Shown here: positions 1-54,633 of the stretch, one piece after another
How the letters are laid out: every line of letters starts with the position of its first letter
How positions within the stretch are numbered: position 1 is the stretch's first letter
Source: Actinomycetota bacterium
Lineage (GTDB): Bacteria; Actinomycetota; Actinomycetes; Nanopelagicales; Nanopelagicaceae
DNA: 54,633 nucleotides
NCBI GenBank assembly: GCA_014377015.1
Contig: JACMQL010000038.1
Coordinates: 1-54,633 of the forward strand
Reading direction: 5' to 3'
Translations under genes and position numbers: made by a program
Notes under the pieces: generated by a model
The model's input: only the letters and a program-made list of their open reading frames with translations
Database searches by the model: none
Told to the model about the DNA's origin: nothing

Positions 1-960
1 ATACCTAGCGTTACTGGCGTCAATGGTGAAGTTGAAGCACTACCAAGTGGAAAAGCCTGGACGGTGCGTTGGACTGGTACTCGCTATCTCTCTGGTGCGA
101 ATTCAATTGTGACTTTCAAGAAAACTGGCACCATTACGAAATATAGATACGGACAGATTCAAATCAAATTGGTGAAGGTTCCCGTACTTGGCTACCGAAT
201 CGAAGTTACAAACACAGTACGGCTGCACGATGAATACCTATGGGGTCTAGGGGAGATGCCCTCATCTTGGCCATTCGCTTCACTCCAGGCTCAAGTAATT
301 GCGTCGCGCACGTATGCGTTGAATAAGGCGGGGAAAATCCGATCCGCGTGTGATTGCAATCTTTACAACGCGTCTCAAGATCAGAGTTTCATTGGTTACG
401 CGAAAGAAGCTGAGCCAAGATACGGAAAGATTTGGAAATCTGCCGTAACCTCAACTTCTGTTGAATCAAATACTGGTCTTGCGGTTCTTTATAATTCAAA
501 GCCCATCGGCACATATTTCTTCTCGTCATCTGCCGGCCAGACGGAAACTTCTAAAAATGTTTGGGGCACCGACCTGCCTTACATAGCGAGCATGCCCGAT
601 CCTTGGAGTTTGAATCCTGCTATAAATCCCAAGTACTTCGAGTGGGTACGTACAGTTTCGCAATCAGTTCTCGCCACGGCATTTGAACTTCCAGATGTGG
701 TTTTCATACAAGAAACTGGGCTGCATGACAACGCTACTCAGTTGAAAATTTCTGGTACTTCAAGTGATGGCCGAGTTGTGACGATTACTGGAGAGCAATT
801 TCGGTCTCGAACGAGGCTGCCGTCGGCTTGGTTTGGGGTTGTAGGACCAACGATTATTGCCGCCTCTCCATCACCGACACCGACGCAATTGCCGAGCCAG
901 TCACCGACACCGACGCAATTACCGAGCCCCACTCCGACTTCAGTTGGCATGCAGGATTGA
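1..960 (+). CDS. SpoIID/LytB-domain protein, 5' end cut by window
   Basis: The reading frame is open from base 1, so the start lies outside the window and the first in-frame GTG (64) is probably internal. The visible protein carries a SpoIID/LytB-type core: a segment of the form [13 protein letters not shown] followed by [13 protein letters not shown], the signature region of SpoIID proteins, whose known members cleave glycan strands of denuded peptidoglycan or assist amidases. The segment [11 protein letters not shown], typical of these proteins, follows further on. The C terminus is a low-complexity Pro/Thr/Ser tail with the near repeat SPTPTQLPS, typical of a cell-wall-spanning linker on an exported protein. 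Its last 21 bases overlap the convergent dapD. The substrate cannot be deduced; a structural role in envelope remodelling is inferred. Confidence 0.8.
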
Positions 961-1872
961 GTTAAGCCCTCCCCAGGTACCCGTCCGCAGCACCACTTCC
1001 AAATTCCCTGTCTGTGAGTTACGACGGAAAAGCAAGTTCTGGCCCCCAGACAACGTGCCGGCTTTCACGATTACTCCATCTGGCAATGTGATCTTTGCAG
1101 CGGCCGTTATGTATGTTCCGGCTTCAACGACGCAGTTGTCACCGAGTGATATTCCCAATCCTGAATTAGCTCCGAGTAGACAATTTTTCCCGATCGAAAT
1201 TACTTCTTTTCCTCCGCCACTTAACGTGCCCATGATTGATGCGCCGCCGCCGATGTCGGATCCATCGTCAACCACGACCCCGGCAGATATGCGTCCCTCC
1301 ACCATCGATTTTCCAAGGGTGCCAGCATTAAAATTTACGAATCCTTCGTGCATAACCGTCGTACCGACGGCCAGGTGTGCGCCAAGGCGAACTCGATCGG
1401 CGTCCGCGATTCGCACGCCGGACGGCACGACGTAATCGGTCATTCGTGGGAATTTATCTACGCCGAACACACTGACATGTCCACGGCGTGCCATCAAAGT
1501 GGCCCGTGTCCTTTCGAAATTGTCAGGGGAGCAAGGACCGTGGGATGTCCAAACAACGTTCGGCAAAATTCCGAAAAGCCCATCGAGTGATTGTCCATGT
1601 GGTTGCACGAGTCGGTGCGAAAGTAGATGTAATCTCAGGTAAGCATCGGCGACGCCTTGCGGGGCCGTCGTGAGTTCAATTTCGACAGATACAACAGTGC
1701 GTGTGACGCCACGATCTACATCTTCGCCTGTCAAAGCCTTGAGAATCTCGGGTGCCGCGGATTGAAGTGGCCCTAGGGCCGGCGCAGGAAACCACGTGTC
1801 GAGAACTTGTCCCGACTCGCTGATCGTGGAGATTCCATGTCCGGATGCGATGGGCGATTGAATTGTCGGCAT
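940..1872 (-). CDS. dapD: 2,3,4,5-tetrahydropyridine-2,6-dicarboxylate N-succinyltransferase
   Basis: DapD succinylates tetrahydrodipicolinate with succinyl-CoA, a committed step of the succinylase branch to meso-diaminopimelate and lysine, in the cytoplasm. The 310-residue length and the N-terminal domain match the actinobacterial DapD form. The middle of the protein is a left-handed beta-helix built from hexapeptide-like steps ([19 protein letters not shown], then [17 protein letters not shown] and [22 protein letters not shown]), which forms the trimer and the acyl-CoA site. The ATG at 1872 is preceded by a -10-like hexamer exactly 6 bases upstream and no Shine-Dalgarno, so the mRNA is probably leaderless. 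The gene is divergent from the LOG-family gene with only 28 bases between them. dapC, a later step, lies in the same window at 18001. Confidence 0.95.
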
Positions 1873-1900
1873 AGCCGAAGGGTACCTCTATCCTTCTGGG
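1873..1900. promoter_or_regulatory. Back-to-back leaderless promoters for dapD and the LOG gene
   Basis: The whole divergent intergenic region is 28 bases. On the plus strand TATCCT (1889-1894) ends 6 bases before the ATG at 1901. On the minus strand TACCCT (plus-strand 1884-1879) ends 6 bases before the ATG at 1872. Both fit a TANNNT -10 element that places the transcription start on the start codon. Any -35 contacts would have to lie across the other promoter or inside the opposite gene, so the two polymerases should interfere. Confidence 0.7.
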
Positions 1901-2443
1901 ATGCGCGTTTGTGTTTACTGTTCGTCCTCGCCGACGATTCATGGAAAATATCTTGATTTTGCCACGGAATTAGGCATGGCGATCGGTGCGCGAAAGTGGG
2001 ATCTTGTTTCCGGAGGTGGCCATATTTCAATGATGGGCGCGGTAGCGCGAGGAGTTCGAAGCGCGGGCGGTCGAACGATCGGCATAATTCCCCAGTCCTT
2101 GGTTGATATCGAATTTGCCGATAAAGAAAGTCACGAGCTTCATGTTGTCGATTCGATGCGAGAGCGCAAGGCGAAGATGGAAGAGATGTCGGATGCTTTC
2201 ATTGCGTTGCCAGGGGGTCCAGGAACATTGGAAGAGCTCTTCGAAATCTGGGTCGGTCGTTTTCTGAAATTTCACAATAAGCCGGTAGTAATTTTGGATC
2301 CGTTCAATCTTTACGCTCCATTGCAAGATCTGCTCGATCACCTAGAAGTGGAGGGCTTCGTGAAGGCCGGGCAGCGTGAATTGCTTCATTGGAGTACTGA
2401 CATTTTTGATGCGTTGGCGATGTGTGGCCAACTTGCGGACTAG
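1901..2443 (+). CDS. LOG-family protein (TIGR00730 type), nucleoside 5'-monophosphate phosphoribohydrolase
   Basis: The 180-residue protein has the Rossmann-like start MRVCVYCSSS and the family signature PGGPGTLEELFE at about residues 104-115, which forms the nucleotide/phosphoribose site in LOG proteins. Characterised members release free base (cytokinins or related adenine compounds) from the 5'-monophosphate. In bacteria without plant hosts the physiological substrate is mostly unknown, so the exact reaction is inferred. A second conserved stretch, SGGGHISMMGAVARG, is present near residue 37. The gene probably has a leaderless mRNA. A LOG gene (Rv1205) also lies a few genes from dapD (Rv1201c) in mycobacteria, which supports the assignment. 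Confidence 0.9.
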   Translation: MRVCVYCSSSPTIHGKYLDFATELGMAIGARKWDLVSGGGHISMMGAVARGVRSAGGRTIGIIPQSLVDIEFADKESHELHVVDSMRERKAKMEEMSDAFIALPGGPGTLEELFEIWVGRFLKFHNKPVVILDPFNLYAPLQDLLDHLEVEGFVKAGQRELLHWSTDIFDALAMCGQLAD

Positions 2444-2475
2444 GAATTATCCAAAGTGCGGTGGATCGGGAAAGG

Positions 2476-2481
2476 TAGTCT
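2476..2481 (+). promoter_or_regulatory. -10 element TAGTCT, leaderless start of the sigma-4-like gene
   Basis: TAGTCT ends exactly 6 bases before the ATG at 2488, and no Shine-Dalgarno is present (the intervening bases are TGCCCT). This matches the TANNNT spacing seen at many other starts in the window. Confidence 0.6.
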
Positions 2482-2487
2482 TGCCCT

Positions 2488-2676
2488 ATGACAGCGCTGA
2501 CGCTGGCCGAGTTTCTAGCCGGCCTGCCTGATGAAGAGCGCTTTATCCTGACCTTGTATTACGTCAAATCTTTATCAGCGCAGGAGATAGCCGAAGCGCT
2601 CGGGGTTCCCGAAAGATCGGTCGCTGCCCTCATAATTGCGGGACGAACCCGTCTGACATTGAGCCTAAATCTGTAA
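2488..2676 (+). CDS. Mini-protein resembling sigma-70 region 4
   Basis: The 62-residue protein reads like an isolated sigma factor region 4: LPDEERFILTLYYVKSLSAQ, then EIAEALGVPERSVAALIIAG, the usual helix-turn-helix order of ECF-type factors. There is no region 2, so it cannot be a complete sigma factor. It could bind DNA or the RNA polymerase beta flap, or be a remnant. A leaderless promoter hexamer sits 6 bases upstream of its ATG, which argues that it is expressed and not just debris. Its neighbours are the LOG gene and DUF3117. I do not know a characterised function. Confidence 0.7.
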   Translation: MTALTLAEFLAGLPDEERFILTLYYVKSLSAQEIAEALGVPERSVAALIIAGRTRLTLSLNL

Positions 2677-2858
2677 GAACGAGTAAAACCGTCCAGAAAA
2701 GCCGGAAATTGGACTCTGCTTACCTTTAGATCTTCTCAATATGCCCTTTTCAATTTCATGGTTGGGCGCTTCATGCGAGATACTTCTCCTTCATCCCCCT
2801 CAGGTGTGGATTCATGTCCGCGCGAGGTGGATGTTTGAAAAGCGAGAAGGAGTCCGAA

Positions 2859-3041
2859 ATGGCAGCCATGAAACCCCGTACAGGCGATGGTCCCATGGAG
2901 GTAACGAAAGAGGCTCGCAGTCTGGTGATGCGGATCCCTCTCGAGGGCGGCGGTCGACTTGTCGTTGAACTCAACGGCGAGGAAGCGACAAATCTAGGCG
3001 ATGCATTACATGCAGCAGTCCAGCTGCTAGTCAAGAAATAG
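2859..3041 (+). CDS. DUF3117 family small protein
   Basis: The 60-residue protein beginning MAAMKPRTGDGPMEV and ending in an ELNGEEATNLGDALHAAVQLL segment matches my memory of the actinobacterial DUF3117 family, which is about 55-60 residues long and of unknown function. The start at 2859 is chosen because it gives the family N terminus and has GAGAAGGAG 7 bases upstream; the frame is open further upstream (from 2814) but those residues do not fit. The 182 bases between the preceding gene and this start hold no other ORF I would defend. A -35/-10 pair was not convincing there. Confidence 0.88.
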   Translation: MAAMKPRTGDGPMEVTKEARSLVMRIPLEGGGRLVVELNGEEATNLGDALHAAVQLLVKK

Positions 3042-3079
3042 AACTTCGGCGCGGCCGACGAAACTTTGGTCATTAACTC

Positions 3080-4579
3080 GTGATGATGGAAATTCCTAAA
3101 CTTTCAACGCATGCTTCCAGTATTTCTGACCTTCGGACATTTACCTCTCTTGCAATTGGCTTCACTATGAACGAGGAGGGCAAAAAGGCTTTCGCCAAAC
3201 CTTCCACATACGTGAAGATGATTGAACAGGAGTTTGGTGTAGATCTAGCGGATGAGTTGGATTTTTTCCCCGCGCGCGGTAAGGCAGGGGAAATCTTTGA
3301 GATTCCCGTTAGCGCGACCGGGGCAAAGACTGAGAAAGTTATTTTCGTCGGACTGGGGAAAAGAACTTTGGTTGATTTTCGTGGGGCAGGTGCCGCTCTT
3401 GCTCGCAAAGTTAAAGGAACTCCAGCAAAGGTTTTTGCATCTGTTACACCGCACGCTGCAGAAGCACGAGCTTTCGCGCTGGCATTAGTTCTGGGCTCCT
3501 ATTTGTGGAATATGAAATCTCCGGAAAAGACGAAAAAGCAATTGGCCGTACCTTCTTTCTTTCTCGAGCGAGAACATGCGGGCGAAATCGAGCGAGCCGC
3601 GATCCTGGCAAAATGGGTTTGGCAGGCGCGAGATCTCGTCCACACTCCTTCCAACATCAAGACTCCGGCGTGGATGGTGCAACAAGCTAAAAAATATGCA
3701 AAGCATTCAGATCTCAGTGTGAAAGTCTTGGCTGGAAAAGAATTAGAGCAGTTCGGCGGTCTGCGGGCAGTGGGAAATTCGTCGCCAAATCCCGGTCCGC
3801 GATTCATCGAGATCTCTTACACTCCTAAGGGTTCGAAGAATTGGCCGCACATTGTTTTGGTCGGAAAAGGAATTACTTACGACACGGGTGGAATTTCTTT
3901 GAAAAGGCCATACGACACCATGATCGGGATGAAGAGTGATATGACTGGAGCGGCCGTCGTGCTTTCAGTTATTTCGTCATTGCCTGAGATCAAACCCAAG
4001 GTGCGGGTAACCGCTTTGATGATGTGCGCGGAGAACGCTCTTTCAAGAACTTCGCAACGACCCGGGGATGTCATAAAGCATTACGGTGGCACCACAGTGG
4101 AAGTCATTAATACCGATGCTGAAGGCAGACTCGTTCTGGCCGATGGTCTGGCTTATGCGGATAAACATTTGAATCCAGATTACCTAGTAGATATCGCCAC
4201 TTTAACCGGCGCCGCAACTCTCGGATTGGGTCGACAATATGGCGCGATGTTCACGCGAAATGCGAAACTTGCGAAGAAATTTTGCGAAGCTGGGGAGAAG
4301 TCGGGTGATCGGGTATGGCACATGCCGCTGATTGATGATTATCAGGATTCCTTGGCGAGTGATGTGGCAGACCTAAATCACACGGCTTCGCATGGAAAAT
4401 TTTCGGCAGGGGCGGTAACCGCCGCGCTTTTTCTCGAGCATTTCGTGGGCAAGCGAAACTGGGTTCATTTCGACGTGGCGGGTCCAGCCCGAAGCGATTC
4501 TGATTCGGGCGAGAATCCCAAAGGCGGAACCGCATTCGGTGTGCGCTTGCTGATTGAGTGGATCGCAGGATTAAAATGA
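3080..4579 (+). CDS. pepA: Leucyl aminopeptidase (M17 family)
   Basis: PepA removes N-terminal residues, notably leucine, from cytosolic peptides with two metal ions. The M17 signature NTDAEGRLVL is at about residues 344-353 and supplies metal-ligand Asp and Glu residues. The preceding metal/catalytic segment VGKGITYDTGGISLK and the MKSDMTGAA segment that follows are also present. At 499 residues it is full length, with the usual macro-like N-terminal domain. The start is uncertain: GTG (3080), ATG (3083) and ATG (3086) follow each other and none has a clear Shine-Dalgarno. It overlaps the next gene by ATGA, so peptidase and methyltransferase are probably cotranscribed. Confidence 0.95.
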   Translation: MMMEIPKLSTHASSISDLRTFTSLAIGFTMNEEGKKAFAKPSTYVKMIEQEFGVDLADELDFFPARGKAGEIFEIPVSATGAKTEKVIFVGLGKRTLVDFRGAGAALARKVKGTPAKVFASVTPHAAEARAFALALVLGSYLWNMKSPEKTKKQLAVPSFFLEREHAGEIERAAILAKWVWQARDLVHTPSNIKTPAWMVQQAKKYAKHSDLSVKVLAGKELEQFGGLRAVGNSSPNPGPRFIEISYTPKGSKNWPHIVLVGKGITYDTGGISLKRPYDTMIGMKSDMTGAAVVLSVISSLPEIKPKVRVTALMMCAENALSRTSQRPGDVIKHYGGTTVEVINTDAEGRLVLADGLAYADKHLNPDYLVDIATLTGAATLGLGRQYGAMFTRNAKLAKKFCEAGEKSGDRVWHMPLIDDYQDSLASDVADLNHTASHGKFSAGAVTAALFLEHFVGKRNWVHFDVAGPARSDSDSGENPKGGTAFGVRLLIEWIAGLK

Positions 4580-5202
4580 ACACCAACCCGCACACCTACA
4601 GCGAGTCTTTTATTAGCGAAGATGAAGTGTTGGTGAATGCTCGTGCGCGCGGCGTTGAAGTAGGAGCTATAGATATTTCGCAAGGCACGGGAGCATTTTT
4701 AAAATTTCTTAGCAACCTGATTTCTGCGCAATCTGTCGTAGAAGTAGGCACTGGATCTGGCGTGGGGAGTCTCTGGTTGCTTCGTGGAATGATCGAAGGC
4801 GGGACTCTCACTTCGATCGACGATGAAGCCGAACATGCCAGAATTGCACGAATTGCTTTGGCAGAAGCAGGTATTTCTCCCCAGCGCTATCGCATGATCA
4901 CAAATCCGATGATTGATGTAATGAGCAAGCTGACTGATCGTGCGTATGACCTAGTTGTCTTGAGAAACGATCCAGCGGACCTTGGGTTTTTTGTAGAAGA
5001 GGCGCATCGAATATTAAGGACAGGCGGAGTGCTCGTAGTTGACTCATTCTTCGGAGGCGGAAAAGTCAGCGATCCCGCACAACGGGATCCGCGGACCATT
5101 GCGCTTCGCGAAGCGGGGAAGAGTATTCGCCTGGCACATGAATCCTGGGTCACCTCACTCCTGCCAATTGGGGATGGACTCTTGCTGGCAACGAAGCGAT
5201 AG
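4576..5202 (+). CDS. O-methyltransferase family 3 (SAM-dependent)
   Basis: The 208-residue class I methyltransferase has motif I VVEVGTGSGVGSLWLL at about residues 54-69, an acidic ribose-binding turn (TSIDDEAEHARIAR) and the later LVVLRNDPADLG segment. The size and motifs resemble the catechol/caffeoyl-CoA O-methyltransferase fold and the mycobacterial Rv1220c product, whose natural substrate is not established. The ATG at 4576 overlaps the pepA stop as ATGA, so translation is coupled. In mycobacteria sigE and its anti-sigma gene lie between this gene and htrA; here htrA follows directly after 123 bases. Confidence 0.88.
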   Translation: MNTNPHTYSESFISEDEVLVNARARGVEVGAIDISQGTGAFLKFLSNLISAQSVVEVGTGSGVGSLWLLRGMIEGGTLTSIDDEAEHARIARIALAEAGISPQRYRMITNPMIDVMSKLTDRAYDLVVLRNDPADLGFFVEEAHRILRTGGVLVVDSFFGGGKVSDPAQRDPRTIALREAGKSIRLAHESWVTSLLPIGDGLLLATKR

Positions 5203-5325
5203 GTTCGCCCTCGTTTCTTTGGGTAGGTCTAGAGAAAGTTCTAGGAAACTGGAAGTTATCTCTGATGTATTTCTCGGTTAACAATTATTTACTGTTGCGG
5301 ATACTTTCTCGGTAAGGGAGCGATC

Positions 5326-6510
5326 ATGGAAAACGCAGAACAAGAAACGTCGATGCCACAGGACTCATCCGCATCTCAACCGCCGCCGCAGTCAACTGGT
5401 GCACCGGTTCCATGGTGGGCCACCCAACAAGAGCCGCAAAAACCGCCGCGCCGGCCGCTGGGATCTATCGTGGCCATTGCGTTGATCGCTGGTCTAGTTG
5501 GTAGCGCTGCCGGAAATCTTTCGACCGGAGGATCATTTTTCGGGCATAAGGTAAATTTGGTTTCAGTGTCGAACACCATCGAACGAGCGCCAGATTCCGT
5601 GGCAGGAATTGCGAAGCGCGTTCTCCCTTCCGTAGTTTCAATCAGCACTGAATCGGCAAACGGTGGGGGCACGGGCTCGGGTTTCATTATCGACAGCAAT
5701 GGTTACATCTTGACTAATAATCATGTTGTCGCCGATGCGGTTTCTGGAGGAAGAATAAGAGTTTCGCTCAATGATGGTCGAACTATTGGCGCCAAAATTA
5801 TCGGCAGAGATAGTTCATACGATCTGGCTGTCTTGAAAATTGCGGCTACAAATTTGCCCGCGCTTCAATTTGGGGATAGCGACAAAATTCAAGTTGGGGA
5901 CACTGTTATCGCGATCGGTTCCCCGTTGGGATTAGCCGGCACCGTAACTTCGGGAATTATCAGCGCCAAAGATCGTGCCGTTACAGCAGGTGGCACTGAA
6001 GGCGAGAACTCATTTATTAATGCTTTGCAGACTGACGCGGCAATCAATCCTGGTAACTCTGGTGGGCCACTCGTTGATGCGACTGGCGCGGTCATCGGCG
6101 TGAATTCTGCAATTGCTTCATTGGGTGCTTCATACGGAAGCCAGTCAGGTTCGATCGGGTTGGGATTTGCCATTCCCATCAACCAGGCGCGAAAGACTGC
6201 CAATCAACTCATTAAGACAGGCAAGTCAACCTACCCAATTATTGGTATTGCCATTGATACCTCCTATACGGGCATAGGCACTAAAATTGCCGAATCGACC
6301 ACGGCCATCACCAAGGGCGGACCTGCAGATATCGGTGGGCTCAAGGCGGGCGACATCATCACCAACTTCAACGGCAAGGCCATAAGCAACTCAGATGAAT
6401 TGATCGTGGCCGTTCGCGCGAAGAGCGTGGGGGATAAGGTCAGTTTGGAATTTGAGCGCAACGGCAAATCCCTGCAAACTGAGGTGACTTTGGTGGCTGC
6501 GAGCCAGTAA
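5326..6510 (+). CDS. HtrA/DegP-like serine protease with PDZ domain
   Basis: The 394-residue protein starts with a Pro/Gln-rich cytoplasmic segment, then one membrane anchor (about residues 46-66), then a trypsin-like domain. The catalytic triad is visible as His133 (TNNHVVAD), Asp166 (SYDLAVLKI) and Ser245 (GNSGGPLVD). A single PDZ domain covers roughly residues 300-390 (GGPADIGGLKAGDIITNFNG). Such proteins degrade or refold damaged proteins at the outer face of the membrane. The start ATG has GTAAGGGAG upstream. TatB and Mrp follow, matching the mycobacterial Rv1223-Rv1224-Rv1229c neighbourhood. Confidence 0.95.
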   Translation: MENAEQETSMPQDSSASQPPPQSTGAPVPWWATQQEPQKPPRRPLGSIVAIALIAGLVGSAAGNLSTGGSFFGHKVNLVSVSNTIERAPDSVAGIAKRVLPSVVSISTESANGGGTGSGFIIDSNGYILTNNHVVADAVSGGRIRVSLNDGRTIGAKIIGRDSSYDLAVLKIAATNLPALQFGDSDKIQVGDTVIAIGSPLGLAGTVTSGIISAKDRAVTAGGTEGENSFINALQTDAAINPGNSGGPLVDATGAVIGVNSAIASLGASYGSQSGSIGLGFAIPINQARKTANQLIKTGKSTYPIIGIAIDTSYTGIGTKIAESTTAITKGGPADIGGLKAGDIITNFNGKAISNSDELIVAVRAKSVGDKVSLEFERNGKSLQTEVTLVAASQ

Positions 6511-6535
6511 TTTACCGGCCAATAATTCCTAAGGG

Positions 6536-6541
6536 TAGGCT
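6536..6541 (+). promoter_or_regulatory. -10 element TAGGCT, leaderless start of tatB
   Basis: TAGGCT ends 6 bases before the ATG at 6548. It lies in the 37-base gap after htrA, so tatB and the overlapping mrp gene have their own promoter. Confidence 0.6.
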
Positions 6542-6547
6542 CGCCCT

Positions 6548-6865
6548 ATGTTCTTCGACTTTGGGGCGGGTGAGTTCATAGGTCTTGCCATCTTGGCGAT
6601 GGTGCTGGTTGGTCCAGAAAGGCTTCCTAAACTCGCTTCTGAAGCCGCCGTGCTCGTGCGCAAGATTCAAAAGCTCACTCAGTCTGCAACCCAAGAATTG
6701 CGGGACAACCTCGGGCCAGGTTTTGAGAATCTTCAGCCTGCGGACCTCAATCCGAAGACCTTTTTGAAGAAGCAATTGTCGGAAGCACTCGAAGATAGTT
6801 CTACATCCAGTTTCTCCGATTCGGCTGCTGGCCCCCAACCTAGAATTGACCCTGATCTCCTATGA
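6548..6865 (+). CDS. tatB: Twin-arginine translocase subunit TatB
   Basis: The 105-residue protein has the TatA/B fold: a short N-terminal membrane helix (FIGLAILAMVLVGPERLPK, with the conserved Gly-Pro hinge), then an amphipathic helix and a charged, poorly conserved tail. The glutamate in the helix-hinge region and the length favour TatB over TatA. TatB binds signal peptides with TatC during export of folded proteins. No tatC or tatA is in the window. The last codons overlap the Mrp start as ATGA. The location after htrA matches mycobacterial Rv1224. Confidence 0.88.
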   Translation: MFFDFGAGEFIGLAILAMVLVGPERLPKLASEAAVLVRKIQKLTQSATQELRDNLGPGFENLQPADLNPKTFLKKQLSEALEDSSTSSFSDSAAGPQPRIDPDLL

Positions 6866-7995
6866 CGTCTGCAAATTTAGTAATCGATGCAATTCACGAA
6901 GCACTTACACACGTACAGGACCCGGAGTTACACCGTTCCCTTCCTGAATTAGGAATGATCGAATCCGTTGAGTTCACTGGCGGTGTCGCAACATTAAAAG
7001 TCCTCCTCACTATTTCCGGGTGCCCTATGCAAGATCGGCTTCGCTCAGATGTGACAGCTGCCGTTCTTGCGGTCGAGGGCGTTAAGGAACTTCAACTGAG
7101 TTTTGGTTTCATGAGCGAAGAACAACGAAATAATGTGAAGAAAATATTGCGAAATGGTCGAGAGAAATTCATTCCTTTTGCGCAGCCAGATTCAACGACG
7201 CGGGTGATTGGTATCGCATCAGGCAAAGGCGGTGTCGGGAAGTCTTCGCTGACTGTTAATTTGGCGGTAGCCGCCGCTCAAAAGGGTTTGCGAGTTGGCA
7301 TTTTGGATGCCGATGTTTACGGCCATTCCATTCCACGTCTAATGGGGTTGATGGGTCAGCGACCGACAGCAATCGATCAGATGTTTATTCCGCTGGAAGC
7401 ATTCGGAGTCAAAACGGTATCAATGGAGATGTTCAAGCCAGAGAGATCAGATCCCGTGGCATACCGCGGACCTCTTCTTCACCGAGTTCTTGAACAACTA
7501 TTGAGTGATGCCTATTGGGGCGACTTGGACGTATTATTTATTGATTTGCCACCTGGTACGGGCGACTTAGCAATTTCCCTCGGTCAGTTGATTCCGGGTT
7601 CTGAGATTATCGTGGTCACAACACCTCAGATTGCGGCGGCAGAAGTCGCCGAACGTGCTGGAAGAATTGCACATCAGATTAAGCAACAGATGATCGGCGT
7701 CATTGAGAACATGTCGGACTTTCCTTGTCCTCATTGCAGCGAATCGATTTCCTTGTTCGGCACGGGTGGCGGCGAAGCAACCGCAGCCAGGCTCTCGCAG
7801 TTGCTCGGAGCAGAGGTACCTTTGCTTGGGAAAGTTCCTTTCAACTCTGAATTGCGAACCGGAGGAGACAACGGAGTTCCAGTTGTACTTGCGCAACCGC
7901 AGTCGCCTGCGGCGCAAGCCATCTTGGGAATCGTTGACCAGTTGGTAGTTCGCAAGCGCTCCTTGGTCGGAGTTCCGCTCGGATTTGCCCAGTAA
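6862..7995 (+). CDS. mrp: Mrp/NBP35 (ApbC) family iron-sulfur carrier ATPase
   Basis: This is a P-loop protein that binds and transfers Fe-S clusters to apoproteins. Residues 1-95 form the MIP18/DUF59 domain. The deviant Walker A SGKGGVGKSS has its two lysines at about 122 and 127, and LDADVYGHS follows as the A' motif. The CxxC pair Cys289/Cys292 (FPCPHC) is the cluster-bridging site of the dimer. The 377-residue length is normal. The start overlaps the tatB stop. It is probably cytoplasmic and serves the Fe-S proteins encoded nearby (ferredoxin, WhiB proteins), though that link is inference. Confidence 0.95.
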   Translation: MTSANLVIDAIHEALTHVQDPELHRSLPELGMIESVEFTGGVATLKVLLTISGCPMQDRLRSDVTAAVLAVEGVKELQLSFGFMSEEQRNNVKKILRNGREKFIPFAQPDSTTRVIGIASGKGGVGKSSLTVNLAVAAAQKGLRVGILDADVYGHSIPRLMGLMGQRPTAIDQMFIPLEAFGVKTVSMEMFKPERSDPVAYRGPLLHRVLEQLLSDAYWGDLDVLFIDLPPGTGDLAISLGQLIPGSEIIVVTTPQIAAAEVAERAGRIAHQIKQQMIGVIENMSDFPCPHCSESISLFGTGGGEATAARLSQLLGAEVPLLGKVPFNSELRTGGDNGVPVVLAQPQSPAAQAILGIVDQLVVRKRSLVGVPLGFAQ

Positions 7996-7998
7996 TTC

Positions 7999-8913
7999 AT
8001 GGCGGATGAAAAGCAGGGATCGATCAACAACCACACGGCTATTCCAGGTAGACAGGATCTAATTCGGTTAGGCATTGGTGTTTTCGGAATTGGAACATCT
8101 GGCCCCTTGATTGCGTTGAGCACTATGCCGGTGCCAATTTTGATTTTCTGGCGAAATTTAGGCGGGTCTATTTTGACCGCGCCGTTTGCATTCCGTCACG
8201 GCGAGTGGCGAAACAAAGTCGGAATCAAATGGTCGGTAATTGCTGGAGTTCTTCTCGCACTGCATTTTTTGGGGTTTTTTGCGGCAATGCGGATGACGAG
8301 CGTGGCGGCTGGGACTGCAATGATTGCGCTTCAACCAATCTTCGCAGCCATCTTTGTGAAATTTTCTGGTGGTCACATTCCTTCGCGCGCATGGCTCGGA
8401 ATGGTCGTTAGTTTTAGCGGAGTACTTCTTATTTCGGGTGTTGATCTAAATATTTCGGCACGCACTTTTTGGGGCGATATTGTGGCACTTGTGTCGGCGG
8501 CACTCGCTGCGTTGTACATGATGGCGGGTTCTCGTGCCCAGCAGAAAATTGAAACGACAACCTATACAACTGTTTGCTATTTTGTTTGTGCAATTACCGT
8601 GTTGCCCTTCGCACTGCTTTCCCCTCAATCTATTTTTCAATTCACTTTGAAGAATTGGTTGCTCGCCGCGGGGCTGATTCTGGGAGCGCAAATACTCGGT
8701 CACACGATGTTCAATGCTGCGCTCAAGCGCGTATCTCCAGCAGTTGTTTCGTTAATTGTCTTCTTCGAAGTTCCAGTGAGTTCAATTCTGGCATTCTGGT
8801 GGCTTGATCAACGACCTGCATTTGGAGTTATCCCTGGCATTGTCTTGATTATCAGCGGTTGCGCATTAGTTGTGTTGCGAACCCGCCCTGAAAGATTGGA
8901 AATCCTGCAATGA
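7999..8913 (+). CDS. EamA (DMT superfamily) transporter
   Basis: The 304-residue protein has about ten hydrophobic helices arranged as two EamA repeats, for example VAAGTAMIALQPIFAAIFVK closing the first half and PAVVSLIVFFEVPVSSILAF in the second. Members export amino acids or other small metabolites across the membrane, but the substrate cannot be read from the sequence. It starts 3 bases after mrp and overlaps the PHP gene by ATGA, so the three are probably in one transcript. Confidence 0.9.
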   Translation: MADEKQGSINNHTAIPGRQDLIRLGIGVFGIGTSGPLIALSTMPVPILIFWRNLGGSILTAPFAFRHGEWRNKVGIKWSVIAGVLLALHFLGFFAAMRMTSVAAGTAMIALQPIFAAIFVKFSGGHIPSRAWLGMVVSFSGVLLISGVDLNISARTFWGDIVALVSAALAALYMMAGSRAQQKIETTTYTTVCYFVCAITVLPFALLSPQSIFQFTLKNWLLAAGLILGAQILGHTMFNAALKRVSPAVVSLIVFFEVPVSSILAFWWLDQRPAFGVIPGIVLIISGCALVVLRTRPERLEILQ

Positions 8914-9755
8914 TTGATTTACACACGCACACCTCATGCAGCGACGGTACTGATTCCCCGCTGATTTTGGTCAACAAAGCTTTATCCCAGGGAGTAAAAG
9001 TATTGGGGCTGACCGATCATGATTCCACGCAAGGATGGGATGAAGCTAAACGTTCGCTACGGGCCGGACTCCAACTTGTTCCTGGTGCTGAGATTTCATG
9101 TTTAACCAAGGAAGGACTGAGTGTGCATATGCTCGGACTTCTTTTTGATGGCGAGAACCCTGCGATAATCAAGATGTTGGCGGAAATCAAGGATAATCGC
9201 GTTCCGCGCGCACTCAAGATTATTGAACTACTTAATGCGGCAGGCTTTGAAATCACGTTTGCAGATGTAGAAGCAGCAAAACCTGCAGGCGCGACATTGG
9301 GTCGACCGCATATCGCTGACGCTTTGGTGAAACTTGGCGTCGTGAATTCACGCGATGAAGCATTTAAGGATTTACTTCACAACGACTCTCCTTACTATGT
9401 TTCTCATTTGGCACCATTACCTGCCGATGCCATACGGCAGATTCGAGCCGCGGGCGGAGTTGCGGTTATCGCTCACCCGTCCTCATCGCTGCGCGGAAGA
9501 TCCCTTGACGTTGATTCTTTTGCCGATATGGCCATCGCGGGTCTAAACGGCATTGAAGTGGATCATCGAGACCAAGACTCGCGCGAAAGGGAGGTGCTTC
9601 GTGCGGTTGCCCGCGAACTGGGCCTAGCAGTCACCGGCTCTAGCGATTATCACGGCACTGGGAAAATGAATCAGTTGGGCGAATGCACAACGGATCCTGC
9701 ACAATGGGAGATGTTGGAAGCGGGCGCGGATCAGCGAAGGGTTGTGACGGCATGA
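8910..9755 (+). CDS. PHP-domain phosphoesterase (TrpH/nucleoside-bisphosphatase type)
   Basis: The N terminus MIDLHTHTSCSDGTDSP is the first PHP metal motif (HxH). Further motifs are LTDHD near residue 38, GRPHIADAL, VIAHPSS and the C-terminal SSDYHG. Relatives such as E. coli RnmA (TrpH) hydrolyse 3',5'-nucleoside bisphosphates or trim short RNAs from the 5' end, using a trinuclear metal site. The 281-residue length fits. The start overlaps the EamA stop and the end overlaps the MarC start (both ATGA). Confidence 0.9.
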   Translation: MIDLHTHTSCSDGTDSPLILVNKALSQGVKVLGLTDHDSTQGWDEAKRSLRAGLQLVPGAEISCLTKEGLSVHMLGLLFDGENPAIIKMLAEIKDNRVPRALKIIELLNAAGFEITFADVEAAKPAGATLGRPHIADALVKLGVVNSRDEAFKDLLHNDSPYYVSHLAPLPADAIRQIRAAGGVAVIAHPSSSLRGRSLDVDSFADMAIAGLNGIEVDHRDQDSREREVLRAVARELGLAVTGSSDYHGTGKMNQLGECTTDPAQWEMLEAGADQRRVVTA

Positions 9756-10372
9756 ATCTTTCAGACTCGAGCGCGGTCACTTTTGCGATTCAAGCATTTG
9801 TTACCTTGTTGGTGATTATGGATCCCCCCGGCGCCACCCCAATTTTTCTTTCACTAGTCGCTGATAAATCAGCAAGGGTTCGCCGTAAACTGGCGTGGCA
9901 GGCGGCATCCGTCTCACTCTTCGTGATCGCAACCTTTGCGTTATTTGGCAGACTTATTCTGGACTACCTCAGCGTGTCTATACAGTCTTTGCAGGCTTCG
10001 GGAGGATTGCTACTTCTGCTAGTTTCGTTAGAATTGCTTACTGGGCGCAGATCAGGGGACGCCAACGACGCAAATTCAAATGTCGCACTAGTTCCGCTCG
10101 GAACCCCGCTTTTGGCAGGTCCAGGGGCAATCGTCGCAACGATGATCTTCGTTCAGCATGCGCAAACGGCTTCGCGGGTGATTGGTTTGATTATCGCCGT
10201 GGTCGCTGTCCACTTGGCGATCGCACTCTCACTGCAGTCTTCAACTTTCATTTTGAGAGTTATCAAAGATTCAGGCGTAACGCTCTTGGCTCGTATCGCT
10301 GGTTTACTTCTTGCTGCGATTGCAGTGCAGATGATGGTGGATGCCGTAAAAGGATTCGCCGCAACTTGGTAG
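9752..10372 (+). CDS. MarC family integral membrane protein
   Basis: The 206-residue protein has six predicted membrane helices and the family opening TLLVIMDPPGATPIFLSL, with PLGTPLLAGPGAIVATMI in the middle. MarC proteins were once linked to multidrug resistance, but that role was withdrawn and the function is unknown. I start at ATG 9752, which overlaps the PHP stop as ATGA and gives the family N terminus; a longer frame reaches 9683 but runs inside the PHP gene. The gene is convergent with the helicase, with 12 bases between the stops. Confidence 0.9.
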   Translation: MNLSDSSAVTFAIQAFVTLLVIMDPPGATPIFLSLVADKSARVRRKLAWQAASVSLFVIATFALFGRLILDYLSVSIQSLQASGGLLLLLVSLELLTGRRSGDANDANSNVALVPLGTPLLAGPGAIVATMIFVQHAQTASRVIGLIIAVVAVHLAIALSLQSSTFILRVIKDSGVTLLARIAGLLLAAIAVQMMVDAVKGFAATW

Positions 10373-10384
10373 AAGAAAAGTAAG

Positions 10385-11749
10385 TCAGTCTTTAATAAAC
10401 TTCTTGTTGCGAATTCGAGTTCGCTCAGATTTAGCCTTGGGCGCGGCGGCCAACTTGGGAGTGTGCTTTTGGGACTTCTCGCGAGGCGCTTCTCTAGAAA
10501 TGCTAGGCGAAGTGGCTTGCACTGGCTTCGCTTTCACCAACCGACCCGTCGAGCCCGCCGGAATTTTCATAGTCTCGTATAGATGATCTGAAGACGAATA
10601 CGTTTCGATCGGCTCGGCTAGACCAAGCTTCAGCGATTGATTGATCAGACTCCAGCGGGACATATCGTCCCAATCCACGAAGGTAACCCCGATGCCATGC
10701 GCGCCAGCGCGTGCAGTACGACCGATGCGGTGCACGTAAGTTTTGTCGTCTTCTGGACATTGGTAGTTGATGACATGGGTAATTCCGTCAATATCAATTC
10801 CGCGTGCGGCTACGTCGGTGGCCACCAGTACATCTGACTTACCGGCTTTGAAGTCCGCCAACGCTTTCTCTCTAGCGTTTTGGCCGAGATCGCCGTGAAT
10901 AGCCGCAGCCCTGAATCCTCGCTCAATAAGATCATCTGCGGTTTTTTGGCAAGTGCGCTTTGTACGGCAGAAAACCATTGTTGGTCCGCGTCCGTCTGCC
11001 TGCAAGATGCGCGCCAGCATCTCGATTTTGTCGAGCGCATGGGCGCGCAAGATGTGCTGCTCCACTCTCGACACAACTGCACTTTCGTCATCATTGTCTT
11101 GTGTGCGAATGTGGACGGGCTGCGACATGAAGCGGCGCGCTAGAGCAATGATGTCTCCTGGCATCGTGGCCGAGAAAAGCATGGTTTGCTGGCGGAGTGG
11201 CGTGCTCGTAAAAATCTTTTCGACATCAGGCAGGAATCCGAGATCCAGCATTTCATCGGCTTCATCCAGAACAAGCCGAGAGACTTTACCGAGTTTCAAT
11301 TGCCCCTGTCGATAAAGGTCCAAAAGTCGCCCTGGAGTGCCCACGACAATTTCCACTCCAGCGTGCAATTGGTCGATTTGAGGTTCGAATGCTCGTCCGC
11401 CATAGACAGCGAGAACTCGAATTCCGCGCTTTCCAGAGATCTCTTCAATGTCCTTTGCAACTTGCACGCAGAGTTCGCGAGTTGGGACAACAACTAGTGC
11501 TTGAGGTAATCCAGGGTTTTGAAAGTCGCTCCATTCTGGATCCAGCGGTGCCACGATCTTCTCAATCAGTGGAATTCCAAAGGCCAGAGTCTTTCCGGTA
11601 CCAGTTTTTGCTTGGCCAATCACGTCTCCATCGCTCAATGCAATTGGCAAGACCATTTCTTGAATAGCGAACGGCGCCGTAAAGCCATGTTCGTTTAGCG
11701 CTTCAATTGTCTCCTTGCGAAGAGGTAAATCTGCAAAGGTGGTTGTCAC
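10385..11749 (-). CDS. DEAD-box ATP-dependent RNA helicase
   Basis: All core motifs are present: the Q motif region PFAIQEMVLP, motif I AKTGTGKT, Ia PTRELC, II DEADEM, III SAT, IV region VFCRTKR, V ATDVAARGIDI and VI HRIGRTARAG. A basic low-complexity tail (KHTPKLAAAPKAKSERTRIR region) probably binds RNA. It resembles RhlE/Rv3211, which has the same neighbours in mycobacteria. The start is ambiguous: GTG 11749 lies one base after the DUF3107 stop (TAAGGTG) and begins the conserved part; ATG 11803 adds 18 residues and overlaps DUF3107 by 53 bases. Neither has a strong Shine-Dalgarno. Likely cotranscribed with DUF3107. Confidence 0.93.
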   Translation of the reverse strand: MTTTFADLPLRKETIEALNEHGFTAPFAIQEMVLPIALSDGDVIGQAKTGTGKTLAFGIPLIEKIVAPLDPEWSDFQNPGLPQALVVVPTRELCVQVAKDIEEISGKRGIRVLAVYGGRAFEPQIDQLHAGVEIVVGTPGRLLDLYRQGQLKLGKVSRLVLDEADEMLDLGFLPDVEKIFTSTPLRQQTMLFSATMPGDIIALARRFMSQPVHIRTQDNDDESAVVSRVEQHILRAHALDKIEMLARILQADGRGPTMVFCRTKRTCQKTADDLIERGFRAAAIHGDLGQNAREKALADFKAGKSDVLVATDVAARGIDIDGITHVINYQCPEDDKTYVHRIGRTARAGAHGIGVTFVDWDDMSRWSLINQSLKLGLAEPIETYSSSDHLYETMKIPAGSTGRLVKAKPVQATSPSISREAPREKSQKHTPKLAAAPKAKSERTRIRNKKFIKD

Positions 11750-11750
11750 C

Positions 11751-12008
11751 TTAATTGGTGCCGAAACCAACTCGGCGCTCTGATTGTTCTCCAATTTCAA
11801 CATAACCGATCTTGTCAGCAGGGACGATGATTTCGCGTCCGCGAACATCGTTTAGTACTAGTGGGGAGCCTGCACTCAGGGCCACGGTCACCGCTGCGCG
11901 TATGTCCTCCGATGTGAGGGGGCAGTCAAAAGCCAATTCGCTCGCCACATTCGCAATTGCGATGCGCACTTCAGATTTATGTTCGCCTGAAATTTTCTTA
12001 TTACTCAT
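11751..12008 (-). CDS. DUF3107 family small protein
   Basis: The 85-residue protein has the DUF3107 pattern VRIAIANVASELAFD near its start and a C-terminal GREIIVPADKIGYVEIG segment, as in mycobacterial Rv3208A (TB9.4). Function is unknown; the family is small, soluble and nearly always beside a TetR gene and a DEAD-box helicase, as here. A TAAGAT hexamer 6 bases upstream of the ATG points to a leaderless mRNA. Confidence 0.9.
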   Translation of the reverse strand: MSNKKISGEHKSEVRIAIANVASELAFDCPLTSEDIRAAVTVALSAGSPLVLNDVRGREIIVPADKIGYVEIGEQSERRVGFGTN

Positions 12009-12014
12009 ACCTAA

Positions 12015-12020
12015 ATCTTA
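12015..12020 (-). promoter_or_regulatory. -10 element TAAGAT, leaderless start of DUF3107 gene
   Basis: Read on the minus strand, TAAGAT ends 6 bases before the ATG at 12008. It sits in the 38-base gap after the TetR gene, so DUF3107 and the helicase can be transcribed separately from the regulator. Confidence 0.6.
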
Positions 12021-12046
12021 CAGAGTAGGACCACTGATTGCCGAAT

Positions 12047-12682
12047 TTACAAGTTGTAGAGTTCTTCGGTGCGCGGAATTGAGGATATTCCTCGCCACGC
12101 GAGAGTGGAAACTAAGTGAATTGCTTGCTCTCGACTTAGGCTTCCGTCGCGATCGAGCCAATGCCTTGCAGTCACTTGGGCAGTCCCAATCAGACCAACA
12201 CTGAGTAACATCGATGCCTCTTTAGGAATGCCTGTTTCAAGCGAGATTACGGCGCTAATCGCGGCGGCGCAGTCGTAAGTCATTCGGTTGAGTCGTTCCC
12301 TAACTTGTGGCTCAACGTTCATGTCGCTTTCAAAAAGAAGTCGAAATGCTTCGCCTTCATTGTCAATAAAGTCGAAATATGCGCCTATGGTTGCCGCTAC
12401 TCGATCAGAGTTTTCTGCGCCCGATGCCAGAGCTTTGTGAATTTCATAGACCAAAGAATCAATATGAACATCCAGAACGGCAAGGTATAGATCAAGTTTG
12501 GAAGGAAAATGCTGATACAGCACTGGCTTACTCACGCCGGCTGCATCGGCGATCTCATCCATTGCTGCGGAATGGTAGCCAGCGATTGTAAACACTTCGA
12601 GCGCCGCACTCAGTAATTGCGCGCGACGCTCATCGCGGGGAAGGCGTGCTTTGCCGTCTGATTTATGTTCCGCTGTGTTCAC
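12047..12682 (-). CDS. TetR family transcriptional regulator
   Basis: The N-terminal helix-turn-helix reads LSAALEVFTIAGYHSAAMDE then IADAAGVSKPVLYQHFPSKL, a textbook TetR DNA-binding domain at residues 20-65. The C-terminal part is the usual helical ligand/dimer domain. By position it corresponds to mycobacterial Rv3208. The start is GTG 12682, with TACGCT 6 bases upstream; GGAGG also lies right before the GTG but too close for a normal Shine-Dalgarno. The ligand and targets are unknown. It is divergent from moeZ. Confidence 0.92.
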   Translation of the reverse strand: MNTAEHKSDGKARLPRDERRAQLLSAALEVFTIAGYHSAAMDEIADAAGVSKPVLYQHFPSKLDLYLAVLDVHIDSLVYEIHKALASGAENSDRVAATIGAYFDFIDNEGEAFRLLFESDMNVEPQVRERLNRMTYDCAAAISAVISLETGIPKEASMLLSVGLIGTAQVTARHWLDRDGSLSREQAIHLVSTLAWRGISSIPRTEELYNL

Positions 12683-12688
12683 CCTCCA

Positions 12689-12694
12689 AGCGTA
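12689..12694 (-). promoter_or_regulatory. -10 element TACGCT, leaderless GTG start of the TetR gene
   Basis: On the minus strand TACGCT ends 6 bases before the GTG at 12682. No inverted repeat typical of a TetR operator was obvious in the 135-base gap to moeZ. Confidence 0.5.
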
Positions 12695-12817
12695 GAGGAA
12701 AAACTTCAGCTTTTGCGCTGAGATTTTTTACGACTTGGCGTGAATTGTCAGCATTCCAGTCCTAAGGCAGAATGGCGCACCTGCTCACGAATCCTGACTC
12801 TGTGAAGGATGTTTGCC

Positions 12818-13999
12818 ATGAAGATTGCGCCACTCGTAACGCCCGGCGGCGCGCTGACCGTCGCCGAGGTTCATCGTTACAGTCGACACTTGATAATTCC
12901 TGATCTAGCTATGGCAGGTCAACAGCGCCTAATGAATGCCAAAGTTCTCTGCGTCGGCGCAGGCGGATTGGGTTCGCCAACCCTGATGTATTTGGCTGCG
13001 GCGGGCGTGGGGACGCTTGGCATCGTTGATTTTGACACGGTGGATGAATCAAACCTGCAGAGACAGGTGATTCACGGTCAGTCAGATGTCGGCAAGAGTA
13101 AGGCGCAAAGTGCCATGGAAAAGATCGCAGAGATAAATCCAAATGTGATTGTCAATCTTCACCAGTTGCGTGTTGATGTATCAAATGTGATGGAGCTCTT
13201 TGCTCAATACGATCTCATAATCGATGGAACGGATAATTTCGCAACTCGTTATCTCGTCAACGATGCATGCGTACTACTTGGCAAACCTTACGTCTGGGGA
13301 TCTATCTATAGATTCGACGGACAAGCGAGCGTTTTTTGGGCGGATTATGGGCCTTGTTATCGCTGCCTCTATCCCGAGCCTCCACCACCTGGAATGGTGC
13401 CAAGTTGCGCCGAAGGCGGAGTTCTAGGCGTTCTTTGTGGCACGATTGGATCTATCCAAACTACGGAGGCAATAAAATTGCTCACCGGAATAGGTGATCC
13501 TCTGATCGGTTCCTTGATGATTTACGACGCGCTCGATATGTCTTTTCGTAAAATAAAAGTGAAGAAAGATCCTAGCTGTCCGTTATGCAGTGCTAATCCG
13601 ACGCAGACAGAACTACTTGAAGATTACGAGGCGTTCTGCGGTGTTCTTACAGATGAGGCGGTAGTTGCAGTGAAAGACTCAACAATTTCAGTGGAGGAGC
13701 TGAAATCAAAAATGGAGGCAGGCGCTGAGTTCTTCTTGGTGGACGTTCGCGAACCAAGCGAGTGGGAGATCGTCAAGATTCCTGGGGCAGTCCTAATCCC
13801 AAAACAAGGATTCCTGGATGGAAGCGCTCTTGAAAAAATGCCGCACGACAAGCAGATCATCATTCACTGCAAGAGTGGAGTGCGATCCGCGGAATGCCTC
13901 GCAATAGTTAAGGCGGCGGGTTTTAGCGATGCTGTGCATGTGAGCGGTGGAGTAATCGCGTGGGCAAAACAAATCGACACTTCGCTTCCGGTGTATTGA
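12818..13999 (+). CDS. moeZ: Adenylyltransferase/sulfurtransferase MoeZ (MoeB-rhodanese fusion)
   Basis: MoeZ adenylates the C-terminal Gly-Gly of ubiquitin-like sulfur carriers and loads sulfur, for molybdopterin synthesis and for the CysO cysteine route. Residues about 15-260 form the ThiF/MoeB domain with the ATP motif VGAGGLGSP and two zinc-binding pairs, Cys180/Cys183 and Cys254/Cys257. Residues about 290-393 form a rhodanese domain whose active-site loop begins at Cys351 (CKSGVRS). I start at ATG 12818 because GAAGGA lies 9 bases upstream; ATG 12809 sits on that Shine-Dalgarno. Neighbours match Rv3206c-Rv3208. mshB follows one base after the stop. Confidence 0.95.
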
Positions 14000-14000
14000 A

Positions 14001-14876
14001 ATGCCGAATTTGCCTTATGCCGGATATCGGCTACTGCTGGTGCATGCACATCCAGACGATGAAACTATTAATAACGGCGCGACAATGGCTAAATATGCCG
14101 CGCTGGGAGCGCAGGTTACGTTGGTTGTCTGTACTCGCGGGGAAGAAGGCGAAGTTCTCGTTCCGGGCCTGGCGCATCTAGCAAGTTCTGCTACCGATGC
14201 ACTTGGGGGGCACCGCGAACTCGAACTCGCATCCGCGATGAAAGAGTTGGGGATTTCGGATTTTCGATTTCTCGGAGGAGAGAAAAAACACTATCGCGAC
14301 AGCGGAATGATGGGAACCGAGTACAACAATCGTACGGACGTGTTCTGGCAAGCTGACGTGGATGAAGCGGCGGGGTATCTTCTTGACGTAATAGGCGAAG
14401 TTCGCCCACATGTGCTGATTACCTATGATGAGATTGGCGGATATGGACACCCTGATCACATTCAGGCTCATCGTGTTGCTATGAGGGCGGCAGAGTTGTC
14501 ACAAGATTGGCACGTCCAAAAAATCTATTGGAACGCCATTCCAAAGTCGCTTATTGCGCACGGGATTGAAGAGATGAAAAAGACGGGCTCCAGTTTTTTT
14601 GGTGCAGAAAGCGTGGATGATCTTCCTTTCGTAAAAGATGATGCGCTGGTAACTACGGTTGTCGATGCGGCGGAATTCGTCGATCGCAAAATGGCAGCGA
14701 TGAAGGCTCATGAGACTCAAATATCGCTGGATGGCCCTTTTTTCGCGCTCTCCAACAATCTCGGTTTGCAGGTATGGGGTAAGGAATTTTATTCCCTGGT
14801 TGGTGGTGAACGGTTTGGAGATTTAGATTCAGATGGTCGCGAGACCGATCTTTTCGCGGGTGTTAACAGATCGTGA
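14001..14876 (+). CDS. mshB: N-acetyl-GlcN-inositol deacetylase of mycothiol synthesis (MshB)
   Basis: MshB removes the acetyl group from GlcNAc-Ins, step two of mycothiol biosynthesis. The zinc motif AHPDDE (His17, Asp20) and the second motif [10 protein letters not shown] with His150 and His153 are present. The segment CTRGEEGEV is typical of the MshB/Mca subgroup of PIG-L deacetylases. At 291 residues it matches MshB. Mca (mycothiol S-conjugate amidase) is similar in sequence; the following DUF6113-like gene, a common MshB neighbour, favours MshB. The start is one base after the moeZ stop and lacks a Shine-Dalgarno, so translation is probably coupled. Confidence 0.88.
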
Positions 14877-15184
14877 AGCTGCTCGGATCCTTCATATCGG
14901 GAATAGCCCTCGGCACTGCCGCCGTTTTTTTGCACGATGTTAAGTTTCCATTTGGTCTGGCTTTGGTTCTAATCGGGAGTGGAACGGGAATATGGATGCT
15001 AGGTCGTGCCTTTGCAAAGAAACGGTATAAGTTCGCGGCAATAATCGGTTGGATTGGGATTGTTCTCAACGCTTCTGCTCCTGGCGTTGGAAACGAACTA
15101 CTTGTGCAGGGTAATACCGCGGGAAATGCGCTTATTCTGGGTGGCTTTGTAACTTTGGTGCTGGCGTTTTTGGCGCCAAATTAA
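14873..15184 (+). CDS. Small membrane protein, DUF6113-like
   Basis: The 103-residue protein has three to four hydrophobic helices: residues 3-20, 25-46, 54-70 and a C-terminal one, with a conserved-looking [14 protein letters not shown] loop near the end. Proteins of this size and pattern directly downstream of mshB are annotated DUF6113 in other actinobacteria; I rely on memory for that. The GTG at 14873 overlaps the mshB stop as GTGA. The last 4 bases (TTAA, 15181-15184) are shared with the stop of the convergent cysS. No function is known. Confidence 0.8.
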
Positions 15185-16554
15185 GATCGCTTACTGGCAT
15201 CAAAGGACCAACTTTGCCCGGCGGGTCCATCCTGGAGGGATAACCCAAAACTCTCTAAGAGTTCTCGAATGCGATCGCTCTCATCCCATTTGCCCTTTGC
15301 GCGCGCATCGGCACGCTGGGCAAGAAGGTCCTTAACTTCATCGGTTAATTGGGTTTCCGTTTCCGCGCGTGACAAATCAAGACCAAGTACCTTGTCCGCA
15401 TAAAGAAGGGATTCGACTTTTGCCACATTGCTCTCCTTCGAGTCCTTCTCGATCGCGCGAAGAATTTGAATTGCCTTGGGAGTATCGAGATCTTCGTTGA
15501 ATGCCTGAAGTAATCCATTGTGCACTTTTAGGGATAAGACAGGGACGCTTCTTACTAATTTTCGCCAACGGATAAGAGTCGAGTGAGCGGCAGCGATAGC
15601 GTCCCACGACAAGTCCATCTGACTTCGATACCTGTTCTCGAGAAACGCTAGTCGAATTGCAAGTGGATCAAATCCTCGATTGGTTATATCCGAAAGTCGA
15701 AGTACATTGCCCGCACTCTTCGACATTTTCCGTCCCTCAAATAGTAGATGTTCACCGTGAACCCATAGGTCTACACATTCTTCTCCTGCAACCGCATTTG
15801 ATTGCGCGCGTTCATTTTCGTGATGAGGAAAACGTAGATCCATTCCGCCTACATGAACATTGATATGTGCGTCGAGGAAGTGCAATGACATCGCCGAGCA
15901 TTCAACGTGCCAACCTGGAAAACCAGCACCCCAAGGAGAATCCCAAATCATCTCGGTTCGCATGCCTGCAGATTTCCAAAGCGCCCAATCTGCATGAAAT
16001 TTCTTTGCTCCTTCTCCGGCGTATTCGTATCGGTGTCCTGGCTTGAGAGCGTCGAGTCGATTACCGCTCAGCGCGCCGTAACTCGGAAAAGAAGTCGCAT
16101 CGAAATACACGGAGCCGTCGCTTCCACAATATGCGAATCCTCCAGCGATTAATCGGTTGATCAGATCTTGCATTAGGGCAATGCAATCACTCGCTCGTGG
16201 ATAGAGGTCTGCAGGGATTATGTTTAGATCTTTCAGATCCGAATGAAAGCCGGCTTCATAATGGCGGGCCACGCTAAACGGATCTCGATTTTCGAGGCGA
16301 GATTGCGCGAGCATTTTGTCTTCTTCATGAAAATCCTCCGAAAGATGACCAACATCTGTAATATTTTGAATCAACCTCACCGAGTTGCCATTCAACTCAA
16401 GAGTTCTGCGAATGAGATCTGACAAGAGGAACGTGCGGAGATTGCCGACGTGCACATCTCGGTACACGGTTGGACCACAGCAATACATCGAGACGGTTGA
16501 AGAAGTTGTGTTTACTTCCTTCAAATCTCGGCTTAACGTGTCGTAAATTCGCAT
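15181..16554 (-). CDS. cysS: Cysteinyl-tRNA synthetase
   Basis: This class I synthetase charges tRNA-Cys. It has the zinc/HIGH region CCGPTVYRDVHVGNLRT (HVGN in place of HIGH), the zinc-site segments GWHVECSAMS and FPHHENE, and the KMSKS loop GRKMSKSAGN. At 457 residues with a C-terminal helical anticodon-binding region, it fits CysS and not the shorter paralogue MshC (about 410 residues). It starts 3 bases after the GNAT gene stop with GGGAGG 13 bases upstream, so the two are one transcript. Confidence 0.94.
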   Translation of the reverse strand: MRIYDTLSRDLKEVNTTSSTVSMYCCGPTVYRDVHVGNLRTFLLSDLIRRTLELNGNSVRLIQNITDVGHLSEDFHEEDKMLAQSRLENRDPFSVARHYEAGFHSDLKDLNIIPADLYPRASDCIALMQDLINRLIAGGFAYCGSDGSVYFDATSFPSYGALSGNRLDALKPGHRYEYAGEGAKKFHADWALWKSAGMRTEMIWDSPWGAGFPGWHVECSAMSLHFLDAHINVHVGGMDLRFPHHENERAQSNAVAGEECVDLWVHGEHLLFEGRKMSKSAGNVLRLSDITNRGFDPLAIRLAFLENRYRSQMDLSWDAIAAAHSTLIRWRKLVRSVPVLSLKVHNGLLQAFNEDLDTPKAIQILRAIEKDSKESNVAKVESLLYADKVLGLDLSRAETETQLTDEVKDLLAQRADARAKGKWDESDRIRELLESFGLSLQDGPAGQSWSFDASKRS

Positions 16555-16557
16555 TTT

Positions 16558-17544
16558 TTAGCAACCTCCCGAGAAAGTACGCTGGTCACGGTCCGCTTGT
16601 AGAGCAATCACTTCAGTCGGTGCGACTCGGTACCGATACGAATGATGTTTGCGAAAGCCATACTTTTCATAAGCTTGAATTGCCGATTGATTATTGACAT
16701 CAACTTGAAGGAGCGCCTTCGCGGCTCCGCCCCTAGTGGCTTCATTTAAGAGGCGGGAGATCAATTCCGTACCGATTCGCTGTCGTCGGTACTTCGGATG
16801 AACAAATAGCCTGGTCAATACCGTCCAATCTCCAAAGTTAGCTGCTCGTCCGACGGCCACGAGCACGCCATCGATTCTGAGACTGGCATAGACGGCGGGC
16901 GCTGATCTCATTATTTCACGCACTCCGGAATCATTTTGAAGGTCTAGCCAAGCTTGATCAAAAGTTTCAGTGAGCGACCATTCATAGTCCGTTCTCTCAT
17001 CGACCGAGAATGAACCGATGTCGGCAACCATCACTAGTGCTTCGGTTTTCACTTCCCAACCTTTTTGGTCCAAGGCATTATCCAAAGTTTGAAATGTGGG
17101 AAGGGGGACATGGATGACAGAGGGAAGCCCATGAGACGAATAGAAAGTATTCACGCGCGCAAGCGCTTCATCCAATTCGATTTGGGGTTCTCCAAGAACA
17201 AGGACTGAATTCGCTCGCATAGTAAATTTTCCCGTGGCACGCATTGTCCAGTCACCGAGTTGTTCTTGTACGGCTGCTGGCCAAGTCTGGGCCGCTGCGA
17301 TCTCCATTTCGCGGATTCGAAGTGAAAGGGGCGCGCCCTTGCCCGCCCCTCGTTGTGCGGGTGCAACTAAGCGCCAGGCGGCAATATCTTGGGGCGAGAA
17401 TTCAACCAGATTGCCGCTGCGCTTACGCAGGGAAGTCTCAGATTCTAAGATGCCAACGATGTCTCGGAATCCGCCTTCGGGATCATGTAGGCGGATTGAT
17501 ACTCGCTCTCCTACGAGTTGGGTCCCGGGTGGTTGTGGCGGCAT
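16558..17544 (-). CDS. GNAT acetyltransferase, cg3035/Rv0428c type
   Basis: The 328-residue protein has an SH3-like N-terminal part (VGERVSIRLHDPEGGFRDIVG), a diverged middle and a C-terminal GNAT domain with the acetyl-CoA loop HPKYRRQRIGTELI and the following QVDVNNQSAIQAYEKYGF. This two-part layout is that of the cg3035/Rv0428c subfamily, a family of unknown substrate. The similar architecture of MshD (two GNAT domains) was considered, but the N-terminal half does not look like GNAT. It has a leaderless-type promoter and is divergent from fdxA. Confidence 0.85.
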   Translation of the reverse strand: MPPQPPGTQLVGERVSIRLHDPEGGFRDIVGILESETSLRKRSGNLVEFSPQDIAAWRLVAPAQRGAGKGAPLSLRIREMEIAAAQTWPAAVQEQLGDWTMRATGKFTMRANSVLVLGEPQIELDEALARVNTFYSSHGLPSVIHVPLPTFQTLDNALDQKGWEVKTEALVMVADIGSFSVDERTDYEWSLTETFDQAWLDLQNDSGVREIMRSAPAVYASLRIDGVLVAVGRAANFGDWTVLTRLFVHPKYRRQRIGTELISRLLNEATRGGAAKALLQVDVNNQSAIQAYEKYGFRKHHSYRYRVAPTEVIALQADRDQRTFSGGC

Positions 17545-17550
17545 GGGTCA

Positions 17551-17556
17551 ACGCTA
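17551..17556 (-). promoter_or_regulatory. -10 element TAGCGT, leaderless start of the GNAT-cysS operon
   Basis: On the minus strand TAGCGT ends 6 bases before the ATG at 17544; the six spacer bases TGACCC contain no Shine-Dalgarno. Confidence 0.6.
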
Positions 17557-17626
17557 ATTGGAGAATTGAAAAATTGGAATTGGTGTGAAATGGCAAACAA
17601 ATCTCGCTCGACCCCTGACTTGGGAT

Positions 17627-17665
17627 TAGAATGACGCCAGTAAGTTTCGACTCTCTCGTGGAGGT
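17627..17665 (+). promoter_or_regulatory. fdxA -10 element and strong ribosome binding site
   Basis: TAGAAT (17627-17632) is a near-consensus -10 element with a predicted start near 17639, giving a leader of about 30 bases. GGAGGT (17660-17665) lies 5 bases before the TTG at 17671 and decides that unusual start codon. Confidence 0.6.
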
Positions 17666-17670
17666 ATGCG

Positions 17671-17988
17671 TTGACGTACATAATTGCTCAGCCTTGCATC
17701 GATGTAAAAGACAAGTCTTGCATCGAGGAGTGCCCTGTCGATTGCATTTACGAGGGGTCCCGCATGCTTTACATCCAACCCGACGAATGTGTCGATTGCG
17801 GAGCATGCGAACCAGTGTGCCCTGTAGAAGCGATCTACTATGAGGATGATGTGCCTGAGCAATGGAAAGATTTCACCAAAGCCAATGTCGAGTTCTTCGA
17901 CGAGATTGGTTCTCCGGGAGGGGCCAGCAAACTTGGCCCAACAAACACAGATCACCCACTCGTTGTCGCTGCGCCTGCGCAGGCGTAA
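17671..17988 (+). CDS. fdxA: Seven-iron ferredoxin (3Fe-4S/4Fe-4S)
   Basis: The 105-residue protein carries Cys9, Cys17, Cys21 and Cys25 in the spacing CIDVKDKSCIEECPVDC, which fits the 7Fe type because the second Cys of a classic 4Fe motif is displaced. The second cluster is CVDCGACEPVCP. It is a low-potential electron carrier, often serving P450s or oxidoreductases. The start is TTG, fixed by GGAGGT 5 bases upstream and by the conserved TYIIAQPC opening. dapC follows 12 bases after the stop, the same pair as mycobacterial fdxC-dapC (Rv1177-Rv1178). Confidence 0.95.
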   Translation: MTYIIAQPCIDVKDKSCIEECPVDCIYEGSRMLYIQPDECVDCGACEPVCPVEAIYYEDDVPEQWKDFTKANVEFFDEIGSPGGASKLGPTNTDHPLVVAAPAQA

Positions 17989-18000
17989 ACAGGACAGCAC

Positions 18001-19092
18001 CTGAATCTCCCCGATTTTCCCTGGGATGCTTTGGCGCCGTTGGGCGTACGAGCTCGCCAGCACCCGGCAGGGATAATTGATCTTTCAGTCGGAACGCCTG
18101 TAGATCCAACGCCTGCTTTTATTCAGCAGGCATTACAGGAAAGTTCGAATGCTCCGGGCTATCCGTTGACGGCTGGTTCAGTTGAATTGAGAGAGGCGAT
18201 CCGTAATTGGGCTTTATCAAAATTGGGCGCTCAAGGCGATTTTGATGTTCTGCCTCTTATCGGCTCCAAGGAATTGGTAGCTTGGCTGCCGACTTTCTTG
18301 GAGTCAACGCACGTCTTGTATCCCGAGATCGCCTACCCCACTTATCGCGTTGGAGCTCTCCTGGCTCGGGCCGTTGAGACGCCGGTCGAAATCGATCCGA
18401 CGAATTGGCCGATAGCAGATCTCGCGTGGATCAATTCGCCTTCCAATCCCACCGGGCGAATTCATTCGACAACCGAATTCCGTGCCGCCCTGTCGTGGTC
18501 GCGGACAAATAATTCAGTGCTTGCGAGTGATGAGTGTTATCTGGAATTCGGACATGGTGTAACTCCAATTTCTGTCTTAAGTCAGACTGATGGAGACAAT
18601 ACGAATGTCCTCGCAGTCCATTCACTGTCGAAGCGCTCTAACCTGGCCGGATATCGCGCAGGATTCATGATCGGAGATCCCGCTTTAATCGGAAGAATCA
18701 GAGAGGTGCGCAAGCATGCGGGGATGATTGTCTCTGCGCCAGTACAGTGCGCGATGATTGCCGCCTTGTCCGATGATGCGCACGTTCTCGAGCAACGAAT
18801 TCGGTACGTCGGTCGCCGCGAAAAGCTCGTGCCAGCGCTGATTGAACAAGGATTCGCGATCGAGGAATCCCGCGCCGGGTTGTATGTCTGGTGTACACGC
18901 GGTGAGTCCGCGTGGGATTCTGTTGCCTGGCTTGCAGAATTAGGAATCCTCGCTACGCCAGGGAATTTTTATGGGGCAAAGGCGGAGCGGTATATTCGCA
19001 TAGCCTTGACTGCAACGGACGCCGAAATAGATGTAGCTGTTTCTCGATTATCACAAGCACCGAAATCACGTTCACAAAATCGAGATCAGTAG
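18001..19092 (+). CDS. dapC: N-succinyldiaminopimelate aminotransferase, probable CTG start
   Basis: DapC converts N-succinyl-2-amino-6-ketopimelate to N-succinyl-L,L-diaminopimelate with PLP. The PLP lysine is Lys211 in SLSKRSNLAGYRAGF, and NSPSNPTG is the class I aminotransferase loop. The usual family N terminus, of the form LPDFPWD followed by LAP, is encoded here only if translation begins upstream of the TTG at 18031. The frame is open back to the fdxA stop, the only start-like codon there is CTG 18001, and AGGA lies 6 bases before it. I therefore place the start at CTG 18001 (363 residues). The nucleotidyltransferase gene begins immediately at 19093. Confidence 0.9.
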   Translation: MNLPDFPWDALAPLGVRARQHPAGIIDLSVGTPVDPTPAFIQQALQESSNAPGYPLTAGSVELREAIRNWALSKLGAQGDFDVLPLIGSKELVAWLPTFLESTHVLYPEIAYPTYRVGALLARAVETPVEIDPTNWPIADLAWINSPSNPTGRIHSTTEFRAALSWSRTNNSVLASDECYLEFGHGVTPISVLSQTDGDNTNVLAVHSLSKRSNLAGYRAGFMIGDPALIGRIREVRKHAGMIVSAPVQCAMIAALSDDAHVLEQRIRYVGRREKLVPALIEQGFAIEESRAGLYVWCTRGESAWDSVAWLAELGILATPGNFYGAKAERYIRIALTATDAEIDVAVSRLSQAPKSRSQNRDQ

Positions 19093-20106
19093 ATGGCGCA
19101 AGGGATACTTCTCGTAGGCGGGCTGGGAACCCGCTTGCTTCCGCTTACACGCACGGTCCCCAAACCGATGCTGCCAATCGCGGGACTGCCTATTACAGAA
19201 CATCAACTGATGATGGCCAGACGGGCGAATATCACCTCAATTGTTCTAGCAACTTCGTACTTAGCGGAGGTTTTTGTGCCGTATTTCGGTGACGGTTCGA
19301 AGTGGGGAATTGATCTGCAATATGCAGTGGAAACTTCCCCGCTCGGAACCGGCGGTGCCATTCGCAATGCCGCACAACTGCTTGACGGGGATCAATCGAT
19401 AATCATCATGAATGGAGATGTTCTAAGTTCTCATGATCTGGTGAGACAAATTTCGATGCACGAATCAGAAAATGCAGATGTAACTCTGCATTTAACGCAC
19501 GTTGACGATGCTCGTGCTTTCGGGTGTGTTCCGACAGATGAACAAAATCGCGTTCTAGCATTTCTTGAAAAAATGGATAATCCCGTAACTAATAATATAA
19601 ATGCCGGTTGTTATGTCTTCCATCCCCGAGTTTTGAATTCGATTGCGGCCAACACAGTTGTCAGCATCGAGCGTGAAATTTTTCCGCAATTGGTCGCGTC
19701 AGGTAAAAAGGTTCTGGGGTTTGGTGATGATTCGTTCTGGCTAGATGTCGGTAAACCAACTGCGCTTCTGCAAGGATCGATAGCTATCGTTGAAGGTCGT
19801 GCAAACGGTCAAGCCCTAGATCGCGTTGCATTGGCCCACCGATCGCGCGAATATGTTGCATTGGAGGGGGCTCATATTTCGCCCTCTGCACACATTTCAG
19901 GAGGTTCGGCCATCGGCAGACATGCGCGCGTCGGAGCCGGCGCGAAAATAAACGGATCAATTATTGGCGACGGGGCGATTATTTCGGACGGTGCCCAACT
20001 TACTCGTTGCTTTGTTGCGGACGGCGTGCAGGTAGAAGGCGCGGAGAAGTTACACGATTGTTTCGTTGGTATTGAAGGAATACAGCCCCTTCTACTTGAA
20101 AAGTAA
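19093..20106 (+). CDS. NDP-sugar pyrophosphorylase (mannose-1-P guanylyltransferase type)
   Basis: The N-terminal nucleotidyltransferase domain has the signature LVGGLGTRLLPLTRTVPKPM, the GTGGAIRNAA loop and NGDVL metal site. The C-terminal 80 residues form a left-handed beta-helix (SPSAHISGGSAIGRHARVGA). This two-domain form is typical of actinobacterial ManC/GDP-mannose pyrophosphorylase (Rv3264c), and the nearby whiB2-like gene and phosphomannomutase support mannose activation. Glucose-1-phosphate as substrate cannot be excluded. It starts directly after the dapC stop. Confidence 0.9.
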   Translation: MAQGILLVGGLGTRLLPLTRTVPKPMLPIAGLPITEHQLMMARRANITSIVLATSYLAEVFVPYFGDGSKWGIDLQYAVETSPLGTGGAIRNAAQLLDGDQSIIIMNGDVLSSHDLVRQISMHESENADVTLHLTHVDDARAFGCVPTDEQNRVLAFLEKMDNPVTNNINAGCYVFHPRVLNSIAANTVVSIEREIFPQLVASGKKVLGFGDDSFWLDVGKPTALLQGSIAIVEGRANGQALDRVALAHRSREYVALEGAHISPSAHISGGSAIGRHARVGAGAKINGSIIGDGAIISDGAQLTRCFVADGVQVEGAEKLHDCFVGIEGIQPLLLEK

Positions 20107-20140
20107 GCCCCTGTAAAGAAAATTGGTACCCATCTCGGAC

Positions 20141-20169
20141 TTGACTTACGTGGATTACACGCGTGTAAT
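20141..20169 (+). promoter_or_regulatory. whiB2 promoter with overlapping 16-base palindromic operator
   Basis: TTGACT (20141-20146), a 17-base spacer and TGTAAT (20164-20169) form a good sigma-70-type promoter. The perfect palindrome ATTACACGCGTGTAAT (20154-20169) fills the second half of the spacer and the whole -10 box, so a dimeric protein bound there would block RNA polymerase. AAGGAG (20213-20218) then precedes the GTG start at 20226, so this gene has a leader of about 50 bases, unlike most of its neighbours. Confidence 0.75.
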
Positions 20170-20225
20170 TCACTTATTGGAATTCCGTCATCAGGGCGGA
20201 GCCGAGGCTTTTAAGGAGTATCCGC

Positions 20226-20501
20226 GTGTCAGATTTCCATCCTGCTGGCCCAAGTATCCAACTTGTAAGCGGCGAAACCGTTGAATTATCTTGGCAAGAA
20301 CGCTCGCTTTGCGCTCAAACAGACCCCGAAGCTTTTTTCCCAGAAAAAGGCGGCTCAACTCGTGAAGCAAAACGCGTGTGCATGTCGTGCGATGTTCGAT
20401 CAGAATGTCTCGAGTACGCCCTAGCTCACGATGAACGATTTGGTATTTGGGGCGGCCTTTCTGAGAGAGAACGCCGCCGACTCAAGCGTCGACCTGCGTA
20501 A
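20226..20501 (+). CDS. whiB2: WhiB-family iron-sulfur regulator (WhiB2-like)
   Basis: The 91-residue Wbl protein has the four cluster cysteines Cys29, Cys52, Cys55 and Cys61, the GIWGGL turn (IWGGLSERERR) that contacts the primary sigma factor, and a basic C-terminal tail RRRLKRR for DNA binding. Its place between the nucleotidyltransferase and the glycosyltransferase/phosphomannomutase block matches WhiB2/WhmD (Rv3260c), which controls septation and cell division in mycobacteria. The start is GTG with AAGGAG 7 bases upstream. Confidence 0.9.
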   Translation: MSDFHPAGPSIQLVSGETVELSWQERSLCAQTDPEAFFPEKGGSTREAKRVCMSCDVRSECLEYALAHDERFGIWGGLSERERRRLKRRPA

Positions 20502-20516
20502 ATCGTCCGTATTTAG

Positions 20517-20522
20517 TACCTT
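20517..20522 (+). promoter_or_regulatory. -10 element TACCTT, leaderless GTG start of the glycosyltransferase
   Basis: TACCTT ends 6 bases before the GTG at 20529. It starts only 15 bases after the whiB2 stop, giving the envelope block its own promoter. Confidence 0.6.
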
Positions 20523-20528
20523 GTCGGA

Positions 20529-23500
20529 GTGATTACTGACGAGGTCGTTTCAAACACGAACGTCAGCGGAGCAAATACCACCCAGTTTCATGTGACTGCC
20601 ATCTTGGTCACTCACAACGGAGCAATGTGGCTCCCCGAAGTTGTGGCCGCACTTGCGTCGCAATCGCGCCCCATTGACTACACCGTTGCAGTAGACACGG
20701 GATCGAAGGACGCCTCAGTAAAGTTGCTCAAGCGGGCTCGTCTTCACTCAATTTCGATGCCGTACGACACTGGCTTTGGCGAAGCTATCGCAGGAGCCAT
20801 CAAAAATATTCCTGCGCCACTCGGCGAGAATGAATGGCTCTGGTTCATTCATGATGATTGCGCACCAGAATCCGGAGCGTTGCAAGCTCTCCTCGAAGCC
20901 ATCGAAAATCGTCCGCAAGTGGCAATTGCGGGACCTAAATTGCGCGGCTGGTATGACCGTTCGCATTTGCTCGAACTCGGCGTGAGCATCGCAGGTAATG
21001 GTGCGCGCTGGACTGGACTGGAAAATCGTGAATACGATCAAGGTCAATACGACGGAGTGCGTGAAGTGCTGTCCGTCAGCACAGCGGGAATGCTCATTCG
21101 GCGCGACGTTTTTACAGAACTGGGCGGGTTCGATCCGAACCTGGCACTTTTTAGAGACGACGTAGATCTCGGGTGGCGAGCTCATGTAGCGGGACATTCG
21201 GTGATCGCCGTTTCCCAGGCGGTTGCATTTCATGCGGAAGCTGCCGCATCGGAGCGACGCACTATTGATGTGAAGAGCGCTTTGCTCCACCATGGGCTTC
21301 TCCTCGACCGCCGAAATGCGGCGTATGTGCTCTTGGTGAATTCATCGTGGTGGCTTTTGCCATGGGTAGCGCTGCAATTGGTGAGCAGTGCCACGCTGCG
21401 CGCGCTGGGCTATCTGATAGCGAAGCTTCCAAGTTATGCGCTGGACGAATTCTTAGCGGTCTGTCTATTGGTTATAAAACCAAGAGATGTCTGGGCAGCT
21501 CGAAAGGAGCGCCGAAAAAGTCGGTTGATTTCTCCCAGAGTTGTCTCGGCATTCATTCCTCCTCGATGGTCGCAAATTCGTCTGGGTGCCATTCGCTTAC
21601 GGGAAGCGGTTAGATTCGGATTGTTGCCGAGCAAAGAAGAATCGGAGTCATCTTTAGTTCAACCTTCGGATGAGGATGACCTTCTAATTCCGTCCTCGCC
21701 GATACGTTGGCATACTTTTTTCCGCCGGCCAGAAATTTCGGGGTTTCTTTTTATCATTGTTCTCTCCTCATTGTGGGCAACTCAGCGTTACGGCTCATTG
21801 GTGGGTGGAGCGCTGCCCCGCTCTCCCGTCGGAGCAATCGATTTGTGGCGAAAATACGCAGATTCGTGGCATGAAATCGGGATGGGAACATCTGCAGCCA
21901 CTCCGACATGGATTGCAATTCTGGCGTTAATGTCAACTTTGTTCCTCGGCAAGGCGGCCGCATTAATTACAATCGTATTTTGGGCGGCCCCGATTCTCTC
22001 GATGTGGTCGATGTATTCACTTCTGCGTCGTCTATCTCATAACTCGTGGCTCGTAGTCGGAGGTGCCCTTGCTTACTCTCTTTCGCCCGTAACTATCGCT
22101 GCGATCAACTCTGGGCGGTTAGGCACGATAGTTCTTCTCGTCGTCGCACCTCGAATTGCTTACCATCTTCCTAAGTTGGTCAATATTGAAATGGTGAATT
22201 GGCGGGCGATCTTTGGATTTAGCCTATTAGTCGGAGTGGTTACTTCGTTTTCGTTATTTGCTTTCCTCGGTATTTCACTGATTCACATTATGAATCTCGT
22301 GCGAGATTATTTGAACTATCGCGCGGTGCAAGAAAAGAAACTTTTTCTGGATCAATTTCTACGGCGCTTGGTTCTGATATTTACTCCCTTTGTTCTTTGC
22401 CTACCGTGGTCCCTCGAAACTCTGTTGCATCCAACAAGATTTCTCATCGAACCTGGATTTGCGCTTGGTGGGGGCGGGCCAAATTTTGCTTTGCTCGCGA
22501 ACCCTGGGGGGCCAGGATCCTTACCTTGGTGGTTCATCTCGCCGGTGAGTTTGATGCTCGTAGTAGCAATGTTCTCATCGGCGGCAGTGCGAAGATATTC
22601 GGGTTGGGGACTGCTTTATCTGATTCTTGCAACTTACTTAAGTGCAGTTTCGCTGGCTGGTCACGCAAGTTCGCGCGCGGAACATCTTTGGGTCGGATCA
22701 TTTCTCGTTTTTGCAACTATCGGCGCAATGTGTTCGGGAGTAATAATTCTTGACGGGTTGCGCAAGCGCCTGGTTGGAGTTCAGTTTCACTTTAGACACA
22801 TGTTAGGCGGAATCCTCATTGCCTCGACAGTTATTTACGGACTTACAACCTCAGTATGGGCTGTCACAGTCGGGTCAGATTCCCCGGTTCAAGCGAACGA
22901 GCAGTCCATTCTTCCGCCCTTTTTGGCGGTGAGTTCGGGTGCCAAGACTTTAGTGTTGCGCACGCTCGACGTATCTGACGGAAGTGCTCCGTCTTTCTAT
23001 ATTGCTCGATCTAACGATGCAATGCTCGGCGACCCGGATATCGCCAGCCCAGTCCCAGTTGTCGTGGATCTCGCGATTCAGAAGCTCGTGGATGGTTCGG
23101 GCATTGGAAGTAGTACGGTGCTATCTGCATTTGGTATCAAATATGTCTTTTTGAAGAATCCGGTTGATACTCAAATAGCGCGCGGCATCGACGGACTTGG
23201 CGGATTCATTCGAAATTCCTCAACGCGAGACGGAATTGTATGGCGCGTCACCGGTATAAGTGATCAACTCGTATTGAAGGATAAAGCTGGCCGATTGCAA
23301 GCCCTCAATTTAGATCCCATCAGCGGCGCGGCCGTAGTTCCCAACCCTGGACAGTTGCTGCTGGCTGAAAGTTATGACTCTTCGTGGCAGGCAATTCAAG
23401 GCGGAAAACGATTGTTTCGCACCGAAAATGCCGACGGGCTAACTGAATTTTCAAATGTCCAGGTGGGGGAGATTACGGTTATTCATGATGGGACTACTCG

Positions 23501-23606
23501 TCGCGCTTGGTTGGCGCTGCAAGTTCTAGTCCTCTTGACCGTAGTGATTTTCGCGCTACCTTCTGGTCGAAGAAGGCGTGAGATATCGGAACAGGAACTC
23601 ACATGA
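20529..23606 (+). CDS. Family 2 glycosyltransferase fused to a large membrane domain
   Basis: Residues about 10-250 are a GT2 domain: ATLVTHNGAMW-like opening (AILVTHNG), DTGSKD, the acidic site FIHDDCAPE, and the acceptor-binding region LFRDDVDLGWRA. Two hydrophobic helices follow (about 270-320), then a basic linker, and from about 400 to 760 some ten membrane helices. A globular extracytoplasmic domain (about 770-1000) and a last helix near the C terminus complete the 1025 residues. Many actinobacteria carry a GT2/membrane fusion at this place next to whiB2; the acceptor is probably a cell-envelope polymer. The GTG start appears leaderless. The DUF5719 gene overlaps its end. Confidence 0.9.
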   Translation: MITDEVVSNTNVSGANTTQFHVTAILVTHNGAMWLPEVVAALASQSRPIDYTVAVDTGSKDASVKLLKRARLHSISMPYDTGFGEAIAGAIKNIPAPLGENEWLWFIHDDCAPESGALQALLEAIENRPQVAIAGPKLRGWYDRSHLLELGVSIAGNGARWTGLENREYDQGQYDGVREVLSVSTAGMLIRRDVFTELGGFDPNLALFRDDVDLGWRAHVAGHSVIAVSQAVAFHAEAAASERRTIDVKSALLHHGLLLDRRNAAYVLLVNSSWWLLPWVALQLVSSATLRALGYLIAKLPSYALDEFLAVCLLVIKPRDVWAARKERRKSRLISPRVVSAFIPPRWSQIRLGAIRLREAVRFGLLPSKEESESSLVQPSDEDDLLIPSSPIRWHTFFRRPEISGFLFIIVLSSLWATQRYGSLVGGALPRSPVGAIDLWRKYADSWHEIGMGTSAATPTWIAILALMSTLFLGKAAALITIVFWAAPILSMWSMYSLLRRLSHNSWLVVGGALAYSLSPVTIAAINSGRLGTIVLLVVAPRIAYHLPKLVNIEMVNWRAIFGFSLLVGVVTSFSLFAFLGISLIHIMNLVRDYLNYRAVQEKKLFLDQFLRRLVLIFTPFVLCLPWSLETLLHPTRFLIEPGFALGGGGPNFALLANPGGPGSLPWWFISPVSLMLVVAMFSSAAVRRYSGWGLLYLILATYLSAVSLAGHASSRAEHLWVGSFLVFATIGAMCSGVIILDGLRKRLVGVQFHFRHMLGGILIASTVIYGLTTSVWAVTVGSDSPVQANEQSILPPFLAVSSGAKTLVLRTLDVSDGSAPSFYIARSNDAMLGDPDIASPVPVVVDLAIQKLVDGSGIGSSTVLSAFGIKYVFLKNPVDTQIARGIDGLGGFIRNSSTRDGIVWRVTGISDQLVLKDKAGRLQALNLDPISGAAVVPNPGQLLLAESYDSSWQAIQGGKRLFRTENADGLTEFSNVQVGEITVIHDGTTRRAWLALQVLVLLTVVIFALPSGRRRREISEQELT

Positions 23607-24904
23607 GAGTTCGAAGATTGTTCTTCTTTGTCGCCCTAGTTCTAATAACAGGAGTTGTAAGCAATCTGCTGATGACCGATGCGTCGACAACGAGATATTC
23701 GGAAAGCTACCCGGCTGCAGTGTGTCCTCCCACGGAAGCTAACGTAATTTCTAAGGTATCAGTGCCGAGCAAGAAAACACTTTTTAGAAAAGTGACAGGC
23801 AAATCCACGAACTTTGTTCCGATCAAGTCCACTCGGTACCTCATCACGAAGTACCCCATATTGCTCAACTACACTGGTGTCACTTCATTTGTTTGGCAAA
23901 GTAATTCTGGGGTTTGGGCTGGCTCCACGCTTTGCGCGGCACCGTCTACTGATCAATGGTTTGTAGGAGGTACTGCAGATGTGATCGGGCGCGGCCGACT
24001 ATTTTTAGTCAACAGCGGATTAAGTGAAGCTCTGGTTGATGTGTCAGTTTGGAACGAGGGCGGTTTGAAATCCGGAAAAGTTATTGCAGTATCTGCCAAC
24101 TCTTCAATGAGAATCTCACTAGATTCAATTGCGGCCGGTTCGAGTCGTTTGGCCCTACGAGTGACATCGCGTTCTGGTCGGGTGAACGCATTCTTGTTGG
24201 ATGAGCGTGGAAAAGGACTTCAAAGTCTCGGGGCCGACTTCGTAAATCCAGTTGATGCCCCGAGCACGAACATCGTCATCTCGGGAATTCCCCATCAGAT
24301 ACGGAAAGGGAAAGCGGGCGCGCATGTATTGCGCGTACTTACTCCAAGTGCCGCCGGCGCCAACATTCGAGTAGATGTAATTTCGAAAGATGGAGTGTTT
24401 GCCCCAATCGGACTAGACGGCCGTGATGTGCCTGGTGGATCAGTACTCGATTTCAATCTAAATCCCACAATGCCAGCCGGATCATTTTCAATTCGAATAC
24501 GCTCGAACGAGCCGATTGTTGCCGGGGTCCTTTCCAGCATTGTTGTAGCGAGCCACCGCGATCTGGTGTGGAATTCAGCGACACCGTCGCTTGTGCCTAT
24601 GAAACTCGCAATTCGCGGTCTAAATCCCAAATTTATTTTTACGGGCGACTCCATCTCATTGACTGTCGTGGTCCATTTCAGAAATGGAGCAAGTCGCAGG
24701 TATAAACTCACTGGAAACGACATAAAAGCTTGGAATGTTCCGGAGCAAGCTACCTCGGTTACGTTTTCCGACATACGCGGCAAAATCGCCACAAGTGCAT
24801 TGATAAAATCAATAAGTGGAATTGCTTCCGTCCCAATTGCACCTGGAAGCACACTTGCCCGAGCGCCGATTCCAAGTTCCGATATCGGCGTAATCGGTCA
24901 TTAA
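23603..24904 (+). CDS. DUF5719 family secreted or membrane-anchored protein
   Basis: The 433-residue protein has an N-terminal hydrophobic segment (LFFFVALVLITGVVSNLLM) serving as signal peptide or anchor, then an all-beta extracytoplasmic part with repeated strands. Its layout and place after the glycosyltransferase match the DUF5719 family, which has no known function. The ATG overlaps the preceding stop as ATGA and AGGAA lies upstream, so it is translated together with the glycosyltransferase and probably works with it at the outer membrane face. Confidence 0.82.
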   Translation: MRVRRLFFFVALVLITGVVSNLLMTDASTTRYSESYPAAVCPPTEANVISKVSVPSKKTLFRKVTGKSTNFVPIKSTRYLITKYPILLNYTGVTSFVWQSNSGVWAGSTLCAAPSTDQWFVGGTADVIGRGRLFLVNSGLSEALVDVSVWNEGGLKSGKVIAVSANSSMRISLDSIAAGSSRLALRVTSRSGRVNAFLLDERGKGLQSLGADFVNPVDAPSTNIVISGIPHQIRKGKAGAHVLRVLTPSAAGANIRVDVISKDGVFAPIGLDGRDVPGGSVLDFNLNPTMPAGSFSIRIRSNEPIVAGVLSSIVVASHRDLVWNSATPSLVPMKLAIRGLNPKFIFTGDSISLTVVVHFRNGASRRYKLTGNDIKAWNVPEQATSVTFSDIRGKIATSALIKSISGIASVPIAPGSTLARAPIPSSDIGVIGH

Positions 24905-24942
24905 CTTTCGGGTCAATGCGAGATTTTTACTCTCGGCACCAC

Positions 24943-24948
24943 TAGCCT
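24943..24948 (+). promoter_or_regulatory. -10 element TAGCCT upstream of the DUF3499 gene
   Basis: TAGCCT ends 7 bases before the ATG at 24956, one base more than at most other leaderless starts in the window. Confidence 0.5.
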
Positions 24949-24955
24949 TTCGTTT

Positions 24956-25315
24956 ATGGTGCAAAGGCTAGGTCGTAGTTGCTCTCGAGGCGGATGCCGC
25001 CGAAAGGCCATCACTACTTTGACTTATGTTTATGCCGATTCAGTCGCGGTGGTAGGGCCCTTGGCGACCTTTGCCGAACCTCATGCATACGATCTTTGTG
25101 AAGTACATGGCGAGAGGTTGACTGTCCCAAACGGATGGACAGTTATTCGCCAAGAAAGAAATGGAAAAGAAGCCGGCCCAACCGATGAAGACTTGATGGC
25201 CATTGCACATGCGGTCCGGGAAGTTTCTCAACCGCAACGGGAAATGCCATCGAAAGGTGCAATCGCCACTCCCGAACTTGGTCGGCGAGGGCATCTGCGC
25301 GCTGTCCCATCTTGA
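24956..25315 (+). CDS. DUF3499 family protein
   Basis: The 119-residue protein begins RSCSRGGCRRKAITTLTYVY and later has YDLCEVHGERLTVPNGW; the Cys and His residues suggest a small zinc-binding domain. The family is the mycobacterial Rv3259 type, found beside whiB2 and manB, and has no known function. The C-terminal third is variable and charged. The stop overlaps a TTG of the next frame, but the phosphomannomutase more likely starts at 25333. Confidence 0.88.
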   Translation: MVQRLGRSCSRGGCRRKAITTLTYVYADSVAVVGPLATFAEPHAYDLCEVHGERLTVPNGWTVIRQERNGKEAGPTDEDLMAIAHAVREVSQPQREMPSKGAIATPELGRRGHLRAVPS

Positions 25316-25332
25316 GTAAAGAAGGGGCACGA

Positions 25333-26679
25333 ATGTCCAACGTTTTTAAGGCTTATGACATCCGCGGGCTCGTCGACGACGAGATTACCCCTGACTTCGC
25401 ATTTCGCGTCGGATTATCATTTGCGCGTTTTCTAGAGCAGGAACGCGAGCCCGGGACTATCGTCATAGGTCAGGACATGCGTCCCTCATCTCCTGGCTTG
25501 GCAGACGCGTTCTCTGCAGGAGCAACCTCGAACGGAATGGACGTGATTCGAATCGGTTTAGCTTCAACCGACATGCTTTATTTCGCCTCAGGTAAATTGA
25601 ATGCGCCAGGCGCAATGTTCACCGCGAGCCATAATCCAGCCGAGTACAACGGAATCAAGTTATGTAAAAGTGGAGCACGCCCTATCGGAAAAGAGTCGGG
25701 ACTGCTTGCCATCGAACGTGACGTGAACGAGGGAAGTCCCATCATTTTCCGTTCCGTGGGCCGGGAAACTCAACGAGATCTCCTGGAAGATTACGTTAGT
25801 CATCTCCTTTCATTGGTGGACGTTTCGGATATTCGTAATCTCACTATTGTGATCGATGCAGGCAACGGCATGGCGGGGTACACGGCAAATCCAGTTTTTG
25901 AAAAACTTAATGCCACTGTTATACCGATGTACTTTGAATTGGACGGAACTTTTCCGAATCACGAGGCGAATCCCATTGACCCCAAAAATGTAAAGGCACT
26001 TCAGAAAGCCGTGCGCAAACACGGGGCTGACATCGGATTGGCTTTTGATGGAGATGCCGATCGGTGCTTCTTGATTGACGAAAATGGCGACATTGTTAAT
26101 CCATCGGCCCTCACCGCCCTAATCGCCACCAGGGAACTTGCTAAGTATCCAAAGTCGAAAATTATTTATAATTTGATATCGTCGAGAGCTGTGCCGGAGG
26201 TCGTTAGTGAATCTGGTGGAACTGCCATTCGTAGCCGAGTTGGTCATTCTTATATTAAAAAACTAATGGCTGATAATGGCGCAGTATTCGGGGGAGAACA
26301 TTCCGGGCATTTCTATTTTAGAGATTTTTGGAATGCTGACTCTGGAATGCTGGCAGCATTACACGCAATTGCGGCGCTTGGTTCGCAGCCCAAGTCGCTC
26401 TCTAATATTCTCAAGCCCTACAACCGCTATTTTTCAAGCGGCGAGATCAACTCAATTGTCAGTGATGCCCCTGCAATTTTGCAGAAGATTGAAAGTCTGT
26501 ATGCGACTAAAGCTGGAGTGACCGTCGACCATTTAGATGGGCTAACCATCAGTGCCGCAGGGTGGTGGTTCAATATTCGTTCCTCGAATACGGAGCCTCT
26601 TTTGCGTCTTAATGCAGAGGCAAAGACCCAGGCTCGGCTAAACAAAGTTCGGGACGAGGTTTTAGCCCTAATTCACTAA
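25333..26679 (+). CDS. manB: Phosphomannomutase/phosphoglucomutase
   Basis: The enzyme interconverts mannose-6- and mannose-1-phosphate (and often the glucose forms), feeding the nucleotidyltransferase at 19093. The phosphoserine loop is MFTASHNPAEYNG, the metal loop is FDGDADRC, and the sugar-recognition loop is GGEHSGHF; the phosphate-binding RSSNTEP is near the C terminus. The 448-residue length is normal. ATG 25333 is chosen because GAAGGGG lies 7-8 bases upstream and FKAYDIRG follows at once; TTG 25312 would add 7 residues. Confidence 0.94.
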   Translation: MSNVFKAYDIRGLVDDEITPDFAFRVGLSFARFLEQEREPGTIVIGQDMRPSSPGLADAFSAGATSNGMDVIRIGLASTDMLYFASGKLNAPGAMFTASHNPAEYNGIKLCKSGARPIGKESGLLAIERDVNEGSPIIFRSVGRETQRDLLEDYVSHLLSLVDVSDIRNLTIVIDAGNGMAGYTANPVFEKLNATVIPMYFELDGTFPNHEANPIDPKNVKALQKAVRKHGADIGLAFDGDADRCFLIDENGDIVNPSALTALIATRELAKYPKSKIIYNLISSRAVPEVVSESGGTAIRSRVGHSYIKKLMADNGAVFGGEHSGHFYFRDFWNADSGMLAALHAIAALGSQPKSLSNILKPYNRYFSSGEINSIVSDAPAILQKIESLYATKAGVTVDHLDGLTISAAGWWFNIRSSNTEPLLRLNAEAKTQARLNKVRDEVLALIH

Positions 26680-26744
26680 CGTGCTGAATATTGGCTTACC
26701 GAGTAGCCTTGGGGTCTTGGTCCAATCCCTAAAGGAGCTATTAC

Positions 26745-28031
26745 GTGAATTCTTCCGTCACCTTAACAATCCCACGTCATGACATTGCGGATGCGTCGCT
26801 AGCCGCTGAGGGGCGAAAGCGCATTGAATGGGCCGAACGCAATATGCCTGTTCTTGCACAAATTCGTGAACGATTTGCCAAGACACAACCATTCGCAGGA
26901 GTTCGAATTGCAGCCTGCATGCATGTCACCACCGAGACGGCGAATTTGATGCGTACGCTCAAAGTTGGCGGTGCAGAAATCGCACTTTGCGCATCCAATC
27001 CACTTTCAACTCAAGACGATGTCGCTGCGGCGCTTGTTCATGAGTTCGGGATAAGTGTCTTTGCTCGAAATGCGGTTGATAGGGACGGTTACTACTCGCA
27101 CATCAATGCGGCCCTGGATATCGAGCCACATCAGGTTTTTGATGATGGCTGCGACCTGGTGAACACCCTGCATACGACCCGCAAAGAATTGATTCCTGGA
27201 ATTGCGGGCGGTTGCGAGGAAACAACAACGGGCGTTATTCGTTTGAGGCAAATGGCAAAAGACGGCGCCTTGCAGTTCCCGATGGTTGCAGTTAATGACA
27301 CTGACACCAAACATATGTTCGACAATCGTTACGGCACCGGGCAGTCGACTCTCGATGCGGTATTCCGTTCGACTAATTTTCTATTAGCAGGGCGAATCCT
27401 TGTTGTTGCCGGTTTCGGGTATTGCGGTAAAGGTGTTGCAGAGCGCGCCAAAGGTATGGGCGCTGATGTGATTGTTACTGAGATTGACCCGACCAAAGCC
27501 CTCGACGCAATGATGCAAGGATTTCGCGTCATGCCTATGGCGCAGGCCGCAAAAGTTGGAGATGTTTTCATCACTGTTACAGGAAACCGCGATGTATTGC
27601 GTGAAGAGCACTTTGCCGTCATGAAGGATGGCGCGATTATGGCCAACTCGGGCCACTTCGACATTGAGATTGATGTCGCGTGGCTGGAACAAAACTCAAC
27701 TAAAAAGAATCGAAAGATCCGCCATCAGACCGATGAATTTGTGATGCAAGATGGACGTCGTTTGTTGCTGCTTGCAGAAGGTCGTTTGGTAAACCTAGGT
27801 GCCGCCGAGGGTCACCCAGCTGCCGTGATGGACATGTCTTTCTCGGATCAAGCCCTTACTGCAGAGTGGTTGGTAGCAGAGTCGCGCAATTTGAAGCCAG
27901 GTCTCCACGATGTCCCGGAGCACATTGATAAAGAGGTCGCAAAGTTGAAGCTCAAAAGTATGGGTGGAGAAATCGACACGCTAACTCCCGCCCAAGATAT
28001 GTATTTGAACTCTTGGGAGCACGGTAGCTAA
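26745..28031 (+). CDS. ahcY: S-adenosylhomocysteinase
   Basis: The enzyme hydrolyses S-adenosylhomocysteine to adenosine and homocysteine, relieving product inhibition of methyltransferases such as those at 4576 and 51032. The N-terminal substrate segment ACMHVTTETANLM and the NAD-binding GFGYCGKGVAERAKGMG are clear. At 428 residues it is the short form, without the insertion of about 40 residues seen in the roughly 495-residue mycobacterial enzyme. It starts at GTG with AAAGGAG about 7 bases upstream; a TAGCCT box at 26704 is a possible -10. The stop overlaps the mtrA ATG (TAATG). Confidence 0.95.
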   Translation: MNSSVTLTIPRHDIADASLAAEGRKRIEWAERNMPVLAQIRERFAKTQPFAGVRIAACMHVTTETANLMRTLKVGGAEIALCASNPLSTQDDVAAALVHEFGISVFARNAVDRDGYYSHINAALDIEPHQVFDDGCDLVNTLHTTRKELIPGIAGGCEETTTGVIRLRQMAKDGALQFPMVAVNDTDTKHMFDNRYGTGQSTLDAVFRSTNFLLAGRILVVAGFGYCGKGVAERAKGMGADVIVTEIDPTKALDAMMQGFRVMPMAQAAKVGDVFITVTGNRDVLREEHFAVMKDGAIMANSGHFDIEIDVAWLEQNSTKKNRKIRHQTDEFVMQDGRRLLLLAEGRLVNLGAAEGHPAAVMDMSFSDQALTAEWLVAESRNLKPGLHDVPEHIDKEVAKLKLKSMGGEIDTLTPAQDMYLNSWEHGS

Positions 28032-28717
28032 TGACTCTCGTGATGGTTGTTGATGACGACCAAGACCTTGCCGAGATGCTCGGCATTGTCTTAACGGGTG
28101 CCGGAATTGATGTTGATTTGGTGAGTCGAGGGGATGAGGTTCTCGAAGTTTTTCGGGCTAATCCTCCTGATTTAGTTTTGTTGGACGTGATGCTTCCCGG
28201 CTTAAATGGCATCGAAGTATGTCGATTGATTCGCGCTGAATCTATGGTTCCGATCGTGATGCTCAGCGCCAAGGGCGATACATATGATGTCGTTATGGGC
28301 CTAGAAGCCGGGGCTGATGATTACATGGTCAAGCCCTTTAAACACCCGTCAGAATTGGTGGCGCGCATCCGAACGCGACTGCGACGCTCGAGTGCTGGAC
28401 TTTCTGGGCAATTTACTTTGGCGGACTTAGCAATCGATCTCGTGGCGCATCAAGTGACTCGGGGAGGAAAGCCTATTGCTCTGACGCGACTAGAGTTCGA
28501 TTTACTCGTGGCCCTTGCCAAGGAACCAGGTCGGGTATTCACGCGCGACGCTTTGCTCAGCGAAGTTTGGGGTTATAGGCATTCAACCGATACGCGATTG
28601 GTGAACGTGCACGTGCAACGGTTGCGAGCCAAAGTAGAACACGACCCGGAAAATCCAGAGATTGTCGTAACCGTACGTGGAGTTGGATATAAAGCGGGAG
28701 CCACGGGCGGTTCGTGA
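28031..28717 (+). CDS. mtrA: Response regulator MtrA (OmpR family)
   Basis: The receiver domain has the acidic pocket Asp8-Asp10, the phosphoacceptor Asp52 (LVLLDVMLPG) and the conserved Lys in DDYMVKPF. The C-terminal winged helix carries LTRLEFDLLVALAKEPG and the VNVHVQRLRAKVE recognition region. MtrA controls cell wall, division and replication genes in actinobacteria and is often essential. Placement directly after ahcY and before mtrB is the conserved order (Rv3248c, Rv3246c, Rv3245c). It overlaps ahcY by one base. Confidence 0.95.
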   Translation: MTLVMVVDDDQDLAEMLGIVLTGAGIDVDLVSRGDEVLEVFRANPPDLVLLDVMLPGLNGIEVCRLIRAESMVPIVMLSAKGDTYDVVMGLEAGADDYMVKPFKHPSELVARIRTRLRRSSAGLSGQFTLADLAIDLVAHQVTRGGKPIALTRLEFDLLVALAKEPGRVFTRDALLSEVWGYRHSTDTRLVNVHVQRLRAKVEHDPENPEIVVTVRGVGYKAGATGGS

Positions 28718-28718
28718 A

Positions 28719-30287
28719 GTGAGGCAACGGACTCGAATTGCTAGATTTCGCAATTCGCTCGTAGTTCGTGTAATTCTTTCTACCGTAGTTCTCTGTCTTG
28801 GTGTTGTCTGGCTAACTGGTTCTGCTCTTTATTCACAACTTTCTGATGGCATTAAGAATGTGAAAATCGAATCCTCTGTGGCAGAAACTAGGTCGACGAT
28901 TTTCAACGCGCAGTATCGGATAACTTTGGCAAGCGAATCTGGCGAGAGTGCCTTGCGAAAAGCAATAGAGGAGATTGTTGTTAAGTCGCCAAGTGTCATC
29001 GGAACGGTTGTGAACGGTCGCGAAATTGCGCTCTTAAAATCTACCTCGCTCAAACCAGGCGAAATCAATTATCAGAGCACTTCGAATTTGGTGCCTCTCG
29101 AAGCAGTGCCGAATTCACTTCGTCAACAAGTTCAGCGAAGTGATGAAGCTCAGTGGGCCTACTCGTCAATTCAATATCCTGATGGCAACGTCATTCCAGC
29201 ACTCGCAGTCGGAGAGAGAATCTCCATTCCAGGGTCCGGCCCCTATGAGATGTACCTACTTTTCAGTCTTTCGAGCCAGAATGCGACGCTTGAACTTCTG
29301 AGTCGCGCACTTCTGATTACTGGCTTCGCACTCCTCTTCTTGATTGGCTTGATTACGTGGATCGTCGTTCGACAAGTAGTTCGTCCAGTTCGAGAAGCCG
29401 CCAGAATTGCGGAGAAATTTACGCAGGGGGATTTAGCACAGAGAATGCAGATTCGTGGCAACGACGAAATCGCCCGGCTTGGCACTTCGTTCAATGAAAT
29501 GGCGCTCTCACTGCAAAATCAAATTACTCGCTTGGAGAATCTATCGCGAGTTCAGCAACGCTTTGTGTCGGATGTATCTCACGAATTGCGCACCCCGTTG
29601 ACAACCTTGCGTATGGCCTCCTCGGTAATACATTCGGCGCGAACCTCCTTTGATCCCACGATCGCCAGAAGTGCTGAACTCCTTGTAGCCCAGCTCGACC
29701 GCTTTGAGCGCTTACTTGAGGATTTACTCGAAGTAAGTCGATTTGATGCAGAGGTCGCGATATTGGATTGCGTCGAATTTGATCTCTCAACTTTGGTTGA
29801 GAGATGTATTTTGGACCTGAACTTGGTAGCGGAAGAAAAGCAGACTTCAATTAAATTGACTAAACCACAAGATCCAGTTCTTATTTATGCTGACATTCGC
29901 CGAGTGGAGCGAATATTGCGCAATCTTCTCAACAACGCCCTCGAGTATTCCGATGCAAAACCTGTCGATGTGAAGATCGCAGCAACGGAATCGGACGTGG
30001 CCTTTGCAGTGCGTGATCATGGTGTCGGTCTTGATCAGCAAACTGCAATGAGGGTTTTCGATAGATTTTGGAGAGCTGACCCATCGCGTGCGCGCGTTCG
30101 TGGTGGCACAGGGCTGGGCTTATCTATTGCACTGGAAGATGCTCGTTTGCATAACGGGGAACTTGAAGCGTGGGGTCGGCCTAATGTTGGAGCACATTTC
30201 GTCCTTACGCTGCCGCGTCGCGCTGGGAATGAAATTGATGCCAGGCTCATTCGCTTGGTTCCAGAGGACTACTCCTCCACAAAGTAG
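28719..30287 (+). CDS. mtrB: Sensor histidine kinase MtrB
   Basis: The order is a first membrane helix (residues about 17-38), an extracytoplasmic domain of about 150 residues, a second helix (ALLITGFALLFLIGLITWIVV), HAMP, then the dimerisation/phosphoacceptor domain with His288 (SDVSHELRTPLT) and the ATPase domain (NLLNNALEYS, GTGLGLSIALEDARLHNG). MtrB phosphorylates MtrA and senses envelope or osmotic state. The start is uncertain: GTG 28719 lies one base after the mtrA stop, while GTG 28677 would overlap mtrA by 41 bases; neither has a good Shine-Dalgarno. The lipoprotein gene lpqB, which usually follows, is absent. Confidence 0.94.
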   Translation: MRQRTRIARFRNSLVVRVILSTVVLCLGVVWLTGSALYSQLSDGIKNVKIESSVAETRSTIFNAQYRITLASESGESALRKAIEEIVVKSPSVIGTVVNGREIALLKSTSLKPGEINYQSTSNLVPLEAVPNSLRQQVQRSDEAQWAYSSIQYPDGNVIPALAVGERISIPGSGPYEMYLLFSLSSQNATLELLSRALLITGFALLFLIGLITWIVVRQVVRPVREAARIAEKFTQGDLAQRMQIRGNDEIARLGTSFNEMALSLQNQITRLENLSRVQQRFVSDVSHELRTPLTTLRMASSVIHSARTSFDPTIARSAELLVAQLDRFERLLEDLLEVSRFDAEVAILDCVEFDLSTLVERCILDLNLVAEEKQTSIKLTKPQDPVLIYADIRRVERILRNLLNNALEYSDAKPVDVKIAATESDVAFAVRDHGVGLDQQTAMRVFDRFWRADPSRARVRGGTGLGLSIALEDARLHNGELEAWGRPNVGAHFVLTLPRRAGNEIDARLIRLVPEDYSSTK

Positions 30288-30332
30288 TGAAAGAAATTCT
30301 CGTCGTCAGTGGCCTGAAGCAAGAATTCTCAA

Positions 30333-30971
30333 GTGAGAAACCTGGCGCACTTAAGTGAAATTTTGTTTCCATCTCGCTGCCTTGGTTGTCGGGCATTGAG
30401 TTCGGGGCTGTGTCCCAATTGCAGTCGAGAGTGGGTATTGAGCGATCTGCGAACCAGGGCGGCGACGGTACCTGTGTTCTCCTCGCTTCGATACAGCTCA
30501 GTCGCGAGTCATATTCTGCTCTCCGCCAAAGAGGCTGGAATCAAAGAAGCGGATGAGTTATTACTTTCCGCGCTTCGGAATTCACTCGCAAATTTGCTCA
30601 TTTCAGGGATCGGAAGGGCAACGTTAGTTCCGATCCCGAGTCGGTTAGGGGCAAATCGAAAACGCGGGCGAGATTTCATTCATCACCTTGGAGTCAAACT
30701 GTGCGAGAAAGAACCTCTTGCCGTGTGGAAGGTGCTCGAACACTCTAGAAAGGTTGTGGATCAGTCCAGTTTGAACGCAGTGCAACGCCATGAAAATCTG
30801 TCTGGGTCAATGAAATTTTCCGATCCGCGCAAGACAGGACGTAACGTAATCCTGGTTGATGATCTGGTGACCACAGGGGCGACCTTAAGTGAGGCTGTGA
30901 GAACCTTGAAAGCGGGTGGAATGCCAGTCGTAGGTGCGATTACGGCCTTTCTTGCTCTTCCCATACGATAG
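30333..30971 (+). CDS. ComF-family phosphoribosyltransferase-like protein
   Basis: The 212-residue protein has an N-terminal zinc-finger-like CLGCRALSSGLCPNC and a C-terminal phosphoribosyltransferase motif VILVDDLVTTGATLSEA. ComFC homologues support DNA uptake in competent bacteria, but in actinobacteria (Rv3242c, same place between mtrB/lpqB and secA) the role is not established. It starts at GTG 30333, 45 bases after mtrB, with GAAGCAAG as a weak ribosome site. Confidence 0.88.
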   Translation: MRNLAHLSEILFPSRCLGCRALSSGLCPNCSREWVLSDLRTRAATVPVFSSLRYSSVASHILLSAKEAGIKEADELLLSALRNSLANLLISGIGRATLVPIPSRLGANRKRGRDFIHHLGVKLCEKEPLAVWKVLEHSRKVVDQSSLNAVQRHENLSGSMKFSDPRKTGRNVILVDDLVTTGATLSEAVRTLKAGGMPVVGAITAFLALPIR

Positions 30972-31022
30972 GCAGCGCAATAGTGCGAAATTCGGACGTT
31001 CATTTGTAAGAAGGGCAGGGTC

Positions 31023-33698
31023 ATGTCGTCATTTCTGGATCGTATTTTGCGGGCCGGTGAAGGGCGTGTTCTAAAGGAACTGACAAAGATCGCTGCTCAG
31101 GTAAATGCCCATGAGCCACAGATTTCCGCTTTGAGCGATGATGCCCTTCGAGGAATGACTGCTACTTTTAAAGAACGACTGGCAAACGGTTCTACTCTCG
31201 ATGACTTACTGCCAGAGGCGTTCGCGGTTGTGCGCGAAGCCGCAAAACGCACCCTGGGCCAGCGTCATTACGATGTTCAGATCATGGGTGGTGCAGCACT
31301 GCACCGTGGAAACATCGCGGAAATGCGCACCGGTGAAGGTAAGACCCTGGTGGCCACTTTGCCGTCGTATCTCAACGCGCTGGCTGGTCGCGGAGTGCAC
31401 GTCGTTACGGTCAATGATTACCTCGCCGAGCGCGACAGCGAATGGATGGGACGTATTCACCGTTTCTTGGGTCTGAGTGTTGGCGTCATCATCAACTCGA
31501 TGGATCCGTCGGAGCGTCGCGTTGCATATGGTTTTGATATTACCTACGGCACCAACAATGAATTTGGTTTTGATTATCTGCGCGACAACATGGCATGGAC
31601 TCTCGATGAATGCGTCCAGCGGGATCACTACTTTGCGGTGGTCGACGAAGTTGACTCAATTCTTATTGACGAGGCGCGCACTCCACTCATCATCAGCGGT
31701 CCAGCCGATAAAGCGACCAAGTGGTACGTGGAGTTCAATACGATCGCAAGCAAACTTGTGCGCGACCTACATTACGAAGTTGATGAGAAGAAACGAACTT
31801 CAGGCATTCTTGAAGAGGGTGTTACTAAAGTTGAAGAACTTCTCGGAATCCAGAATCTTTACGAAGCCGCAAATACCCCGTTAATTAGTTATCTCAATAA
31901 TGCGGTAAAGGCGAAGGAACTATTTAAGCGGGACAAGGATTACGTAGTCATGAATGGCGAACTGCTGATCGTCGATGAGCACACTGGTCGCATTCTTTCT
32001 GGACGTCGATACAGCGAGGGCCTGCACCAAGCTTTGGAAGCCAAAGAGAGAATTGAAATCAAGGACGAGAACCAAACCCTCGCGACGATTACTTTGCAGA
32101 ACTATTTCCGTCTCTACGAAAAAATCTCGGGCATGACCGGTACAGCGATGACTGAAGCTGCCGAATTCCAGCAGATTTACAAACTTGGCGTGGTTCCAAT
32201 TCCAACTAATCGTCCGATGGTCAGAGCAGATCAAGCTGATTTGGTTTATAAATCCGAGCAAGGCAAGTTCCTCGCGGTCGCGGGAGACATTGTCGAACGC
32301 CATCGCAAAGGTCAACCAGTTTTGGTTGGAACTGTCAGCGTCGAGAAGTCTGAAGAACTCTCGGCAGTACTTCGCAAAAATGGCATCGCACATGAGGTTC
32401 TCAACGCAAAGCACCACGAACGAGAAGCAGCAATCATCGCGCGCGCTGGCACAGTGGGTGCAGTTACGGTCGCCACAAACATGGCCGGTCGCGGTACGGA
32501 CATCATGCTTGGCGGTAACCCTGAGTTTATGGCAGATTTTGAACTGCAACGCCGTGGGCTTTCACCAGTGGAGACTCCAGAGGAGTACGAGCACGCGTGG
32601 CCAGATGAAATCGCGAAACAGAAAACTGCTGTTGCGAAGGAGCATGAGGAAGTTATCGCGCTAGGTGGACTTTATGTTCTCGGAACTGAACGTCATGAGT
32701 CGCGTCGCATTGACAATCAGTTGCGCGGTCGATCTGGTCGTCAAGGCGATCCAGGCGAGTCTCGCTTCTATCTCTCACTACAAGATGATTTGATGCGCCG
32801 CTTCAATTCAGGAATGGTTGAGCGATTCCTGTCAGCTGCTGGAATTCCAGAGGACACACCAATCGAGTCCAAGATGGTCAGCAATGCAATTCGCTCTGCC
32901 CAGACACAAGTTGAGGCTCAGAACTTCGAAATCCGAAAAAACGTATTGAAGTATGACGACGTACTTAATCGTCAGCGTCAAGTCGTTTATGGCGAACGTC
33001 GTTTGGTTCTCGAAGGAAAAGATATTCAAGATCAGGTTCAAACTTTCTTGAAGGACACACTTACAGCATATGTAGCAGCAGCCACCGCCGATCGTTTTGC
33101 GGAGGATTGGGACCTGGCAACTCTATGGACCGCACTTCATGCGCTCTATCCGATCTCTTTCACCATCGAAGAACTCGATGCGGAATTAGGAAGCCGTGCT
33201 GCGCTCGATACCGATTATTTGACGCAACGTGTTGTTGATGACGCACTTGCCGCCTATGTAAAACGTGAAGAAAGCTTAGGCTCAGAAGTCATGCGTGAAC
33301 TCGAGCGCAAGATTTTGCTTTCAGTGCTTGACCGTAAATGGCGTGAGCATCTTTACGAGATGGATTACTTGCAAGAGGGCATCGGATTGCGAGCAATGGC
33401 GCAACGTGATCCGCTTGTTGAATATCAAAACGAGGGTTACACCCTTTTTGCCGCCATGATGGATGCGATCAAGGAAGAGATGGCTGGCTATCTCTTTAAC
33501 ATTGAAGTAAGCGTTGAAGAATCGAGCCACCAAGTGAGTGGTAAGGGACTAAATGATCACTCAGCTCCGAAGAATTTAGAGTATTCGGCGGCGGGCGAGT
33601 CTGGTCCCACCCGAACTGGCGGAATTTCTCGCAACGCTCCTTGTCCTTGCGGCTCCGGGAAGAAGTACAAACGTTGCCACGGCGGAGCGCAGGACTGA
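31023..33698 (+). CDS. secA: Preprotein translocase ATPase SecA
   Basis: SecA drives post-translational export of unfolded proteins through SecYEG. The 891-residue protein is complete: Walker [25 protein letters not shown] (motif II), the PPX domain, the second motor domain ([25 protein letters not shown]) and the helical wing. The C-terminal zinc tail [14 protein letters not shown], which binds SecB or ribosomes in other bacteria, is intact. AGGG lies shortly before the ATG. In mycobacteria hpf lies between the comF-like gene and secA; here it is elsewhere (44730). Confidence 0.97.
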
Positions 33699-33724
33699 CC
33701 CAAACCTTCACCTGGGAGTGACTT

Positions 33725-34240
33725 TTAGAGAAGCGTCAGGGAAGTGCAGAGCCATCTATGGTCGATTCCTTCAAATCGCATCGCCATTGAACGGATTCGG
33801 TCGTCGAATCGCACGGTGAGTGCCGATTCGCTAATTCCATCAAGGGGTTGGCATGAATGCAATTTCCTGACGTGGCCGACGCTTGCCTGCGATCCGACCC
33901 TGCGGACAAGTTCTCCGTAAATTGCATGGTGGCACCAACGGGCCAATTGCGTTGGTTGGCGCTTTGCAGCCCAAATTTCTAAGACGCTGACAGCAAACTT
34001 AAGCGTCCACGCTTCTAATTCGGGAAGCTCGCTGGCGGATGTTGGTTGAGGTGCAAATTCAGGATCGAATTCCTCTCCGAAAGTGGAGGTGAGTGAATAC
34101 AGCAGCGGTCCAGGGGCGACGTAATCAGGAGTTGACTTTCTGTAGAGATCAAGCATCGGGTGGTTCCATACTTCGGGCAGTCCAGCATCGGATGTAAGCA
34201 GAAGATTGACGGGACGGGAGAAAACCTGGGATGTAGTCAT
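33725..34240 (-). CDS. Rv3235 family protein
   Basis: The 171-residue protein has a variable N-terminal half and a conserved C-terminal half starting ELEAWTLKFAVSVLEIWAAKRQPTQ, with RWCHHAIYGELVRR after it, which resembles the Rv3235 family (DUF6459) known from the same position next to secA. The function is unknown. I start at ATG 34240; a TTG 7 codons upstream is possible. No Shine-Dalgarno or leaderless-type hexamer was found for it. It is convergent with secA, 26 bases from stop to stop. Confidence 0.75.
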   Translation of the reverse strand: MTTSQVFSRPVNLLLTSDAGLPEVWNHPMLDLYRKSTPDYVAPGPLLYSLTSTFGEEFDPEFAPQPTSASELPELEAWTLKFAVSVLEIWAAKRQPTQLARWCHHAIYGELVRRVGSQASVGHVRKLHSCQPLDGISESALTVRFDDRIRSMAMRFEGIDHRWLCTSLTLL

Positions 34241-34297
34241 GGCACTACTTTGCAGAAGCAAAGTTCGAGCGACCTCACCTAAGTGAATGATGCACGT

Positions 34298-34315
34298 GTC
34301 ATCCCTTCGGATGAC
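34298..34315. repeat. Perfect 7-base inverted repeat in a divergent intergenic region
   Basis: GTCATCC (34298-34304), loop CTTC, GGATGAC (34309-34315) lie between the Rv3235-like gene and the SAF-domain gene, about 40 bases upstream of the SAF -10 box. There is no T-run, so it is not a rho-independent terminator. It may be an operator or a hairpin in the transcript of the minus-strand gene. Confidence 0.5.
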
Positions 34316-34352
34316 TGTGGACAGATTTAGAGCGTTGCGACTCCCACGTCCT

Positions 34353-34358
34353 TAGGTT
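34353..34358 (+). promoter_or_regulatory. -10 element TAGGTT upstream of the SAF-domain gene
   Basis: TAGGTT ends 5 bases before the ATG at 34364; no Shine-Dalgarno is present. This fits a leaderless or nearly leaderless transcript. Confidence 0.5.
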
Positions 34359-34363
34359 CGTGT

Positions 34364-34963
34364 ATGAACAAACCAAGAACCGGGATTCCAACCAGAACCT
34401 TTGTCGCGATCGTTTTAGTGATCGCATCATTCATTTCATCATTCGTACTTTCGCGCGCCGCGAATCGCACGGAACTTTTATGGAGTGCTCATTCAGTTCT
34501 GCTACCCGGCACGGTTATCCACCCAAACGATTTGGTTCTTCGAAGGGCCGCCCTGCCGGGAGGTGCGAATGCCTACATCCCACAGGAGAAACTGATTATC
34601 GGTTTTCAAATATTGCGACCGGTAGGGGCAGGTGAATTTATTCCTGCCAGTGCCATCAATCAAGACAAAGGTGGCTTGATAAATATCGACGTTCCTCTAA
34701 GTGTCCAAGGGTCCGACGCTCCAACCGGACTTGCACCTGGTCAGAATGTAAATATTTACCATGTCGAAAGTCGACAACCCTCGGAGAAGGCGAGTCCGCC
34801 CACTCTAGTTCTAGCTGGCGCATACATTTTGGACATAGACCAGAAGAGCCAAAGTATGAGCAATTCAATCTCACTGACGTTATCGATTCCTAAGGTGGAT
34901 GTTGTGAGACTGCTGGCAGCCACTGATTCAGGCAGGATTGTTGTGGTGCGTTTGCATGGCTGA
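34364..34963 (+). CDS. SAF-domain protein, CpaB/RcpC-like
   Basis: The 199-residue protein has one N-terminal membrane helix (FVAIVLVIASFISSFVLS), then a SAF domain (HSVLLPGTVIHPNDLVLRRA and ILRPVGAGEFIPASAI), then a region resembling the C-terminal part of CpaB (VPLSVQGSDAPTGLAPGQNV). CpaB proteins assist Flp/Tad pilus assembly in the periplasm. No secretin, CpaF ATPase, TadB/C or pilin gene is in the window, so a pilus role here is doubtful. It overlaps the next gene by 8 bases. Confidence 0.75.
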   Translation: MNKPRTGIPTRTFVAIVLVIASFISSFVLSRAANRTELLWSAHSVLLPGTVIHPNDLVLRRAALPGGANAYIPQEKLIIGFQILRPVGAGEFIPASAINQDKGGLINIDVPLSVQGSDAPTGLAPGQNVNIYHVESRQPSEKASPPTLVLAGAYILDIDQKSQSMSNSISLTLSIPKVDVVRLLAATDSGRIVVVRLHG

Positions 34964-36056
34964 AATCACGCTTCCAGTAATCATTACCGCTGTCGCGGAC
35001 TCAGATCTCGAAGGTTTCATATCTGGCACTTTGTACAGCCAAGGATGGAATGTCATTTATCGCGCTCTTGATACGGCTTCGCTTTTAGGACATCTGAATC
35101 AACTCGACAGTAGTCAGAAAGAAGTAGTTCTGATTTTTTCGCCGGATCTGCCAGGAATCTCACCGGAAATAGTTTCTACGTTGCGTGGAAAAGTTAAACA
35201 AGTTATTGGATTTTCAGTCGACGGACGAACCTTCGAAGATTTTCCAAGTGTCTTACCAAGGCCCGAAGATGCCACCGCCCTCATTGCCCTCGTTCGTGGT
35301 TTTGTAAGAACTCCACTTCTGCGCTCCCAGTTTTCGACACGAGATGTAAAGCGTCGCGCCAAGATCATCGCCATCGCCTCTCCGGCTGGTTCTTCAGGAT
35401 GCACAACGATTGCGATCAATCTAGCCATGGAACTCAGCATCTTGGGACACGAGACTTCTCTTCTTGACGCAGATGTGCGTCGCCCGTCAATCGCGACTCT
35501 GTTGTCACTGCACGGCTTAGATTCAGAAAGTACTCCTCGGCTTGTGGCGCCAAATATGTACGTTGGTGAATTTAGCAGAGCGAAAGTACCAGGCTTGAAC
35601 GTATACATGGACGGTTTCCTTGAAAAATTCGATTTTGTGGTTGTGGATCTCGGCTCTATCGAGGGCCTCGAAGATTCACTCACTGACCGGAGATGGACGT
35701 CGTCTCTGATTCATTGGTCGTGCGATAACGCAGATGAATTGTGGTTGATGGGCAAGGCGGATGTATTAGGGATCGTTCGCATGGAGAAATTATTCCGCAA
35801 TTTCACTCAAATAAATATCAGGGCGAAACTTTGCTTACTTTTAAATATGCGTGCCGTTGGGAGAAAGGGCAGCGATCAAGAAAAGCGCTTTCTGAGTGTC
35901 AGCGCCACCATGAAGCCGCATCGGATTTTCACTTTGCCGAAAGACCTCGGTGCGGTAACGGGTGCTGAGAGTGCTCGATCTGCGTTGGTCGAGGTCAATA
36001 CTCGATCTCCAATCCGAAAGGCAATCGTAAAACTTGCGGTCGAAGTTGCGAGTTAG
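34956..36056 (+). CDS. CpaE/MinD-like protein with degenerate P-loop
   Basis: The 366-residue protein has a receiver-like N-terminal part (about 1-125) and a MinD/ParA-type domain, the CpaE layout. The A' motif LLDADVRRPS (Asp171) and a Walker B-like FVVVDLGS are kept. The Walker A stretch reads SPAGSSGCTT: the usual catalytic lysine is Cys149 and the signature lysine is absent. It is therefore probably unable to hydrolyse ATP in the usual way and may act as a scaffold. The start ATG 34956 overlaps the SAF gene, so both are cotranslated. Localisation factor for a membrane complex is an inference. Confidence 0.78.
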   Translation: MAEITLPVIITAVADSDLEGFISGTLYSQGWNVIYRALDTASLLGHLNQLDSSQKEVVLIFSPDLPGISPEIVSTLRGKVKQVIGFSVDGRTFEDFPSVLPRPEDATALIALVRGFVRTPLLRSQFSTRDVKRRAKIIAIASPAGSSGCTTIAINLAMELSILGHETSLLDADVRRPSIATLLSLHGLDSESTPRLVAPNMYVGEFSRAKVPGLNVYMDGFLEKFDFVVVDLGSIEGLEDSLTDRRWTSSLIHWSCDNADELWLMGKADVLGIVRMEKLFRNFTQINIRAKLCLLLNMRAVGRKGSDQEKRFLSVSATMKPHRIFTLPKDLGAVTGAESARSALVEVNTRSPIRKAIVKLAVEVAS

Positions 36057-36063
36057 ATTCTTA

Positions 36064-36069
36064 TAGTCT
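36064..36069 (+). promoter_or_regulatory. -10 element TAGTCT, leaderless start of the DUF6912-like gene
   Basis: TAGTCT ends 6 bases before the ATG at 36076, identical in sequence and spacing to the box at 2476. The 19-base gap after the preceding gene contains little else. Confidence 0.6.
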
Positions 36070-36075
36070 TGGGGC

Positions 36076-36465
36076 ATGCGTTGTTACATAAGTGTCACTC
36101 CAGAAGAGCTGAAGGGTTTTTTATCGACGGGATCCCTCTCAGTCCCCACTGGGATGACTGTGACTCAGGCACGAGCTGACGAGAATCCCGAAGCCGATGA
36201 GGAGGAGTTGGAATTTGACGTCTCCTGCATTGCCGCGCAAATGTCGAAGCTTCGCCAAGGTTTAACAGACTCGCTCGGCTTTGCACTCGCGCTGGAGGTA
36301 CCTACCAGCAAGACAGGCCCTATGAGTGAGCAAGGGGTGACCCTTCTCGAACCTCTTCAATGGAGTTATGTTGAAGCGATTCTTGTGTCGGATTCCGAAG
36401 AGGATGAACTTAGTTGGTACGCCCCGCAGGAGGCGCAGACTCAGTTGGCATCTTGGCTTTCGTGA
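36076..36465 (+). CDS. Small acidic protein, DUF6912-like
   Basis: The 129-residue protein begins MRCYISVTPEELKGFL, contains a strongly acidic stretch (ADENPEADEEELEFDVSC) and ends with a tryptophan-containing YAPQEAQTQLASWL. The beginning and position near pdtaS resemble the DUF6912 family as I remember it; no function is known. It has no membrane segment. pdtaS follows 12 bases later and may be in the same transcript. Confidence 0.75.
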   Translation: MRCYISVTPEELKGFLSTGSLSVPTGMTVTQARADENPEADEEELEFDVSCIAAQMSKLRQGLTDSLGFALALEVPTSKTGPMSEQGVTLLEPLQWSYVEAILVSDSEEDELSWYAPQEAQTQLASWLS

Positions 36466-36477
36466 GAGGCTTTCACC

Positions 36478-37947
36478 ATGGCAAGACTGGAAGATTTGAT
36501 CAAGGGTAAATGCGCATTAACTTCGGAGCAAGTACATCGTTTACATGAATTAACTGCTGATTGGCAGATGCTCTCGGATTTATCTTTCGCGGATTTAATT
36601 CTGTGGGTTCCACTTCGAAAAGACAGTAAGTCATGGCCAACTGGCCACGTCGCAGTGGCGCACATTCGTCCGACAACGGCGGCAACTGTATTCGCGCATG
36701 ATGTCATCGGCGACGAAATTGCTTGGGGCGAGCGGGGTCGAATCGATGCCGCACTCTCGAACGGGGAGATTATTCGCGATTCCGAGCCGGAGTTAGTCGG
36801 CGACCTTATGATCAAAGAAGAGACAATCCCTGTGTCTTTCAATGGGCAAGTGATCGCAACTATCTCTAGACATCGCAATTCGGATTTGATGAGATCACCC
36901 GGTCGCCTCGAACTCAATTACCGCGAGATTGCCCACAATTTGTATCGAATGGTTGCGGAAGGAACCTTTCCTTATCCAGATGCCATCGCGGTTTTTGATC
37001 CATTGCCGCGCGTCGGAGATGGTCTGGTTCGCCTTGACGTCAGCGGTGTGATTTCCTACGCGAGCCCTAATGCCCGTTCTGCTTTTAGTCGGCTCGGATG
37101 GGCAAATGAACTGGAGAGCTACTCGCTGGGTGAGATTGCAGAATCACTTATTAGTAAAAGGCAGGATCCGCACGAGCAGGCGCTGAAAAGTGCACTTAGT
37201 GGGAAAGCATTGCGGCGTGTTGAATGCGAAAATTCGGAGGGCACCATTGATCTTCTTGTGATGCCGCTGACGCAGGGTCACGACCGGGTCGGGGCGATCG
37301 TCCTCTTGCATAACATCACTGAAGTAAGACGTCGAGATCGAGAACTTGTCACTAAAGATGCCACGATTCGGGAGATCCACCATCGAGTAAAAAATAATTT
37401 ACAGACGGTCTCTGCGTTATTGAGATTGCAGGCTCGCCGAATTGGAGATCCTGCGGCAAGTGCCGCCCTGGAAGAAGCGGTTCGAAGAATCGGTTCCATC
37501 GCATTAGTCCACGAAACCCTCTCGGGAAGTTCCAGCGAGAGCGTCGCGTTCGACGATGTCTTAGATCGCCTGCTCGCTCATGCCCGCGAGTTGAGTCCTC
37601 GCGTGAACGAGATCAAGATCGAACGTAAGGGGGAGGTCGGGCTGTTAGAGCCGCGCCTTGCCACCCCGCTTGCCCTGGTTGTCACGGAACTCATTCACAA
37701 TGCCCTCGAACACGGTCTCGGGATGGAGGGTGATTCCCTTCAAATCCGCGTGAAGCGCAGCGTGGCGGAGTGCGCAATAGATATCTTCGACGATGGAGTG
37801 GGTTTACCTGAGGGTTTCGACCCGATTACCTCGTCCCACCTGGGTCTTCAGATTGTGCGGACTTTGACGGAGAACGAACTTCTAGGGAACCTGACATTGA
37901 TTTCGGATACAGATGGAACGACCGTGCGGGTGAATTTCCCGGTCTAG
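36478..37947 (+). CDS. pdtaS: Sensor histidine kinase PdtaS
   Basis: The 489-residue soluble kinase has an N-terminal GAF-type domain (about 10-150), a PAS domain (about 180-290) and a HisKA_2/HATPase pair: REIHHRVKNNLQTVSALLRL with the histidine pair 301-302, then LVVTELIHNALEHG and DDGVGLPEGF. In mycobacteria PdtaS (Rv3220c) signals to PdtaR, an RNA-binding ANTAR antiterminator. No pdtaR gene is in the window. GAGAGG lies 8 bases upstream of the ATG. Its stop shares CTAG (37944-37947) with the convergent whiB1 stop. Confidence 0.92.
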   Translation: MARLEDLIKGKCALTSEQVHRLHELTADWQMLSDLSFADLILWVPLRKDSKSWPTGHVAVAHIRPTTAATVFAHDVIGDEIAWGERGRIDAALSNGEIIRDSEPELVGDLMIKEETIPVSFNGQVIATISRHRNSDLMRSPGRLELNYREIAHNLYRMVAEGTFPYPDAIAVFDPLPRVGDGLVRLDVSGVISYASPNARSAFSRLGWANELESYSLGEIAESLISKRQDPHEQALKSALSGKALRRVECENSEGTIDLLVMPLTQGHDRVGAIVLLHNITEVRRRDRELVTKDATIREIHHRVKNNLQTVSALLRLQARRIGDPAASAALEEAVRRIGSIALVHETLSGSSSESVAFDDVLDRLLAHARELSPRVNEIKIERKGEVGLLEPRLATPLALVVTELIHNALEHGLGMEGDSLQIRVKRSVAECAIDIFDDGVGLPEGFDPITSSHLGLQIVRTLTENELLGNLTLISDTDGTTVRVNFPV

Positions 37948-38213
37948 TGGATCTGATTCTGATCCATCAGGCGAGCGCGATTACGAGCGGCTCTGCGCTT
38001 GAGAGCGCGGCGTTCATCTTCTGAAAGTCCGCCCCATACTCCGGCATCTTGTCCGCTCTCTAAGGCCCAGGCCAAACAGGCATCCTTGACGATGCAACGA
38101 TTGCAGACCTTCTTAGCTTCTTCGATCTGGGTAATTGCCGGTCCCGTGTTGCCCACTGGGAAAAAAAGTTCTGGATCCTCGTCGCGGCAGGCTGATTGAT
38201 GTCGCCAATCCAT
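37944..38213 (-). CDS. whiB1: WhiB-family iron-sulfur regulator WhiB1
   Basis: The 89-residue protein starts MDWRHQSACRDEDPELFFP and has the cluster cysteines Cys9, Cys37, Cys40 and Cys46, the same positions as mycobacterial WhiB1, followed by GVWGGLSEDERRALKRR. WhiB1 is an essential, NO-sensitive regulator in mycobacteria. I start at ATG 38213, which has AAAGGA upstream; a longer frame to 38333 does not fit the family. Its position next to pdtaS matches Rv3219-Rv3220c. The 246 bases up to msrA (38214-38459) hold its promoter and leader, but I could not assign a convincing -35/-10 pair. Confidence 0.94.
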   Translation of the reverse strand: MDWRHQSACRDEDPELFFPVGNTGPAITQIEEAKKVCNRCIVKDACLAWALESGQDAGVWGGLSEDERRALKRRAARNRARLMDQNQIH

Positions 38214-38446
38214 GAGGGCATCCTTTCCTTCATACCTGCTCCAAGGCGCTCGTTGATCGATGATGACCAGGGAGATACTGAAGAGGCAAAGACAATGTGA
38301 TGGAACCAGGGGCCATGAGGTGACCCAAGCCAATAATTGTCCCTGCTTATCTCCCTAGAAACAAGGTAATCGCCCAAGAGATTTCCGAGTCGCGAGTGAT
38401 TTACCTCGCTTTCAGCTTCTTGCATGAATTTTTAAGCATTTATGAA

Positions 38447-38452
38447 TACTGT
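38447..38452 (+). promoter_or_regulatory. Possible -10 element TACTGT upstream of msrA
   Basis: TACTGT ends 7 bases before the ATG at 38460. It argues for that start over ATG 38442, which it would overlap. Confidence 0.35.
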
Positions 38453-38459
38453 TCTGCAA

Positions 38460-38984
38460 ATGGAGAGAGCATATTTTGCGACGGGTTGTTTCTGGGGAGC
38501 GGAGCGTCGATTCTGGCAAATGCCCGGCGTTCTTGAAACCAGCGTGGGATATATGGGCGGTAGCGTAGAAAGTCCGACCTATGAACAAGTTTGCAAAGGC
38601 AATACCGGCCACGCAGAAGTTGTAGAGGTTGTCTTTGACCCAAGCCGTGTGAGTTATCAACAACTTCTTGAGGAATTCTGGATGATGCATGATCCAACCT
38701 CGCTCAATTCGCAGGGCAATGACGTGGGCACTCAATACAGAAGTGCCATATTTGCAACATCCTCCGAGCAGTTAGCGAGATGCCGAGTGACGCGGGACAT
38801 ATACCAGGAGGTAATCCGCCCCGCCGGATACGCAGACATCGTCACTCAGATTGTGCCTGCGGCAGAATTCACGTATTGGCCAGCGGAAAATTATCATCAA
38901 AAATATCTGCTCAAAAATCCGAATGGGTATGACTGCCACTCAAGCACGAATGTTGCATTCCCGAAGGCTGACTATGTCATTTAG
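38460..38984 (+). CDS. msrA: Peptide methionine (S)-S-oxide reductase
   Basis: MsrA repairs the S-epimer of oxidised methionine. The catalytic motif GCFWGAE places the nucleophilic cysteine at residue 10, with the resolving-cysteine region YDCHS near the C terminus. The segment GNTGHAEVVEV and YHQKYL are family hallmarks. The start is ATG 38460 or ATG 38442, six codons earlier; neither has a Shine-Dalgarno. msrB follows 25 bases after the stop, so both sulfoxide epimers are handled by one transcript. Confidence 0.95.
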   Translation: MERAYFATGCFWGAERRFWQMPGVLETSVGYMGGSVESPTYEQVCKGNTGHAEVVEVVFDPSRVSYQQLLEEFWMMHDPTSLNSQGNDVGTQYRSAIFATSSEQLARCRVTRDIYQEVIRPAGYADIVTQIVPAAEFTYWPAENYHQKYLLKNPNGYDCHSSTNVAFPKADYVI

Positions 38985-39009
38985 AGAAAAGAAAGAGAAA
39001 GGTTCTCCA

Positions 39010-39423
39010 ATGAATGATTCAAAGTATCCAGTAAAGATTGACGAAGATGCCTTAAAGATTTCCTTGGACCCATTGTCATTTGATGTACTTCGGCATGGTG
39101 CGACTGAACGACCATTCACTGGAGAGTATGTCGACACCGAGACCGTCGGGGTGTATCGCTGCAAAGCTTGTCAGGCAGTTCTGTTTCGTAGTGAGACAAA
39201 ATTTCATTCGGGGTGCGGCTGGCCATCCTTCTATGCTCCTACTAGCAATGACTCCGTTGAACTCATTGAAGACAGATCTCTGTTCCCAAGAGTTCGAACT
39301 GAAGTGCGCTGTGCATCATGCGGCTCCCACCTGGGCCACGTTTTTGAGGGCGAAGGTTACGACGTTCCGACGGATCAACGTTGGTGCATCAATTCAGTGT
39401 CACTATTTCTTGAACCTAAGTAG
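39010..39423 (+). CDS. msrB: Peptide methionine (R)-S-oxide reductase
   Basis: MsrB repairs the R-epimer of methionine sulfoxide. The two zinc pairs are CKAC and CASC, and the catalytic cysteine is in RWCINSVSL close to the C terminus; FHSGCGWPSFY is also diagnostic. The 137-residue length is typical. ATG 39010 is chosen because GAGAAAGG lies 7-8 bases upstream; ATG 38974, overlapping msrA, would add a charged 12-residue extension that is not conserved. The stop is one base from that of the convergent glycosylase. Confidence 0.95.
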   Translation: MNDSKYPVKIDEDALKISLDPLSFDVLRHGATERPFTGEYVDTETVGVYRCKACQAVLFRSETKFHSGCGWPSFYAPTSNDSVELIEDRSLFPRVRTEVRCASCGSHLGHVFEGEGYDVPTDQRWCINSVSLFLEPK

Positions 39424-39424
39424 A

Positions 39425-40048
39425 TTATTTATTTTCCAACGTTCGCCAGCAGTACCAAGCCACCACGCTTCGATGGGGGCGAAACTTTTTGCCATGAAGT
39501 TCTAGCTTCTTAGGTTCTATCTGGTCCTTGAGTCGGTGAATTCTCTCCCATCCTCTTCTCACGCCAAGATCTCCAGTTGGCCAAATATCAAGCCTGCCAA
39601 GTTGAAACATCATGAACATGTCTACGGTCCAGGGTCCGATTCCCCACAAGGAAGTGAGTTTTTCAAACACCACGTTATCGTCTAGTTGGTGAAGATCGTC
39701 GAAAGGTACGGCTCCAGTAATGGCTGCCTTACTCATCCCTTGAATTGTTTTCGTCTTAGCACCAGAGAGTCCAGCTGATCTCATCTGAGCCTCATCGAGT
39801 TTGATGATGCTCTCGGGTGTTATCTCGCCATTAACGAGATCGACTAAGCGGCGGTGGATCGTATCTGCCGCGCGCACAGCTAACTGTTGGGAAACAACGG
39901 ATTCCACTAATGATTCAAAATGCGAACCGAGGGCGTCGCTACGTCCGATTGTGCAGAGGGCGGTGCTCTCGACAATTGGCAAGAATTTTACGTCCGCTTC
40001 GCAAATCTCCGCGACAATGCGTTTCATCCTTGCCGCGCTAAGTGCCAT
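39425..40048 (-). CDS. DNA-3-methyladenine glycosylase II (AlkA-like, HhH-GPD)
   Basis: The 207-residue protein has the helix-hairpin-helix LTSLWGIGPWTVDMFMM followed by WPTGDLGVRRG with the catalytic Asp160, the HhH-GPD signature of AlkA/MAG enzymes that excise alkylated bases. The earlier segment ESVVSQQLAVRAADTI is also typical. It lacks the N-terminal Ada-like part of larger AlkA proteins. AAAAGGA lies right before ATG 40048; ATG 40027 is an alternative. It follows the DUF4389 gene by 9 bases and is probably cotranscribed. Confidence 0.9.
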   Translation of the reverse strand: MALSAARMKRIVAEICEADVKFLPIVESTALCTIGRSDALGSHFESLVESVVSQQLAVRAADTIHRRLVDLVNGEITPESIIKLDEAQMRSAGLSGAKTKTIQGMSKAAITGAVPFDDLHQLDDNVVFEKLTSLWGIGPWTVDMFMMFQLGRLDIWPTGDLGVRRGWERIHRLKDQIEPKKLELHGKKFRPHRSVVAWYCWRTLENK

Positions 40049-40057
40049 TCCTTTTAT

Positions 40058-40660
40058 TTAAAGAGAGAAACTTGGGTACTCGTCGGTCACCAAAACGAAT
40101 GCGTATCCAAAAACTCTATTCCAAAAGGAGATAGTTCCAATAACGCCTGCTGCGCACCATTCTGGATATTCTCCTGTGAAGATGATTGTTATCCAAGCAA
40201 CTAATGTGAGTAGCAGTGCGTAAATAGAATAGACGATCCCGAAAATGTATAACGGTATTGCGAGCAACCATTTTATGAGTGGCATACCGCGACTCAATTT
40301 TTTCCCGCCTTCAATTTCGGGAAACTCGACAAATGTTTTCTCATCGGCCTCAATGGAGGGATATTGATCGTTTAGTAAAAAGATGTAACTGCCAACCCGC
40401 AGGCTTAAATTCAACATCGCTTTATTAAATGTCAACACATAAGAGGGGTAGACGCCGCGAACGAGCAGAGTCAAAATCACCGGCAGGACGAAAATGCCAG
40501 CAAAGGTGGTGTAGTCAGAATTTTCGGACCACATGGATGTTTCAGAAAATGACATTACAAATATGGCCACCGGAGCCACGAGGATGAGCCTAAAAAGCGC
40601 GGTCGTCCTGTTTCGATCCTTGAGTTGCAGGTCTATTTGGGTCGTTATCTGTTGGCTCAT
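40058..40660 (-). CDS. DUF4389 family membrane protein
   Basis: The 200-residue protein has four hydrophobic helices (about residues 22-38, 46-65, 129-160 and a shorter one near 175) and the repeated motif of this family: NLSLRVGSYIFLLNDQYPS in the middle and a related AFVLVTDEYPSFSL at the C terminus. DUF4389 proteins have no known function. A TACATT hexamer 6 bases before its ATG indicates a leaderless mRNA. Confidence 0.85.
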   Translation of the reverse strand: MSQQITTQIDLQLKDRNRTTALFRLILVAPVAIFVMSFSETSMWSENSDYTTFAGIFVLPVILTLLVRGVYPSYVLTFNKAMLNLSLRVGSYIFLLNDQYPSIEADEKTFVEFPEIEGGKKLSRGMPLIKWLLAIPLYIFGIVYSIYALLLTLVAWITIIFTGEYPEWCAAGVIGTISFWNRVFGYAFVLVTDEYPSFSL

Positions 40661-40666
40661 GAGAAT

Positions 40667-40672
40667 AATGTA
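40667..40672 (-). promoter_or_regulatory. -10 element TACATT, leaderless start of DUF4389-alkA operon
   Basis: On the minus strand TACATT ends 6 bases before the ATG at 40660; the spacer is ATTCTC. Confidence 0.6.
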
Positions 40673-40718
40673 CTCAAATCATTGCCCCCTTATGTGCAAG
40701 TGGGCTATTTTTCTCGAG

Positions 40719-40757
40719 TTGCAGTAACTTTTGCAGAGAAATCGCAGACGTTTGCAG
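40719..40757 (+). repeat. Four phased TTGCAG-type direct repeats upstream of the LacI gene
   Basis: TTGCAG (40719), TTGCAG (40731), TCGCAG (40742) and TTGCAG (40752) recur at steps of 12, 11 and 10 bases, about one helical turn each, so they face the same side of the DNA. Related GTGCAAG words flank them at 40694 and 40770. They lie 45-83 bases before the LacI-family ATG and are the likely control region of the LacI-PatB-MetB operon. Confidence 0.6.
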
Positions 40758-40801
40758 TTTCTTCATAAGTGCAAGCCGCTTATCAAAAAGGAGAGAAATC
40801 G

Positions 40802-41809
40802 ATGGCTGGGGTCAAGGAGATCGCTGAGCTTGTCGGGGTTTCCACCGCAACGGTGTCCAGAGCGCTGCGCGGATTGCAGCACGTAAATAGACAGACCCGC
40901 GAGAAGATCGTCGCGGCAGCCGAACAACTTAACTATCCACTCGACACAACTCCTGTTTCCTCTCGGACACATAGCGTTGGAGTAGTTGCGCCCTTTATTT
41001 CAAGTTGGTACTTCTCCAACGTGATTCATGGAGCGGAGCATGCCCTTCGCGAGGCCGGCTTCGATTTACTCCTTTACAACTTCGGCCATATGAAAGGTCG
41101 GGAGCGGATTTTTCAACACAAACTTCTCAAGGGACGAGTGGATGGGATCATCGTGATAGGAGTTCCTCCGTCCGATGAAGAATTCGAATCGATGCTCAAC
41201 CTCGGAATACCCATCGCCCTGGTGGGCATGCACCGGGCGGGTTTCGCGAGCGTCGCCATCGATGACATAGCTGGAGCCCGCACCGCAACCCAACACCTCG
41301 TGAATCAAGGACATAAAGAGATTGCATTGATGTCAGGAAGATCAGATGATCCGTTCATTTTTAGCGTTCCACAAGATCGCAGGACCGGGTTCATGCAAGT
41401 CTTGGCAGAAAATCGCCTGACCTGGGATCCCAAACGAGAAGTGCACGGAGATTTCACCTTACACGGGGGCGCCCGCGCGATGGATGAACTCTTGGCAAGA
41501 CCAAATAGACCGACTGCGATATTTTGCGAATCCGATGAAATGGCGATCGGTGCGATGCAAGCGATGAGGCGTCATGGGCTACGCGTCCCAGATGATATTT
41601 CGATCATCGGCTTTGACGGCCACGAAATAGCGGAGTTTTCCGATCTGACAACCATTGAGCAACCCGTGCAGTTAATGGGAGAGTTGGCGGCACACGCCAT
41701 ACTTGATAAATTGCGCAAGTCGGATATGCAACTGGCCTCGCGGACCTTGCCGACGACACTCATCGTCAGAAACTCGACGCGAAGAATTGGCGCCCATGTC
41801 GCAATTTAG
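40802..41809 (+). CDS. LacI family transcriptional regulator
   Basis: The N-terminal helix-turn-helix is textbook LacI (VKEIAELVGVSTATVSRALR, residues 3-22, then the hinge helix VNRQTREKIVAAAEQLNY). The rest is a periplasmic-binding-protein-like ligand domain with VGVVAPFISSWYFSNVI and the C-terminal IIGFDGHEIAEFSDLTTIEQP. The ligand is unknown; family members mostly sense sugars or nucleobases. ATG 40802 has AAAAAGGAGAG upstream. It overlaps the next gene by 14 bases, so it is probably in an operon with two sulfur amino acid enzymes and likely autoregulated. Confidence 0.92.
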   Translation: MAGVKEIAELVGVSTATVSRALRGLQHVNRQTREKIVAAAEQLNYPLDTTPVSSRTHSVGVVAPFISSWYFSNVIHGAEHALREAGFDLLLYNFGHMKGRERIFQHKLLKGRVDGIIVIGVPPSDEEFESMLNLGIPIALVGMHRAGFASVAIDDIAGARTATQHLVNQGHKEIALMSGRSDDPFIFSVPQDRRTGFMQVLAENRLTWDPKREVHGDFTLHGGARAMDELLARPNRPTAIFCESDEMAIGAMQAMRRHGLRVPDDISIIGFDGHEIAEFSDLTTIEQPVQLMGELAAHAILDKLRKSDMQLASRTLPTTLIVRNSTRRIGAHVAI

Positions 41810-42947
41810 GATAAAGGCACCTCCGCTTTCGCAATTGCAGACCCATCGGAGCGAGAAATGGCGTGAGTTTCCAGCGGATGTCTTGCCGCTACCTGTGGCG
41901 GAAATGGATTTTCCTGTTGCAGATCCAATTCGCAATGTTTTGCTTGAGATGGTTGCTAAATCAGATCTTGGTTACCTGGGGCCGATTCCAGAGTTGCCTG
42001 TCGCCTTTGGGTCATTTGCAAAGAAACGATGGAATTGGACTCTTGATCCAGAGCAAGTTCGTATCGCTACCGATGTAGGTGTGGCAGCAGTAGAAGTTTT
42101 GCGACTTGTAACTTCGCCCGGAGATCGAGTGTTAATAAACACTCCCGTTTATCACAACTTTGCAAATTGGATCAAGGAAGCTGGGCTGGAACTAGTGGAT
42201 GTTCCGTTTCATCAAGTTGGACAAAAGTGGGAATTAGATTTCAGTTTGATTGAGCAAGCTTATAAATCGGATATCAAGGTTCACTTGTTATGCAATCCGC
42301 ACAACCCACTTGGACGTACCTACTCACCAAATGAACTCCTGGAATTTGCAACATTGGCGAAGAAATACGAAGTCGTCATCATCAGCGATGAGATTCACGG
42401 ACCGTTGACGTATCAGGAGGCAACTTTCACACCGTTCCTCTCTCTGGGTTCGATAGCAGAGGAAGTCGGAGTAACCATCACGGCCGCTAGCAAGGCGTGG
42501 AATATTGCCGGCCTCAAGTGCGCCATCATCGTGAGCCAGAATTCGAATATGGATGCGGTTCTTAGCAGACTCCCAGTGGCAACTCATTACCGGGCATCAC
42601 TTTTGGGTGCTTTTGCGACTGTGGCGGCGTTTGCTGACGGAGAAGAGTGGCTTGATGCGGTGATGATCGAATTGGATTCGAACCGTAATTTGTTGAAAAG
42701 ATTGTTGGTTGAGAAACTCCCCCAAGTTGGCTATGAATTACCCCAAATGGGTTACTTGGCATGGTTGGACTTTTCGGATTATGCAAAGTCAAGACCAGCT
42801 CATCTGATGTTGACCAAGGGAAAAGTTGCCGTAAATCCTGGCAGCAGCTTTGGGCCGAATGTCGAAGGCTTCGTTAGATTGAATTTCGCGACTAGTCCGG
42901 AAATTCTTACCAATGCTATAGAAAGAATTGTGGTGGCCCTAAAATGA
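41796..42947 (+). CDS. PatB/MalY-type PLP-dependent C-S lyase
   Basis: The 383-residue fold-type I PLP enzyme has the PLP lysine Lys233 in AASKAWNIAGLK, the NPHNPLGRTY loop and SDEIHGPL, all typical of the MalY/PatB cystathionine beta-lyase group. These enzymes cleave C-S bonds of cystathionine or cysteine conjugates. The start ATG 41796 lies inside the end of the LacI gene, giving the family N terminus. E. coli malY is likewise controlled by a LacI-family repressor (MalI), an interesting parallel. An aminotransferase activity cannot be excluded. Confidence 0.88.
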   Translation: MSQFRIKAPPLSQLQTHRSEKWREFPADVLPLPVAEMDFPVADPIRNVLLEMVAKSDLGYLGPIPELPVAFGSFAKKRWNWTLDPEQVRIATDVGVAAVEVLRLVTSPGDRVLINTPVYHNFANWIKEAGLELVDVPFHQVGQKWELDFSLIEQAYKSDIKVHLLCNPHNPLGRTYSPNELLEFATLAKKYEVVIISDEIHGPLTYQEATFTPFLSLGSIAEEVGVTITAASKAWNIAGLKCAIIVSQNSNMDAVLSRLPVATHYRASLLGAFATVAAFADGEEWLDAVMIELDSNRNLLKRLLVEKLPQVGYELPQMGYLAWLDFSDYAKSRPAHLMLTKGKVAVNPGSSFGPNVEGFVRLNFATSPEILTNAIERIVVALK

Positions 42948-44065
42948 AACAAAACGAAGGCTTACATCCCGACACTTTGGCAATCACATCGGGCCGCCCG
43001 ATGCCAGCACCGGATGCACCGTTAAATACTCCAATCTCTTTGAGCGCAACGTTGCACGCGGGAGGTCCGCTTGGTTATGGTCGATACGGGAATGAAACTT
43101 GGTCAGCTCTTGAGGATGCAATCGGAGCCCTCGAAGGCGGTCCGACCTTGGTTTTTTCATCGGGCCTAGCTGCTATTGGCGCCGTATTTTCATTACTCCC
43201 CGTAGGGTCGGTGGTGACTGCGTCGGATCAGGGCTACAGCGGATCAATGGCATTGCTGCGCTCATTAGAGGAGGCTGGAAAGATTGAAGTTCGATATGTA
43301 ACCGTGTCAGATACCGAACAAATTTTGGCGGCCCTACCAGGAACTGCGCTTGTCTGGTTGGAATCTCCCACCAATCCCTGTTTGGAAATTGCTGACCTCC
43401 CGGCGATTATTCGCGAAGCGAAGTCGTTGGACTGTGGCGTCGCGGTCGACAATACTTTTGCTACGCCTTTGAATCAGCGGCCCTTGCAGATGGGTGCTGA
43501 CATAGTGGCTCATTCTGTTACGAAATATTTGGCCGGACATAGTGACGTGCTGATGGGTTCGCTCTCCACAAGTGACTCAGGACTTTTTGGAAGGCTCGAA
43601 AATGCGCGAAAACTTGGCGGAGCCATTGCTGGTCCGTTTGAAGCCTGGCTTGCTTTACGCGGTTTACGCACTTTTCCATTGCGTTTTGAACGTGCCCAAG
43701 CAAACGCAATGGAAATCGCCCAGCGATTGGCCGCTCACCCAATGGTTGAATCGGTGAACTATCCAGGACTTGCGACCGATCCCTTTCACGATCGCGCCAG
43801 AAGTTTTATGGACGGCTTCGGTGCAGTCCTCTCTTTCACCCTCTTCGCGACTCCAGAACAGACCGACAAAGTGTGCGAAGCCTCAAAGGTGGTTATGTAC
43901 GCCACAAGTTTGGGCGGCGTGGAGTCCTTGTGGGAAAGGCGACGCCGATGGAGCGGGGAAAGCTCGTCGGTCTCGGAATCGCTTATCCGCCTATCGGTAG
44001 GTTGCGAATATGTCGAAGATCTCTGGAGTGATATCGAGAATTCCCTACAAAGTATCTCCCAGTGA
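42944..44065 (+). CDS. Cystathionine gamma-synthase/lyase family enzyme
   Basis: The 373-residue Cys/Met-metabolism PLP enzyme has the phosphate-binding FSSGLAAIGAV, the aspartate site VAVDNTFATPLNQRPL and the PLP lysine Lys194 in HSVTKYLAGHSD. Members add or remove sulfur groups on C4 chains; synthase, gamma-lyase and related activities cannot be told apart here. With the C-S lyase just upstream (ATGA overlap), a transsulfuration or sulfur-scavenging role is likely. Confidence 0.88.
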   Translation: MKQNEGLHPDTLAITSGRPMPAPDAPLNTPISLSATLHAGGPLGYGRYGNETWSALEDAIGALEGGPTLVFSSGLAAIGAVFSLLPVGSVVTASDQGYSGSMALLRSLEEAGKIEVRYVTVSDTEQILAALPGTALVWLESPTNPCLEIADLPAIIREAKSLDCGVAVDNTFATPLNQRPLQMGADIVAHSVTKYLAGHSDVLMGSLSTSDSGLFGRLENARKLGGAIAGPFEAWLALRGLRTFPLRFERAQANAMEIAQRLAAHPMVESVNYPGLATDPFHDRARSFMDGFGAVLSFTLFATPEQTDKVCEASKVVMYATSLGGVESLWERRRRWSGESSSVSESLIRLSVGCEYVEDLWSDIENSLQSISQ

Positions 44066-44117
44066 AGATTTCTCGGGGGCGATGGGAAATGTCCAGCCAA
44101 TTCCAAGGCTAATGGAG

Positions 44118-44123
44118 TAATTT
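44118..44123 (+). promoter_or_regulatory. -10 element TAATTT, leaderless start of a 49-codon gene
   Basis: TAATTT ends exactly 6 bases before the ATG at 44130, supporting that short reading frame as a real gene. Confidence 0.5.
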
Positions 44124-44129
44124 GGGGGC

Positions 44130-44279
44130 ATGATCAGATCCGTCAGACGCATAGCGGGAGTACTTGCCTTGGTGGTGCTCTCTTTTCGTGCAGTCGGCTC
44201 ATTTCTCTCTTGGGTAGAAAAACAAGAAGATGGCCCCCAGAGTGTTTGGGTTGACGAAGATGAATATGAAGATGCCTAA
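44130..44279 (+). CDS. Small single-pass membrane protein with acidic tail
   Basis: The 49-residue protein has a basic N terminus (MIRSVRRIAG), one hydrophobic stretch (VLALVVLSF and AVGSFLSW) and a strongly acidic C terminus (VWVDEDEYEDA). The charge pattern predicts the basic end in the cytoplasm; whether it is inserted or secreted is unclear. I do not recognise a family. Evidence for its reality is the leaderless-type promoter box and the overlap of its end with the next membrane protein gene. Alternative: a chance ORF. Confidence 0.5.
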   Translation: MIRSVRRIAGVLALVVLSFRAVGSFLSWVEKQEDGPQSVWVDEDEYEDA

Positions 44280-44643
44280 CATTCGCAATTCTTCCTGCAA
44301 TATTGGCGGACCCGAAGTTAGGCGTCGAAAAATTGCCGCGATATTTAGTGGCGTGCTTTCGATCTTGACCGGAATTCTGCTTTTGATATTGGACGCACCC
44401 AGTGAATTTCGATTGGTGATTTTTATTCCAATTTTGCTTACCGTGATTGGTTGGTTTCAAACTAAAAGACGATTTTGCTTGGCCTATGGGATGTCAGGAG
44501 TTTTCAATCTTGGAGAATTAGGAAACGTTGAGTCTGTGGTTGATCCCGAACAACGGAGGAAAGACAGAAGTCAAGTGATTAAAACTATCGTTGAGGCAGT
44601 CCTCATTGCCGCTGTTCCGAGCATTTTATTCGTGTTTATCTGA
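44260..44643 (+). CDS. Uncharacterised two-helix membrane protein
   Basis: The protein (about 127 residues) has an N-terminal CNIGGPEVRRR segment, two membrane helices (about residues 26-45 and 49-67), a CLAYGMSGVFNLGELG segment and a third hydrophobic stretch at the C terminus. The paired CNIG and CLAYG motifs flanking two helices suggest a conserved small family, but I cannot name it. In-frame ATGs at 44260, 44266 and 44272 are all possible; none has a clear Shine-Dalgarno, and translation is probably coupled to the small gene it overlaps. Confidence 0.7.
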   Translation: MNMKMPNIRNSSCNIGGPEVRRRKIAAIFSGVLSILTGILLLILDAPSEFRLVIFIPILLTVIGWFQTKRRFCLAYGMSGVFNLGELGNVESVVDPEQRRKDRSQVIKTIVEAVLIAAVPSILFVFI

Positions 44644-44729
44644 GCATAAAATCGTATGTGAGTCAGAAGAAGATCCTTCCGCGTGGGCGGGGTTTGTGGC
44701 ATTGTAAGCAATAGAGACAGGAGCTTTAA

Positions 44730-45071
44730 ATGAAGATCGTTCTCCACGCTCGTCAAGCACATCTTGCTGATGATTTCAAAGTAATTGTTGAAGAAAAGTT
44801 GCAATCGATGGATCGATTCAGTGTCACCATTGAGAGAGTCGAAGTTGAAGTTATCCATGAAGGAAATCCGCGACAGGGGAAATTATCTCATCGAGTGATC
44901 TTGACCTCCCATGGCAGCGGACCACTTCTGAGAGCGCAAGCTGCAGCCTTCAATGATGTGGCCGCATTTGACCTAGCAATCAAGAATTTTGAATTGCAAA
45001 TACGGAAGAGTCATGAAAAGTCAAAAGATGTCAAACACGAAAGTCTGAGAAAAAAGGCAGTCTCTGAATAA
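44730..45071 (+). CDS. hpf: Ribosome hibernation-promoting factor, short form
   Basis: The 113-residue protein has the HPF/YfiA fold: MKIVLHARQAHLADDFKVIV, IERVEVEVIHE and the AFDLAIKNFELQIRK helix. It binds the small subunit across the mRNA/tRNA channel and silences ribosomes. Actinobacterial HPFs are usually the long form with a C-terminal dimerisation domain of about 60 residues; this one ends after a short charged tail. AGGAG lies 7 bases upstream of the ATG. It is not next to secA as in mycobacteria. Confidence 0.9.
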   Translation: MKIVLHARQAHLADDFKVIVEEKLQSMDRFSVTIERVEVEVIHEGNPRQGKLSHRVILTSHGSGPLLRAQAAAFNDVAAFDLAIKNFELQIRKSHEKSKDVKHESLRKKAVSE

Positions 45072-45075
45072 AGAA

Positions 45076-45981
45076 TTACTCTGCGCCAACGACTCCGCGT
45101 GAAGCAGTAAGACTTGCAACAGTTGTAACTATCAGGACGGTGACAATTGTTCCAAGACTGAACTCAAGGGAAACTTCAGGAATCTGTACTCCAAGAAATT
45201 TGTCGAAGCCAATTCCATGGAGCGCTTCCAAAATCATTTTTACGCCGATGAAAGCGAGTATCACCGATAATCCCTTAGACAAATACACCAGACGTTTTAT
45301 TAACCCTGCGAGCAAGAAATAAAGTTGACGCATTCCCATAAGGGCAAAAATATTTGCAGTAGTGACGATGTACGCACTCTTAGTGAGGCCGAATATTGCC
45401 GGAATAGAATCAATTGAAAACATCAGGTCTGTTAGCCCGAGCGCAACGAGCGCAATCGTGAAGGTGCTTATTCCTCGCGCTTTCATTCTTGTGACTATGC
45501 GCCCTTCGTCCCATTTCGATTCATCGCCACCTTCCTTTGCCAATTTGAATGCGGTGTAGATAAGGAATGCGCCAAAGATGAAAAAGATACTGCTGAATCG
45601 GGAGATAAGCGCCGCACCCATTGGAATCAAGGTGCCGCGCATTGCAATTGACAACATGATTCCGAGTAGAAGTACCAGTTGTTGCCGTTCCTTCTGAACG
45701 TGCAAGTGGCCGAGGATAATGATAAAAACAAAAATGTTGTCCACTGAAAGTGCATATTCGGTGAGCCACCCTGCGAAGAATTCCTTTTGTGCCTGCTCGG
45801 AGGTCCAATTAGGTAGAAGCGTACCGAAGACGATTGCGGCACCGACATAGAAGATCGTCCAGAACGAAGCTTCAAAAAGGGTTGTGTTCTTATTTCTGCG
45901 CAATATTGCCATAGCCAGATCAATTAGCAGGACAAGTACAAGTCCTCCGATAGTTAGAAACCACACTTGTCCAGAGATCAT
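45076..45981 (-). CDS. TerC family membrane protein (Alx/MgtC-like metal exporter type)
   Basis: The protein (301 residues from ATG 45981) has about eight membrane helices and the TerC signatures ALSVDNIFVFIIIL and LTDLMFSIDSIPAIFG, whose acidic residues inside the membrane are proposed to bind metal. Family members are linked to tellurite resistance, pH response and manganese export. A GTG at 46005 would add 8 residues. I found neither Shine-Dalgarno nor a leaderless-type box for either start. It is convergent with hpf. Confidence 0.9.
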   Translation of the reverse strand: MISGQVWFLTIGGLVLVLLIDLAMAILRRNKNTTLFEASFWTIFYVGAAIVFGTLLPNWTSEQAQKEFFAGWLTEYALSVDNIFVFIIILGHLHVQKERQQLVLLLGIMLSIAMRGTLIPMGAALISRFSSIFFIFGAFLIYTAFKLAKEGGDESKWDEGRIVTRMKARGISTFTIALVALGLTDLMFSIDSIPAIFGLTKSAYIVTTANIFALMGMRQLYFLLAGLIKRLVYLSKGLSVILAFIGVKMILEALHGIGFDKFLGVQIPEVSLEFSLGTIVTVLIVTTVASLTASRGVVGAE

Positions 45982-46060
45982 GGGGTTAGTCTGCCATAGG
46001 AGCACGAGTGGAAAATCTTTTCTGTTCTCTCAGGACTTGGCCTTGCTAGTCTTGGTCATT

Positions 46061-46741
46061 ATGCGAAGCGAGAAAAATCCTCAGTCGCCCCGACATTGGC
46101 AACTCCGCCACGAGGGGGAACACCGTTGGCCAGTTGCGGTAGTGGTGATTCTTGTCATCGCATTGCAATTCTCGCTTGATAAGTCTCTATCACTATCTTT
46201 CAAGAACGAGATTTGTATCATCGAGGCGGCATTATTGATGATTGTCATCGCGATAAATCCGAAGCGGATATCCAGCCACATTCCATCCGCTCGATTTACT
46301 GGGATTGTTCTTACTTGGTTAATGACGCTTTCTAACTCAGTTTCAGCCGTGAAGTTGATTGATGCAATGATTTCGGGCGACATTACAGACGCGCCACATC
46401 TCCTAATATCAGCAGGTTCCATCTGGATTACAAATGTTGTCGTATTCGCCTTGTGGTACTGGGAATTAGATCGCGGTGGACCTGGCAAACGGGCCGAAGC
46501 ACTTAAGCCATATCCGGATTTTATGTTTCCTCAAATGTCGGATCCTAACTACGCCCCACCGAGCTGGCATCCCAATTTTTTTGATTACCTTTACACTTCG
46601 TTCACCAATGCCAGCGCATTCAGCCCTACGGATGTGATGCCGTTGACGCGTTGGGCGAAGATGTTGATGTTGGTGCAGTCATTTACTGCTCTTTTGACGG
46701 TAGGTCTGGTAATCGCTCGAGCAGTGAATATCCTTCATTAA
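46061..46741 (+). CDS. Uncharacterised membrane protein, DUF1345-like
   Basis: The 226-residue protein has six hydrophobic helices, in pairs near residues 25-42, 48-66, 77-95, 111-131 and two at the C terminus. A segment YLYTSFTNASAFSPTDVMPL before the last helix looks like a pore loop of the DUF1345/two-helix channel type, but without a TVGYG filter. Substrate unknown. I start at ATG 46061; the frame is open upstream into the TerC gene region. TAGTCT (46047-46052) ends 8 bases before the ATG, a possible -10 for an almost leaderless mRNA. Confidence 0.75.
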   Translation: MRSEKNPQSPRHWQLRHEGEHRWPVAVVVILVIALQFSLDKSLSLSFKNEICIIEAALLMIVIAINPKRISSHIPSARFTGIVLTWLMTLSNSVSAVKLIDAMISGDITDAPHLLISAGSIWITNVVVFALWYWELDRGGPGKRAEALKPYPDFMFPQMSDPNYAPPSWHPNFFDYLYTSFTNASAFSPTDVMPLTRWAKMLMLVQSFTALLTVGLVIARAVNILH

Positions 46742-46783
46742 TTATCAATACCGCTAAACCTTCGGGTATAGAGACTTTGGAGA

Positions 46784-48187
46784 ATGAGAGTAGTGACTAA
46801 TCGCGTTGATCTAACTCAAGCGCAAGTCTGGGCGATAGCCCACCTCGTCGATGGTCGTATCTCGCAAAACGATTCTGTGCTCGAGTCCCACTCACATGAC
46901 GAGTCAGCGTTTCCTCCGGTATTGCCTTCCGCGGTTGTCTCGCCAAACTCCACTGCCGAAGTTTCAAGTGTTTTGTCGTATTGCAATGCTGAAGGAATTC
47001 CGGTCGTGGCTTTTGGTGCAGGTACTTCGCTCGAAGGTCACGTCGTACCATCGCGCGGCGGTATAAGTCTTGATTTAACTAGCATGAATCGCATTTTGGA
47101 GATACGTCCGGATGATCTTTTGGTACGCGTTGAAACGGGTGTGGCACGTAAAGCGCTAAATGAAAAACTTTCTTCATACGGTCTATTTTTCTCGGTTGAT
47201 CCAGGCGCAGATGCCACATTGGGTGGAATGGCCGCGACGGGCGCAGCCGGGACAACGACGGTTCGGTACGGATCTATGCGTGAGAATGTGATGGCTATGA
47301 CGGCGGTGCTAGCGGATGGCACAGTGATCCGCACCGGCCGCGAAACGCGCAAGCAATCGGCAGGCTTTGACCTGACGCGGTTGCTTGTTGGTTCCGAAGG
47401 CACGCTTGCGGTAATTACAGAATTAACTTTGCGCCTTTTCGGAATACCAGAAAAGATGGCTGCTGCTGTCGTTTGTTTTCCTGATCTAGCGCGTGGCGTT
47501 GCGGCGGCTACCGCGATAGTCAGATCCGGAGTTGCGATCGCTCGTTGCGAATTCCTGGATAAGAAATGCATTACTAACTTAAACAAACTAGAAGGACTAT
47601 CGCTAGCAGAGGCTCCGACACTTCTCTTCGAATTTCATGGAAGCCCGCAAAGTGTGAAGGAAGATGCAAATACGGTTCAAGAAATTGTTGCTGATTTTGA
47701 CGGCACAGATTTTGAGTGGACCGCCGAGGAAGGGCAACGAAGAAAACTTTGGCAGGCTCGCCATAACGCTCATTACGCGGCGCTAGCCATGCATCCTGGC
47801 AAGAAGGGGGTTAGTACAGACTGGGCAGTGCCGCTTTCGCGTTTGGCGGACGCAGTTGGTGCCGCAGAACGCGTTCTCTCGGCGCATTCCTATCCATACT
47901 CTTTCCTAGGACATGTAGCAGACGGAAATTTCCACGCGCAGATTATTAACGATCCTTCCAAGCCAAATGAACTCAACGAAATTCGCGAAATAACACACAG
48001 TATTACTTCCGAAATCATCGCCATGGGAGGAACGTGCACTGGCGAACATGGAATCGGGGGAGGGAAGATGGAATCCCTGGTTGAAGAGGCTGGTCGAGAA
48101 TCGGTAGAAGTAATGCGGGCAATTAAGCGGGCATTGGATCCGAATTACATTCTTAATCCCGACAAAATCTTTACAGAAAAAATCTAG
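46784..48187 (+). CDS. FAD-linked oxidase, glycolate oxidase GlcD / D-lactate dehydrogenase type
   Basis: The 467-residue enzyme has an N-terminal PCMH-type FAD domain (VVAFGAGTSLEGHVVPSRGG, DPGADATLGGMAATGAAGT, LLVGSEGTLAVITELTLR) and a C-terminal domain with FLGHVADGNFHAQI and the final GEHGIGGGKM. It oxidises a 2-hydroxy acid such as glycolate or D-lactate and passes electrons to the respiratory chain or an acceptor protein. No GlcE/GlcF partner is nearby, which favours the single-subunit D-lactate type. GTG 46793 is an alternative start with GGAG at better spacing. Confidence 0.9.
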   Translation: MRVVTNRVDLTQAQVWAIAHLVDGRISQNDSVLESHSHDESAFPPVLPSAVVSPNSTAEVSSVLSYCNAEGIPVVAFGAGTSLEGHVVPSRGGISLDLTSMNRILEIRPDDLLVRVETGVARKALNEKLSSYGLFFSVDPGADATLGGMAATGAAGTTTVRYGSMRENVMAMTAVLADGTVIRTGRETRKQSAGFDLTRLLVGSEGTLAVITELTLRLFGIPEKMAAAVVCFPDLARGVAAATAIVRSGVAIARCEFLDKKCITNLNKLEGLSLAEAPTLLFEFHGSPQSVKEDANTVQEIVADFDGTDFEWTAEEGQRRKLWQARHNAHYAALAMHPGKKGVSTDWAVPLSRLADAVGAAERVLSAHSYPYSFLGHVADGNFHAQIINDPSKPNELNEIREITHSITSEIIAMGGTCTGEHGIGGGKMESLVEEAGRESVEVMRAIKRALDPNYILNPDKIFTEKI

Positions 48188-48224
48188 CGCCTCTTCGACG
48201 GAGGTCGTGAGACGCTAGATTTTT
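48183..48224 (+). terminator. Rho-independent terminator after the FAD oxidase gene
   Basis: TCTAGCGCCTC (48183-48193) pairs with GAGACGCTAGA (48209-48219) with one mismatch, extended inside by CGAC/GTCG around a GGAG loop, and is followed by TTTTT (48220-48224). The stem begins in the stop codon of the oxidase gene. It is the only convincing intrinsic terminator in the window and also separates this gene from the convergent coiled-coil protein. Confidence 0.85.
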
Positions 48225-48235
48225 CAACTTACATG

Positions 48236-48811
48236 CTAGTTAGTTTTCTTTCCCTTTTTCACTACAGGCGAATTGCGTGGCGTGGCAGACTTTTCTGGAG
48301 CCGTGGGCTTGGTTGGTGGGGCAGGTTTGACTGGTGGTATTGGCTTTACTGCTGTCGCAGATTCACGACTCAAAGCATCGAGGGCAACATTTCGAGCCGC
48401 CGTTGCATCATTAATTGCCACGATGCGAGCATTTATGGCCGCGCTCTTTTGGTCAGCGGTTTTAGCAGTTCTCATAGTAATCGTAAAAGTTTTGTTTGCT
48501 TGTTGAACGGATATTTTGAAATTCTGCGCAATCATTTTTCTTTTATCTCGTAAATTTTGCAACGCCATTTTCGCATCTTTTAGCGCAGTATTTACGGCAT
48601 CCTTGTAACTCGCGAGTGACTTTTTCCAAGCTTCGTTATATTGATCCATGGCGATCTTGTAGTTAGCCATGGCAACTTTGTAAGCAGCCAACTGGTCAGC
48701 ATATGAGGAGGAGGTGAAATTTGAAGTAGTGTCAGCGGTTGCGCCACTTGTTGACATGACCGGCAACGATAAACTGAGTGTTAAACCGACGATGAGTCTT
48801 GTGGGCTTCAC
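48236..48811 (-). CDS. Secreted coiled-coil protein with Pro/Lys-rich tail
   Basis: The 191-residue protein starts with a signal peptide (VKPTRLIVGLTLSLSLPVMS then TSGATA), continues as a long Ala/Lys-rich helix with heptad-like spacing (YADQLAAYKVAMANYKIAMD and following, about residues 35-140) and ends in a PVKPAPPTKPTAPEKS-like Pro/Lys region and a basic tail. It has no recognised enzyme motif. The GTG at 48811 is chosen because GAAAGGTG lies 5 bases upstream and the signal peptide begins there. It is divergent from the response regulator at 48982, with 170 bases between, and may be an envelope target of that system; this is inference. Confidence 0.75.
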   Translation of the reverse strand: MKPTRLIVGLTLSLSLPVMSTSGATADTTSNFTSSSYADQLAAYKVAMANYKIAMDQYNEAWKKSLASYKDAVNTALKDAKMALQNLRDKRKMIAQNFKISVQQANKTFTITMRTAKTADQKSAAINARIVAINDATAARNVALDALSRESATAVKPIPPVKPAPPTKPTAPEKSATPRNSPVVKKGKKTN

Positions 48812-48981
48812 GATGGCACCTTTCACTTGCTTCAAGTTAACTGCTCTATGTCCCGATTGTGAGGTGAGACTTTGTGGATTTTCTGTGAAAATTCTTCGCG
48901 CATCGTGGATGATAATGATTTTTGCCGCAAAGGACATGGCAAGCGCGCTGCTACCGTCTACTCTCGTGGGGGAGGTAACGG

Positions 48982-49677
48982 ATGACTAAACCCTTAATCT
49001 TGATTGTCGACGACGAAGTAGGCGTCCGCGAATTGCTGACAGATGCCCTTCGCCTGAGCGACTTTGAAACGCTTGAAGCCAAGGATGGCATGACTGCCCT
49101 GACCCTCATGCGAAAGCACAAGCCCGACCTAATGATCATCGATGTCAATATGCCCGTAATGGATGGCTTTGAATTTCTCGAACGAGTGCGGTCAAAGAGT
49201 GACAACACGCCTGCGATCATGCTGACTGCTAGGAAAGATCGGGCAGATGTGACGCGCGGGTTGCGCCTGGGCGCCGATGATTACATAAGCAAGCCTTTTG
49301 GTCTCGAGGAGTTAGCACTAAGAGTTCAAGCAGTTCTACGCAGATCTATGAGAATTGAGGAAGAGTTTTCGATACTTACATGCGGGCCAATTTCCCTCAA
49401 TGAGCAAACTTATGAAGTACTTCTGGATAGCGAGCAGGTCGAGTTGTCGAAAACCGAATTTCGACTTCTACATCACCTCTTGCTCAATAAGGGAAGGGTG
49501 ATGACAAAGGCCAACATCTTGAGTGAAGTTTGGGAGATTGATTTCCAGGCGGACTCGGGCGTGGTCGATACATACATTTCCTACCTGCGACGCAAATTCC
49601 ACTCGGAGACCTTCGAGGGTATCAAGACGGTCAGAGGAATCGGTTTCCAGATTGTCGAACCCAAAGGGAAGTCATGA
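48982..49677 (+). CDS. OmpR-family response regulator
   Basis: The 231-residue protein has a receiver domain with Asp10/Asp11, phosphoacceptor Asp54 (MIIDVNMPVMDG) and the conserved Lys in DDYISKPF, and a winged-helix domain (LSKTEFRLLHHLLLNKG, VDTYISYLRRKF). GGGGGAGG lies upstream of the ATG and TACTCT (48959-48964) is a possible -10. It overlaps the kinase gene by ATGA. Closest general type is the TrcR/PrrA-like actinobacterial regulator; the regulon is unknown. Confidence 0.93.
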   Translation: MTKPLILIVDDEVGVRELLTDALRLSDFETLEAKDGMTALTLMRKHKPDLMIIDVNMPVMDGFEFLERVRSKSDNTPAIMLTARKDRADVTRGLRLGADDYISKPFGLEELALRVQAVLRRSMRIEEEFSILTCGPISLNEQTYEVLLDSEQVELSKTEFRLLHHLLLNKGRVMTKANILSEVWEIDFQADSGVVDTYISYLRRKFHSETFEGIKTVRGIGFQIVEPKGKS

Positions 49678-51035
49678 GGCTTCGTGCCAGACTCAGTTTG
49701 ATTTCTGCGGTTGTGACGACTGCAAGTACTTTGGTGGTCGGTGGAATAGCGATTAATTCCCAACATCAATCACAAATTGCTTTGATCGATAATTCTCTCA
49801 ATCAGGTGGTGACCGCAGTCCAACCGAAGACAAACGCTGCTCTCTCGGAGGCTCTCTTTGCCGTTCAACAGAGCGACTTATCTCTTACGCTTATCTATTA
49901 CACAGATCCGCAGAGCCCGCTTGTCCTTAGCGAATCAAATCTATCCGCGGACCTTGATCCAAGTGATTCGCAGGTGAAGGCTGCACTTGCGCATCCGGTA
50001 TCGATCAGCGCAACCGAGAGTTACCGACTACGTGCAATTAGCCTGCTTAACGACGAATACATTTTGATCGCTGCGAATTTACAGGAGGTCGAATCGAGGT
50101 TCGAAACGGATCGATTCCACTTAATACTGTTTATTCTCCTTTGCTTGTTAATTGCAACTTTAGTGACCTGGTTCTTTTTCAGGAGAGATATTCAAAAGAT
50201 CGAATCTTTGATCCTGACCGCCGAGGAAATTTCACTCGGGGAATCACGAATTGATATCAAGGTTGACGGAGGCAACTCAGAAATCGACCAGCTTGCGTCC
50301 TCACTCAACCGCATGGTCGCAACTTTGAGAAGAACTGCCGAGGTGGAGGAACTCGCAAACCAAAGGATGCAAGAGTTCTTGGGGGATGCTTCGCACGAAC
50401 TTAGGACGCCGTTGACCGTTATCAGGGGATATATCGAACTCCTCGCGGGCACTAGATTTAGAGACGAAGATCAAAGGGCGAAGGCTTTCGATCGCCTGGC
50501 ATCGGAAATCGCTCGAATGGAATCGCTCATAAACGATCTTCTATTTCTTGCGGAATCGGGTACGTCGCGCCAAGTTGAGTTCGAGAATGTGGAACTCTCA
50601 CTTCTCTTGCTTTCCCACACGCAAGATTTTAAACAGGTCAATGTCTCCCGCAAAGTCGAACTTCGTATTGCTCCATCGATCTTCATTTCTGGTTCGGCCG
50701 CGCTGCTTTCCAGGCTCCTGACAAATATTTTCAGCAACGTTGCGCGCCATACACCTGCTGATGCCCCAGTCCATGTGACCCTAGAAGCGTCAGTTAACCG
50801 AGTGCGATTGTTGATCGAAGATGGGGGACCAGGGCTCCCTGGAAGCGCATACGAGTACGGCCCTCAAAATTTTCAGCGATTCGACAAATCGCGCTCGCGA
50901 GAAGGCGGCGGTTCTGGATTAGGGATGAGCATTATCTTTGCAATAGTCCAGGAACTCGGGGGGAAAATTAGGTTGCTTCGGAGCGACTTGGGCGGCCTCG
51001 CGTTAGAGATTTACTTTGATAAATTAACGGCGTGA
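49674..51035 (+). CDS. Sensor histidine kinase
   Basis: The 453-residue kinase has helix 1 at about residues 8-27, an extracytoplasmic domain of about 120 residues, helix 2 (FHLILFILLCLLIATLVTWF), HAMP, phosphoacceptor His241 (LGDASHELRTPLTVIRG) and an ATPase domain (LLTNIFSNVARHTP, GSGLGMSIIFAIVQELGG). In the N box the usual NLxxNA appears as NIFSNVA. It pairs with the regulator before it. The stop overlaps the methyltransferase start as GTGA, so the kinase and methyltransferase are translated together. Confidence 0.93.
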   Translation: MRLRARLSLISAVVTTASTLVVGGIAINSQHQSQIALIDNSLNQVVTAVQPKTNAALSEALFAVQQSDLSLTLIYYTDPQSPLVLSESNLSADLDPSDSQVKAALAHPVSISATESYRLRAISLLNDEYILIAANLQEVESRFETDRFHLILFILLCLLIATLVTWFFFRRDIQKIESLILTAEEISLGESRIDIKVDGGNSEIDQLASSLNRMVATLRRTAEVEELANQRMQEFLGDASHELRTPLTVIRGYIELLAGTRFRDEDQRAKAFDRLASEIARMESLINDLLFLAESGTSRQVEFENVELSLLLLSHTQDFKQVNVSRKVELRIAPSIFISGSAALLSRLLTNIFSNVARHTPADAPVHVTLEASVNRVRLLIEDGGPGLPGSAYEYGPQNFQRFDKSRSREGGGSGLGMSIIFAIVQELGGKIRLLRSDLGGLALEIYFDKLTA

Positions 51036-52240
51036 ACATAGAACTCGAACCCGCGCTGGATGAGGCCGAAGGTCTTATCCGTGGCGTGGATAAATTAGTT
51101 CGCGTAGTTCTCTCCGGAAAGCGAAGAGATATGTCGCCGCTTTCGATGAGAGTCGACATACGGCCGATTAGCCTGAAAGGGAAAATACTCTTGCAGGTGG
51201 TCGAAAATGATGGTCGACAAGCCACAACTAAAAATCACCTACCCGACATTCTTGATGTGAGGACAATTCTGAATTCGGGTTTTTCCAATATTCACATTGA
51301 TCACGTCGAAGGCTCATTTTCGATTCGAATTACCAAGAAAGAAGCGGTGTTGGTAAATCGGAACAAGGAAAGATTAGATCAGCACCTTGAACACGATCAT
51401 CAAAAAGTTAGATTCCTGGATCCGTCAGATGCTTATCTTCGTGAAGTCGGAATTTCCGATGTGGATGGCCGCATTAAGCCGTCACGGCAAGATAAGTATC
51501 GGCAAGTCGAGGAATTTCTCCGACTTCTTGTCCCGAGTCTCAATTCCGCAATTGCCGCAGGTCATATTGCAGAGCCCACTGTGGATCGACCCTTACAACT
51601 AGTTGACTTAGGGTGCGGCAGCGCTTATCTAACTTTTGCCGTCCATCAATATTTACAGAGCCACTCGATTCCAATTCATGTGACAGGAATTGACGTGCGA
51701 GTTGATTCAAGAGATAAGAACACGGAAGTCGCTGGCAAATTAGCCATCGCTGATTCAATTGAATTCATTGCACAAGTAATATCGAGCGCAGATCTTGCCC
51801 ATGTCGACGTTGTGATGGCGCTGCACGCCTGTGACACTGCCACAGATGATGCAATCTCCTGGGCTGTGAACCACGACGCGAAGTTAGTGTTGGTGGCTCC
51901 TTGCTGTCATCACGATCTTCAATCGCAAATCACAGATCCCCCTGAACCTTGGAAACTTGTAACTAAGAATGGACTACTGAAAGAACGTTTTGCAGATTTG
52001 CTCACTGACGCACTTCGTGCGCAGATATTGAAATTGGTCGGGTACAGAAGCGAGGTAATCGAATTTGTCGGTGATGCACACACCCCTCGGAATCTAATGA
52101 TTCGAGCGCTAAGAACTAACGCTGCACCGAGTAAGAAAGATCTAGACGAATATAAGAATATGATTTCGCTTTGGAATGTTCAACCCGCATTGGCGGACCG
52201 ACTCAGTTCTCGAATGATGGTGGTGCTCAATGACCTCTAA
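51032..52240 (+). CDS. Class I SAM-dependent methyltransferase, METTL25-like (Methyltransf_32)
   Basis: The 402-residue protein has an N-terminal domain (about 1-130, with VVLSGKRRDMSPLSMRVD and an ITKKEAVLV segment), a linker RFLDPSDAYLREVGISDVDG and a methyltransferase domain with motif I VDLGCGSAYLTFAV (Asp192) and MALHACDTATDD. APCCHHDL (Cys291-Cys292-His293-His294) is the family hallmark. The layout is that of a conserved bacterial family of unknown substrate; eukaryotic METTL25 is a distant relative. It starts with GTG overlapping the kinase stop and overlaps the LuxR-type gene by 11 bases. Confidence 0.85.
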   Translation: MNIELEPALDEAEGLIRGVDKLVRVVLSGKRRDMSPLSMRVDIRPISLKGKILLQVVENDGRQATTKNHLPDILDVRTILNSGFSNIHIDHVEGSFSIRITKKEAVLVNRNKERLDQHLEHDHQKVRFLDPSDAYLREVGISDVDGRIKPSRQDKYRQVEEFLRLLVPSLNSAIAAGHIAEPTVDRPLQLVDLGCGSAYLTFAVHQYLQSHSIPIHVTGIDVRVDSRDKNTEVAGKLAIADSIEFIAQVISSADLAHVDVVMALHACDTATDDAISWAVNHDAKLVLVAPCCHHDLQSQITDPPEPWKLVTKNGLLKERFADLLTDALRAQILKLVGYRSEVIEFVGDAHTPRNLMIRALRTNAAPSKKDLDEYKNMISLWNVQPALADRLSSRMMVVLNDL

Positions 52241-52946
52241 AAAGAAGCCCATAATGAATCCGCAAGTCACCACACTTAGTCGTTTATTAGTTGTTGAAAA
52301 TAATTTCCGCCTCGGAATGGGGCTACTACTTGCGAAAATTTTGCAGCTTGCGGGGGATCCTTCACTTCAGGCCAGGGTTATTGACGCAAAAGATCTCGCA
52401 CAAGAATTGAGTGATTTCAAACCAGAAGTCGTTGTCCTCGATATCGATTCACTTCGTCACAGTGCGGCTCTGCAAATCGCGTTGGACATACTCGACCAGA
52501 ATCCTGATCAAATAATTGTCCTAATGTCAGAAGGAGCTAATCCGATCATGGTGAAGGAGGGAATGCTCTCCGCCCTATGGTCCAATGCTTATTGGCTCAA
52601 TCAACCTTCGCGCTATCCAGAATTGGTGTATCCGGAGATCTTGCGTGCTTTCAACGGCAAGAAGCAATTGAGCACTGAAATCCTGGAAGCGGCAGTTCTC
52701 GAGAGTAAGCATCTTGGATTACTGTCTCCTCAACAGCATCGAGTGATGAGGCTTGTCTCGCTGGGGGCCAGTAACGCCAAAATCGCACGAGATTGTCGTC
52801 TGACAGTAAAGGCCGTTGAGCGCACCATCGCCGCAGCCTCGAAGAGCATGGATGTTGAGCCCTCTTCACCGGATACGAACCATCGCGTCAACGCGGCCAA
52901 CATGTATGGGCGGCTCATGCACTTTGCGGATATCTCTGGTTCCTAG
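52230..52946 (+). CDS. LuxR-type DNA-binding response-regulator-like protein
   Basis: The 238-residue protein has a receiver-like N-terminal part with a conserved acid in VVVLDIDSL (Asp71), but an asparagine-rich beginning (VVENNFRLG) in place of the usual acidic pocket, so normal phosphorylation is uncertain. The C-terminal helix-turn-helix is GerE/LuxR-like: LSPQQHRVMRLVSLGASNAK, then IARDCRLTVKAVERTIAAAS. It closes a four-gene chain. Its stop lies 118 bases before the collagen-like gene, a candidate target. The intergenic region has two CGGGGGCT words (52964, 52999) and a TAATAT at 53034. Confidence 0.82.
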   Translation: MTSKKKPIMNPQVTTLSRLLVVENNFRLGMGLLLAKILQLAGDPSLQARVIDAKDLAQELSDFKPEVVVLDIDSLRHSAALQIALDILDQNPDQIIVLMSEGANPIMVKEGMLSALWSNAYWLNQPSRYPELVYPEILRAFNGKKQLSTEILEAAVLESKHLGLLSPQQHRVMRLVSLGASNAKIARDCRLTVKAVERTIAAASKSMDVEPSSPDTNHRVNAANMYGRLMHFADISGS

Positions 52947-53064
52947 TGAGTAACTTTTCATTTGGACGGGGGCTTCCCTCGGGCGGGATGACTTTTAGCG
53001 GGGGCTCATGCCCTACACTTATGGCGGTTATCTAATATCACACTGCAGATAGGGAGTGGTTAGC

Positions 53065-54633
53065 ATGCGCAACGATCGTACAAACGTACGCCGATTAGCC
53101 ATGCTCGGACGCAAATTATCCTTATTTTCCGCAGTTATTTTGCTCTCTTCCGGCATTCAAGTTATGTCGTCATCAGCTTCTCCTCTTACGTCAGGATTCA
53201 CCTCAACTGGGATGTCCAGTCCTTCCAAAGCGGCGAGACTTTCCTACGGATTTACGCAAGCAGGCGGCCTCAGCGGCCCACTTAAAATTCCGTCTTCTTC
53301 TTCTGCGAGTCCAACTCCGACGTTAAAGGGACCTCTTTCGACGACTCCCACGAAGTCGCCCACTTCGGGCAGTTCATCGGGCAGTTCATCGGGTGGCGGA
53401 AAACCAACCGTCAAGCCGAGTTCTTCAAGTTCCGGTGGTGGTGCCTCAGCGATCGCGAATGCAGCTAGGGGCTTTACAGGTTCATCTGCCGTAGTGGGTG
53501 CTCAAGGAGCAACAGGCGAGCAAGGAATTCAAGGCGAGCCTGGCCCAGCGGGACCAGCAGGCCCGCAAGGGCTTCAAGGACCACTAGGTGTGCGAGGACC
53601 TCAAGGCGCTGCAGGTGAAACTGGAGTTACTGGTGCAAAAGGTGACCCCGGTAGTTCTGGTGCCGATGGTGCTACTGGTGCCAAAGGTGACACAGGTACT
53701 ACTGGTGCCAAAGGCGATACGGGTGCCAAGGGTGATACGGGAGCGCAAGGCCCAGCCGGTGGTATAGGTGCACAAGGCCCTGCCGGTCCTGCCGGCCCTG
53801 CCGGTGCAAACGGAATTAACGGAGTAAACGGCGCCCAAGGACCAGCCGGTTCAGTCGGTTCAGCCGGTCCAGCCGGTCCAGCCGGTCCAGCCGGAAGCGG
53901 TACCGGAACTGTAGGTTCAACTGGTCCTGCGGGACCACAAGGTACTGCCGGTCCTGCGGGTCCAACTGGCCCAGCTGGATCGGGATCTGGATCGGGGTCA
54001 ACTGGTCCTACTGGTCCACAGGGTCTCATCGGATTAACGGGTCCTCAGGGACCAATCGGTACCCAAGGTCCTGCTGGCCCTGCCGGTGCAAGTGGTTCTG
54101 TCGGCCCAACTGGTACGCAAGGTATTCAAGGCTTTCAAGGCATACAAGGTAGTCAGGGTCTTGTCGGGCCTGCTGGTCCAACGGGAGTCGGAAGTGGCAG
54201 CGTCGGCCCAACGGGATCAACTGGATCAACTGGTGCAGTTGGAGCAACAGGCGCCGCTGGTGCAGTTGGAGCTACCGGATCGCAAGGCTCAATCGGATTA
54301 ACCGGTGCAGTCGGAGCAGTTGGAGCAACAGGCGCCGATGGTGCAGTTGGCGCTACCGGAACGCAAGGCTCAATCGGGTTAACCGGTGCAGTCGGTGCAG
54401 TCGGTGCTACAGGTGCCGCTGGTGCAGTCGGTGCTACAGGCGCCGCTGGTGCAGTTGGCGCTACCGGATCGCAAGGCTCAATCGGATTAACCGGTGCAGT
54501 TGGAGCAACAGGTGCCGCTGGTGCAGTTGGAGCTACTGGTGCCGCTGGTGCAGTTGGTGCTACCGGATCGCAAGGCTCAATCGGATTAACCGGTGCAGTT
54601 GGAGCAACAGGTGCCGCTGGTGCAGTCGGAGCA
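53065..54633 (+). CDS. Secreted collagen-like Gly-X-Y repeat protein, 3' end cut by window
   Basis: The frame stays open from ATG 53065 to the window end (523 codons, no stop). GGGAG lies about 9 bases before the ATG. The N terminus has basic residues and a hydrophobic signal ([20 protein letters not shown]). A Ser/Thr/Pro/Gly-rich stalk follows up to about residue 145, then over 370 residues of Gly-X-Y triplets, first proline-rich ([10 protein letters not shown]), then dominated by GATGAAGAV and [10 protein letters not shown]. Such proteins form surface triple helices or fibres in bacteria. Without prolyl hydroxylase, stability would come from Gly-Pro-X and charged triplets in the first part; the later part has very few prolines. 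Function unknown; adhesion or surface coat is inference. Confidence 0.9.
54283..54633 (+). repeat. Tandem DNA repeats inside the collagen-like gene
   Basis: The word CAAGGCTCAATCGG recurs at 54283, 54364, 54472 and 54571, spaced 81, 108 and 99 bases, all multiples of 9 (three Gly-X-Y triplets). Between copies GCCGCTGGTGCAGT-type units repeat with small third-base changes. The nucleotide identity points to recent duplication and to length variation between strains. Confidence 0.85.

Follow-up and report, generated by a model that had tools for sequence, protein, structure and literature searches.

The window, that is, the whole stretch of DNA analysed, comprises 54,633 bases and is the whole of contig C21. 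Genes were called with a greedy longest-ORF script, and the features of the locus are as follows.

48236..48811, minus strand: secreted coiled-coil protein, 191 aa (GTG start picked by alignment; family alignments; AlphaFold model)
48871..48891, plus strand: predicted regulator site TTTGTGGATTTTCTGTGAAAA (TGTG boxes 11 bp apart)
48982..49677, plus strand: OmpR/PhoB-family response regulator (Pfam Response_reg 112.5 bits, Trans_reg_C 78.4 bits)
49674..51035, plus strand: membrane histidine kinase (Pfam HAMP, HisKA, HATPase_c)
51032..52240, plus strand: class I SAM methyltransferase (Methyltransf_32) with an N-terminal beta domain (Pfam 115.5 bits, cut-off 27)
52230..52946, plus strand: LuxR/NarL-like regulator with an atypical receiver (sub-threshold GerE match, 19.7 bits, cut-off 23.5)
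53065..54633, plus strand: secreted collagen-like protein, incomplete (Pfam Collagen 174 bits; no regulator site upstream)

The four genes from the response regulator to the LuxR-like regulator overlap one after the other, by ATGA between regulator and kinase, by GTGA between kinase and methyltransferase and by 11 bases between methyltransferase and LuxR-like gene, and the ORF coordinates and Pfam domains thus agree with the first-pass annotation on this point. The collagen-like gene starts 118 bp past the LuxR-like stop and so lies outside the overlap chain; as the window is the entire contig, this gene is cut by the contig end. A receiver and winged-helix regulator and a HAMP-HisKA-HATPase kinase make the pair an OmpR/PhoB-type two-component system by its Pfam domains. 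The sole cysteine of the kinase (Cys157) was located by eye in the second predicted membrane segment. The coiled-coil protein has a signal peptide (assigned by eye), a helical hairpin at residues 37-154 and a proline-rich basic tail, and its AlphaFold model consists of two helices (37-115 and 119-154) with block means of pLDDT of 90-98 over residues 41-150. It matched no Pfam or NCBIfam family above cut-off, and a fold search returned no relative at an E value of 0.001 or better.

The conserved unit of this locus is best read as the sensor pair plus the secreted coiled-coil protein, while the neighbours, namely the methyltransferase, LuxR-like and collagen-like genes, vary. In 29 of 31 regulator loci, a set that contains one duplicate (L063 equals L034), regulator and kinase have a secreted coiled-coil gene in divergent orientation beside them, and by gene calls this gene is the next divergent one in 26 of the 31; it lies one short ORF further away from the regulator in L046 and was detected by HMM in L090 and L161. 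Two loci, L147 and L148 (g5 and g14), carry the regulator-kinase pair and no coiled-coil gene. The unit is kept where the methyltransferase sits elsewhere (G028, G031, G065, G067, G076 and G097, and by coordinates also G078 and G086). Within the genus, the regulator, the kinase (whole or in part) and the coiled-coil gene were found together in 15 of 21 genomes. Diverged kinases in G010, G023, G025, G073 and G093 were uncounted because the kinase search used a threshold of E 1e-55; among the six genus genomes without a close kinase at this threshold, five are also without a coiled-coil gene, and in G010 such a gene adjoins a diverged pair.

The divergent intergenic region carries a motif, TTTGTG-N4-TTCTGTGAAAA, in which two TGTG boxes 11 bp apart form a direct repeat, and the window copy at 48871-48891 precedes the coiled-coil start by 59 bp and the regulator start by 90 bp. 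The motif, with 24 bits of information over 26 copies, was found with 0-4 mismatches in all 28 coiled-coil/regulator intergenic regions, which had been picked because they were such loci, and was absent from L147 and L148. Direct-repeat boxes at 11 bp spacing are typical of PhoB/OmpR-like operators, and the site is predicted to be the operator of the partner regulator. The whole window has one match at up to three mismatches against 0.18 expected. When 32 genomes were scanned with up to two mismatches allowed, the motif matched 66 times and the reversed pattern 25 times; 60 of the 66 matches were inspected, the other six all lying in kinase-less genus genomes. With 0-1 mismatch, 21 of 22 matches stood before a coiled-coil gene, comprising 16 regulator-linked genes of the kind that defined the pattern, three second coiled-coil genes in such loci and two unlinked paralogs. 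Among the 44 matches with two mismatches, 13 were at coiled-coil or regulator genes, eight of them unlinked paralogs; 26 of all 66 fell elsewhere, many within coding regions. When 419 called genes were scored as a control, which also covers the loci that supplied sites for the matrix, 35 reached a score of at least 11 and all of these were regulator or coiled-coil genes. Good sites also precede genes for an fn3 secreted protein (G035), an ECF-type sigma factor (G012 and G014), a SIMPL protein (G109), an SDR protein (G065) and a collagen protein (G002).

Such additional genes, together with TGTGA half-sites that resemble CRP sites, would suit a general promoter or activator element (CRP-like, for example) rather than the partner regulator's site, with the gene order a product of operon hitch-hiking. 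The motif is, however, a direct repeat with 11 bp spacing and not a palindrome, no match with 0-1 mismatch occurs in the six genus genomes without a close kinase, and the regulator loci without a coiled-coil gene are also without the site. We consider a general element unlikely and favour an operator of the partner regulator.

Further members of the coiled-coil family bear on this reading. The 45 coiled-coil rows comprised 20 regulator-linked genes, 21 unlinked ones and four that were omitted (N-terminus not in frame), unlinked meaning that the retrieved stretch of about 2.5-5.7 kb had no regulator match. Of the 21 unlinked paralogs in the genus, all with a readable upstream region, 17 had a site scoring at least 11, in one orientation and 57-64 bp upstream; two in G018:C104 were weaker, with best matches of 8.8 and 3.6 at 60 bp, and those at G012:C18 and G014:C47:18831 had no site. 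As the unlinked paralogs include mutual orthologues in related genomes, there are fewer independent cases than 21. The gene unit, the site, its fixed geometry and the paralogs that carry it are read directly from the sequences.

Only three genomes have the LuxR-like gene next after the methyltransferase. The first-pass annotation had rightly called the LuxR-like receiver atypical, since GerE is sub-threshold in the window (relatives in L151 reach 25.7 bits) and there is no Pfam receiver match; the pocket is incomplete, with an invariant Asp71 and, throughout the 10 aligned sequences, an Asn (YWLN) in place of the expected Lys (positions by eye). Among the upstream regions scored, no site was found before the collagen-like gene in the window, G012 or G015, and one was found in G002. 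A motif shared between the regions before 48811 and 53065 was rejected, the best score being -6.1 upstream of the collagen-like gene versus 32.0 for the coiled-coil gene. The earlier idea of a sensor that controls fibrous surface proteins is supported for the coiled-coil protein, whose site recurs before unlinked paralogs, and is not supported for the collagen-like one, which has no site in the window.

The methyltransferase was present in 112 of 151 family genomes and is the only Methyltransf_32 match in its own genome. At E 1e-55, 29 of the 112 had a close kinase no more than about 1 kb upstream, nine had it elsewhere and in 74 it was not found; adjacency was counted by hand, G017 and G019 rest on kinase fragments at contig ends, and seven of the nine elsewhere cases rest on the two genes being on different contigs. 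The pairing is a local gene neighbourhood and not an obligate system, and the obligate coupling proposed in the first-pass annotation was rejected. Separation in close relatives, which that annotation had itself named as counting against its proposal, was found for the methyltransferase. In G001, G006, G007, G010, G011 and G016, all of the same genus, the methyltransferase is present and no kinase was found at this threshold; in G001, G007 and G011 it comes straight after the FAD-oxidase gene, the one that in the window stands before the coiled-coil gene, in G016 one gene lies between methyltransferase and FAD-oxidase gene, and G005 has kinase and methyltransferase separated by about 8.7 kb.

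The rival view, that of the first-pass annotation, is a dedicated signalling module of kinase and methyltransferase, with the kinase controlling how the enzyme modifies an RNA or protein partner. The genes overlap in the window, transcription of the operon from the regulator promoter is possible, and the kinase is directly upstream in 12 of 19 methyltransferase-bearing genus members; among 19 g16 genomes, 17 have it within 1 kb. Adjacency also clusters on a tree of 28 rows, hand-chosen from the 112 methyltransferases with G018 omitted (three changes, as low in 0 of 500 shuffles), so a mild functional link may exist. Against this stand, besides the many genomes with no close kinase, seven of 45 kinase genomes without a methyltransferase match (some being incomplete assemblies), space for another gene between the two in six of 17 g16 genomes (TerC-like in G124, another methyltransferase in G104), the extension of the methyltransferase family to Paenibacillus, Blautia, Chloroflexi and Verrucomicrobia, and the absence of any methyltransferase among the control genes scoring at least 11. 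We regard a dedicated module as unlikely. The methyltransferase is probably co-transcribed with regulator and kinase in the window, and is itself free-standing and probably RNA-directed, occurring in this operon mainly in two genera, RNA being a substrate that we infer. In its PCCHH motif C291 and C292 are invariant and H294 nearly invariant among 48 aligned sequences. The model of the protein has a pLDDT of 93.5 and a pTM of 0.76; a PDB structure search returned varied class I methyltransferases (ChlM, ErmC', PsiM) and thus does not decide the substrate, and the best PDB sequence match had an E value of 0.59.

Taken on the genomic evidence, it is likely that an envelope-sensing two-component system controls a family of secreted helical proteins, the unit being the coiled-coil gene divergent from the regulator-kinase pair. 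The kinase would sense an envelope state, and the phosphorylated regulator would bind the TGTG direct repeat between the divergent transcripts, autoregulating its own operon and driving the coiled-coil gene and its unlinked paralogs; we infer this binding, the direction of control and the signal. The secreted hairpins would function on the cell surface, and their gene position and helical shape suggest that they may also exert feedback on the kinase, in the way that CpxP influences CpxA. A neighbourhood guess is thereby replaced by a testable regulon, comprising a single regulator with its short DNA element and a defined, unannotated secreted family, probably hosted by freshwater actinobacteria of Nanopelagicaceae, and the regulator gains a predicted target list that can be checked by one binding experiment. 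More tentatively, and at somewhat less than even chances, freshwater Nanopelagicaceae-like actinobacteria may have a dispersed regulon, largely one expandable secreted coiled-coil family, run by a two-component system whose outer sensor is free of cysteines, as a dedicated surface-coat or envelope-buffer response that was lost with the kinase in the smaller genus genomes, an RNA-type methyltransferase having joined the operon in two genera.

Among the literature entries listed for Nanopelagicales two-component systems, Planktophila kinases, CpxP, METTL25 and Methyltransf_32 the regulon did not appear, which is no proof that it is unpublished, and Nanopelagicaceae with collagen gave no entries. 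METTL25 belongs to the Methyltransf_32 Pfam family. The methyltransferase resembles METTL25/TRM13-related proteins in this domain (PF13679) and in its CCHH motif, although its TRM13 match is weak (23.0, cut-off 26) and, unlike them, it has an N-terminal beta domain without a Pfam name. METTL25 is described as a case about which little is known (PMC11514484). CssRS and CutRS are secretion stress systems of Gram-positive bacteria. The CutRS paper gives CssRS as a homologue of CpxAR and reports that those strains in which no kinase bears two or more extracellular cysteines, 1.1% of the total, are largely Ca. Nanopelagicales (PMC12802291). CutS senses via a cysteine pair, whereas the kinase described here has no cysteine in its extracellular stretch, and the CutR site TAWATAAA is unlike the TGTG direct repeat.

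As in PhoB/OmpR-type operators the site has two boxes at 11 bp spacing, but the box itself is TGTGAA-like; the regulator scored below the NCBIfam equivalog cut-offs for PhoB (184 bits, cut-off 296) and MtrA (174 bits, cut-off 300). In the CpxRA-CpxP envelope stress system the gene for secreted helical CpxP is divergent from the regulator gene, and LTxxQ is the signature motif of the CpxP/Spy family. The present locus shares with it an OmpR-family regulator, a HAMP kinase and a divergent secreted helical protein, with the kinase scoring 139 bits against NCBIfam CpxA, far under the cut-off of 486. It differs in that the coiled-coil protein is without the LTxxQ motif, as judged by eye, and has several unlinked paralogs.

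The genes of the block lie where the first-pass annotation placed them, with successive overlaps of 4, 4 and 11 bases, and Pfam domains scoring well over cut-off identify the regulator, kinase, methyltransferase and collagen-like proteins. The start of the coiled-coil gene, a GTG at 48811, was picked by alignment with relatives, and the collagen-like gene is truncated by the contig end as the window is one complete contig. The same block is carried by the named relative Ca. Nanopelagicaceae (locus L065).

48236-48811, minus strand: coiled-coil gene
48871-48891: predicted regulator site between coiled-coil and regulator genes
53065 onwards, plus strand: collagen-like gene

The coiled-coil gene was the next divergent gene to the regulator in 26 of 31 regulator loci, its product being a secreted protein with a long helical part and a Pro-rich tail. 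It lay one short ORF further away in L046, was added by HMM search in L090 and L161, and was absent by the same search from L147 and L148. The pairing also holds in g9 and g12 genomes which carry the methyltransferase elsewhere, and the family was present in 16 of 21 genomes of the window's genus (family search). The AlphaFold model of the window protein has two long helices (37-115 and 119-154); nothing over cut-off was found for it in Pfam or NCBIfam, nor did Pfam name its relatives in L144 and L157.

The motif TTTGTG-N4-TTCTGTGAAAA was common to all 28 chosen coiled-coil/regulator intergenic regions with 0-4 mismatches, holds 24 bits (26 copies) and spaces its two TGTG boxes 11 bp apart. 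The window has a single match at ≤3 mismatches against 0.18 expected, and among 19 pattern matches in its genome the top two were the window site (matrix score 32.0) and a site on contig C33 (22.9), 59 bp before a coiled-coil paralog, followed by a third at 18.0. With ≤2 mismatches allowed, the pattern occurred 66 times in 32 genomes and its reversed form 25 times. At 0-1 mismatch, 21 of 22 lay upstream of a coiled-coil gene (16 regulator-linked, three at second coiled-coil genes of regulator loci and two unlinked), the sole exception being a site scoring 26.4 in G035 (L202 2283, minus strand), which lies 69 bp upstream of the gene for a large secreted fn3 protein and is oriented as at coiled-coil genes. 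Of the 44 two-mismatch matches 38 were examined; 13 were at coiled-coil or regulator genes, eight of these being unlinked paralogs, and 25 of the 44 lay elsewhere, many within genes.

As the scoring matrix came from sites upstream of regulator genes, the unlinked coiled-coil genes offer a separate test. Among 21 such members, several mutually orthologous, 19 had their best match in one shared orientation 57-64 bp upstream, scoring ≥11 in 17, with no upstream site at G012:C18 and G014:C47:18831. Scores ≥11 occurred in 35 of 419 called genes, at regulator and coiled-coil genes only. Three tandem coiled-coil genes adjoin the regulator in G004:C17 (L208 1100-3536), each with its own site (26.4, 14.3 and 27.8), and a second three-gene cluster in G018:C104 (L268) has scores falling through 16.1, 8.8 and 3.6 at a fixed position 60 bp upstream. 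Strong regulator-like sites (25.7 and 23.1), kept in G012 and G014, lie at L198 1623 and L210 1063 (both minus strand) ahead of a gene for an ECF-type sigma factor, immediately after a secreted Ig-like protein gene.

The proposal of a sensor controlling both flanking fibrous proteins is supported for the coiled-coil protein and not for the collagen-like one. Collagen-like genes come after the block in G012, G015 and G002, and an upstream site was found in G002 only (21.1); the best scores in G012 (-3.8), G015 (1.4) and the window (-6.1) amount to no site, so the search for a motif shared between the regions before 48811 and 53065 was negative. The LuxR-like gene adjoins the methyltransferase only in the window, G012 and G017. 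Its product is indeed atypical, with a sub-threshold HTH match only (Pfam), and since all ten aligned sequences have Asn at the expected Lys, with Asp71 kept, its control by phosphorylation is doubtful. Close relatives occur in tandem in G009 (L151 5750-7134) and G020 (L150 1476-2860), and the G009 pair, placed after GGDEF/EAL genes, suggests a c-di-GMP connection.

The methyltransferase was present in 112 of 151 family genomes (E 1e-10). Close kinases were found in 45 genomes (E 1e-55), seven of which gave no methyltransferase match at 1e-10. By distances taken by hand from match coordinates, the kinase lay within ~1 kb upstream of the methyltransferase in only 29 of the 112 (12 in the genus, two resting on kinase fragments at contig ends, and 17 in g16, six leaving space for one gene between), was elsewhere in nine (~8.7 kb off in G005, ~620 kb off in G028, on other contigs in seven) and was not found in 74 at 1e-55, which argues against the obligate coupling suggested earlier. 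The methyltransferase occurs without a close kinase in six genomes of the genus. The FAD-oxidase gene that precedes the coiled-coil gene in the window is followed immediately by the methyltransferase in G001, G007 and G011, and in G016 one gene separates the two. Mapped on a tree built from 28 chosen methyltransferases, adjacency required three changes, and none of 500 shuffles needed as few; adjacency is therefore inherited in clades yet gained or lost. The methyltransferase is a broad, free-standing family, with named relatives among the best 80 of 580 loci including Nocardioides, Micromonospora, Paenibacillus, Blautia, Chloroflexi and Verrucomicrobia; a single Methyltransf_32 match occurs in the window's genome. 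In G018:C74 (L061 4640-7459) kinase and methyltransferase fragments recur in inverted order as far as the contig end, which looks like an assembly artefact truncating the methyltransferase. Next to the coiled-coil gene that belongs to a diverged regulator-kinase pair in G073:C101, the contig ends in an N-terminal methyltransferase fragment (L188 9-110), placed on the opposite side of the block from the methyltransferase in the window.

The best-supported reading of these sequences is a putative OmpR-type system that would regulate itself and drive secreted helical proteins. By analogy with CpxRA-CpxP, the signal to the kinase may be envelope stress, and the coiled-coil protein might feed back on the kinase. 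The only cysteine of the kinase lies in the second predicted membrane segment, which agrees with the statement in PMC12802291 that strains lacking any kinase with two extracellular cysteines are largely Nanopelagicales.
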